Shown here in pieces: positions 1 through 33,771 of a DNA stretch of 33,771 nucleotides. Origin of the DNA: a virus; IMG/VR virus record IMGVR_UViG_3300030389_001299, positions 1 through 33,771 of that record; one strand, 5' to 3'. A program made the translations under genes and the position numbers. The notes below the pieces were generated by a model that made no database searches, was not told where the DNA came from, and was given only the letters and a program-made list of their open reading frames with translations. The number at the start of each line of letters is the position of its first letter. The first letter of the stretch is position 1.

Positions 1-237
1 TCACTTTCGTGCTTAAATACACCACCGTTAGATATAGTGTAAGCAGCAAAAGGTAAATATTCTGCCATAGCATAATGTATTAGCATATCTTGTACGTAAT
101 CATTTACAAGATTTAAATAATCACCAGCTAAACTACCAGCAACAATATCAGCACTAATTTTATCATACAAGTCTGTGCCTAGATAATTTCTAACGTGAAT
201 CTCTTGTGCTAATTTTATGAAGTGTATAAATTTATCT
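1..237. repeat. Imperfect terminal overlap, left copy
   Basis: Bases 1-237 align without gaps to 33535-33771, with 26 mismatches by my count (about 89% identity). Of these, 23 fall between about 82 and 172; the outer flanks are almost identical. Both copies encode the same stretch of the connector protein, with conservative changes. This is the signature of a circular or terminally redundant genome closed over two variants, or less likely of tandem paralogues. Confidence 0.9.
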
Positions 238-308
238 GTATCTACAGAACCACTGATAGCAGTATTTTTTACTAAGTCCTCTCGTTTTATAAATAGTGCT
301 GTTGCCAT
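1..308 (-). CDS. Head-tail connector protein, N-terminal part (truncated by window start)
   Basis: The reading frame starts at ATG 308-306 and runs off the window after 102 codons, so the C-terminus is missing here. The ATG shares one base with the portal stop (TAATG), which indicates translational coupling. The protein begins MATALFIKREDL and is mostly helical and acidic. Its place directly after the portal, and its size, fit the adaptor/connector that docks under the portal. Residues 25-102 match, with substitutions, the first part of the partial gene at the right end of the window. Joining the two gives a protein of about 167 residues. The connector role is inferred from position and type; no catalytic motif is expected. 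Confidence 0.7.
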   Translation of the reverse strand, partial: MATALFIKREDLVKNTAISGSVDTDKFIHFIKLAQEIHVRNYLGTDLYDKISADIVAGSLAGDYLNLVNDYVQDMLIHYAMAEYLPFAAYTISNGGVFKHES

Positions 309-1537
309 TATTCTTCAGTTTGTTCGTTTATTTCTTCTTCTCTTTCTACATCATCTTTTTTTACACCTGTTTCTTTTTCTACTTCTGCTTCTGATATAGC
401 ATTGGTCAGATCAGTAAATTCTAAAGGTTGTAGTGTTTTAAAATACAGGTCTAAATCAATATTATTATACTCTAATATTTTTTGTAGTTCATCTATAATT
501 GTTACTTGCATTGGTCTAATAACGGTATTGTCCATAAGTATAGATGCTGTTTCTAATTCTTGTGCATTATTACCTAGACCAGTTTTGTCTTTGATTCCAA
601 CAAGCATAGGTGAAACTATTCTATGAGAAACCATAACCTTAGTCATAGATTCGTTTGCTAGAAACTCATATTGCTGGTAGGCATCAGGAATATTTACTGG
701 CTCAATAGTTGCAGCTAGTTCTTTACTATCGTTGAATGCTAATATAAATTTACCTGCATTTGATGATCCACTAAACTTCTCATAGATTGCTCTTTCTATT
801 TCGTCTCTTTGTTCTTTATTTGGTGTACCATTATTAAAGTTAATTAACATACTTGGTTGTAAACCATTTTGTATATTATTTATGTGATAGTTACCTATCT
901 CTTCTTCTAGTTCTGCATATTGTAAACCACCTTGATAATCTACTGGTGAATAGTAATAAAAACCTGCCTTGTATGGGCGTATATAAAGTATCTCTATGCC
1001 ATCTTTAGACATTCCGAATGCTGAGATACGTTTAGGCTCATCATCTTTCTTTATATCCTTCCATTTCGGGTGATAATAGTAAGCTCTTACTTTACCTTCT
1101 ATTGCTTTCTCAGCTCTTAGAGTTTCAATCGGTATATGTTCTACTTCAAATATTTTTGTTCTATCTTTTGTATAAATTACCTGAACTGCTGCTTGACCCA
1201 TCATTTTATAGTCATAGCAAACTTTTTTCATACATTCTTTAGTAAACAATTTTTTCATTTGCTCGTAAGCTTCAGGTTTTTCTTTACTATCTGAAGCATC
1301 TAATCCTCTACCATATATCATTTCTGATATACCATTGATAGCTGCATTGTTCGTAGCAGATCCGTTATATCTATCTATTAGGTATTGAAAGTATTGGTTA
1401 TCATCACCATATTCTATATAATCTTTTCTTGGGTTTTCTACTACTTCAGGTGAAGTGTAAGATGATAAATTTATAACGTGAACTGAATCTTTTGCCACTA
1501 TATTTACATTTTTAGATTTGTTTCTATTTCTTGCCAT
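308..1537 (-). CDS. Phage portal protein
   Basis: 409 residues, the usual length for a siphovirus portal of the SPP1/HK97 type. The ring of twelve sits at one capsid vertex, is the DNA channel, and docks terminase and tail. Recognisable features are the N-terminal segment with YIEYGDDNQYFQYLIDRYNGS, a central region ending in FLANESMTKVMVSHRIVSP, the G-rich KTGLGNNAQELE turn, and a helical C-terminus rich in Glu and Lys. The start ATG lies one base from the previous stop, and the stop overlaps the next ATG (TAATG). In this genome the portal comes after capsid and tail tube, not before them as usual. Family assignment is by eye from overall pattern. Confidence 0.85.
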   Translation of the reverse strand: MARNRNKSKNVNIVAKDSVHVINLSSYTSPEVVENPRKDYIEYGDDNQYFQYLIDRYNGSATNNAAINGISEMIYGRGLDASDSKEKPEAYEQMKKLFTKECMKKVCYDYKMMGQAAVQVIYTKDRTKIFEVEHIPIETLRAEKAIEGKVRAYYYHPKWKDIKKDDEPKRISAFGMSKDGIEILYIRPYKAGFYYYSPVDYQGGLQYAELEEEIGNYHINNIQNGLQPSMLINFNNGTPNKEQRDEIERAIYEKFSGSSNAGKFILAFNDSKELAATIEPVNIPDAYQQYEFLANESMTKVMVSHRIVSPMLVGIKDKTGLGNNAQELETASILMDNTVIRPMQVTIIDELQKILEYNNIDLDLYFKTLQPLEFTDLTNAISEAEVEKETGVKKDDVEREEEINEQTEE

Positions 1538-1538
1538 A

Positions 1539-1877
1539 TTAATCTAATACTATAAAATCATTATCGTAATTGTCTTGAGTTACATATTCTCCACTATTAA
1601 TAAAGTATTTATCAAGTGCTGTCTGATCTGTACAGAATATAAGTCCTCTATATATTTCTGTTGTTCCATCTTTAACTCTAAACAAATACTGTCTACCTTC
1701 TTTTAGTGCAAAGCTACCTGTAAGTTTCATATATCCACCATCGGTAGTTTTAGTTACACTTACTGTAGATGTAGTTCTCTTTTCTTTATCTGTTATTGAT
1801 AAAGTTGGTGAGGTGGCATCTGCTCTAGATATAAACTTTAAAAATTGATTACTTGTTGATGTCGTTAAAATGTGCAT
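1539..1877 (-). CDS. Small putative virion protein (112 aa)
   Basis: 112 residues, beginning MHILTTSTSNQFLKF and ending YDNDFIVLD. The composition (Thr/Ser-rich, alternating hydrophobic residues, no Cys pair, no membrane segment) suggests a beta-sandwich domain. It lies between the tail tube gene and the portal and is separated from the tail tube by a terminator, so it is the first gene of the portal/connector segment. I recall similar small proteins in flavobacterial phages without a known role. A structural or accessory capsid role is inferred from position only. Confidence 0.75.
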   Translation of the reverse strand: MHILTTSTSNQFLKFISRADATSPTLSITDKEKRTTSTVSVTKTTDGGYMKLTGSFALKEGRQYLFRVKDGTTEIYRGLIFCTDQTALDKYFINSGEYVTQDNYDNDFIVLD

Positions 1878-1916
1878 ACCTAAATAACTGTATTATCTCC
1901 GTTTGTTTTTAGGCAT

Positions 1917-1946
1917 AAAAAAAAGGGATATAAATATACCCCTTTT
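1917..1946 (-). terminator. Rho-independent terminator after the tail tube gene
   Basis: Read on the minus strand: an A4G4-type arm (AAAAGGGG, 1946-1939) pairs with CCCTTTT-like bases across a short A/T loop, followed by a run of eight T (1924-1917). It lies 20 bases past the tail tube stop and before the 112-aa gene, so it probably lowers transcription from the abundant capsid/tail tube genes into the portal genes. Confidence 0.7.
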
Positions 1947-1966
1947 CATTATCAATACAAAATTAT

Positions 1967-2542
1967 TTATACTGTTGCAGGTGTTCCTATTGTTATAGTT
2001 CCACTTAACCCTGCCATATTACTTACTGGGAAGTTGGCACTTGTAGTATCTACAACCAAGAAATTTGGTGGAGATACCTCTTGTGCAACGAATGTATAAT
2101 TGTATCCGTTGAAATCACCGAGTGCATTACCAGTACTTACAGTACCTTCTGTTAAATCAGAACCCTCTTCAAGACCCATCATAAATGCATTGTCATTTTT
2201 ATCAACAACAATGATGTGTGGTCTTGCTGCTGCTAATAATTTTAATTCTTTATGATCTTCCTTTGTTAATTTTTTTAAGGTTATGTTAAGAGTCTGCTCA
2301 TAAAAGACAGTACCATTTTCTCTTGAAGCATTTATAGTTGTTTCAAATGAGTTATTTCCCTTTACAGGATATTTATGTAAAGTGATTGCATTTGATGAAT
2401 CACCAGTCATATTTGTTATCTCGTCACTACTTCCTAGAGTAACAGTTCCTAAACCACCAAAGTCAATAAAGTATACTTCTTTGATACCTGCAACTACGTC
2501 TTTACAAGCTTCAGCACGAGATCTAGTTAAAACACAAGCCAT
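1967..2542 (-). CDS. Putative major tail (tube) protein
   Basis: 191 residues, opening MACVLTRSRAEACKDVVAGI and then KEVYFIDF. I recognise this opening from proteins common in Bacteroidetes phages and placed among their structural genes. The rest is strand-rich, with the RENGTVFYEQTLNITLKKL segment and a C-terminal Gly/Thr-rich part, consistent with the beta-sandwich tube fold. It follows the capsid gene closely and is followed by a strong terminator, as expected for a high-copy product. The start is preceded by AATAAATAAATATG, a typical flavobacterial initiation context. It could instead be another abundant virion protein; tail tube is the best inference. Confidence 0.65.
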   Translation of the reverse strand: MACVLTRSRAEACKDVVAGIKEVYFIDFGGLGTVTLGSSDEITNMTGDSSNAITLHKYPVKGNNSFETTINASRENGTVFYEQTLNITLKKLTKEDHKELKLLAAARPHIIVVDKNDNAFMMGLEEGSDLTEGTVSTGNALGDFNGYNYTFVAQEVSPPNFLVVDTTSANFPVSNMAGLSGTITIGTPATV

Positions 2543-2558
2543 ATTTATTTATTTTAGT

Positions 2559-2593
2559 AAGAATAGTGGGCAGAATAAACCACCCACTTTCTT
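2559..2593 (-). promoter_or_regulatory. Hairpin between major capsid and tail tube genes
   Basis: Minus-strand arms AAGAA-A-GTGGG and CCCAC-TA-TTCTT pair around an 11-12-base loop. No T run follows, so it is not a classic terminator. It could be an RNA-processing or stability element, or a partial terminator, in the capsid/tail tube mRNA. Confidence 0.5.
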
Positions 2594-2608
2594 GTTATTA
2601 ATTACTTA

Positions 2609-3532
2609 TTACGAATAAAGAACTATGTCGCTACCTATTCCGTGCTGAATACCAGCAGTAAATCTCATAACGATTCTTACATTCTGTGAACCATCGATAT
2701 CTGCCATATCAATAACTTTTACTTCGTTGTGATCTGATAAAAGACCAGTACCGAAATACAAGTTAGATTTTTCAGCAGCCACAATTGTATCTGCTGCTAA
2801 ACCACGTGCTAGTACGATGTTAATTCCATCAAAGGTCAAGTTTCCACCATTGAACCACTGAGTACCTTTGTTGTCTGTACCAGCAGCACCAACGTTAGAT
2901 GCAAACCCACCTAAAGCTCTTACGTAAGCTCTATATACTCCTGAAGGAACATAGATGAATAAATCCTCTTTAGCATATACTGCACTAGGAATTGCATCTG
3001 CAACTTTACCTAGTTCAGCTATTACGTTAGAAGAAGTCACAGTAGTACCACTTACATCTACCACATCTGAGTCTGCAAGTAAAGTTGTTTTAAAACCATC
3101 AAACTCACCAGCATTAGAATTTGAGCCACCCCAAATATTTTGTTCCATTTTCTGAGCTGTCTTATCTGCAACGTGAGCAATTAAGAAATCAGATAATGTA
3201 GGTGGTAAATTAGAATATGCTGAGAATCCCATTTGAATAGCTTCCCAATCAGTTATAAAATCCTTCTTACATAATTGTAGGTTAACTTGAAACTCTTCCA
3301 TAGTAAGAATTCTTTCAGTTAATGTCAATGTTGAAGTAGGATCAAAGTCGCAAGTAGCATCTTTGACAAGCGAGTCAGTAGCTACTTTCTTTAGTACCTC
3401 TTTATGCTTTACATTTGGCTTGATAGTAATAAGTTCATTTCCTAAAGTATCTCCACTTAAAAGTGCAGCAGAAATGTATTTACCAGCAAATTCTCCAGCA
3501 TAAGTTGTTGTTAAATTATTAGTTGTTGCCAT
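2609..3532 (-). CDS. Major capsid protein (HK97 fold)
   Basis: 307 residues. The N-terminal part contains FAGKYISAALLSGDTLGNEL, then IKPNVKHKEVLKK, DATCDFDPTSTLTLTERIL and VNLQLCKKDF. I recognise this block from major capsid proteins of Bacteroidetes phages; there is no long pre-scaffold segment. The C-terminal half (IYVPSGVYRAYVRALGG, then KVIDMADIDGSQNVRIVMRF) fits the A- and P-domain pattern. The gene follows protease, scaffold and decoration genes. Its leader contains three TAAATA-like steps before ATATAAAATG, suggesting strong initiation. I am confident of the capsid role; the fold is inferred from family knowledge. Confidence 0.88.
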   Translation of the reverse strand: MATTNNLTTTYAGEFAGKYISAALLSGDTLGNELITIKPNVKHKEVLKKVATDSLVKDATCDFDPTSTLTLTERILTMEEFQVNLQLCKKDFITDWEAIQMGFSAYSNLPPTLSDFLIAHVADKTAQKMEQNIWGGSNSNAGEFDGFKTTLLADSDVVDVSGTTVTSSNVIAELGKVADAIPSAVYAKEDLFIYVPSGVYRAYVRALGGFASNVGAAGTDNKGTQWFNGGNLTFDGINIVLARGLAADTIVAAEKSNLYFGTGLLSDHNEVKVIDMADIDGSQNVRIVMRFTAGIQHGIGSDIVLYS

Positions 3533-3554
3533 TTTATATATATTTATTTATTTA

Positions 3555-3959
3555 TTATCCTGTTGCTGTTAATGCACCACTTGATAGTGCGTTACCAAAT
3601 ACATAGTAGTTTGAACCATCAGACCATATGTCGATGAAATCACCTAAGTTAGATGATCCGTGAACAAAGTTAATTTGGTCTGCTGCATCTACGTCTACGA
3701 CTGCACCTGCAACGATTAAACTACCTTCCATCTTATCTGCTGTACCACCCGCTATTACTGTGTTTGCTGTATCCATAGCACCAGTAGTAACAAATCTACA
3801 GTTGAATCCTTCTTTAGGTGCAGGTAAAGTAACTGTACCACCTGAACCACTTACCTTAAAAATCTTCCCACTGTCAGCAGCTGTTAAACTAGAGCCTACA
3901 GAGATTGCTTCATACTTAGGGAAAATTCTGGTAACATCATTTGAAATTGTTATTGCCAT
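3555..3959 (-). CDS. Putative capsid decoration / head fibre-like protein
   Basis: 134 residues, rich in Gly, Ala, Thr, Val and Asp, and almost free of Arg and Lys. It has repeated strand-turn patterns such as SADSGKIF-like turns, GGTVTLPAPKEGFNCRFVT and GSNYYVFGNALSSG. It sits between the scaffold and major capsid genes, where head decoration proteins are often encoded. The composition fits a surface-exposed beta-rich protein. No enzymatic motif is visible. The role is an inference from position and composition. Confidence 0.6.
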   Translation of the reverse strand: MAITISNDVTRIFPKYEAISVGSSLTAADSGKIFKVSGSGGTVTLPAPKEGFNCRFVTTGAMDTANTVIAGGTADKMEGSLIVAGAVVDVDAADQINFVHGSSNLGDFIDIWSDGSNYYVFGNALSSGALTATG

Positions 3960-3976
3960 TTTTATTTATTTATTAA

Positions 3977-4510
3977 TTAATTACTAATCTTTGATAAAAC
4001 TCTATCTAGTGTACTGATAGGTCTATTTGGGTTTCTAAAGCTGTTATTAGCTTTTTTTACTTCTGTTTCAGGACTATGTTTTATAGTTTCAGCAGCAGGT
4101 TCAGCAGAAAGCTTCTCGATTTGCTCAGACATCATTTTCTTTTCTTTTTCTTGATATCCCATCTCATCATCTACTCTCTTCATAAGTGCTGCTAATTTAG
4201 ACTCCATAGAAGCCATTTTAGCTTCAAATTCTTCTTTTTTAACATAACCTTCCATCAGTTGAGTTTCTTCTGCTTCTACTTCTGTAGACTCATCAGAAAG
4301 CTCTTCTTCAGCAACTTCTTCGGTAGTTTCTTTAACTTCTTCAGAAAGCTCCTGCTTTGTTTCTTGGTTGTCTTCTTTTACTTGCTCAGATAAATTTTCT
4401 GCAACGACTTCTTCTTCTTTGATGCCTTGAGCTAATTCATCTTCCTTAGTAAGCTTAGACAACTTTTGTAATATTTCATTTAAAATTGTTGTCGCTTTTG
4501 GAGATTCCAT
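3977..4510 (-). CDS. Probable capsid scaffold protein
   Basis: 177 residues with very high Glu and Lys content and long predicted coiled coil. Residues about 20-95 are an acidic low-complexity helix with alternating E/V/T, then KKEEFEAKMASMESKLAALM, then a linker and a basic C-terminal end (NNSFRNPNRPISTLDRVLSK). A basic C-terminal tail that contacts the capsid protein is typical of scaffolds. It lies between the prohead protease and the major capsid gene. It probably assembles inside the prohead and is cleaved by the upstream protease. Assigned from composition and context, since scaffolds are poorly conserved. Confidence 0.65.
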   Translation of the reverse strand: MESPKATTILNEILQKLSKLTKEDELAQGIKEEEVVAENLSEQVKEDNQETKQELSEEVKETTEEVAEEELSDESTEVEAEETQLMEGYVKKEEFEAKMASMESKLAALMKRVDDEMGYQEKEKKMMSEQIEKLSAEPAAETIKHSPETEVKKANNSFRNPNRPISTLDRVLSKISN

Positions 4511-4525
4511 ATTAATATATTTATA

Positions 4526-4550
4526 AAGTAATTCACGTAATTAATTACTT
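4526..4550 (-). promoter_or_regulatory. Hairpin in the leader of the scaffold gene
   Basis: AAGTAATT (4550-4543 on the minus strand) pairs perfectly with AATTACTT (4533-4526) around a 9-base loop, 15 bases upstream of the scaffold ATG. No T run follows. It may shape translation or mRNA processing ahead of the scaffold/capsid genes. It is A/T-rich, so chance is possible. Confidence 0.35.
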
Positions 4551-4570
4551 ATAATTAATATGTTTCATTT

Positions 4571-4729
4571 TTAAGTTCCATCCCCTGTAATATTGCCTAT
4601 TCCCTGTGCTTGTAAGCTACCATCACAACACTTAGAATGGTAAGTTATACCATCAGGACATAAGCAACCTCTTCTACCACCTTTTGGTGATGATCTACTA
4701 TATGTATATCTTCTTCTTTTACGTATCAT
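4571..4729 (-). CDS. Cys-rich micro-protein of head module (52 aa)
   Basis: This 52-codon gene starts at an ATG that overlaps the protease stop (TAATG). It starts MIRKRRRYTYSRSSPKGGRR, then has four cysteines in a CLC...SKCC arrangement, followed by DGSLQAQGIGNITGDGT at the C-terminus. The CC-DGSLQAQGIG block is one I recall as recurring in small proteins of Bacteroidetes phages. The basic N-terminus plus two Cys pairs suggests a zinc or nucleic-acid contact. It sits between protease and scaffold, so a minor head role is possible. Function unknown. Confidence 0.8.
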   Translation of the reverse strand: MIRKRRRYTYSRSSPKGGRRGCLCPDGITYHSKCCDGSLQAQGIGNITGDGT

Positions 4730-6303
4730 TATTTTTTACTTTTAGGATGCTTTTTAGGTAGTAAATCATAATCCGTAGTATACTTTGGATTTTGTGGTCT
4801 ACCATTTTTCACTAAATATAAGAATGCGTTGGTTCTTGCAAATGCCCACTGCGAAGCAGATCTGACCTTAGGAGAATGACTTGTGTTGAAAGCACCAAGT
4901 CCTCTTTGATATACACTAGCCAACATACCTACAGTTACACCATAACCTAATTTATCTTTATATCTTTTGTTAAAATCATCTGCTTTCTTTTGTAATGTAG
5001 CTCTATCTTTTGCAGATACCTTAGCACCTCTTTTACCCTTTGCTGTGCCTTTTGCAGTACCTTTACCTTTAGGATTGGGGTTTGGCGTACCTGAAGCTGG
5101 TGCTTTAGGTGATTTTCTTATGCCGCCTCTTGATCCTACTTTTGCATAGTAACCTTTTTTTCTTACACATTTACCAGTTTTATCTTTTACAAATCCTTTA
5201 GGACATTTTTGCATATCTTCTTTTATATGTTCTTTACAAGGCATATACCAATCTTTACCTTCAAAGTTATGTACGTGAAAACCTTCACATCCAATATTTT
5301 TAGCCATTTCTTCAGCTTTCTCTTTACTAGAATATGCTAGTCTGTCATCTATAATAGCGAAGTCATCATCTACAACTTGAGAAGCTAAATCTATCTCACC
5401 TAACTCTTTTAGTTTAGATACAGACCATCTAAGACCAGCTTTACCACCCCAAGCATCATACATAAGTTTACCACATCCATCAGAATATGTTTTTGATACT
5501 TCTAAGTCTTTTTTATGTCTAGCTAAAAAGCTTCTCATTCTTTTTATAGTAGAAACAGATAATGGTGTTTTTGATGCTAACATTGAAGCTCTACGTTTTC
5601 CTACAGCAGTGCCACAAGAACCCCAGCCATTTTTTTCTACATATTCTAATACCCTTTTAGCATTATTTACTACACCTTGAGGATAGTCACTATAAGATGC
5701 AAGTTGTGTTCTTTTAGATTCTATAAAGTCTTTTATTTCAAATAATATTTCTTGTGCCTCAGATTCATCTAATAATTCTGTACTCATTTCTACTTTATCT
5801 GTAAAATATCCTTCTATAGAAAAACCTGAAACTAAACCTGTCTTAACATAGTTTTCCCAAACGTCATCGTTGTTTACTTTCATAGAAACCATCCAAGTAC
5901 CTACTGGTAAATCCATATCGTATTTCCTAGACTTATCGTGTACTTCATCTTCTATTATCCAAGATTCTACTACAGATAAACCGTTAAGAGATGCTTGATG
6001 TTCTAGTGTAGATTTATTCTGATTGCCTTTCATAAGAAATAGTTCTGATGCTTTTCTTACTGTATCTTCAGAGAAGTAAATATAATATTCATCATCTTCT
6101 GTTTGACGATATATATTTTTGTTTGGCACTAAAGCAGCACCCATTAGTATTCTCTTTTCAGTATCTACTTCTGCTAATTGTATTTTATGGTCTTTTGATA
6201 AAGCAACAAACTTTTCTTCTATAGCAGGTTTATCAACTATGCTAATAGCTTCTATACCTGCAAGTAATGCTTCTTCGTCTATTATTAATTCTATAATTCT
6301 CAT
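4729..6303 (-). CDS. XkdF-like prohead protease fused to two C-terminal phage domains
   Basis: 524 residues, much longer than a plain prohead protease (about 180-220). Residues 1-170 match the XkdF-like serine protease pattern (Peptidase_S78_2): RILMGAALVPNKNIYR, then STLEHQ with candidate catalytic His102, then VSGFSIEGYF with candidate Ser162. Residues about 205-290 form a second conserved helical block (GWGSCGTAVGKRRASMLAS, then SDGCGKLMYDAWGG). Residues about 380-524 are a basic Gly/Lys/Pro-rich linker and a third block (TVGMLASVYQRGLGAF, then SASQWAFARTNAFL and NPKYTTDYDLLP) that I recall from other marine phage proteins. The start overlaps the tape measure stop as ATGA. The protease should mature the capsid; the extra domains are of unknown role. 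Confidence 0.8.
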   Translation of the reverse strand: MRIIELIIDEEALLAGIEAISIVDKPAIEEKFVALSKDHKIQLAEVDTEKRILMGAALVPNKNIYRQTEDDEYYIYFSEDTVRKASELFLMKGNQNKSTLEHQASLNGLSVVESWIIEDEVHDKSRKYDMDLPVGTWMVSMKVNNDDVWENYVKTGLVSGFSIEGYFTDKVEMSTELLDESEAQEILFEIKDFIESKRTQLASYSDYPQGVVNNAKRVLEYVEKNGWGSCGTAVGKRRASMLASKTPLSVSTIKRMRSFLARHKKDLEVSKTYSDGCGKLMYDAWGGKAGLRWSVSKLKELGEIDLASQVVDDDFAIIDDRLAYSSKEKAEEMAKNIGCEGFHVHNFEGKDWYMPCKEHIKEDMQKCPKGFVKDKTGKCVRKKGYYAKVGSRGGIRKSPKAPASGTPNPNPKGKGTAKGTAKGKRGAKVSAKDRATLQKKADDFNKRYKDKLGYGVTVGMLASVYQRGLGAFNTSHSPKVRSASQWAFARTNAFLYLVKNGRPQNPKYTTDYDLLPKKHPKSKK

Positions 6304-8549
6304 ATTCCTGCTGTGTTATTTATATTTCTATCTAATTCTTGTTGTGATGTAATTTCTTTGCCTACTACAAATGCTTTTACTGGTTTAGTAACTTGTCCTG
6401 ATACACTTTGTGCTAATTGTGATACTTGAGATTCACCTACCACATTAAAGTCAGGTGCTTCTACACTTATAGGTGCAGAACCTGCACCACTAGCACTACC
6501 ACCAGCACGAGCACCTGCTGCTCCACCACCACCAAACTTCTGTGCTAGTATTGTAGCTATAGATATACCTGCTGCTATATTATTTCTTAGTATCAAGGGT
6601 TCTACAACTGCTGTAAGTGTACCTAAAGCTGCAACGTTTTGTGCTCTAGCTGCTGCGTTAGCTGCTTGTGTTTTTATGATAACATCTGCTATTTTAGCAC
6701 CTTTTTCAATTAAGAATGCAGCTTTTGCTACCTTTTCATTTTCACCAGCTATATTTGTTAAAAATTGTGATATGCCTTGAGCAAAACCAACAAATTCTAG
6801 GTTAATTGCTTTTCTTCTTTCTAAAGTAGCTAATTCTTTATCTAATTGTAAATCTGCTATTTCCATTTGTGTAAATGCAAATTCTTTTCTTCTTTCTGCA
6901 AGTTGTGCTTCAGAGTCACCACTTGCTTTAGCTGTTTCTATTGCTGCGTTATTTGCTATTTGGTCTATTTCTAATTGCTGTGTTTTTGTATCAAAGAAAT
7001 CATTAGTAAACTGTGTAAATTTTCTAAGTCTATCAATTTCTGCATCTTCTATAGCTCTATTACTAGCTAAGACCTGTTGTCTTTCTTTTTCTGACAGCTT
7101 TTGTTTCTTCACAAAAAATGCTTCATCTATGGATATTAAAGTATCTCTAAATTTAGTATTTGCGTCTATCATCATAGACTGAAATTCTTTTTCTGCATTT
7201 GCTATTAATACATTTGCATTTTTTGCACCTTTAACTCTTTCTTTAAACTCTTCTAATCTTTTTTCTTCTCTTTCCTTAAATCTATCTAAAAGCCTTTGTG
7301 CTTCTTTGATTGTAAATTCTTTATCTAAATCTAAAAGTTCTTGTCTAGTTCTTCTTTCAAGCATCGCTGCATCTTTATCAAACTTTAATTTAAATTTAGA
7401 TATATCAAACAATCTTTCTTGGAATTCTCTAAATCTTCTTTTAGATCCAGCACCTGTTCTTTTAGTTATTTGTTCTTCTAGTTTCTCTTGTATTTCTGCT
7501 GCATCCTTTACAACTTGGTTGAACTGGTCAGAAGTGGCTTTTGATAATCGTTTAAATAACTCTACAGGGTCTCTATCATCTCCAAATAGTAATCTTGGTA
7601 GCAAACCTTTTCCATCTTCTCCTACACCAGTTGTTGTAAAAGTAGCTCTTAAGTTATCTAAAAAACCAATATTATCTTTTAATATTTGTCTTCTTTCATC
7701 TTCATCTTCAGTAGCTAGTAATTTTTGTTCTAGTTGTCTGTTTTTCTCATTCTTTAAGAATAAATCTCTGTTGGCTTCAAGAAGTGCTTCTAATTCAGCT
7801 CTAAGTGTAGCTTGTTTTATAAAATTCTCTGTAGCTTTTGTAAGGTCATCTATGCTTAATTTATTTTCTTTGTCAAGATTTATAATATTAGGCATTACTT
7901 TTTCAAGCTCTTTGAGTGCGTTGTTTCTTATCTTTTGTGGAACATTTGCTTTGCCTAATATATCTATATAGTTGTTTAACTCAACTTCTTGTGCTTCTAT
8001 AGCCTTAGTGGCTTCATCAAATTTCTTTTTAAAGTCTTCTAAAGCACCACCTGTTCCCTTAAAGAATTTAAGTAGTTTTGGACCAAAAGATATTAATAAT
8101 TGCAAAGCAATTAAAACACCACCTGTACCAATTAGACTTCTACCTAACTCTTTGAATGAAGCTATAAAACCACCATTGGTTTTAGCAAAACTTTGAAATA
8201 AACTTACTAACTGAGATAAGTTGTTTGCTATAGCTGTAAAACCAAAACTAGCATCTGAAGCTAACCTACCTGTTTCTAATAATATAGCGTTATTTAATCC
8301 TGATTGTGTTCTGTTTTTATTTGCTGCATTTGCTGCGTTTATTTGTGCTAAAGCAAGTTCTTGTACTTGTCTTTTAGTAATCTGTCTTTGTAAGTTGCTT
8401 TTCTCTTGTGCAATAGCATTAGCTAATTCAGATTTAGTCATTTTATCTATAGACTTAGATAAAACGTCTGTAGCTTTTTTAACTTCGTTAATTTTAGTTT
8501 TAGCTTCTCCTGACTGGAGATTTATCCTAATTAGAATTTCCTCTGCCAT
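6300..8549 (-). CDS. Tail tape measure protein
   Basis: 749 residues, the second-longest gene. Long heptad-like Lys/Glu-rich helices span residues about 10-80 and 160-560. A hydrophobic segment (about 140-160, LIGTGGVLIALQLLISFG) could reach the membrane on ejection. The C-terminal third is Ala/Gly-rich (AAARAQNVAALGTLTAVVE, then FGGGGAAGARAGGSASGAG). This architecture is typical of siphovirus tape measures, which set tail length; the general ratio of about 0.15 nm per residue would suggest a tail near 110 nm. The start ATG at 8549 lies inside the end of the preceding 52-aa gene, and the stop overlaps the protease start (ATGA). Confidence 0.85.
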   Translation of the reverse strand: MAEEILIRINLQSGEAKTKINEVKKATDVLSKSIDKMTKSELANAIAQEKSNLQRQITKRQVQELALAQINAANAANKNRTQSGLNNAILLETGRLASDASFGFTAIANNLSQLVSLFQSFAKTNGGFIASFKELGRSLIGTGGVLIALQLLISFGPKLLKFFKGTGGALEDFKKKFDEATKAIEAQEVELNNYIDILGKANVPQKIRNNALKELEKVMPNIINLDKENKLSIDDLTKATENFIKQATLRAELEALLEANRDLFLKNEKNRQLEQKLLATEDEDERRQILKDNIGFLDNLRATFTTTGVGEDGKGLLPRLLFGDDRDPVELFKRLSKATSDQFNQVVKDAAEIQEKLEEQITKRTGAGSKRRFREFQERLFDISKFKLKFDKDAAMLERRTRQELLDLDKEFTIKEAQRLLDRFKEREEKRLEEFKERVKGAKNANVLIANAEKEFQSMMIDANTKFRDTLISIDEAFFVKKQKLSEKERQQVLASNRAIEDAEIDRLRKFTQFTNDFFDTKTQQLEIDQIANNAAIETAKASGDSEAQLAERRKEFAFTQMEIADLQLDKELATLERRKAINLEFVGFAQGISQFLTNIAGENEKVAKAAFLIEKGAKIADVIIKTQAANAAARAQNVAALGTLTAVVEPLILRNNIAAGISIATILAQKFGGGGAAGARAGGSASGAGSAPISVEAPDFNVVGESQVSQLAQSVSGQVTKPVKAFVVGKEITSQQELDRNINNTAGI

Positions 8550-8685
8550 ATCTTATTCTTTTAAGTGTTTGCTTAAGTTCTTTGATATCACTAACAGCTT
8601 TATATTTGCCTTTAGCAATATCAACATTTTCTGATACTCCGTACCAGTTGTCAGCATTTAATAATTCTAATATCTCTTTTATCAT
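8527..8685 (-). CDS. Small protein upstream of tape measure (52 aa)
   Basis: A 52-codon gene that begins at ATG 8685, overlapping the stop of the 828-aa gene as ATGA, and ends 23 bases inside the tape measure gene. The protein begins MIKEILELLNADNWYGVSE and ends basic (LKRIRYGRGNSN). It is mostly helical. The tight overlaps on both sides argue that it is translated. Position suggests a tail assembly or tape-measure-associated factor, but I recognise no family. Confidence 0.7.
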   Translation of the reverse strand: MIKEILELLNADNWYGVSENVDIAKGKYKAVSDIKELKQTLKRIRYGRGNSN

Positions 8686-11168
8686 AACTGCTCGTCAGTT
8701 GTTAAATTAAGTAATTCAAGAGTAGCTTCTCCTGTGGTTAAGTTTGTGTTTATAGAATTAATCCGATACACCTTATCTTGTATCTTAAGTTGATCATTTA
8801 ACCTAAATTGTATCATAAAACTCGCAGGTAAATAAGCATTGTATTTGTATATTCTTTTTGCTTTGTTAAATACAGATTCTACATATGTTTTATAAAACTT
8901 CTTGTACAAAGAATTAGTTGTGCCATTGTAATCTATAAGCTGATATTCGTCAACTTCATTGTCAAAGTTAAGTGTATGAGCTGGTGGTCTAAATATTTTA
9001 TATCCTTCACCTGTAGTAAATATATTACTCTGTAAAGATAGCTGCGTATCACTGTCAACAGTTTTAACTAGGGTAGTAGTATTATCTGTAGTATTTTTTA
9101 CCACATCACCTACAGCTAAAGTAGATGTAAAGTTTTGCCCTGAATCAACTAATTTATTCTCTACTGTAGATGTAGTAGTGCCTGTTTCTAATGGTGATGC
9201 TTCGTTAGATCCTTCTTCGTTTGTGTTAGATGGTCTAAAGTATTTTGTCAGACCTAAGTTCGTGCTACCATCATTATAATTTATTTTTGTTGTAATACTG
9301 GTTTTATTTATCCCATAAAATAATAAAGGTTTTGTAAGTATAGGTTCATAATTACCTTTAGATGCTTTATCTGCTGCTACTTCTATTAATCCATTACCAT
9401 TTGTATCAACACCTTCTTCAAATCTAAAATCACCTTTAGCAGAATAGCCTACTTGTATTTCTGTAGCTGCTAAATCAGCATCACCCAAATCTAATAGTCT
9501 TTCAAATTTCATATGCTCAAAGGGTAATTGTATTTCGTATTTAGTACCTCTATCTATTTCATCAGGAAATACTTCTTCTAATTTAAACTCGGCATCACCA
9601 AATATTTTGTTAAACCTTTCTCTATGTTCTTCTGCTAACAATGTTTTAGGTTCTTGATATTTCAAATCTATTTCATTAAATGGTAAAGATACATCTACCC
9701 TATGTTGTCTTATATCTATAAAATCAGTTATATCTATTGTGCCACCTGATGGGTTACTGGTAGCTGATGTATAAAATGTATCTAATGTTTGTACTTTAAT
9801 TTTATTAAAGTCTACGTGAGATCTATCATCTATAAAAAATGCAGTAAGATTAAACATCTTAAACAAACCACCTAAAAAGTCTATTACTTTCATTTTAGGT
9901 ATGTGATCTAAAATATTAATATTTGTAATTAATGATAAAGAGGTATCTGTTTTATCATATGTTTCGGTTACATCTACAGCATCATCATCAGTACCAGTGT
10001 TAAATAAAAATGTTACTTTGGGCGTTATATCTAAAGCTATGGTCGAAGATACACTTACCTTTAAATTAACTGTTCCAATAGTATTATTATTTATTAGAAA
10101 ACCTACAGAGCCATTGTCACCTTTGGTTTTATTAGAAGCTACAATAGAACCTGTATCTACATTAGTTATTTTAATTGTGTATTCTTTATCTTGATTGCTT
10201 ACGGTTTTTATAAGCACTGTCATATCATAATTTTGTGTACTCGTGCCATCTGTAGTAATACTAAAAACCTCATTAGTGTAACTAACATTATCTATATTTA
10301 AAGATGTTGCATTAAATTCACTAGATTTCAATGTTCTAACAAAAGACTCCTCTGTATTACCTGAAGAATATTCATTAATATTGTCTTTGTTTCTACTTAG
10401 CCACATATATAGATTTGAAAAAGCAGTAGAGCTAAAAAAGTTGTTTGTACTTCCTGTTACATCTCTAGTAAAGCTAACAGAGTATTTACTTTCTATAGCT
10501 TCTATAATATGCAATACTCTTAAAGCTGGTTTTAAATCACTATATTCTAAACCTCTGTGGATGTTTTGTGAATTTGGATTTGATGGGTTATGATATATAT
10601 TACCATCAAAATTATCTTGAAATGCAAGACTACTTGACGAATTATAAAATAATCTTTTTTTACTTGTTATAAGTGGATATATGATTGAATCTGTTTGTGA
10701 ATTTAAATCTAACCCATCCTGTAAACCATTTGATACGTTAGTGCTACTATATTCGTGATCATAATTACTTAGATAAGATAAAGATTCTAATTCATCGTCA
10801 CCGATCAGATCCTTTAGTTTTATAAGATTGCTATAAAAAACTATCTCATATGAACTAGGTTTTTTCATCTTCATATTTACACCATTTAAAAACACTTTAC
10901 CAGTTTTAAATGATGCGTGATTTATAAATATTTCAGCATCTACTTTTTTTCTAGCATCAAAGAAATTACTTGTAATATTTGTTTTATAGAAATGTTTAAA
11001 TACTTTATTATTTGTATCGGAAGCAGGAATAGTAAATGTTTGTGTAAAGTCAGAAAATACCATTTTAATATCTCTGACATCTTGAATCTTTGATGTGTAT
11101 TCTATATTCTCATCATCAAATAAATCTAACCTTTCATTGTCTACAAATATTTGTACTACTCTTTTCAT
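8682..11168 (-). CDS. Large tail structural protein (828 aa), probable distal tail/baseplate component
   Basis: The longest protein of the window. The N-terminus, MKRVVQIFVDNERLDLFDDE, then SDFTQTFTIPASDTNNKVFKH, and VFYSNLIKLKDLIGDDELESL, is a pattern I recognise from large virion proteins of Bacteroidetes phages. The middle is Ser/Thr/Asn-rich and strand-rich (about residues 100-480). A conserved-looking stretch follows (IDIRQHRVDVSLPFNEIDLKYQ, about 480-505). The C-terminus contains KIQDKVYRINSINTNLTTGE, as in tail-tip proteins that end in a small beta domain. Start and stop both overlap neighbours (ATG/stop sharing at 11168, ATGA at 8682). A tail-tip role is inferred. Confidence 0.72.
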   Translation of the reverse strand: MKRVVQIFVDNERLDLFDDENIEYTSKIQDVRDIKMVFSDFTQTFTIPASDTNNKVFKHFYKTNITSNFFDARKKVDAEIFINHASFKTGKVFLNGVNMKMKKPSSYEIVFYSNLIKLKDLIGDDELESLSYLSNYDHEYSSTNVSNGLQDGLDLNSQTDSIIYPLITSKKRLFYNSSSSLAFQDNFDGNIYHNPSNPNSQNIHRGLEYSDLKPALRVLHIIEAIESKYSVSFTRDVTGSTNNFFSSTAFSNLYMWLSRNKDNINEYSSGNTEESFVRTLKSSEFNATSLNIDNVSYTNEVFSITTDGTSTQNYDMTVLIKTVSNQDKEYTIKITNVDTGSIVASNKTKGDNGSVGFLINNNTIGTVNLKVSVSSTIALDITPKVTFLFNTGTDDDAVDVTETYDKTDTSLSLITNINILDHIPKMKVIDFLGGLFKMFNLTAFFIDDRSHVDFNKIKVQTLDTFYTSATSNPSGGTIDITDFIDIRQHRVDVSLPFNEIDLKYQEPKTLLAEEHRERFNKIFGDAEFKLEEVFPDEIDRGTKYEIQLPFEHMKFERLLDLGDADLAATEIQVGYSAKGDFRFEEGVDTNGNGLIEVAADKASKGNYEPILTKPLLFYGINKTSITTKINYNDGSTNLGLTKYFRPSNTNEEGSNEASPLETGTTTSTVENKLVDSGQNFTSTLAVGDVVKNTTDNTTTLVKTVDSDTQLSLQSNIFTTGEGYKIFRPPAHTLNFDNEVDEYQLIDYNGTTNSLYKKFYKTYVESVFNKAKRIYKYNAYLPASFMIQFRLNDQLKIQDKVYRINSINTNLTTGEATLELLNLTTDEQL

Positions 11169-12283
11169 TATCTTATGCTTTGTACAAAATCAGAATCTGC
11201 TTCAAAATCTATAGCATAATTTATAAGTTTATCTTCTTTACTTCTTAGTAGTCTTACTGAACCTGTAACTACTTTAATTGGTATAGCTAACGAAAAAGCT
11301 GGGTTACTAGGACTTTGTCTAAATCTATCGTGTATATATACAAATTCAGAAACCAATAATTCTTTTAACACTTGATTATATTGTTCATTTATAAAACCAG
11401 TATTCATAGTAAATATTTCTTTACCTTGATTTTCTAAGTATCTTGTTTGATGATCCGATTCATTGTAGTTAGCTACACCAGTAACATCTATTATAGATGC
11501 TTTGTAGTCTTCTCTTGCTGCGTTTATAGAATCTCTTTTTAGTGCAAAAAACCACATATCTTGTATTACACCGTTCTTATTAGTAAAGCTAATTTTATGT
11601 GGTATATTTTTACATTCATCTATACATTTAATTAAGACGGTTCTTTCCTTACCGTTGCTGGTTTGATATGTGAATTTAGTCGTATTACTAGGTACATTAC
11701 TTGTAGTTACAACATTGTTTGAGTTTCCAATCATAGTACCAGTCTTGTCAATTGTTATTGCTGGTAGTGGTGGATTCAGTCTTACACCTTGTGCGACAGT
11801 ATAAGGTGTAAATGTACCAGTAGCCTGTGTCACTAAAGTAGTTGTGTCTTGAAAATATTCGACCTTAGTAACACCGTTCACAGGAGAAACAAAAAATGGA
11901 ACTGTAAGTGTGCTACCACAAAGATTGTGTATAATGTTATTAGATATCATTAAGTCTTTTGATAACTCAGGATTTACACCATCAGATAATTGACCATATC
12001 CTCTAAATGCCATATGTAATTCTGATGTTTCGTCTGTGGTAGAAGCATCATCGTATGTTCTTTTTATATCCCATTGTACCCAAGCAGACTGTTCAATATT
12101 TTCGTAATTGCCATCAAATTTTACTTTAACATAGTCTTTTATAAGTTCTGCTACTTCAAAAACTATACTCGTAGAATGTGTAGATCTGACTTTATTTAAA
12201 GTATATCTAGGTGTAGCTGGTTTTTGTGTTGAGTCTCCAGTCCATACATATAATTTTAATTCTGCTGATGATATCTGTGCCAT
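11168..12283 (-). CDS. Tail structural protein (371 aa)
   Basis: 371 residues, strand-rich, with AELKLYVWTGDSTQKPATP near the N-terminus, and then FEVAELIKDYVKVKFDGNYE and WVQWDIKRTYDD. C-terminal half: HKISFTNKNGVIQDMWFFAL (about 235) and then KELLVSEFVYIHDR. I recall similar sequences next to the large 800-aa-class virion protein in flavobacterial phages, where they are annotated only as structural. It lies between two other tail proteins with overlapping or 1-base junctions. No catalytic motif is seen. Part of the tail tip or baseplate is the likely role. Confidence 0.68.
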   Translation of the reverse strand: MAQISSAELKLYVWTGDSTQKPATPRYTLNKVRSTHSTSIVFEVAELIKDYVKVKFDGNYENIEQSAWVQWDIKRTYDDASTTDETSELHMAFRGYGQLSDGVNPELSKDLMISNNIIHNLCGSTLTVPFFVSPVNGVTKVEYFQDTTTLVTQATGTFTPYTVAQGVRLNPPLPAITIDKTGTMIGNSNNVVTTSNVPSNTTKFTYQTSNGKERTVLIKCIDECKNIPHKISFTNKNGVIQDMWFFALKRDSINAAREDYKASIIDVTGVANYNESDHQTRYLENQGKEIFTMNTGFINEQYNQVLKELLVSEFVYIHDRFRQSPSNPAFSLAIPIKVVTGSVRLLRSKEDKLINYAIDFEADSDFVQSIR

Positions 12284-12284
12284 A

Positions 12285-13799
12285 TTATAAAGGTATAGTT
12301 ATTGCTTGTGAGGTAGGTGTGTTTACCTTTAATGATACTGGATTTAAATCTTGAATTTGTTCAAAAGGTGTTAAGTGATCAGGTAAAAGTACACTTTGCG
12401 ATAAATCTTCTACAGCAGGATTTTCTATTTCAAATCTATGTTTAAAGTTTTGTTTATCAAAATTTAAATCTGTGTTATTATTGCCTTCAAAGTCTAATGT
12501 TAATTTTGAACTTGAACCGTACATTATACCTCTAAATACCATAGCTTCTGCTGGACCAGCGTTTGTACCAGCATTGGTAGATAATGGTGGTGCTATATAA
12601 AGACCTGAGGGAGTATGAGTATAGTTTTTTACTGTATGTTTAGATATTGATATCTGAAATACAAGTTTTTCTAAGTTTATAGTGCTGTCATCAAAATTAT
12701 TTGGCAGTAAAACCTCAATAGTATTTTTACCATCTGATATAAAATTATTTCCCTTATATGTAACTTTTGTGTTTACGTTTGTGGCACTAAAAGTTCGTAT
12801 AGAAAAATCAGCAGTATTACCATTGGGTATGTTGCCCATAAACTCTCTATTTCTAATTGAGTTGCCACCAGATGAAAGTGTCAAAGGTGTAAGTGGTGTA
12901 AGTCCAGTACCTGCTGCACCTGAAGTAGTTTCTGCTTGAATAAATCTTCTAGTGTTTATAAATTGTGATGAATCGTGTTGAAATCTACCAACACCCATAA
13001 TCGTACCTGTTGCTGCTTGAAACACTTCTTCATTCACAGCAGTTTGACTTGTAAACCTTAAATCACCATCACCTAATTCTACACCGTTTAGTTTTACGGA
13101 TGGTCTAAATTGTGTTTGTACACGACTATCTACCACAGTATTTAAAGAGCTAAAACTTATAACTGTAACTACTGTGTCAGGCACTGTAGTGACATCACGC
13201 TTAGGTGGACAAGTTAGTGATATAGTCATTCCTGCATTAGTTACAACTGGAACGTGAAGTTGGAATCTTAAGTTACCTGTATGTGATGATGAATTGTAAG
13301 CAAATGTTTTTGTTATATCTAAATTACCATCGGAATCTGCTGTTCCTGAAAGACCACTTGTGGTATAACCTGCTTGTGTAAAGTTTGTACTATGGTCTGT
13401 TAAACCAACATTTTCAAATGCTGTACCTGTAGTTATACTTGTTTGAGGTACATTAGCTAAAACATCCATTCTAATTCTTACAGGTGTCTGTAAATCGTTT
13501 AGACTTACAACATAATTACCATTTTCTCTTCCACCAGTGTCTATTTCAAAATTATAAACTTGTGCTCCAACACGACCTATAGCTTGTGGACTAGCACCAC
13601 AAACTAAAGTTCTTTCTTGAAATACGTGATTTGAATTTTTTACAGGATCACATTGTGGCAGGTTGGGGTTTGCTATACAAGGATCTACTGGTAAACAGTT
13701 ACCACTGGGGTCAGTAAGACAAGGATCGGTTGGGTCTATCTTAGCAGTTTCTTTTTGTACAGTAATAAAAAATGGTGATCTGACGTTAATCTTTTTCAT
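12285..13799 (-). CDS. Tail structural protein with Cys/Pro-rich N-terminal segment (504 aa)
   Basis: 504 residues. It begins MKKINVRSPFFITVQKE, an opening I recall from virion proteins of Bacteroidetes phages. A short Cys/Pro/Asp-rich stretch follows, with five Cys between residues about 27 and 67 (DPCLTDPSGNCLPVDPC and later CDPV and CGAS), then a long Thr/Asn/Ser-rich strand-forming body. This looks like an elongated beta-rich tail or fibre-like protein with a disulfide- or metal-stabilised N-terminal knob. Gene junctions are one base to either neighbour. Exact role unknown. Confidence 0.65.
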   Translation of the reverse strand: MKKINVRSPFFITVQKETAKIDPTDPCLTDPSGNCLPVDPCIANPNLPQCDPVKNSNHVFQERTLVCGASPQAIGRVGAQVYNFEIDTGGRENGNYVVSLNDLQTPVRIRMDVLANVPQTSITTGTAFENVGLTDHSTNFTQAGYTTSGLSGTADSDGNLDITKTFAYNSSSHTGNLRFQLHVPVVTNAGMTISLTCPPKRDVTTVPDTVVTVISFSSLNTVVDSRVQTQFRPSVKLNGVELGDGDLRFTSQTAVNEEVFQAATGTIMGVGRFQHDSSQFINTRRFIQAETTSGAAGTGLTPLTPLTLSSGGNSIRNREFMGNIPNGNTADFSIRTFSATNVNTKVTYKGNNFISDGKNTIEVLLPNNFDDSTINLEKLVFQISISKHTVKNYTHTPSGLYIAPPLSTNAGTNAGPAEAMVFRGIMYGSSSKLTLDFEGNNNTDLNFDKQNFKHRFEIENPAVEDLSQSVLLPDHLTPFEQIQDLNPVSLKVNTPTSQAITIPL

Positions 13800-14297
13800 C
13801 TATTTAAATTTTATAGTTTTGTTACCTACATCTAATCCTTGCTCTTTTAATATGTCTTTTATAGAAACTTTTAAATCTTTTACAAATGGTGCAATAAGTT
13901 TTAAGTTACCACGTTCTCTATCTACAAGTGGTTTTATAAACACATTTTTATTTATTCCTACTCTACGTATTTTAAGTGTTACTCTACTTGCTATTTTTCT
14001 CAAACTTAGTGTACCATATAAGTCGACAGGTTTTTGTATAAGCCAGTTAGCTATATCTGATACTTGTGGTAATTTTGGTGGTTTACCACCTTCTTCTATA
14101 GTTTTAAGATAATCATTACCTACAATCTCAATTCCAAAAGCATCTAGAGAATCTTCTACAATATTTTGTCTAAGTGAATTCTTAGCAGCACCAGTATAGG
14201 TAATTTTCTTATTATCTAAGCTTTTCTTAAGTAATCTTATAAGTCTTTTAGAATAAGACTTTAAATATGCTTTTGTATTATTTAATTTTATTGACAT
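13800..14297 (-). CDS. Neck / tail completion protein (HK97 gp10-like)
   Basis: 165 residues, basic, alpha/beta. Key segment: YLKTIEEGGKPPKLPQVSDI followed by ANWLIQKPV, a pattern typical of HK97 gp10-like head-tail joining proteins, with the conserved E-x-G-x-x-P turn. The C-terminus is Lys-rich (VKDLKVSIKDILKEQG). The start overlaps the tail terminator gene by 10 bases. In the virion it would sit at the head-tail junction. The assignment is moderate: the turn motif and the neighbour support it. Confidence 0.68.
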   Translation of the reverse strand: MSIKLNNTKAYLKSYSKRLIRLLKKSLDNKKITYTGAAKNSLRQNIVEDSLDAFGIEIVGNDYLKTIEEGGKPPKLPQVSDIANWLIQKPVDLYGTLSLRKIASRVTLKIRRVGINKNVFIKPLVDRERGNLKLIAPFVKDLKVSIKDILKEQGLDVGNKTIKFK

Positions 14298-14779
14298 TCT
14301 GTTCCGTCTCTATTTAATAGTGCCATATCATTATTAGGTGTTCTGATCGATAAATCCATTGACCAACCTGTAACTTTATTTTCAAACTTATCTTCAAATA
14401 ACTGAGCTGTAGGATCTGTGTTTAGATGAAATAAATCATCATATAGTTCACCCCTTCTTATTGCAGACTGTATACCATTGACAACTGTAAGAAGTGTATT
14501 TTGTATATCGTGCTTGTTGTCTAAACCTAAATGTGGTTTTGACTTATCTTGCTTGTCATCTTTGTCTTCATCTACCAAATCCATCACAACAATATTTATG
14601 TTGATATTCATAATGTGTTCTTCAAATGCTACGTTTTGAATATTTATATGTGCCAATGGAAAAATAGTTTGTTTTGATAAATCAACTTCTAACAAATCAC
14701 CAAAGGTTACAGTATTGATAGAAACATTTCCATTTAGGTAAGTATGTAATTTATCAATAATATTATAATAGCTTTTCAT
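14288..14779 (-). CDS. Tail terminator-like protein
   Basis: 163 residues. It has SKQTIFPLAHINIQNVAFEE (about 35-54), then a strand pair NININIVVMDLVDEDKDD, then NTLLTVVNGIQSAIRRGELYDD and FENKVTGWSMDLSIRTPN at the C-terminus. I recognise this pattern from neck/tail terminator proteins of flavobacterial phages. ATG 14779-14777 overlaps the stop of the -1 frame of the tail chaperone gene as ATGA, so it is coupled to that frame. It would cap the tail tube after assembly. Confidence 0.68.
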   Translation of the reverse strand: MKSYYNIIDKLHTYLNGNVSINTVTFGDLLEVDLSKQTIFPLAHINIQNVAFEEHIMNININIVVMDLVDEDKDDKQDKSKPHLGLDNKHDIQNTLLTVVNGIQSAIRRGELYDDLFHLNTDPTAQLFEDKFENKVTGWSMDLSIRTPNNDMALLNRDGTECQ

Positions 14780-14934
14780 TTAAACTTCTTCTTTATCATT
14801 TGTCTTTCGAGATCGTTTTTTTGTTTTTCAAACGAGAGGAAGGTGAGACATTGGTGTATCGGAAGTTTTGTAACTTCGTCAAATTTTCTGACATCTCCTC
14901 TAGCGAGTGCATAAATTGATTGATACCAACCCCA
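14776..14934 (-). CDS. -1 frame extension of the tail assembly chaperone (GT-like)
   Basis: This is the -1 frame that follows a candidate slip site and would add 52 residues to residue 203 of the gene below, giving about 255 residues. It reads WGWYQSIYALARGDVRKFDE, then VTKLPIHQCLTFLSF and a Lys/Glu-rich end. The GWxxxIYxLARGD...VTKL pattern is what I recall from C-terminal parts of tail chaperones in Bacteroidetes phages. Third codon positions are mostly A/T here, as elsewhere in this genome, while the overlapping 0 frame is more G/C at third positions. Its stop overlaps the next ATG as ATGA. The frame is also open upstream to about 15051 with no ATG. Confidence 0.65.
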   Translation of the reverse strand, partial: WGWYQSIYALARGDVRKFDEVTKLPIHQCLTFLSFEKQKNDLERQMIKKKFK

Positions 14935-15542
14935 TTTTTTTCCAAAGCTTCCTTCAAGTCCGATGTTGTGTCCGTCTTCACTGTCTTGCGAATATAAGTC
15001 AGGGTAGCTTGTGATAATTCCATCCCTAAACGATAAAAAAAAACCATACAACCCATTACTACGTTAAGTGGCATTTCTTTCATCAATAGACTTATTTCAT
15101 CAGATGGTGAATAATCTGCAATCGTATATCTTTCTTTCTTTCTAAAATTAACTGGTCTGTAAAGTACAGCCATAGCTCTGTGCATATTTTGCCAATCACC
15201 AAGAAAGTTTTCTGCATCTACATATTCACCTAAACTCATATCATCTAATTTTGGTATGAATCCCATTTGCACATCTAGTAATTTAAATAATTGCACCAAT
15301 TCATAGTCTTTATCAAAAGCAGATGAAATAACATTCACCACTTTTATTACATCTTTGTAAGCAACCTTGTCAACCATCTTCTCTTCAATGCCACAGAAAT
15401 GCTCGATTAGCTTTTTGTTTATTGTCCTAGCATCTTTCTCAGGATCTAGCTTGTCTATGCTTTTTAGGTACTCTTGATATTGTCCAAGTGTAATCTCAGC
15501 TAGTGAGTTTGGCACAACAATCTTTACTTTTTCTTTTATCAT
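14796..15542 (-). CDS. Tail assembly chaperone, 0-frame product (248 aa)
   Basis: 248 residues. N-terminal part: VVPNSLAEITLGQYQEYLKS, then KLIEHFCGIEEKM, then the acidic PKLDDMSLGEYVDAENFLGD and YRPVNFRKKERYTI. I recall this as a standard flavobacterial phage protein upstream of tail genes. The C-terminal 45 residues (from about 204) overlap the -1 frame described separately; they look less protein-like and more G/C at third positions. In G/GT systems a minority of ribosomes shift and make a longer chaperone that binds the tape measure. The gene has a 207-bp non-coding leader, so it probably starts the tail operon. Confidence 0.72.
   Translation of the reverse strand: MIKEKVKIVVPNSLAEITLGQYQEYLKSIDKLDPEKDARTINKKLIEHFCGIEEKMVDKVAYKDVIKVVNVISSAFDKDYELVQLFKLLDVQMGFIPKLDDMSLGEYVDAENFLGDWQNMHRAMAVLYRPVNFRKKERYTIADYSPSDEISLLMKEMPLNVVMGCMVFFYRLGMELSQATLTYIRKTVKTDTTSDLKEALEKNGVGINQFMHSLEEMSENLTKLQNFRYTNVSPSSRLKNKKTISKDK
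14932..14941 (-). promoter_or_regulatory. Candidate -1 ribosomal slippery site A_AAA_AAT
   Basis: On the minus strand, GG-A7-TGG read in 0 frame as GAA AAA AAT gives the canonical heptamer A AAA AAT. After slipping one base back the next codon is TGG of the -1 frame. A second possible slip run of nine T (15035-15043, GG-T9-A) lies upstream in the same gene and leads into the same -1 frame. Confidence 0.6.
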
Positions 15543-15749
15543 AATATAATAACTTTGTTTCTATTTTGTGTATTGCACCAAGACAAATGACTCAGTGGCA
15601 TATCAATAAATAATTATATGTATTATACAGAATATTATCTGTTATGTACAATATTATACTGATACATACTTATACATAAAATAAAAAATATACTTACTTA
15701 TGTATTCTTATAATTATATATATATGTGCCATTAGGACAGTTGGAATAT
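15543..15749. other. AT-rich non-coding leader with large imperfect dyad
   Basis: About 207 bp without a gene, upstream of the tail operon. Arms at 15596-15617 and 15710-15731 form an inverted repeat (TGGCA[T/C]AT...TAATTAT, 18 of 22 positions agree by my count). A nested partial dyad with TATGTAT and AATATT lies inside. No perfect TTG-N-TAnnTTTG promoter is visible on the minus strand. It may hold the late promoter, an operator, or a replication or packaging site. Confidence 0.55.
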
Positions 15750-15953
15750 TTAATTATTCGTGGTGTAGTAATGACAATACAGTTCGTGGATCTTATCGTA
15801 AATTGTTTTTGCTGTATACGTTTGGGGTGATCTGATTATCGTTCCGTTATTGTAAATTTCAATATACATCTCTTTATTGTGTGTTGGCACTGGATACATC
15901 TTTATGCCATTTTCTAAACACCAACTAAAACAGATATGTGGTTCGACATTCAT
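15750..15953 (-). CDS. Small hypothetical protein (67 aa)
   Basis: 67 residues, MNVEPHICFSWCLENGIKMY at the N-terminus, followed by an aromatic-rich second half ending HELYCHYYTTNN. Three Cys and several Tyr; no membrane segment. The ATG lies only 4 bases after a TATATTTG box and directly behind the terminator of the previous gene, so the mRNA may be leaderless. The gene is a single-gene unit before a non-coding region. I do not recognise its family. Confidence 0.65.
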   Translation of the reverse strand: MNVEPHICFSWCLENGIKMYPVPTHNKEMYIEIYNNGTIIRSPQTYTAKTIYDKIHELYCHYYTTNN

Positions 15954-15957
15954 AAAG

Positions 15958-15965
15958 CAAATATA
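15958..15965 (-). promoter_or_regulatory. -7 box TATATTTG, 4 nt from the start codon
   Basis: A perfect TAnnTTTG element on the minus strand. The spacing to the ATG (CTTT) is the same length as at the ERF promoter. No TTG is seen 17-20 bases upstream, where a terminator stem lies instead, so the promoter may be weak or regulated. Confidence 0.5.
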
Positions 15966-15966
15966 G

Positions 15967-15992
15967 AAAAAAAGGGTAACATTATGCTACCC
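15967..15992 (-). terminator. Rho-independent terminator after the cysteine-peptidase-like gene
   Basis: Minus strand: GGGTAGCA pairs with TGTTACCC (one G-T pair) around a TAA loop, followed by seven T. It lies 9 bases past the stop of the 132-aa gene. Confidence 0.85.
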
Positions 15993-16000
15993 ATTTTTCT

Positions 16001-16399
16001 TTAGCTAGGTTTTCTCCAAGTTTTATATGGATACCATTCTCTACAATCCCAAATGTCTCTAACTAAACCTTGATCTAAACATACCACGTGCCTTGATAAT
16101 CTTACCACATAAGTGCAATCTTTACAAGCAGGATACTCTCTGAGGTTATAACCTACAATCTTTTTTTCAGGTATAAAACCTCTTTTCAACAAAAACTTTG
16201 TATAGTTCTCATTAGAATTAGGCATATACCCATCCTTATAAGAAGTCTCCCAAAGTTCTGTTCTGACGTCTTGGTAATCTTCACCAGTAGCTATCGCCAA
16301 AGCTCTGATCACACAATCGCCTACTCTGTCTTTTTTGTACTTCATTCTGAAGTACTGGTGTCGACCACCATCATCATAAATATAATCATTGTCTTTCAT
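16001..16399 (-). CDS. Papain-like cysteine peptidase-type protein (132 aa)
   Basis: 132 residues. It contains RVGDCVIRALAIATGEDYQD with candidate nucleophile Cys29 at the start of a helix, then LSRHVVCLDQG with His104, then RDIWDCREWYPYKTW with Asp115 or Asp118. Cys in G-D/N-C-x-x-R-A-L, followed by His and Asp in late strands, is the order of the papain/C39-like fold, and I recall phage proteins with this layout. It has its own promoter, leader and terminator, so it is expressed as a single gene. Substrate is unknown: a host protein, ubiquitin-like tag or peptidoglycan link cannot be told apart from the sequence. Confidence 0.7.
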   Translation of the reverse strand: MKDNDYIYDDGGRHQYFRMKYKKDRVGDCVIRALAIATGEDYQDVRTELWETSYKDGYMPNSNENYTKFLLKRGFIPEKKIVGYNLREYPACKDCTYVVRLSRHVVCLDQGLVRDIWDCREWYPYKTWRKPS

Positions 16400-16431
16400 A
16401 AGATGAATTTAATATTAAAAATTAGTTACAC

Positions 16432-16462
16432 CTAAGATACGAATAAAAAATGACATATGCAA
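16432..16462 (-). promoter_or_regulatory. Candidate promoter of the cysteine-peptidase-like gene
   Basis: Minus strand TTG (16462-16460), about 20 bases, then TATCTTAG (16439-16432), one mismatch to TAnnTTTG. A 32-nt leader follows; it contains an exact TATTAAATTCA copy of the iteron found near terL. TTGTCAGTTG, a box shared with two other promoters here, lies nearby on the plus strand. Confidence 0.5.
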
Positions 16463-16489
16463 ATTATTTTACAATTAATTGTCAGTTGG

Positions 16490-16740
16490 AACATCAGAGG
16501 TGTGTGGAGTCTTGGTTATTTATAGGCAACTAGCCATTTTTACCGAGAGTACCCCAAATAAATACTATTCAAGCATAATAAAAATATTAGCTCTAAGAGC
16601 TTCTAATATTTCGCTGGGGTTATGGTATCAAAATAAATTTTAATTGCATTAGGCGTTGTCTGAGGCGTAAAATTCGCCCTATTTGATATTTATTTAATCT
16701 CGCTTTCATTGATAATCAGCTAATTACAAAAATAAACCCA
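16490..16740. ncRNA. Structured non-coding region
   Basis: About 250 bp with no supported gene on either strand. It is clearly less A/T-rich than its flanks. Foldable elements: outer arms ACCCCA (16551-16556) and TGGGGT (16615-16620) enclose a perfect hairpin AATATTAG / CTAATATT (16583-16590, 16603-16610) with an inner AGCTCT-A-AGAGCT palindrome. Downstream, GGCG (16664-16667) pairs with CGCC (16675-16678). It could be a phage RNA, an RNA-binding or packaging site, or an origin. Strand is undecided. Confidence 0.4.
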
Positions 16741-16741
16741 T

Positions 16742-16765
16742 AAAAAAAGCCCTCAAAAAGAGGGC
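16742..16765 (-). terminator. Strong rho-independent terminator
   Basis: Minus strand GCCCTC-TTTTT-GAGGGC followed by seven T. It ends the small-gene cluster 17958-16794. Confidence 0.92.
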
Positions 16766-16767
16766 CT

Positions 16768-16805
16768 AAAGATTAATTTATTTTATTTAAAGATTAATTT
16801 ATTTT
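16768..16805. repeat. 21-bp tandem duplication at a gene end
   Basis: AAAGATTAATTTATTTT occurs at 16768-16784 and again at 16789-16805. The second copy contains the stop of the 42-aa gene; the first lies just past it, before the terminator. It looks like a slippage duplication. Confidence 0.8.
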
Positions 16806-16922
16806 CCAATAATTATCACGAAAAGCTAACTTTAATAGTGTTAAATATTCTTCTCTTGTGATATTATTATTTTTATACTTTTCTTTTAATAATTTATATT
16901 GTTTTAATTTATAATCAATCAT
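16794..16922 (-). CDS. Small hypothetical protein (42 aa)
   Basis: A 42-codon gene, MIDYKLKQYKLLKEKYKNNN and then ITREEYLTLLKLAF, forming two amphipathic helices rich in Lys and Tyr. The ATG at 16922 follows A/T-rich leader sequence (TAAATAATAAATAAAATG). It is the last gene before a strong terminator. The helix-turn-helix-like shape and basic charge would allow nucleic-acid or protein binding, but no family is recognised. Confidence 0.6.
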   Translation of the reverse strand: MIDYKLKQYKLLKEKYKNNNITREEYLTLLKLAFRDNYWKIN

Positions 16923-16934
16923 TTTATTTATTAT

Positions 16935-17207
16935 TTAATTTGTTATTGTTTCTATTTCGCAAAAGTCTAACACATAATCGTAAATAGCACGTTTAATTAA
17001 TTTGCCATCTAGATAAAATCTATATTCGTGCAAATTGGGTTTTATTTCTCTATGTGTTGTTTTAGTGTTAAAGAAGTTGTAAGATCTTTGTTTCGAAGTG
17101 CCAACAAAGCAATTTAATTCTCCGTGTTCCTTTATTCCGTAACTTTTATTACTTTGCTGATAAGCACAGCTGTTTATCTTGTTAAAAATTGGATATTGTT
17201 TTCTCAT
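16935..17207 (-). CDS. Hypothetical protein (90 aa)
   Basis: 90 residues with MRKQYPIFNKINSCAYQQSN at the N-terminus, a middle part with GTSKQRSYNFFNT, and a C-terminal EYRFYLDGKLIKRAIYDYVL. Mixed alpha/beta, basic, with three Cys. It lies in a run of four short co-directional genes between promoter 17999-18028 and terminator 16742-16765. No family recognised. Such runs usually carry early, non-essential host-takeover genes; that is an inference from context. Confidence 0.6.
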   Translation of the reverse strand: MRKQYPIFNKINSCAYQQSNKSYGIKEHGELNCFVGTSKQRSYNFFNTKTTHREIKPNLHEYRFYLDGKLIKRAIYDYVLDFCEIETITN

Positions 17208-17225
17208 TGTCTTTATATTTAGTTA

Positions 17226-17480
17226 TTAAAATATTATTTTCTCTTTATTTGTGTTAAATCCGATAAGACCATTTAATTTGATTTGAGCCTTTTTTTTAGT
17301 CATTTTATCATAATAAACATAATAATTAAGTATTTGCTCAATATATAAATCAAAAGGATGAAATCCACCTATTTTTTTATCCATTAAATCAGATAAAAAA
17401 TGACCTTGATTAGGGTTAAGTAAATATTGAATACGTAAGTATTCATTTACTATCAATTTTCGTGTTTTTGTATTGTACAT
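17226..17480 (-). CDS. Hypothetical protein (84 aa)
   Basis: 84 residues, predicted helical, with NEYLRIQYLLNPNQGHFLSD and then YIEQILNYYVYYDKMTKKKA. Aromatic- and Lys-rich, no Cys pair, no clear membrane segment. It starts one base downstream of the WYL_2-like gene and is probably co-translated with it. No family recognised. Confidence 0.6.
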   Translation of the reverse strand: MYNTKTRKLIVNEYLRIQYLLNPNQGHFLSDLMDKKIGGFHPFDLYIEQILNYYVYYDKMTKKKAQIKLNGLIGFNTNKEKIIF

Positions 17481-17481
17481 A

Positions 17482-17802
17482 TTATATAATATTTATAGTT
17501 TTATTGTTTCCTGTATCAACGTCAAAGAATTTAATATAAAATAAAGTATTGGAGTTTATTTTTCTCCATTGATTTATTGTCATATCAAATACTTTAAAAT
17601 GACCGTGTTTTTCTGGGTTATGTTTTGCACCTGTACCTTTAACACCAATTTTGACACCGCCTCTGAATTTACCAGTTCTTATTGATCCATCTTTTTTGAT
17701 AAAACCAGCACCAAAAATAAAACCCGTTTTAACGGCCTTTTCTACAAGTCTAAACTTATAGGAATTAGATAATTTACTTTTTGTTTTTTTATTTAGTTTC
17801 AT
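17482..17802 (-). CDS. Possible WYL_2 / SH3-like beta-barrel protein (106 aa)
   Basis: 106 residues. The centre reads FIKKDGSIRTGKFRGGVKIG, then a gap, then FKVFDMTINQWRKINSNTLF. This K-K-D-G-S-x-R-T opening with a later V-x-D-x-x-x-x-x-W-R-x-I block resembles the small phage proteins with an SH3-like barrel (DUF2693/WYL_2). The N-terminal 25 residues are very basic, which suggests nucleic-acid contact. It is the second gene of the promoter 17999-18028 unit. The family call is tentative; a profile search would decide it. Confidence 0.62.
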   Translation of the reverse strand: MKLNKKTKSKLSNSYKFRLVEKAVKTGFIFGAGFIKKDGSIRTGKFRGGVKIGVKGTGAKHNPEKHGHFKVFDMTINQWRKINSNTLFYIKFFDVDTGNNKTINII

Positions 17803-17829
17803 AATTTATTTATTTAGTTAATAATTAGT

Positions 17830-17958
17830 TTAAAATATTTCTTTTAATGTCTTTATAAATGGTTTAATAAATAAAGTAAATATTATTAAAGTCATAAGAC
17901 CAAAAAAAGGTATTAATAAAGTTGTAATTGTATTTATTTCGTTTAATGTCATTTTCAT
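17830..17958 (-). CDS. Small membrane protein (42 aa)
   Basis: A 42-codon gene starting at ATG 17958 behind an ACTAAAAATTATAATT leader like those of neighbouring genes. The protein has one hydrophobic segment (about residues 10-31, TTLLIPFFGLMTLIIFTLFI) and a basic end (KPFIKTLKEIF), so it should be an inner-membrane peptide with the C-terminus inside. It is the first gene after the promoter at 17999-18028. The reading frame starting at 18085 in another frame spans that promoter and is not used. Possible roles include superinfection exclusion or membrane modulation; unproven. Confidence 0.6.
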   Translation of the reverse strand: MKMTLNEINTITTLLIPFFGLMTLIIFTLFIKPFIKTLKEIF

Positions 17959-17998
17959 AATTATAATTTTTAGTTAATGTTATTTTAATTAGTTGAAA

Positions 17999-18028
17999 CA
18001 AATATATATAAAAAATTCCATATGACAA
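17999..18028 (-). promoter_or_regulatory. Flavobacterial-type promoter of the 17.8-16.8 kb unit
   Basis: Minus strand TTG (18028-18026), 19 bases, TATATTTG (18006-17999): a perfect match to TTG-N17/20-TAnnTTTG. The -33 region begins TTGTCA as in two other promoters of this genome. It lies about 40 bases upstream of the 42-aa membrane protein. Confidence 0.78.
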
Positions 18029-18085
18029 AATAAAAGCTAAAAAAATATTAATTAGTCTAAAAAAGTACTTTTTCGATTTTGGCAC

Positions 18086-18118
18086 AAAAAAACCCCCCTG
18101 TTGAATTCATAGAGGGGT
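18086..18118 (-). terminator. Rho-independent terminator of the 18.8-18.2 kb unit
   Basis: Minus strand CCCCT pairs with AGGGG around a 13-base loop containing GAATTC, followed by seven T. The left arm and loop are formed from a degenerate copy of the adjacent 17-bp repeat. Confidence 0.8.
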
Positions 18119-18162
18119 ATTAAATTCATAGGGGTATTAAATTCACATCCCTATTAAATTCA
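18099..18162. repeat. Iteron-like repeat cluster A
   Basis: TATTAAATTCA occurs at 18118-18128, 18135-18145 and 18152-18162, at an exact 17-base period. A degenerate copy (TGTTGAATTCA) lies at 18099-18109. The spacers are G4 or C3 runs. Cluster B with the same core is at 19007-19075, beyond the four small genes. Confidence 0.85.
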
Positions 18163-18165
18163 CAT

Positions 18166-18291
18166 TCACACTTTAACTTTGAATATGTTTCCGTTCATTT
18201 CTTCGACTACCTTTCTAACTTTTGAATCTTTCTTAAGTTTACTCAGATCCTTAGCTTTAAATCGTAGCCATATAAATTTATCTTTTTTCAT
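18166..18291 (-). CDS. Small hypothetical protein (41 aa)
   Basis: A 41-codon gene whose ATG overlaps the preceding stop (TAATG at 18289-18293). The protein is MKKDKFIWLRFKAKDLSKLK followed by KDSKVRKVVEEMNGNIFKVK and a final V. It is strongly basic, with a strand-helix-strand look. Last gene of the unit driven from 18836-18865; its stop touches the first repeat of cluster A. No family recognised. Confidence 0.6.
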   Translation of the reverse strand: MKKDKFIWLRFKAKDLSKLKKDSKVRKVVEEMNGNIFKVKV

Positions 18292-18458
18292 TATGTATAT
18301 TTTCTAAGTTGTTTATGAATATCATCGTAAGCTATTCTTGAATCCTCAATGGATTTTTCATTAAGCATAGATGCTATGAGAATTGATATCATTTGTTTCC
18401 TTTCGTATTCAGGTAAGCATAAAGCTTGACTCATTAGTTGTTTTGTATATTCATTCAT
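18291..18458 (-). CDS. Small helical protein (55 aa)
   Basis: 55 residues, MNEYTKQLMSQALCLPEYER and then KQMISILIASMLNEK. I place the start at ATG 18458 because the repeated leader ATATAAAATT precedes it exactly as it does two upstream genes; a TTG 15 bases upstream would put codons inside that leader. The protein is helical, with a C-terminal basic end. Coupled by TAATG to the next gene. No family recognised. Confidence 0.6.
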   Translation of the reverse strand: MNEYTKQLMSQALCLPEYERKQMISILIASMLNEKSIEDSRIAYDDIHKQLRKYT

Positions 18459-18473
18459 AATTTTATATTTCAA

Positions 18474-18674
18474 TTAGTAATATTTATTTTCTTTCTCATC
18501 GTGGAATTTTGACAACTGATTACACTTCGAGCAACAACCAGTACCAACTCCATATTTATCAACCTCTACATCTTCGTATGTTGGGAGTGCATTACAACAA
18601 TCTGAATAAAAAGTAACACCACAGAATTTGTAAAGTTCATCTAACCACCACCCATCTGATTCCATTTGATTCAT
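18474..18674 (-). CDS. Small zinc-ribbon-like protein (66 aa)
   Basis: 66 residues. Two cysteine pairs: SDCCNALP in the first half and TGCCSKCNQLSKF in the second, separated by an acidic strand. CC...CxxC spacing of this kind is a common phage zinc ribbon. The acidic start (NQMESDGWWLDELYKFCG) includes a further Cys. It is preceded by the repeated leader ACTAATTAAAATATAAAATT. A DNA- or protein-binding adaptor role is plausible; the target is unknown. Confidence 0.65.
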   Translation of the reverse strand: MNQMESDGWWLDELYKFCGVTFYSDCCNALPTYEDVEVDKYGVGTGCCSKCNQLSKFHDEKENKYY

Positions 18675-18693
18675 AATTTTATATTTTAATTAG

Positions 18694-18807
18694 TTATTCG
18701 TGATTATCGTAATCACTTTCATCTTCCCAAGAAGTTCCATTGTATCCAATGGCATCCCAGTAAGTCTGCCACATCGCATTAAGTATTTGTCTTTGTTTAT
18801 CTTTCAT
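18694..18807 (-). CDS. Small acidic protein (37 aa)
   Basis: A 37-codon gene, MKDKQRQILNAMWQTYWDAI, then a Gly/Asn turn and a very acidic end (WEDESDYDNHE). Three Trp in 37 residues. It is the first gene after a perfect promoter (18836-18865) and has the repeated leader ACTAATTAAAATATAAAATT. The size, acidity and early position resemble host-takeover peptides of other phages, but that is only analogy. No family recognised. Confidence 0.6.
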   Translation of the reverse strand: MKDKQRQILNAMWQTYWDAIGYNGTSWEDESDYDNHE

Positions 18808-18835
18808 AATTTTATATTTTAATTAGTTAATAGTA

Positions 18836-18865
18836 CAAATGTAATAATTATTTTGCAACTGACAA
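18836..18865 (-). promoter_or_regulatory. Flavobacterial-type promoter of the 18.8-18.2 kb unit
   Basis: Minus strand TTG (18865-18863), 19 bases, TACATTTG (18843-18836). The upstream element reads TTGTCAGTTG, identical over ten bases to that of the ERF promoter. Confidence 0.8.
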
Positions 18866-18901
18866 ATTTTATTTGAATTATTTTTTATGTAGCTTTGCAG
18901 A

Positions 18902-18935
18902 AATTAAAAAACCCTCTGAAAGTATCAAAGGGTTT
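18902..18935 (-). terminator. Rho-independent terminator downstream of terL
   Basis: Minus strand AAACCCT pairs with AGGGTTT around a 13-base loop, followed by a T run. It insulates the terminase unit from the next promoter. Confidence 0.82.
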
Positions 18936-18990
18936 CTTGTTAACTAATTATAATAACCAAAAATCAAATTATGAAAAAACATATTTGAAG
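18902..18990 (-). ncRNA. Candidate small RNA between terL and the next unit
   Basis: A perfect promoter (18997-19026) and the terminator at 18902-18935 enclose about 85 nt with no credible gene; only a 12-codon frame (MFFHNLIFGYYN) is present. The predicted transcript would start near 18990 and end in the terminator hairpin. Not similar to any RNA family I know. Confidence 0.45.
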
Positions 18991-18996
18991 TGAATC

Positions 18997-19026
18997 CAAA
19001 GATAGGTATTAAATTCATATATACAA
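18997..19026 (-). promoter_or_regulatory. Flavobacterial-type promoter overlapping an iteron
   Basis: Minus strand TTG (19026-19024), 19 bases, TATCTTTG (19004-18997). The spacer contains one full iteron copy (TGAATTTAATA on this strand, 19017-19007), so a protein bound there would block the promoter. Confidence 0.7.
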
Positions 19027-19075
19027 AATTTAGCCTATTAAATTCATACTATTAAATTCAAGGGTATTGAATTTA
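19007..19075. repeat. Iteron-like repeat cluster B
   Basis: TATTAAATTCA occurs at 19007-19017, 19036-19046 and 19050-19060, with a variant TATTGAATTTA at 19065-19075 that reaches the terL stop codon. Spacing is irregular (29, 14, 15), unlike the 17-base period of cluster A. Confidence 0.85.
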
Positions 19076-20284
19076 CCGAATAACATAAGTACCTTTTGGA
19101 TTGCTACGCAGAAGTAAATACTCAACAGCATACCTCATCGCATCGACACCGTGATTGTAAGCATCTCTCGGCTTGACACCCCTGATATCCCAAACATAGT
19201 TGTTGAATTCTTTGACAAGGTTTTCTCCATCCAAGTTGATGTTGTAATCCTGCATCAAAGCAATACCTGTTACAATACTGCCCTTCTTCTTGACAGTGGC
19301 AGTGCAATTCAACCCTCTTGAATTCAGCTCGGCAATCAGACGAGGTTCGCTGGAGTCTACAACAATAAGTCTTTTTCCTGCATATCTTAAACATAAGTCA
19401 TAAATATTTGAAGTAACTAACCCTTTTTTATAAAAGTGTTCCTTAACCCAAATAATCTTTCTAAGTTTATCTACTGCAACTTCTGTAAGCACAGACTCAT
19501 CTCTAGCAAATCCAATGTCTAATCCAAAACAACTTATTGGTATATCCCTATTGAATTGTCCGATCTGCCAATCTTCAAATACAACTCCTTCAGCTTTCTG
19601 TAACCAACCACCCATTATCTGGTGCTGATACTTCTGTGGTCTTCTTACTTTCATTTCTTTTACTTGATTTACAAAAGACTCTGACAAATGTTCTTCGTTA
19701 TCCAAGTAGGTAGTATGAATATACGTAACCCCATCTTTAGACCCATTGAATCCATCAGCAATACCTCTATTCTGAAAGAACCTCTGATATACCCAATGCT
19801 CTTTTGTGGTGGGATTTAATATAAGTAAAACTCTATTAGTAGATATTTTAGATCTGATACTATAATCTATCTTATCAAAATTATCTTCTTCCATAAGCTC
19901 CTCTGCTTCATCAAGCACAAAAGTATTTACACCACTAATAGATTTTAGTTTGGCAGTCTGATCTCCACTAGCAGTTTTTATGCCTGAGAAATATATAGAA
20001 GAACCAGTGACCTTATTTTTGATTTCATATTTGGTGACCTCAAAGTTTTCTATCACTCCCATTAAATTCAGTTTCTCTACAAACTCAGGAATAATCGACA
20101 TAGAGGCAGAAGTCATCGTATACCTAGTAAAGAGTACCCTGTTGTTCTTTTCATACGTTAGAAGTGCTAAAAATACCGTTACAGCAAATGATTTACCTGA
20201 TCCTCTACCACCAGTAATTACGACATATCTATCCTTTGTCTGAAACAGACTTTGATACTTTGGGTTTAGATTGAGCTTTTGCAT
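19073..20284 (-). CDS. terL: Terminase large subunit
   Basis: 403 residues. ATPase domain: Walker A GGRGSGKS (25-32), Walker B VLDEAEE (123-129), coupling motif LILNPT (about 154-159). RNase H-like nuclease domain with three Asp: GLDIGFARD (Asp256), IVVDSSEPR (Asp310), NHGVDAMRYA (Asp381). It packages DNA into the prohead through the portal and cuts the concatemer. The start overlaps the end of the 64-aa gene by 56 bases. The nuclease half has noticeably higher G+C than the rest. The stop codon sits inside the last repeat of cluster B. Confidence 0.95.
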   Translation of the reverse strand: MQKLNLNPKYQSLFQTKDRYVVITGGRGSGKSFAVTVFLALLTYEKNNRVLFTRYTMTSASMSIIPEFVEKLNLMGVIENFEVTKYEIKNKVTGSSIYFSGIKTASGDQTAKLKSISGVNTFVLDEAEELMEEDNFDKIDYSIRSKISTNRVLLILNPTTKEHWVYQRFFQNRGIADGFNGSKDGVTYIHTTYLDNEEHLSESFVNQVKEMKVRRPQKYQHQIMGGWLQKAEGVVFEDWQIGQFNRDIPISCFGLDIGFARDESVLTEVAVDKLRKIIWVKEHFYKKGLVTSNIYDLCLRYAGKRLIVVDSSEPRLIAELNSRGLNCTATVKKKGSIVTGIALMQDYNINLDGENLVKEFNNYVWDIRGVKPRDAYNHGVDAMRYAVEYLLLRSNPKGTYVIR

Positions 20285-20423
20285 TGTCTTTTGCTACTTT
20301 TTCTATGTCTTTTGCGTTAGAGGGAAGAAGAGATAAGAACTTAAGATAAGACAGCATTTGGTCTACTCTAAGCTCCAATCTCTTAATCTTTTTGTTCATT
20401 TGTATTAGAGTCGATTCTTTCAT
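20229..20423 (-). CDS. Small coiled-coil protein between terminase genes (64 aa)
   Basis: 64 residues from ATG 20423, or 56 from ATG 20399 (MNKKIKRLELRVDQMLSYLK), which reduces the overlap with terS from 41 to 17 bases. One amphipathic helix with leucine repeats (residues about 10-35), then a basic Lys/Ser-rich tail. It overlaps both terminase genes, so it is translated in the same mRNA. It could be a terminase accessory subunit; no family recognised. Start uncertain. Confidence 0.6.
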   Translation of the reverse strand: MKESTLIQMNKKIKRLELRVDQMLSYLKFLSLLPSNAKDIEKVAKDNAKAQSKPKVSKSVSDKG

Positions 20424-20751
20424 TTTTAGGTGTTACATCTATTGTTTTAGGTCTAGCAAAATCTATGACAGGAATATTAACTTTTGTGTTAACATCTATC
20501 TGTTGCATTTCTTTTGGTTTACCATATCTATAATTCATAAGATAATCCCACATTTTAGGATTACCAGCTTTAGCTTCTTTGGCAATATGCATCCACATTT
20601 TCTCTGCACTACCAAAGTTCTTTCTAATCGCAAAGTCAATCAAACCAGTCATATTATCTGTGATAATCTTTCTAGGTCTACCTTGTCCTCTGCTGATACC
20701 TTTTACAGCACCATTGTTTTTTCTGCCATCTTGTTTTTTTATTTCTGACAT
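20383..20751 (-). CDS. terS: Putative terminase small subunit
   Basis: 122 residues. N-terminal part is basic with GISRGQGRPRKIITDNMTGL, an AT-hook-like GRPRK, then helices IDFAIRKNFGSAEKMWMHIA and MWDYLMNYRYGKPKE. R-Y-G-K-P at the end of a helical DNA-binding domain is a pattern I know from small terminase subunits and related phage DNA-binding proteins. The C-terminus is acidic and disordered. It sits just upstream of terL, as expected. TerS should recognise the packaging site; moderate confidence. Confidence 0.7.
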   Translation of the reverse strand: MSEIKKQDGRKNNGAVKGISRGQGRPRKIITDNMTGLIDFAIRKNFGSAEKMWMHIAKEAKAGNPKMWDYLMNYRYGKPKEMQQIDVNTKVNIPVIDFARPKTIDVTPKNERIDSNTNEQKD

Positions 20752-20813
20752 ACATCTATAATATAAATTAGTGCTATCAGTAAAGCACCTACTAAGTAGA
20801 ACGATGTTCCCAT
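20739..20813 (-). CDS. Possible membrane micro-peptide (24 aa)
   Basis: A 24-codon frame from ATG 20813, MGTSFYLVGALLIALIYIID and then VCQK, one membrane span. It starts 1 base after the previous stop and overlaps the terS start by 13 bases, so the fit between neighbours is tight. It is too short to judge by composition alone. Confidence 0.45.
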   Translation of the reverse strand: MGTSFYLVGALLIALIYIIDVCQK

Positions 20814-20814
20814 A

Positions 20815-21000
20815 TTAATTTTTTGTTTTCTTATAATCATTAAAAGCGTCAAGTATGCCTTGACAACATTCATATTGTTCCAAGTCTTCGTAATGTTTTA
20901 TAATAACTTTGATATCATCTTTCACAAGTAACCCTTGAACTAATGACATTATTATATCCTCGTAGCACTCTTTTCGACTTACTGTTAAAGTTTCTATCAT
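20815..21000 (-). CDS. Small hypothetical protein (61 aa)
   Basis: 61 residues, helical and acidic: MIETLTVSRKECYEDIIMSL, then GLLVKDDIKVIIKHYEDLEQ and YECCQGILDAFNDY. Three Cys, including a CC pair. The ATG overlaps the exonuclease stop as ATGA. It is in the recombination/terminase boundary. No family recognised; a helper of the exonuclease is possible from position only. Confidence 0.65.
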   Translation of the reverse strand: MIETLTVSRKECYEDIIMSLVQGLLVKDDIKVIIKHYEDLEQYECCQGILDAFNDYKKTKN

Positions 21001-21764
21001 AATACAAATTCTCTATACTTTGGTTCAAACACAGTTTGACCTTTCTCAATTAGTTTATAGTTTTCTATGCCATCCATTACAATTTGTTTGCCACTCAAAT
21101 AAAATTCTTCACTTATAGTATAGAAATCAAAATCACCAGTATTTCTATCTACTGCTATAAATGTCCAGTTTGTATAATCTATATCAAACAATTCTGTATA
21201 GATATATACTTGAGCTGCATACCCATAATCTCTAGCATCCCATTTAAATCCATTTAGGTTTCTACAGGTTTTTAAATCTACAATATAACCATCACCTAAA
21301 ATATCAGCCTTAGCTCTAAAACAATAACCATTTATCATACCAACTGTTGGTATCTCTGTTTGACTGTGTTCAAAAATATGTTCTACTTTTCTGCAAGAAA
21401 GAAGCTGTTCAGCTATTTGTTTTACCTTGTAACGATCTGAAGTTAAATAAACTTTACCGTGTTTCTCTTCTGCTTCTTGCCAAACCTTTCCTGATCTTCT
21501 TGGTACATCTACAAAGACTTGTTTATTAAATACATCAGGTTCTAGTAAATACCAGTGAAACAAACTGCCAAAATCAAACTTACTATCACTGACACCTGTT
21601 GAATTTATGTATCTAAAGTAATCATTAGGTTTGTTTGCCAGTACTTTTATAGATGAAGAGGAGAGAGAATTTTTACCCATATAGTCATAGTAAAACTCAT
21701 CATCATACATATTCGTTTCCAACTCTTCCTCTCTCCAAAGCTCTCCATCTAATGTAACTATCAT
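20997..21764 (-). CDS. RecE/exonuclease VIII-type PD-(D/E)XK exonuclease
   Basis: 255 residues. The core order fits the PDDEXK exonuclease family (DUF3799 type): SSSSIKVLANKPNDYFRYIN at 36-54, FGSLFHWYLLEP with His70, RAKADILGDG with Asp154, IVDLKT with Asp163 and Lys165, and YAAQVYIYTE with Gln185 and Tyr187. It would degrade dsDNA 5' to 3' and make single strands for the ERF annealing protein encoded at the start of the same gene block. The ATG follows the previous stop TAG with no gap. Confidence 0.85.
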   Translation of the reverse strand: MIVTLDGELWREEELETNMYDDEFYYDYMGKNSLSSSSIKVLANKPNDYFRYINSTGVSDSKFDFGSLFHWYLLEPDVFNKQVFVDVPRRSGKVWQEAEEKHGKVYLTSDRYKVKQIAEQLLSCRKVEHIFEHSQTEIPTVGMINGYCFRAKADILGDGYIVDLKTCRNLNGFKWDARDYGYAAQVYIYTELFDIDYTNWTFIAVDRNTGDFDFYTISEEFYLSGKQIVMDGIENYKLIEKGQTVFEPKYREFVL

Positions 21765-21884
21765 CTATTTTTTTTTCTCGTATACAACGTGATTATTTTT
21801 TCTAAGTAATGTTTTCGCTTTTTCTATTTTTCTTTGTTTCTTTCTGTAGTGTTCAAAGATGTGATTTGTGATTACGTTTCTCAT
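21765..21884 (-). CDS. Small basic protein (39 aa)
   Basis: A 39-codon gene, MRNVITNHIFEHYRKKQRKI followed by EKAKTLLRKNNHVVYEKKK. A basic helix with a hydrophobic face. It overlaps the previous gene as ATGA and abuts the exonuclease start, so it is co-translated with both. The final three Lys are encoded by nine A. No family recognised. Confidence 0.65.
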   Translation of the reverse strand: MRNVITNHIFEHYRKKQRKIEKAKTLLRKNNHVVYEKKK

Positions 21885-21997
21885 TTGTTGTTATTTTCTG
21901 ATTCATATAAATGTTCTTGTTCTTCCCACTGAATTTGTGGTCTTGTTTCTTCACCCAACATTTCTTCCTCTTCTAATAGTTTTTTTATTTTACCCAT
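21881..21997 (-). CDS. Small acidic protein (38 aa)
   Basis: A 38-codon gene, MGKIKKLLEEEEMLGEETRP, then QIQWEEQEHLYESENNNK. Basic N-terminus and acidic body with a central P-Q-I-Q-W strand. I recall short phage proteins with a similar M-G-K-I-K-x-L-L opening in Bacteroidetes phages. The start lies one base after the previous stop. Function unknown. Confidence 0.65.
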   Translation of the reverse strand: MGKIKKLLEEEEMLGEETRPQIQWEEQEHLYESENNNK

Positions 21998-21998
21998 A

Positions 21999-22178
21999 TT
22001 ATAGTTTTAAGATTATATATTTTAAGATTGATTCTATCCCTTTTAATATTTTATTAAGTGGATATTCTAGTAGATAGTAAATAATATTTGACAATACTTT
22101 TACTAAACAAAATATAACCAATAATACAAAAGCTATAATTAAATGTGGTAATCTTAATAAGATTTTAAATGCTTTCAT
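21999..22178 (-). CDS. Small membrane protein (59 aa)
   Basis: A 59-codon gene with a long hydrophobic segment (residues about 8-38, containing HLIIAFVLLVIFCLVKVL) and a second amphipathic, basic segment up to the end (KILKGIESILKYIILKL). One or two membrane spans; Arg/Lys at the start suggest the N-terminus inside. A TAGATTTG box lies 16 bases upstream of the ATG. No family recognised. Confidence 0.65.
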   Translation of the reverse strand: MKAFKILLRLPHLIIAFVLLVIFCLVKVLSNIIYYLLEYPLNKILKGIESILKYIILKL

Positions 22179-22194
22179 ATTTTTGCTTATGACA

Positions 22195-22202
22195 CAAATC
22201 TA
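22195..22202 (-). promoter_or_regulatory. Possible internal promoter (-7 box TAGATTTG)
   Basis: TAnnTTTG on the minus strand, 16 bases before the 59-aa gene, within a 45-bp gap. No TTG is found at the expected -33 distance, so it is weak evidence. Confidence 0.35.
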
Positions 22203-22223
22203 TGAAAAATATTTTATATAAGA

Positions 22224-22382
22224 TTATTTACTTGGATCAAACGTACCTTTCCATATAGATTGACATACTGCATACCTCTGATCTCTATTACCAAATTCAG
22301 ATATCATCTTTGCATTATTCATACATCTTCTATTAAAGTCCTTTTTCTCTTCGTACTTTTTGGGTTTCATTCTAAGTGGCAT
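22224..22382 (-). CDS. Stand-alone RCM/AVC/W-motif protein (52 aa)
   Basis: A 52-codon gene. It contains DFNRRCMNNAKMISEFGNRD followed by QRYAVCQSIW. The F-x-x-R-C-M...E-F...Q-R-x-A-V-C-x-S-x-W signature is one I know from short domains in many tailed-phage proteins, including C-terminal parts of prohead proteases, but here it forms an entire protein. Two conserved Cys suggest a metal or disulfide link. It lies 3 bases past the MazZ-like gene. Function of the domain is not established to my knowledge. Confidence 0.72.
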   Translation of the reverse strand: MPLRMKPKKYEEKKDFNRRCMNNAKMISEFGNRDQRYAVCQSIWKGTFDPSK

Positions 22383-22385
22383 AAT

Positions 22386-22736
22386 TTACTTTTTAGTTTT
22401 CTCTAATTCCTTTTGAAGATTAGCTAAAGCTCTCCAAGCTACTTTTGTTGAATGACGTATACCATCATCATCAAATGTACCTGCTTGAAGTAAATGTCTA
22501 CTTAGTGCATCTAATTCATCTCCTGACTTAGATCTATCCCAATGTAATTCTTTATCAGGATTATGTTGATTGTTACCAACATAACTACATTTAGATATTT
22601 CTCTAATGGCATCAGGAAAGTATTTTAAGACACCACTATAAACTGGCATAGACTTTCTATCTTCTTTTGAAGTAACTATACCAGTATCATTTTGTACGTA
22701 AACCAAACCTGTGATTTCATCTTTCACCACTCCCAT
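22386..22736 (-). CDS. MazZ/DUF5664-like dATP/dGTP diphosphohydrolase
   Basis: 116 residues. Recognised by RKSMPVYSGVLKYFPDAIRE (27-46), GNNQHNP (54-60), LHWDRSKSGDELDALSRHL (64-82), then DDDGIRHSTKVAWRALANLQ. Acidic residues Glu46, Asp67, Asp73, Glu74 and Asp76 are candidate Mg ligands. The family belongs to the all-alpha NTP pyrophosphatases; some members (MazZ) feed the pathway for 2-aminoadenine DNA by making dGMP. No PurZ gene is in this window, so here it may serve general nucleotide-pool control. Confidence 0.8.
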   Translation of the reverse strand: MGVVKDEITGLVYVQNDTGIVTSKEDRKSMPVYSGVLKYFPDAIREISKCSYVGNNQHNPDKELHWDRSKSGDELDALSRHLLQAGTFDDDGIRHSTKVAWRALANLQKELEKTKK

Positions 22737-23125
22737 AATATATCTGAATCGTTTATTGATAAATATGTAACCTTTTTACTGACTATTGAATTGTCAGAAA
22801 AATCAGTAGTTTTTCTAATGTCTTTCATTTGCCAGTCAAGATACAACATTTTATTGATATTAAATCTATAGATACCTTTGGGTGTTGAATTTATGTACAT
22901 AGGTGTTTCAAATGTAGAATCACATTTTTTCCTAAGTGCATCGTATTTTATAAACTCGAGAAGTAAATTATCATAATGGGTTCTTCTACACTTAAGCTCT
23001 ATTCTATGATTAGTCATATAGTCATAGCAATCCCATTTACTCATTGGATCTGATGCTTTAACTAAATTGCTGTATTTGTTTTTTTGCAACCAATTAAATA
23101 AATCTTCTTCCTGCCAATTATACAT
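22724..23125 (-). CDS. PD-(D/E)XK-like nuclease (putative)
   Basis: 133 residues. KWDCYDYMTNHRIELKCRRT gives a D...E-L-K order (Asp32 or Asp35, Glu43, Lys45), which is the PD-(D/E)XK active-site layout of small restriction-type nucleases. N-terminal helix with EEDLFNWLQKNKYSN. The C-terminal half is strand-rich (GIYRFNINKMLYLDWQ). It overlaps the preceding Cys-rich gene by 8 and the MazZ-like gene by 13 bases. Could degrade host DNA or act in recombination or branching; target not visible. Confidence 0.65.
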   Translation of the reverse strand: MYNWQEEDLFNWLQKNKYSNLVKASDPMSKWDCYDYMTNHRIELKCRRTHYDNLLLEFIKYDALRKKCDSTFETPMYINSTPKGIYRFNINKMLYLDWQMKDIRKTTDFSDNSIVSKKVTYLSINDSDILWEW

Positions 23126-23540
23126 TATATTGGTTATATAAATCCTCTAGCCTACTTAGAACATTGTTTACAAAACAAGGTGAACAATTTGTAGGCTCAA
23201 CCTTTTGTACCTTTTGAAACACCCTGTGATAAATATTGATAAATTTAATTTGCTCTTCAGGTGTAATTTGTGACTTTCTTGTTTTAAAGTAATTATCTAG
23301 ATAATTATACTCATCTTCATTTAAACATTGTGGTTGCATATAAGGAAACATTTTATTTAGTTTCTCTTTTCTTTCTTCACATCCACAATCTTCACCAAGT
23401 ATCCACTTAGCTACTTTATCTATACCGGTAGCCTTAAATACTTTTTCTACTGTATCACCTAAACCTTTACTGGTCTTTTTTGCTTTTGAGGTACTCGTAC
23501 CACTCTTCTCTAACTTCTGATCTAATTTTTTCTTTGCCAT
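23118..23540 (-). CDS. Cys-rich conserved phage protein (140 aa)
   Basis: 140 residues. Basic Lys/Ser/Thr-rich start (about 1-27), then LGDTVEKVFKATGIDKVAKW, then ILGEDCGCEERKEKLNKMFP with a CxC pair, a third Cys in MQPQCLNEDEY, and CSPC near the C-terminus. The block GDTVEKV-to-CGCEERKEKLNK is one I recall from Bacteroidetes phages and prophages. Five Cys suggest a metal site. It overlaps the sigma-like gene by 74 bases. Function unknown; perhaps a partner of the sigma-like factor or nuclease, from position. Confidence 0.7.
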   Translation of the reverse strand: MAKKKLDQKLEKSGTSTSKAKKTSKGLGDTVEKVFKATGIDKVAKWILGEDCGCEERKEKLNKMFPYMQPQCLNEDEYNYLDNYFKTRKSQITPEEQIKFINIYHRVFQKVQKVEPTNCSPCFVNNVLSRLEDLYNQYNV

Positions 23541-24003
23541 TTTTTAATGTGTTAAATATTGAACTTAAACTTATTTTCGTAACAGATGCTATCATTCTCA
23601 TAGACATTTGCTTTTTGAAATGTATCTCCCATAGTTTCTTATCATACCAATACCATTTTCCTACTATGTTTTCTATTTTAGTAATTAACTTATCAAATGC
23701 AGTTTCGTAGTCTATCTTGTAATTTTCATCTGCACCAATATGAAAATTATCTATAGGTAAATCTTTTTTTAACTTATGATATCCTGATAGAAATAAATTA
23801 CGTAAAGTCACATACACATAGTAAGTGTTTACATTGTTCTCGTCATACATAATCTTATCTACCTTATCAACATACTTAGTAAGCCTTATATACATACCTT
23901 GTACCAATTCATTTGCAGCATCATCATCACATCCAAACGATTTTGCCATATGAACCCAGTCTTTATGTTTTTCTGCTAGTTTATCTATTAGTCTCCCCAC
24001 CAC
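23467..24003 (-). CDS. Sigma-70-like factor / sigma-fold transcription protein
   Basis: 178 residues with a GTG start (24003) that overlaps the preceding 56-aa gene by 16 bases. Residues about 24-45 (GCDDDAANELVQGMYIRLTK) resemble sigma region 2.1-2.2 of ECF-type factors, where D-A-x-D/E-L-V-Q is typical. Residues about 125-160 (LWEIHFKKQMSMRMIASVTK and then SLSSIFNTLKNGKEKI) form a helix-turn-helix like region 4. A role in switching host RNA polymerase to phage late promoters is plausible. Similar proteins are common in flavobacterial phages. The DNA element it reads is not known. Confidence 0.72.
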   Translation of the reverse strand: MVGRLIDKLAEKHKDWVHMAKSFGCDDDAANELVQGMYIRLTKYVDKVDKIMYDENNVNTYYVYVTLRNLFLSGYHKLKKDLPIDNFHIGADENYKIDYETAFDKLITKIENIVGKWYWYDKKLWEIHFKKQMSMRMIASVTKISLSSIFNTLKNGKEKIRSEVREEWYEYLKSKKDQ

Positions 24004-24158
24004 CAGTGAAAAGATATACCTACAACTCCTATGAAGAATTGTATCATATACTCTTTACTCAAGTCTTTCGGATGTGGATTGTCTTCAGTGTTCATATCTG
24101 TATCCCAATAGTTGATGCCTACACATAAACCATAAATGGGAAAGAATTGTATATACAT
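23988..24158 (-). CDS. Small Trp-rich hydrophobic protein (56 aa)
   Basis: A 56-codon gene, MYIQFFPIYGLCVGINYWDT, then an acidic middle part (NTEDNPHPKDLSKEY) and a hydrophobic end (MIQFFIGVVGISFHWWWGD). The two hydrophobic halves could pair at a membrane. Start 6 bases after the RusA-like stop, end inside the sigma-like gene. I recall phage proteins with the same I-x-F-x-G-x-x-x-G-x-N-Y-W-like opening, but no function. Confidence 0.65.
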   Translation of the reverse strand: MYIQFFPIYGLCVGINYWDTDMNTEDNPHPKDLSKEYMIQFFIGVVGISFHWWWGD

Positions 24159-24163
24159 AATTT

Positions 24164-24628
24164 TCAGTCTTCGTTATACTGTTTTATAACAGCTTCTATT
24201 CTAGGATTTTCCCTATCTATTCCTCCGTATTTACAAGTAATCTTTTTTACAGTTTTTGTATCATCACTAACAATACAATTACTAGATGTCATTGTATCCT
24301 GAAAGAATTTATCTACGACTGATATTACGTTCATCAGATCTCTTACTCTGCTATCAGGTGCAAAGTAAGTGTAATCTATTTCTACCTCACTATTAAATTT
24401 AAAATCTAATCTTTTGCTTACGTTTTCCTGAAAAGCTTTTTTGATATCATTAGAGACAAAAGTGTTCCAATTTCTATATTGGTTTAGATTCAGATAGAAT
24501 CTTCTAAGTCTTCTTTTACCTATTGTTATTCTAACTGGCAGAAGAACCTTTCTTTCCTTTTCTAAGTTCATCAATCTTTTTAAATGGTGTTGTTCCACCA
24601 AAGTAAAATCGTTGGCTTTTAATATCAA
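24164..24628 (-). CDS. RusA-like Holliday junction resolvase
   Basis: 154 residues from ATG 24628, or 135 from ATG 24571, which would reduce the overlap with the primase-helicase gene from 98 to 41 bases. RusA pattern: LPVRITIGKRRLRRFYLNLN near the start, LNQYRNW, then VEIDYTYF, RVRDLMNVISVVDKFFQDTM with Asp97, Asn100, Asp106 and Asp111, and NCIVSDDTKTVKKIT with Asp122 and Asp123. Such enzymes cut branched DNA before packaging. The shorter form fits the usual RusA length better. Confidence 0.78.
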   Translation of the reverse strand: MILKANDFTLVEQHHLKRLMNLEKERKVLLPVRITIGKRRLRRFYLNLNQYRNWNTFVSNDIKKAFQENVSKRLDFKFNSEVEIDYTYFAPDSRVRDLMNVISVVDKFFQDTMTSSNCIVSDDTKTVKKITCKYGGIDRENPRIEAVIKQYNED

Positions 24629-26270
24629 ATTCTATATCTTTTATTTCCTGTGGAATTCCTACCAACTTTTGTTTTTTGATCTTCTGTGAACCAAAGATAG
24701 CTTTCTTTGATGAATAATCCAAAGCTCTCTCAGGTCTCCATATAAATAGCACGTTGTCAGCTTTGTCTGCAAACGTACCCCCACCCTTGATTCTATTGCT
24801 ATCAGGCTTAATATATTTACCATTATCTTCTTTTGTTGGGGTGACTTGGTGTGCTACTAAATGTACCGATACTTTATAGTCTAATGCAAACCTTTTAAGC
24901 TCAGACATAAATCTTGATATATATAAATCTTCTCTTTCTCCTGCCCTCATACGGTGTTGAACTGTATTATATGGATCTATGATTAAGCTACGTATACCTT
25001 TTGTCTTAACTAAAAATCTAGCTCTATCAAATATAGTTTGCAGTTCAAAGTCTGCTCTAGGAAATATTATAAAGAAATGTTTTCTTACAAAATCCATAGC
25101 ATCTTTGTATTCTTTAATAGACATTTGATTATTCTTGTAAAATGGATCTGATGTCTGACCAACATACATTTCTATAATATCGTTAAAGAAATCATTGATT
25201 GGCATATTCTCAGGAGAAAATACAGCAAACTTCCAACCATCGTGATATGCCTTTAAAGTTGCCAGTTGATTCAGAAATAAACTTTTACCTTCGTTTTGAT
25301 ATCCTGTCCATATATTTACCTCACCTATTCTCCAAGTCCAAGCATTATCAATCTCTTTTACATAAGTAGTTGTACCTCTTTCTTGTCCATTGTGAAATCC
25401 ATCTATCATAGATTCACCTACATCAGTTACAGAAAATATACCTTCCTTTTTAGGTCTAGAAGCTATTTTAAGACGATTTCTGAGACTTTCTACACCTTCG
25501 TGGACTAATACCTCATTTGCATCTTTAAATGGCTTTAAATCGACTAATAAGCATTTTTCTGATTCAAACCTACGTATAAGTTCTTTTTGTAAGTTTCTAC
25601 CATTTTCATCTTCATCAGTGGCAATATAAATAACATCTGCATTTTTAAATATATCATAGCAATTAGTTAGGCATTCTAGTTTTTTATCTATGTTGCTATC
25701 TTTTGAATTTGGTGCTCCCATATTTACAGATGTATGTGATTTGATTCCTGCAACTTCCCAAGACAAAGAATCTATTTCACCTTCACATATAACTATTGTT
25801 TTCTGATCTACACAATTATCATAGTTGTATATAATAGATTCAGCATCTTTAGATTGCGTAAAGCTTTTACCATCTATACCTCTAGTTTTGTAGTTTATGA
25901 TCTGACCATCTTTAAAGTATGGAAACAAAATACTTTTGTCATTTCTAGTAGATACTATCTTATTGTTTTTTATAACCTCTTCTGTTATACCTCTATCTGT
26001 TAAGAACGATTTACCTTTTTCTGTCAAAGCAATCATATTAGATTTAGATGGTTTCTTGTACGTTTTAGCTATTGGCATAATTTCTATGTTATCTTTTATT
26101 TTACCTTTCCAACCACATTTATGGCAATAATATAAACCTTTAGATGGACTTACTGATAAACAAGGGTCTTTATAATGCTCTTTACCTAGTGTAAGACAAT
26201 TTGGACATCTCTGTTTTTGTTCATCTCTGTTTTGATTTACCCTTATACCTAAATCAGAAAATGTTTGCAT
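24531..26270 (-). CDS. Primase-helicase (T7 gp4-like)
   Basis: 579 residues, three parts. Zinc ribbon: CPNC (Cys22, Cys25) and CHKCGW (Cys49, Cys52). TOPRIM domain: ICEGEIDSL (Glu163, Glu165), TDEDENG (Asp219, Asp221), KDANEVL (about 249-255). RecA-like helicase: Walker A GYQNEGKS (323-330), Walker B SLIIDPYN (428-435), VHLVAHQ (469-475), and KGGGTFADKADNVLFIWRPE (495-514). It unwinds the fork and makes primers. No DNA polymerase is present in the window, so it must work with the host replicase. Confidence 0.92.
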   Translation of the reverse strand: MQTFSDLGIRVNQNRDEQKQRCPNCLTLGKEHYKDPCLSVSPSKGLYYCHKCGWKGKIKDNIEIMPIAKTYKKPSKSNMIALTEKGKSFLTDRGITEEVIKNNKIVSTRNDKSILFPYFKDGQIINYKTRGIDGKSFTQSKDAESIIYNYDNCVDQKTIVICEGEIDSLSWEVAGIKSHTSVNMGAPNSKDSNIDKKLECLTNCYDIFKNADVIYIATDEDENGRNLQKELIRRFESEKCLLVDLKPFKDANEVLVHEGVESLRNRLKIASRPKKEGIFSVTDVGESMIDGFHNGQERGTTTYVKEIDNAWTWRIGEVNIWTGYQNEGKSLFLNQLATLKAYHDGWKFAVFSPENMPINDFFNDIIEMYVGQTSDPFYKNNQMSIKEYKDAMDFVRKHFFIIFPRADFELQTIFDRARFLVKTKGIRSLIIDPYNTVQHRMRAGEREDLYISRFMSELKRFALDYKVSVHLVAHQVTPTKEDNGKYIKPDSNRIKGGGTFADKADNVLFIWRPERALDYSSKKAIFGSQKIKKQKLVGIPQEIKDIEFDIKSQRFYFGGTTPFKKIDELRKGKKGSSAS

Positions 26271-26300
26271 ATATATATATTATATATATAATTATATTAT

Positions 26301-26612
26301 TTATTTATTTTTATGTATAATATTGTTATGATATGTCGCTTTGACAGTTGGAGTAACATAAATCTTTCTATTTTTACCATACTTACCTGTGCTTCTAGTT
26401 ACCCTTTTTATTAGTTCTTTTTCCTCTAGTTTATTTAAAATTCTATATAGAGTTCTATCGTGTATATCTAATGTATCTGACATATGACTATTTGATACAA
26501 AACAATATTCTTTTTTATCAAGTGAGCATAAGTAAGATAAAACAGATGACTCCTTAAAGGATAAGGAGTCATCTAGATTTAATTGTACATTTACAAATTT
26601 TGTTTTAGTCAT
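26301..26612 (-). CDS. Winged helix-turn-helix protein (103 aa)
   Basis: 103 residues. N-terminal strand, then SFKESSVLSYLCSLDKKEYC, the recognition part SNSHMSDTLDIHDRTLYRIL, and the wing NKLEEKELIKRVTRSTG followed by basic KYGKNRKIYV. This is the plan of DnaD/replication-initiator-like or MarR-like winged helices that open many phage replication modules. It lies directly upstream of primase-helicase. It could recruit the helicase to the origin or regulate the block; the sequence does not decide between these. Confidence 0.72.
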   Translation of the reverse strand: MTKTKFVNVQLNLDDSLSFKESSVLSYLCSLDKKEYCFVSNSHMSDTLDIHDRTLYRILNKLEEKELIKRVTRSTGKYGKNRKIYVTPTVKATYHNNIIHKNK

Positions 26613-26623
26613 AGCTTAAGTTT

Positions 26624-26884
26624 TTAGAATGGTAAACCATCTCCTGCACTTACAGGTTTTTTATTTTCTTTTGCTTTACTAGGGTCGTAATCATTAACCC
26701 ATACAGTATGTGTTTTACCATACTGGTCTGTCTCTTTCTTCTTACCTACCGTAAGACGAATGTATTCTTCACCATTGTATTCAAAAAAGTGATCTTTAAT
26801 TTTGCTTTTTGCTAGTGATATATTTATATAGTAATCACCATTTTGTCTGCCATTTCCGACAAACTTTCTTTCATTGTTATCCAT
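26624..26884 (-). CDS. Possible SSB-like protein with acidic GDGLPF tail (86 aa)
   Basis: 86 residues. KFVGNGRQNGDYYINISLAK, then FFEYNGEEYIRLTVGKKKET with a C-terminal KPVSAGDGLPF. The C-terminal D-G-L-P-F resembles the D-D-I-P-F tip of single-strand binding proteins that docks other repair proteins. The body is shorter than a full OB fold (about 110 residues), so it could be a minimal OB domain. It lies between ERF and the winged-helix gene. Tentative: motif and neighbours support it. Confidence 0.6.
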   Translation of the reverse strand: MDNNERKFVGNGRQNGDYYINISLAKSKIKDHFFEYNGEEYIRLTVGKKKETDQYGKTHTVWVNDYDPSKAKENKKPVSAGDGLPF

Positions 26885-26891
26885 ATTATAT

Positions 26892-27446
26892 TTATTGAGT
26901 TAATAATTTTTCTACTGTTGAATTTACCTTGTATTTTGTTTTTACTTCTTCCATTGTAAACCCTTTACTTAATGCTTCCTTTACTTTGTTAAAAGCTTCT
27001 GTACCTTTTTTAAGTTCAGGCATAGCATCTAATGTCTTAGGCATAGTTTTATCGTGTGTGTTTGTAGCATCTGCATCTTTGGTATCATCAATTAAAAATA
27101 AACCATTAAGTGCATACTTTCTAGCATAACTAGAACTACTACCAAAAGATTGTGATATATCCATTCCTTTTCTATTAAAATCTATTCCTGCTTGTGCACA
27201 AACAAAAACCTCGTGGTCTCCATCCTTTAATGTTGCTATCGCTTGTACATAAGCTATCTTTAAAACTTCCATTTCTATAATTTCATCTGTAATAGTCAAA
27301 GCCAACTTATGTTTTGTAAGCAGTGGTTTTACTGCTTCCAATATATCTTCACAACTACGGTAGTTATATCTACCAAAATTGTTTCTTTGATTTTTAGGTG
27401 CTTTCAGTCTCCCCTGAATGTCTACCAATTTTTCGTATATAGTCAT
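26892..27446 (-). CDS. erf: ERF-family single-strand annealing recombinase
   Basis: 184 residues. MTIYEKLVDIQGRLKAPKNQ, then FGRYNYRSCEDILEAVKPLL, then KGMDISQSFGSSSSYARKYA and LNGLFLIDDTKDAD. The F-G-x-x-x-Y-x-x-R-S-C-E-D-I and S-Y-A-R-K-Y-A-L blocks are typical of ERF proteins. The frame stays open 33 bases upstream to a TTG, but that stretch is the promoter itself (27451-27479), so I place the start at ATG 27446. The -7 box ends 4 bases before it: probably a leaderless mRNA. It pairs functionally with the exonuclease at 20997-21764. Confidence 0.88.
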   Translation of the reverse strand: MTIYEKLVDIQGRLKAPKNQRNNFGRYNYRSCEDILEAVKPLLTKHKLALTITDEIIEMEVLKIAYVQAIATLKDGDHEVFVCAQAGIDFNRKGMDISQSFGSSSSYARKYALNGLFLIDDTKDADATNTHDKTMPKTLDAMPELKKGTEAFNKVKEALSKGFTMEEVKTKYKVNSTVEKLLTQ

Positions 27447-27450
27447 AGTG

Positions 27451-27479
27451 CAAATATATAAAAAAATTACAACTGACAA
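27451..27479 (-). promoter_or_regulatory. Flavobacterial-type promoter of the replication/recombination block
   Basis: Minus strand TTG (27479-27477), 18 bases, TATATTTG (27458-27451): perfect consensus. The -33 region is TTGTCAGTTG. The distance to the erf ATG is 4 bases. Confidence 0.85.
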
Positions 27480-27485
27480 AATATA

Positions 27486-27515
27486 TAAAAAAAGAGAGCT
27501 TAATTAAAAGCTCTC
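27486..27515 (-). terminator. Strong rho-independent terminator of the lysis block
   Basis: Minus strand GAGAGCTT-TTAATT-AAGCTCTC, perfect 8-bp stem, followed by seven T. It separates the late genes from the early promoter 7 bases further on. Confidence 0.93.
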
Positions 27516-27544
27516 ATAGGAAAAACGTAAAAACAAAAGGAGAT

Positions 27545-27587
27545 AAATCCACAACAAAGATATAAAAATTTTTGTGGTAGTGGATTT
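27545..27587. other. Additional hairpin upstream of the terminator
   Basis: AAATCCAC (27545-27552) pairs with GTGGATTT (27580-27587) around a 27-base A/T-rich loop. No T run adjoins. It may protect the 3' end of the late mRNA or be a protein site. The stretch 27516-27610 has no gene. Confidence 0.5.
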
Positions 27588-27610
27588 TAAATAACAAATT
27601 AATTCTTTTG

Positions 27611-27748
27611 CTATCGTTTTCCTTGACCCTTATATTTCTTTTTATATAATTTACTAGACTTTAAACTGCTAGATTTAGACTTTGCGTGTACGTTTGGTCT
27701 CTTTACTTTATTTTTTTTTCTATATACAAATGCAGCTTGACGTGCCAT
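27611..27748 (-). CDS. Small very basic protein (45 aa)
   Basis: A 45-codon gene, MARQAAFVYRKKNKVKRPNV, then HAKSKSSSLKSSKLYKKKYK and GQGKR. About 40% Lys/Arg. I recall Bacteroidetes phage proteins with the same K-V-K-R-P-x-V-H-A-K-S-K-S-S...Y-K-G-Q-G ending. Starts by TAATG overlap with the holin stop. Likely binds DNA or RNA electrostatically; exact role unknown. Confidence 0.75.
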   Translation of the reverse strand: MARQAAFVYRKKNKVKRPNVHAKSKSSSLKSSKLYKKKYKGQGKR

Positions 27749-28161
27749 TATTTATGATGTTTATTTCCAATTATCTTTTCTGCACCTCTAGATCCAAAGT
27801 AACCTAAAAATACGATAGTCAGTAACTCTTTTATCACTGATAATTCTTCTAATTGTAAATACCATCCTATAACAAATGCTACAGTTAAAAATACAAGTGT
27901 AAGTGGTCTGACATTTTTAGCTAACCAACTGTTACTAGCAGAATCAGCTACCCATCTTTTTGTTATGCCATCAAATTCGTGTATCTCTTGCTCTAATTTT
28001 TTAAGTGCAATTTCTTTATCACCATCAGACATTTCTGACCCACCAATGAGAGTACGAACAATATTACCAGCAGGGGAATCACTAGCGAGACTGGTGACGA
28101 CATTTGGGATTTTCTCAAGTAAGAACTTTCCAACTTTTGTATCTTTAAATTTCTTCTTCAT
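27748..28161 (-). CDS. Putative holin (3TM-type)
   Basis: 137 residues. Basic start, a helical part with GDKEIALKKLEQEIHEFDGI, then the conserved RWVADSASNSWLAKNVRPLT (69-88), two membrane spans (about 87-103 and 108-124) and a basic tail after GYFGSRGAEKIIG. The R-W-x-x-D-x-x-S-x-S-W-L-x-K-N-V-R-P block is the mark of the Bacteroidetes-phage 3TM holin type. It directly follows the endolysin. It would open the inner membrane and release the endolysin. Confidence 0.82.
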   Translation of the reverse strand: MKKKFKDTKVGKFLLEKIPNVVTSLASDSPAGNIVRTLIGGSEMSDGDKEIALKKLEQEIHEFDGITKRWVADSASNSWLAKNVRPLTLVFLTVAFVIGWYLQLEELSVIKELLTIVFLGYFGSRGAEKIIGNKHHK

Positions 28162-28184
28162 CGTTAAGTGTACTTCCTACAGTA

Positions 28185-28562
28185 TTAGTACAACCAGATA
28201 GCATCCACTTTGTTTGGGTCGTTGTCAACGTGAATGAAGGTTTTGGCAATTCCAAGTCTAGTGAATCCTGCCTTAATAAGGCTTCTAACAATAATTTCTC
28301 TATGATTTGAATTCGTGCAGGATAGGTCTCCAGCGAATCCATACAAGTGCGAACTTCCTCTGTTCGAGGAAGATTTAGGCACTCCCCCCACTTTAAGATT
28401 ATGAGCCTCGCTTCTATATCCTGAGTTAATTTTAAAGGGTATACCTGCGATGTCTCTTGCTTTGTCCAGCATCCGTAAGAAAGTATGATCCATATTAACA
28501 CCACTATTCTCTTGGTCTGGACTGTCAAATTCAGATAATTCAAAATATTTAAGTTTAATCAT
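28185..28562 (-). CDS. Endolysin, M15-type peptidase
   Basis: 125 residues. Zinc site of the peptidase M15A (D-Ala-D-Ala carboxypeptidase-like) fold: SSHLYGFAGDL with His72 and Asp79, and TFIHVDND with His111. The framing NSGYRSEAHNLKVGGVP (46-62) and W-L-Y at the C-terminus are also typical. It cleaves peptide links in peptidoglycan. No signal peptide; release should need the holin. Start overlaps the 39-aa membrane gene as ATGA. G+C is higher here than in neighbours, and another frame stays open for about 130 codons. Confidence 0.9.
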   Translation of the reverse strand: MIKLKYFELSEFDSPDQENSGVNMDHTFLRMLDKARDIAGIPFKINSGYRSEAHNLKVGGVPKSSSNRGSSHLYGFAGDLSCTNSNHREIIVRSLIKAGFTRLGIAKTFIHVDNDPNKVDAIWLY

Positions 28563-28678
28563 TTTATTAAATAAGTGATGACATACAGAAATGTAATTAC
28601 AAACATTACTGTTACCATCTTTGTTGTTAAATCTAATTTATTCCAATTAGATACTAAATAATCTTTTATCTTTTTCAT
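28559..28678 (-). CDS. Small membrane protein of lysis cassette (39 aa)
   Basis: A 39-codon gene, [20 protein letters not shown] and then a span [19 protein letters not shown]. Basic N-terminus, one membrane segment at the C-terminus. ATGA overlaps on both sides bind it to the lysis cassette. It could be an antiholin or a pinholin-like peptide; sequence alone cannot tell. Confidence 0.7.
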
Positions 28679-29055
28679 TTCTTTACGTTTTTACGCAAGT
28701 CATCTATATAGAAGGAACTCATAAGAGATAACTTATCTATAGAATCTTCTTGCATTTTTATTATCATATGTTCTAAGCTATCTTTCTGAGATACTAACAT
28801 ATCTACTCTAGCTTCTAAATTGCTTATCTTTTTCTTAGCACTTTCTAATTCATCAGGATTTCTACCTGTAATAGTTGATATAATCATAGCTACACTCGCA
28901 GCTATCATACCAATTAATGTATTTACAATACTTGCATTTTCTTCAGGTATAGTATATTCTGTTAGGTAAACAAGTATTCCTACTATAAGAAAGAATACAA
29001 GTAACGCACCTGAAAAGTGTAATAAAAATCTAAAAGTTCCGTTTTTAGGTATCAT
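28675..29055 (-). CDS. Two-span membrane protein with coiled coil (126 aa), spanin/holin-like
   Basis: 126 residues. Two membrane spans (about 10-32, [20 protein letters not shown], and about 43-62, [20 protein letters not shown]), then a heptad coiled coil (about 70-112, [20 protein letters not shown]) and a basic end. Membrane anchor plus coiled coil fits a spanin-like or holin-regulator role. It lies in a run of three small membrane genes just before the endolysin. No lipobox partner is recognised. Confidence 0.7.
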
Positions 29056-29198
29056 TTTGTTTTTTGGTATATCTGTATTATTACTAAAATTATTGTCAAG
29101 ATCAGAACAGTAGTTTGCAAATAAACATTTATTTGTGGCATAGAACTAAATACCAATGCAAATGCTGACAAACCATATGTTCTTATATATTGTATCAT
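29052..29198 (-). CDS. Small membrane protein (48 aa)
   Basis: A 48-codon gene, [20 protein letters not shown], then [20 protein letters not shown] and a basic end IQIYQKTK. One or two spans. The ATG overlaps the LamG gene stop (TAATG) and the TGA overlaps the next ATG. First of the lysis-cassette membrane proteins. No family recognised. Confidence 0.68.
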
Positions 29199-31330
29199 TA
29201 CAAACCGAATGTTGCTTTAGTTGCATTATATTTTGCAAGTGATTCTGTGGCATTTAGTTCTTTATCATACCATTTAACCATAGCTATTTCTCCTACAAAA
29301 GCTGGGTGTACCGTAACTCCATTAGCTTTACCAATTTCAAAGTCTGATGTATTTGAAGTACCTACTGTACCACCACCATCAGTAGGTGAAACGTTATAAG
29401 GACTAGGTTCTGCACCATTAAAAAACATTTTTGCTTTTCTATCTGTAACATTCCAAGCTAATACAAAATGATGCCAAGTATTTATTGGGGTAGATGATGT
29501 GCCTGATTTTGTTGATGATGTAGTATCGTAATTATAATAATAATAACCTGATGAACTATTCCAAACTATAAACCATTGATTACTTACACTACTACCTTTA
29601 TATGCCAATACCATATCACTTGTTGTGCCTGTTCTTCTAAGCCACATTTCTAAACTACCATCTCTATGTAAATTAAATAAACTGTTGTGTGGTACAGTAA
29701 AATATTGACTTGAACCACTTAAAGTAAATCTTTTTTCATTTGGAGATAAACTATTTGTACCAAAAAGAGCACCAGTTATAGTTGCGTTATGTCCATTAGG
29801 ATAATTATTCTTTGTAGCTATATAGTTTTGTGCTACTTGTGCAGCTGATAAAGCACCTTTATGAAAACGAGCATCACCTATTAGACCAGTATGTATATGC
29901 TGGGCTGAGTTATGACCCCAATATGTACCAAAATATATTTTACTGTTTAAATTATGATTTGGAGCTGCTGTTCCATTACTGTCAGATAAAACACCATCTG
30001 TATATAATTTTGTACCTGATGAATCAGCAGTACCAACAATGTGATACCATTCATTTAAATCTAAAGCTGGTGTATTTAAAGAAGTTCCAAGATTAAAAAA
30101 ACTTACTTTATTTGAATCTGACCTATATGAAAAGTTATAATATGTACTGCTATAATTAAATGATGTTATGTAACTATAACTGTCAGACGTAATGTTAACC
30201 CATATTTCCCAGCTGAAACCATCTGTATTTAAATTAACACCTGTTACATTAGATGTTGTTTCTATACCATCTCCAGTATTTGAACTTCCATCAAAAGTAA
30301 AAAAATCATCTAACTCTTTATCATATGTAGATTCTACACCACCTGTCAAAACTGCATCATTTGAAAGTGTACCTAAATTAGTTATACTTGTACCACTTCC
30401 ACTATAGTTAGATGGTCTGTAATCAATTAGTGCATTTGTATTATAAATAGAGCTAAAACTTAATAAACAATCTGCTCTAAAGTTTTGTGCTACTTCTGAA
30501 GGTGTTAAAACCCTATTGTATATTCTTAACGAATTAAATCTACCTTGCCAAGCACCAGAACCATAACCTGTATTTTCTGCGTTTAATTTTAAAACATCAT
30601 TTGAATCTGTTGGCGTTGTTGCAGTACCACTACCGATGTTAGGGCTTACTCCTGTAATAGTACCATCCACATACATAGTGAATTTTTTTTCGCTTACATC
30701 CCAAGTAACAACAATATGTTGCCATTGGTCATTCAAAACTTGTGATGTTGTCGACCTTGCAAAAGACCCTGTTGGTCTATCGCTAAAATTCCAAACCCTG
30801 CCACCCACATCAGCAATACCAAATATATACCCTGCTGATGTACTTGAATGAGATGTAGCAAATAAAGCTTGTTGTCCTGAACCTTGTGGATACGCCCACA
30901 CTTCAAACGATAAATCACTTGTAGTTGAAAAATCGCCAAGAGAACCAATAGAAATAAAATTAGAATTCAAACTACCAAAATCATAGTAACCTCTTGTATC
31001 ACTTGCAAAAGTACCACTTCCATTTATAGTTCCATTTGCTGAAGGATTGTTAGGACTTACATCATTAACAGGCCCACTACCACTATAAGATGCAGTATTA
31101 GAAAAATCTAAATCAAGTATTAAATTTGTAGATGGTGCAATTCTTGGCACATTTAAATCGTGTGTAGAAATATCAAACCAAGTACCACTACCATTACCTA
31201 CATTAGCACCACCATTTTCTATACTATCTTCATCGTTAGCATCTAAGTGTAATACTAATCCTTGTGCTGCATCTGCATCACCTGCTGCTGCTGCTGCATC
31301 TTGATGAAATAATTTTTTACCTAAAGACAT
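29198..31330 (-). CDS. LamG-repeat receptor-binding / tail fibre protein (710 aa)
   Basis: 710 residues. Short Ala/Asp-rich start (KKLFHQDAAAAAGDADAAQG), then GLVLHLDANDEDS, typical of phage lectin-like proteins. Three concanavalin-like/LamG domains follow, each with the pattern E-x-W-x...W-x-H-x-V...K-x-Y-x-D/N-G: about 150-285 (LSFEVWAYPQGSG, then DQWQHIVVTWDVS), 340-505 (FSWEIWVNITSD, then NEWYHIVGTADSS) and 545-700 (GSLEMWLRRTGTT, then NTWHHFVLAWNVT). They should bind host surface glycans. The gene follows fibre and fibre-chaperone genes. Confident as a fibre-type adhesin; glycan unknown. Confidence 0.85.
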   Translation of the reverse strand: MSLGKKLFHQDAAAAAGDADAAQGLVLHLDANDEDSIENGGANVGNGSGTWFDISTHDLNVPRIAPSTNLILDLDFSNTASYSGSGPVNDVSPNNPSANGTINGSGTFASDTRGYYDFGSLNSNFISIGSLGDFSTTSDLSFEVWAYPQGSGQQALFATSHSSTSAGYIFGIADVGGRVWNFSDRPTGSFARSTTSQVLNDQWQHIVVTWDVSEKKFTMYVDGTITGVSPNIGSGTATTPTDSNDVLKLNAENTGYGSGAWQGRFNSLRIYNRVLTPSEVAQNFRADCLLSFSSIYNTNALIDYRPSNYSGSGTSITNLGTLSNDAVLTGGVESTYDKELDDFFTFDGSSNTGDGIETTSNVTGVNLNTDGFSWEIWVNITSDSYSYITSFNYSSTYYNFSYRSDSNKVSFFNLGTSLNTPALDLNEWYHIVGTADSSGTKLYTDGVLSDSNGTAAPNHNLNSKIYFGTYWGHNSAQHIHTGLIGDARFHKGALSAAQVAQNYIATKNNYPNGHNATITGALFGTNSLSPNEKRFTLSGSSQYFTVPHNSLFNLHRDGSLEMWLRRTGTTSDMVLAYKGSSVSNQWFIVWNSSSGYYYYNYDTTSSTKSGTSSTPINTWHHFVLAWNVTDRKAKMFFNGAEPSPYNVSPTDGGGTVGTSNTSDFEIGKANGVTVHPAFVGEIAMVKWYDKELNATESLAKYNATKATFGL

Positions 31331-31331
31331 A

Positions 31332-31829
31332 TTACAAATTTATTTCGTAGTTAAAAACATCTATTTTTTTAGTTAGTGCTTTTATCTCGCTTTCTTTTGT
31401 ATCTACTGTACTTCTTATATTATCTCTCACTGTTTCTATATCATCAGGTATTGCAGTGCCTTTTTCTGCTTTTCTTGTTACATACCAATCAGTAGAACTT
31501 AATTTATTGTAAGCTGCATTTTTTAAATCTGCTATTTTTTTTGTCTTTAGTTCAGCAAGTGTTTCACTAAATGTTTTAGCTTTTACATCATAAATAAATA
31601 CAGTTCTCTTTTTTCCATCTTCATCTTCATAATCATCTATGGTGTGTAGGTTAGATATGTATTGTGTTTTACTATCGTAACTTGGTGTTATAATATCATA
31701 AAAACCATAAGATTCTAAAACACTACTATCTTTTTTATCGAAGTTTAAATATGCTTTACCATCAGCTTCAAATTCTGTTGGTAGTTTAGGATATTTAATT
31801 ATTTTTCCGTTTACTATTCTTGCTTTCAT
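31332..31829 (-). CDS. Tail fibre assembly-like protein (165 aa)
   Basis: 165 residues. N-terminal strands MKARIVNGKIIKYPKLPTEF, then a linker, and a helical C-terminal part with AAYNKLSSTDWYVTRKAEKG followed by TAIPDDIETVRDNIRSTVDT. The L-x-x-T-D-W-x-V-x-R-x-x-E-x-G-x-x-I-P pattern is that of phage fibre chaperones (DUF4376/tail fibre assembly type). It lies between two fibre genes, one base from each. It probably assists trimerisation of a fibre. Confidence 0.75.
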   Translation of the reverse strand: MKARIVNGKIIKYPKLPTEFEADGKAYLNFDKKDSSVLESYGFYDIITPSYDSKTQYISNLHTIDDYEDEDGKKRTVFIYDVKAKTFSETLAELKTKKIADLKNAAYNKLSSTDWYVTRKAEKGTAIPDDIETVRDNIRSTVDTKESEIKALTKKIDVFNYEINL

Positions 31830-31830
31830 A

Positions 31831-33078
31831 TTATGGTGTTGTATCGTTTTCGAATGTGTTAATTGAATAATGTACTAAAGCTGCTGAATCATCATCGTCG
31901 ATACATACAACTTGTATAACATTTTTTTTAGATTGATCTAAAGAAGCAGATCCTACTTTTCTTATAGTCGCACTTGTAAAATTTGTTGCTAAAGTTATAT
32001 CAGCACTGCTCAAAGTACCACTCATAACAATATCTACTACTTGTCCTAGTTTTAGATTCTGCAAAGTTAGTGTAGCTGTTGCTATGTTACCATCAAGCAA
32101 AAACGTAGTTGCATTTGCACAATTTAAATCTTGATCACCTGTAGCTGAACTTGAAGCCTTTGCTGTGTATCTACCCTCTATCATAGAATGTGTTACAGTA
32201 TCTGAATCACCACTGCCTATTAGTGTACCTGTAGTAGTAGGTAGTGTAAGTACAGCACTACTAGCTGCTGAGTGTGGTTGTGCCTGTAAAGTCTGTGCGT
32301 GTGCATTACTAGATTCACAATAGAATTTTACTTTTGATACAGCACCAGTACCTGTTTTTATATCTATTTGACCATCCTGTAATACTACACCACCTGAAGT
32401 ACCATTACCAGCAGCAGTTACATTACCACTTGTAGTTACTGTTCCTGTTACATCTAAAGCTGAACCATCAAAAGTTAAGTTAGCTTCTGCGTTACCATTT
32501 GTGCTATCTACAGAAGTAACGACTCTATTGTCACCTTGATTGGCTACTGCATAACTACTAGCTGAAGCAGTAAGTTGTCCGTTTGACGAACCAAGACCTG
32601 ATCCTGCAATAAGTGCAACAAAATCTGCTATTGACTCTTTTCTTGTGCCATTTGAATCATTGGCATCAATTATAGCAATACTATCAGCAGATACATCTAC
32701 TGTTGCTGCTGCTAAATTGTTTAAATCTAAAGTAAGTGTAGCATCTCCACTATCTACCCCACCAGCTAAACCTGAATTCGATGCTGTATTAATATCTGTA
32801 ATATCTGCTGCTACTACTAAATCTATCGTTCCATCACTATCTTGGTAAGTAGCTGTAATATTTGTTTCAGTGTTGCCTGAAAACATAGCACCAACGATGT
32901 CTTGCACTGATTCTTGAAAAGTAGGTGTACCTGTAGATAAATCTAATGAATCACTATAGGATGTAGATATACCATATATTTCGTGAAACATTTGTCTTGT
33001 AGCTTGGAATGCAGCTCTGAGAGTATCTCCATCGTTTGAATTAGCTGCTGTACCAACATTTATATTTATTGCTGCCAT
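31831..33078 (-). CDS. Tail fibre protein (415 aa)
   Basis: 415 residues. Starts with INVGTAANSNDGDTLRAAFQ and ATRQMFHEIYG, the attachment module I know from fibres of marine phages (I-x-V-G-x-x-A-N-x-x-x-G-D-x-L-R-x-A-F). A long Ala/Ser/Thr/Asp-rich beta-repeat body follows (about 80-330), with a C-terminal region containing MIEGRYTAK and a distinct strand-rich end (about 320-415). Acidic and almost without aromatic residues in the shaft. First gene of the fibre group. Confidence 0.8.
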   Translation of the reverse strand: MAAININVGTAANSNDGDTLRAAFQATRQMFHEIYGISTSYSDSLDLSTGTPTFQESVQDIVGAMFSGNTETNITATYQDSDGTIDLVVAADITDINTASNSGLAGGVDSGDATLTLDLNNLAAATVDVSADSIAIIDANDSNGTRKESIADFVALIAGSGLGSSNGQLTASASSYAVANQGDNRVVTSVDSTNGNAEANLTFDGSALDVTGTVTTSGNVTAAGNGTSGGVVLQDGQIDIKTGTGAVSKVKFYCESSNAHAQTLQAQPHSAASSAVLTLPTTTGTLIGSGDSDTVTHSMIEGRYTAKASSSATGDQDLNCANATTFLLDGNIATATLTLQNLKLGQVVDIVMSGTLSSADITLATNFTSATIRKVGSASLDQSKKNVIQVVCIDDDDSAALVHYSINTFENDTTP

Positions 33079-33080
33079 AA

Positions 33081-33257
33081 TTAACTATAATTTGTTCTAT
33101 CTATTGTTTCTAATATTGTATCTATTGTTACTTTTATTGTTGATATAAAAAACCTAGCACTTTGTGATATGAATGCTAAAGTCTTATTAAATCCTAAAAA
33201 TATATATTCAGGTAAAATTCCCCAATATGTTGTTTCGTAAATCTTACCGTAACTCAT
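33081..33257 (-). CDS. Small hypothetical protein (58 aa)
   Basis: A 58-codon gene, MSYGKIYETTYWGILPEYIF, then LGFNKTLAFISQSARFFIST and IKVTIDTILETIDRTNYS. The opening M-S-Y-G-K-I-Y-E-T-T-Y-W-G is one I recall in short proteins next to fibre genes of Bacteroidetes phages. No clear membrane span, although the centre is hydrophobic. Located just upstream of the fibre gene, 2 bases apart; a fibre-attachment role is possible. Confidence 0.7.
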   Translation of the reverse strand: MSYGKIYETTYWGILPEYIFLGFNKTLAFISQSARFFISTIKVTIDTILETIDRTNYS

Positions 33258-33342
33258 TCTTATTCTTTTTAAGATAACCTGAAAGCCTTATTTCGTTCTT
33301 CTGTTTCGGCTTATATTGTCCAATTTTTTTTCTTTTTCTCAC
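33244..33342 (-). CDS. Small basic protein with GTG start (32 aa)
   Basis: A 32-codon frame beginning at GTG 33342, which overlaps the connector stop by 4 bases (GTGA), and ending 14 bases inside the 58-aa gene. Protein: RKRKKIGQYKPKQKNEIRLS and then GYLKKNKNELR; very basic. The junctions are as tight as elsewhere in this genome, which favours it. Short length and a GTG start leave doubt. Confidence 0.5.
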   Translation of the reverse strand: MRKRKKIGQYKPKQKNEIRLSGYLKKNKNELR

Positions 33343-33771
33343 AGTACCCAACCAGCAAAATTAGAATCCCTATCAGGATGTATTTCTTCATTTTGATTTG
33401 TAAAGTACTCAGGAAATTTCGATGCAGCATTAAAATTCATATGGTCTATAAATCTATTTGTATAATATTCTGCATAATCTCTTTCTTTAGCTATCAGTGT
33501 ATCTATTTCATTTTTTTCTACTGTTTGACTGTTTTCACTTTCGTGCTTAAATACACCACCATTAGATATAGTGTAAGCAGCAAAGGGTAGATATTCTGCC
33601 ATAGCATAATGTATTAACATATCTTGTATAAAATTTTTAACAAGTGCCAAGTAATCTCCTGACAAAGTACCTGCAACTATATCTGCACTAATTTTATCAT
33701 ATAAATCTGTGCCTAGATAATTTCTAACGTGAATCTCTTGTGCTAATTTTATAAAGTGTATAAATTTATCT
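33339..33771 (-). CDS. Head-tail connector protein, C-terminal part (5' end beyond window)
   Basis: The frame is open to the window edge and gives 143 residues before the stop, missing about 24 N-terminal residues that are found in the left-end copy. Segments: FIHFIKLAQEIHVRNYLGTD, then MLIHYAMAEYLPFAAYTISN, then a helical Glu-rich part and a C-terminal FTNQNEEIHPDRDSNFAGWV. The overlap with the left copy differs at several residues in a central patch (for example VKNFIQDM against VNDYVQDM). Same inferred role as the left copy. Confidence 0.72.
   Translation of the reverse strand, partial: DKFIHFIKLAQEIHVRNYLGTDLYDKISADIVAGTLSGDYLALVKNFIQDMLIHYAMAEYLPFAAYTISNGGVFKHESENSQTVEKNEIDTLIAKERDYAEYYTNRFIDHMNFNAASKFPEYFTNQNEEIHPDRDSNFAGWVL
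33535..33771. repeat. Imperfect terminal overlap, right copy
   Basis: Co-linear with 1-237 with no gaps and about 89% identity; see the left copy. If the genome is circular, the unique length is about 33,534 bp. Confidence 0.9.

What the first reader, a model, noticed from the sequence alone, without database searches (positions are those of the whole stretch)
14776..15051. Dual-frame end of the tail assembly chaperone gene with a canonical -1 slip site
Seen: the 248-aa frame and a -1 frame are both open over about 240-275 bp in an AT-rich genome. A canonical A_AAA_AAT heptamer (14934-14941) lies in 0 frame, and a GG-T9 run (15035-15045) could also shift into the same frame. The -1 frame has the A/T-rich third positions usual here and the GWYQSIYALARGD...VTKL pattern, and its stop overlaps the next ATG as ATGA. 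Known: tail chaperones (lambda G/GT) use -1 frameshifting. Unusual: the 0 frame stays open for 45 more codons instead of stopping soon after the slip site, so both products may have real, different C-termini. Alternative: a homopolymer length error.
Basis: partly seen in the sequence, partly recalled or inferred. Interest (0 to 1): 0.7.

Follow-up and report, generated by a model that had tools for sequence, protein, structure and literature searches.

The report
Tail-gene frameshift with two conserved endings
In a large group of phages related to ones that infect marine flavobacteria, a gene that is probably a tail-assembly chaperone switches reading frame at an invariant run of nine T's, and, unlike in familiar phages, most members keep both reading frames meaningful for another 50-85 codons, so one stretch of DNA encodes two different conserved protein endings.

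Summary
The dual-frame observation is real and conserved. A run of at least nine T's is present in all 306 locus stretches examined, from IMG/VR, a Bacteroidetes MAG and the isolates Nonlabens phages P12024L/S, down to about 30% protein identity. A_AAA_AAT occurs in 11 of 63 divergent representatives. The -1 frame is conserved from the T run onward and has no conserved start codon. Conditioned on the -1 protein and codon usage, 59 representatives should show about 114 stop codons in the first ~50 zero-frame codons past the slip; none is seen, and stops return to expectation farther on. Synonymous changes in the -1 frame are also reduced inside the overlap. In the other direction, 124 stops were expected in the -1 frame and none seen. 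So about 50-85 codons (79 in the window) code in two frames, giving products of 248 and 255 aa. This is best read as a lambda G/GT-like tail chaperone with both C-termini under selection. Whether ribosomes slip on U_UUU_UUU or RNA polymerase slips on T9 is open. New variant of a known kind.

The parts
14796..15542 (-). 0-frame ORF, 248 aa, probable tail assembly chaperone (gpG-like product); ATG at 15542
   Evidence: PHROG 32199 (unknown function) E 3.6e-18; conserved in 36 aligned relatives
15035..15043 (-). T9 run, the invariant slip site; in-frame heptamer T_TTT_TTT at 15036-15042 (codons GTT TTT TTT TAT)
   Evidence: T run of 9 or 10 in all 306 stretches examined; never 7 or 8, never a TTC
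14779..15036 (-). -1 frame continuation, 86 codons after the shift (LSFRDG...MIKKKFK); predicted fusion product 169 + 86 = 255 aa; stop TGA at 14776-14778 overlaps the next ATG
   Evidence: aligned in 39 relatives, invariant FFLxF, F33, WG, Y40, L69; 0 stops against 124 expected
14799..15036 (-). dual-coded overlap, about 79 codons read in both 0 and -1 frames
   Evidence: stop avoidance in both directions; reduced -1 synonymous change inside the overlap
14934..14940 (-).
   Evidence: only 11 of 63 divergent representatives have it; lies about 100 nt inside the conserved -1 domain
14288..14779 (-). next gene, 163 aa, start codon overlapping the -1 stop (ATGA)
   Evidence: PHROG 30964, unknown function
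6300..8549 (-). 749-aa ORF, candidate tape measure protein (an inference from length and character, not shown)
   Evidence: C-terminal similarity to P12024L_50; PHROG 30292 of unknown function

Best explanation
The locus is a phage tail-assembly-chaperone gene with a programmed -1 frame transition. Most translation yields the 248-aa 0-frame product. A minority of events at the T9 run switch to the -1 frame (two Phe-tRNAs re-pairing on U_UUU_UUU, slightly favoured, or RNA polymerase adding a U, not excluded) and yield a 255-aa product that shares residues 1-169 and ends in an 86-residue, predicted helical, T-like domain. By analogy with lambda, the shared part would bind the tape measure and the T-like part would recruit the major tail protein. 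What differs from the usual layout is that the 0 frame does not stop soon after the slip: in most of this family it continues 50-85 codons over the same DNA and that extension is itself under selection. Shown: conservation of the slip site and of both frames, stop avoidance, reduced synonymous change. Inferred: that the shift happens and at what level, the chaperone role, and what the 0-frame extension does.
For: T run of at least 9 with in-frame T_TTT_TTT in all stretches examined, in a scan whose patterns did not touch the slip site as well. Phe codons are TTT in all slip sites while TTC is about 25% of Phe codons upstream in the same gene. -1 frame conserved from the T run on, without a conserved ATG/GTG. 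Stop avoidance: 0 seen against 78 and about 114 expected in the 0 frame, returning to expectation beyond the usual 0-frame end; 0 against 124 in the -1 frame. Aa-standardised -1 synonymous difference 0.083 in the overlap against 0.153 in the -1-only tail for close pairs, 0.251 against 0.329 for mid-range pairs. Same slip in isolates P12024L/S, which GenBank annotates as two separate genes. Chaperone role: Foldseek match to an annotated tail assembly chaperone (A0A8S5V8Z8, E 0.022, prob 0.98); profile match to a Flavobacterium phage 6H gene that lies a few genes before its annotated tail protein and is followed by an unannotated -1 ORF.
Against: No direct evidence of frameshifting, of either product, or of chaperone function. 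No Pfam or NCBIfam family hits. U_UUU_UUU is described as much less shift-prone than A_AAA_AAG in E. coli (PMC5009743), and no downstream RNA structure (mean z -0.28) and no clear Shine-Dalgarno-like stimulator was found. The gene follows the terminase region and is separated from the candidate tape measure gene by five ORFs. The 0-frame extension is less conserved than the -1 domain and its model has low confidence (pLDDT about 55, below 50 past residue 221).
Confidence: 0.8

Rival explanations
1. The frame change is made by RNA polymerase slipping on the nine T's (transcriptional slippage), producing a mixed mRNA population; ribosomes then read normally.
For: The run is 9 or 10 T in every stretch, never 7 or 8, although a ribosomal slip needs only seven. 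The codon before the slip is always NTT, with V, L, F and I all used, a restriction met by only 8 of 41 mainly V/L/I columns. Runs of 9 A or T are reported to slip with high efficiency in bacteria (PMC5009743). No RNA stimulator found.
Against: The frameshifting tail chaperones described in the literature read here use ribosomal -1 shifting (PMC5009743). The flanking T's are also forced by the amino acids (hydrophobic residue before, Y/W in frame 0 and L in frame -1 after), and nine-T runs occur elsewhere in these genomes.
Confidence: 0.4
2. The -1 ORF is a separate gene translated from its own start, with no fusion.
For: P12024L ORF41 is annotated from an internal ATG that overlaps the 0-frame stop, which would suit translational coupling in that lineage.
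Against: No conserved ATG or GTG upstream of the conserved -1 region; most loci have none between the upstream -1 stop and the T run. Conservation begins at the T run, upstream of the P12024L ATG.
Confidence: 0.05
3. Only the -1 frame is functional past the slip; the open 0 frame is a by-product of the -1 protein's composition.
For: The 0-frame extension is less conserved than the -1 frame, some of its conserved residues are forced by -1 codons such as TGG GGN, and one isolate clade has only 16-25 codons of it.
Against: 0 stops seen against 78-114 expected with -1 amino acids held fixed, with an abrupt return to expectation where the 0 frame usually ends; -1 synonymous change is suppressed within the overlap compared with the -1-only tail after standardising by amino acid.
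Confidence: 0.07
4. Homopolymer sequencing or assembly error, or a decayed gene.
For: The run is a homopolymer; locus L037 has one -1 frame stop.
Against: Same T9 and same frame break in all 306 stretches from many projects and in two isolate genomes; both frames under constraint.
Confidence: 0.01

Closest known systems
Phage lambda G/GT tail assembly chaperone and its counterparts (HK97-like, P2 E/E')
   Same: A -1 frame transition late in a phage structural-region gene gives a short product and a product with an alternative C-terminal domain; the -1 domain here is small and predicted helical; slip site of the X_XXY_YYZ form.
   Different: No detectable sequence membership. Slip site is T9 (T_TTT_TTT). 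The 0 frame runs 50-85 codons beyond the slip and is under selection there, whereas the mean slip-to-stop distance in SEA-PHAGES chaperones is 26 nt (PMC10885494). The two products are almost equal in length (248 and 255 aa).
Nonlabens (Persicivirga) phages P12024L and P12024S, genes 40/41 and 38/39
   Same: Homologous 0-frame and -1-frame proteins and the same CTTTTTTTTTATCATTTAGGG slip.
   Different: The 0 frame ends about 25 codons after the slip; annotated as two unrelated hypothetical proteins.
Transcriptional slippage at T9/A9 runs (Thermus dnaX, Shigella mxiE and spa13)
   Same: Nine-T homopolymer as the frame-changing signal.
   Different: Those are cellular genes; here the run is also a perfect -1 ribosomal heptamer and no mRNA data exist.

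Membership tests
lambda G/GT-type tail assembly chaperone | conserved -1 frame relation between the main ORF and a C-terminal domain ORF | tested here: met
lambda G/GT-type tail assembly chaperone | conserved slippery heptamer in the 0 frame | tested here: met
   T_TTT_TTT in frame in every locus whose frames could be followed
lambda G/GT-type tail assembly chaperone | 0 frame ends shortly after the slip | tested here: not met
   50-85 codons in 59 of 63 divergent representatives; 16-39 in the rest
lambda G/GT-type tail assembly chaperone | sequence family (Pfam, NCBIfam, PHROG chaperone models) | tested here: inconclusive
   no Pfam or NCBIfam hit; PHROG families of unknown function
lambda G/GT-type tail assembly chaperone | fold of the shared domain | tested here: inconclusive
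   nothing convincing in PDB; one annotated chaperone in BFVD at E 0.022, prob 0.98
lambda G/GT-type tail assembly chaperone | gene lies directly before the tape measure gene | tested here: inconclusive
   five ORFs lie between it and the candidate tape measure ORF, whose identity is itself inferred
lambda G/GT-type tail assembly chaperone | low-level frameshifting and binding to tape measure and major tail protein | not testable with these tools
   needs expression and binding assays
Transcriptional slippage site | homopolymer of at least nine A or T | tested here: met
   9 or 10 T in all stretches
Transcriptional slippage site | heterogeneous mRNA at the run | not testable with these tools
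   needs RNA sequencing
Overlapping (dual-coding) genes | purifying selection in both frames | tested here: met
   an approximate resampling test, not a full codon model

The most novel reading that the evidence does not exclude
A tail chaperone whose frame change is made by RNA polymerase slippage at an obligatory T9, producing two nearly equal-sized proteins with alternative, dual-coded C-terminal domains, each with its own function in tail assembly.
Probability: 0.25. Interest if true: 0.75.

Novelty: new variant of a known kind. Interest (0 to 1): 0.5.

Why it matters
Frameshifted tail chaperones are usually seen as one protein plus an optional extension. Here a large phage family has, for most members, kept both endings alive on the same DNA, which makes it a natural test of what the 0-frame ending does and of how long overlaps evolve over a programmed frameshift. 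It also gives a simple annotation rule (NTT TTT TTT T followed by FFLxF...WGWY in the -1 frame) that recovers a protein half missed or split in GenBank records, and a case in which ribosomal and transcriptional slippage can be told apart by experiment.

Tried and rejected
A_AAA_AAT as the slip site: rejected as the main one, 11 of 63 representatives. Other in-frame heptamers downstream (AAATTTG, TTTAAAC, GGGAAAA) are lineage-specific. Downstream RNA structure as stimulator: not seen, mean z -0.28 and -0.23; Shine-Dalgarno-like match only slightly better than an upstream control. PDB fold search of the 0-frame model: no match with E at or below 0.001, and the second look by VIA-align gave only helix-pair matches with Z under 5. 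The -1 domain alone modelled poorly (pLDDT 62.8) and was not searched. Pfam and NCBIfam: nothing. Literature searches found no account of this overlap, but most subscription papers are not held; the P2 E/E' paper was not readable.

Full report
What is there. On the minus strand, an ATG at 15542 opens a 248-aa ORF that ends at 14796. A -1 frame ORF overlaps its 3' part and ends at 14776, its TGA overlapping the ATG of the next gene. The 0 frame reads GTT TTT TTT TAT at the T9 run (15035-15043), so that T_TTT_TTT lies in frame at 15036-15042.

Which slip site. The -1 peptide has at least 584 relatives in IMG/VR, and alignments run from FFL, which is the T run itself, to the end. In the first 80 loci and the window, the in-frame T_TTT_TTT is always present (in L037 it is present but the -1 frame carries one later stop). 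Three further scans brought the set to 306 stretches. Of these 303 passed the automatic two-frame filter and the other three (L037, and L281 and L302, which run off the contig end) were read by eye; all have T9 or T10. Some loci are the same contig fetched twice, so the count is of stretches, not of independent viruses; after clustering there are 63 divergent representatives. The scan used peptide patterns away from the slip site, so its 79 out of 79 are not a selection effect. A_AAA_AAT occurs in 11 of 63 representatives. The nearest upstream -1 stop lies 9-87 nt before the T run, and most loci have no ATG or GTG between it and the slip.

Both frames are selected. I fixed the -1 amino acids, resampled synonymous codons with the gene family's usage, and counted 0-frame stops. 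With 30 representatives, codons 3-57 past the slip had 0 stops against 78 expected, and then 53 against 50 and 66 against 55 farther on. With 59 representatives that have an extension of at least 50 codons, codons 3-51 had 0 against about 114, and from codon 63 on the counts matched expectation. Because representatives were chosen there for a long extension, the zero in codons 3-51 is partly built in for that second set; one search used no such filter. In the four short-extension representatives stops appear at the expected rate after their own 0-frame end. The reverse test gave 0 against 124 and the third frame had 180 stops. For close pairs, -1 synonymous differences standardised by amino acid were 0.083 in the overlap and 0.153 in the -1-only tail; for mid-range pairs 0.251 and 0.329; for distant pairs 0.36 and 0.429. 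In the 0 frame, synonymous differences fall from 0.375 upstream to 0.11-0.13 in the overlap. These are approximate tests: pairs are not independent and no full codon model was fitted.

Extension length and history. Counting whole codons after the heptamer, the 0 frame goes on for 16-25 codons in the clade of the Nonlabens isolates, 36-39 in a small second clade, and 50-84 in the others. Both short classes form single well-supported sides of the tree; long branches meet there and the root is only a midpoint, so growth of the extension by overprinting is possible but not shown.

What it probably does. The -1 frame arrangement, the slip site and the small helical second domain are what lambda G/GT shows (PMC5009743). 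Fold comparison reaches one annotated tail assembly chaperone weakly (E 0.022) and a 191-aa protein of Flavobacterium phage 6H, which also aligns by profile (E 4.5e-4, probability 33). In 6H that gene is followed by an unannotated -1 ORF in a gap of about 300 nt. No curated family model names the window's gene, so the chaperone role is an inference.

How the frame changes. Ribosomal slippage on U_UUU_UUU is slightly favoured because the frameshifting chaperones described in the literature read here use it. Transcriptional slippage is a serious rival: the run is never shorter than nine, the codon before it is always NTT with four different residues, a restriction seen in only 8 of 41 mainly V/L/I columns, nine T is the run length at which bacterial polymerases are reported to slip efficiently (PMC5009743), and no RNA stimulator was found.

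How unusual. In SEA-PHAGES chaperones the slip-to-stop distance averages 26 nt (PMC10885494); here it is about 240 nt, and the extra sequence is under selection. I found no description of this in the papers held. I call it a new variant of a known kind.

Noticed in passing
L307 (Flavobacterium phage 6H, KC959568) 9950-10927, minus strand: The gap of about 300 nt after AGN89393 holds an unannotated -1 frame ORF ending PLWEILIRMYDITKRSLDEEAAYKKLEKK, probably the T-like half of a chaperone in Duneviridae, without a T9.
   Followed up: partly
L081 6528-6695 (P12024L ORF41, AFM54761): GenBank annotates only the part of the -1 domain after an internal ATG; conservation starts about 30 codons earlier, at the T run.
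   Followed up: yes
window 14934-14940 and L002, L003, L018, L024, L026 and others: A_AAA_AAT recurs in part of the family; a second, lineage-specific shift giving a third product is not excluded.
   Followed up: partly
window 19122-19394, minus strand: A 90-aa ORF inside the terminase gene in another frame; not examined.
   Followed up: no
window 308-1537 to 19073-20284, minus strand: Gene order is unusual: terminase and tail-like genes come before the protease, major capsid and portal genes in the direction of transcription.
   Followed up: no
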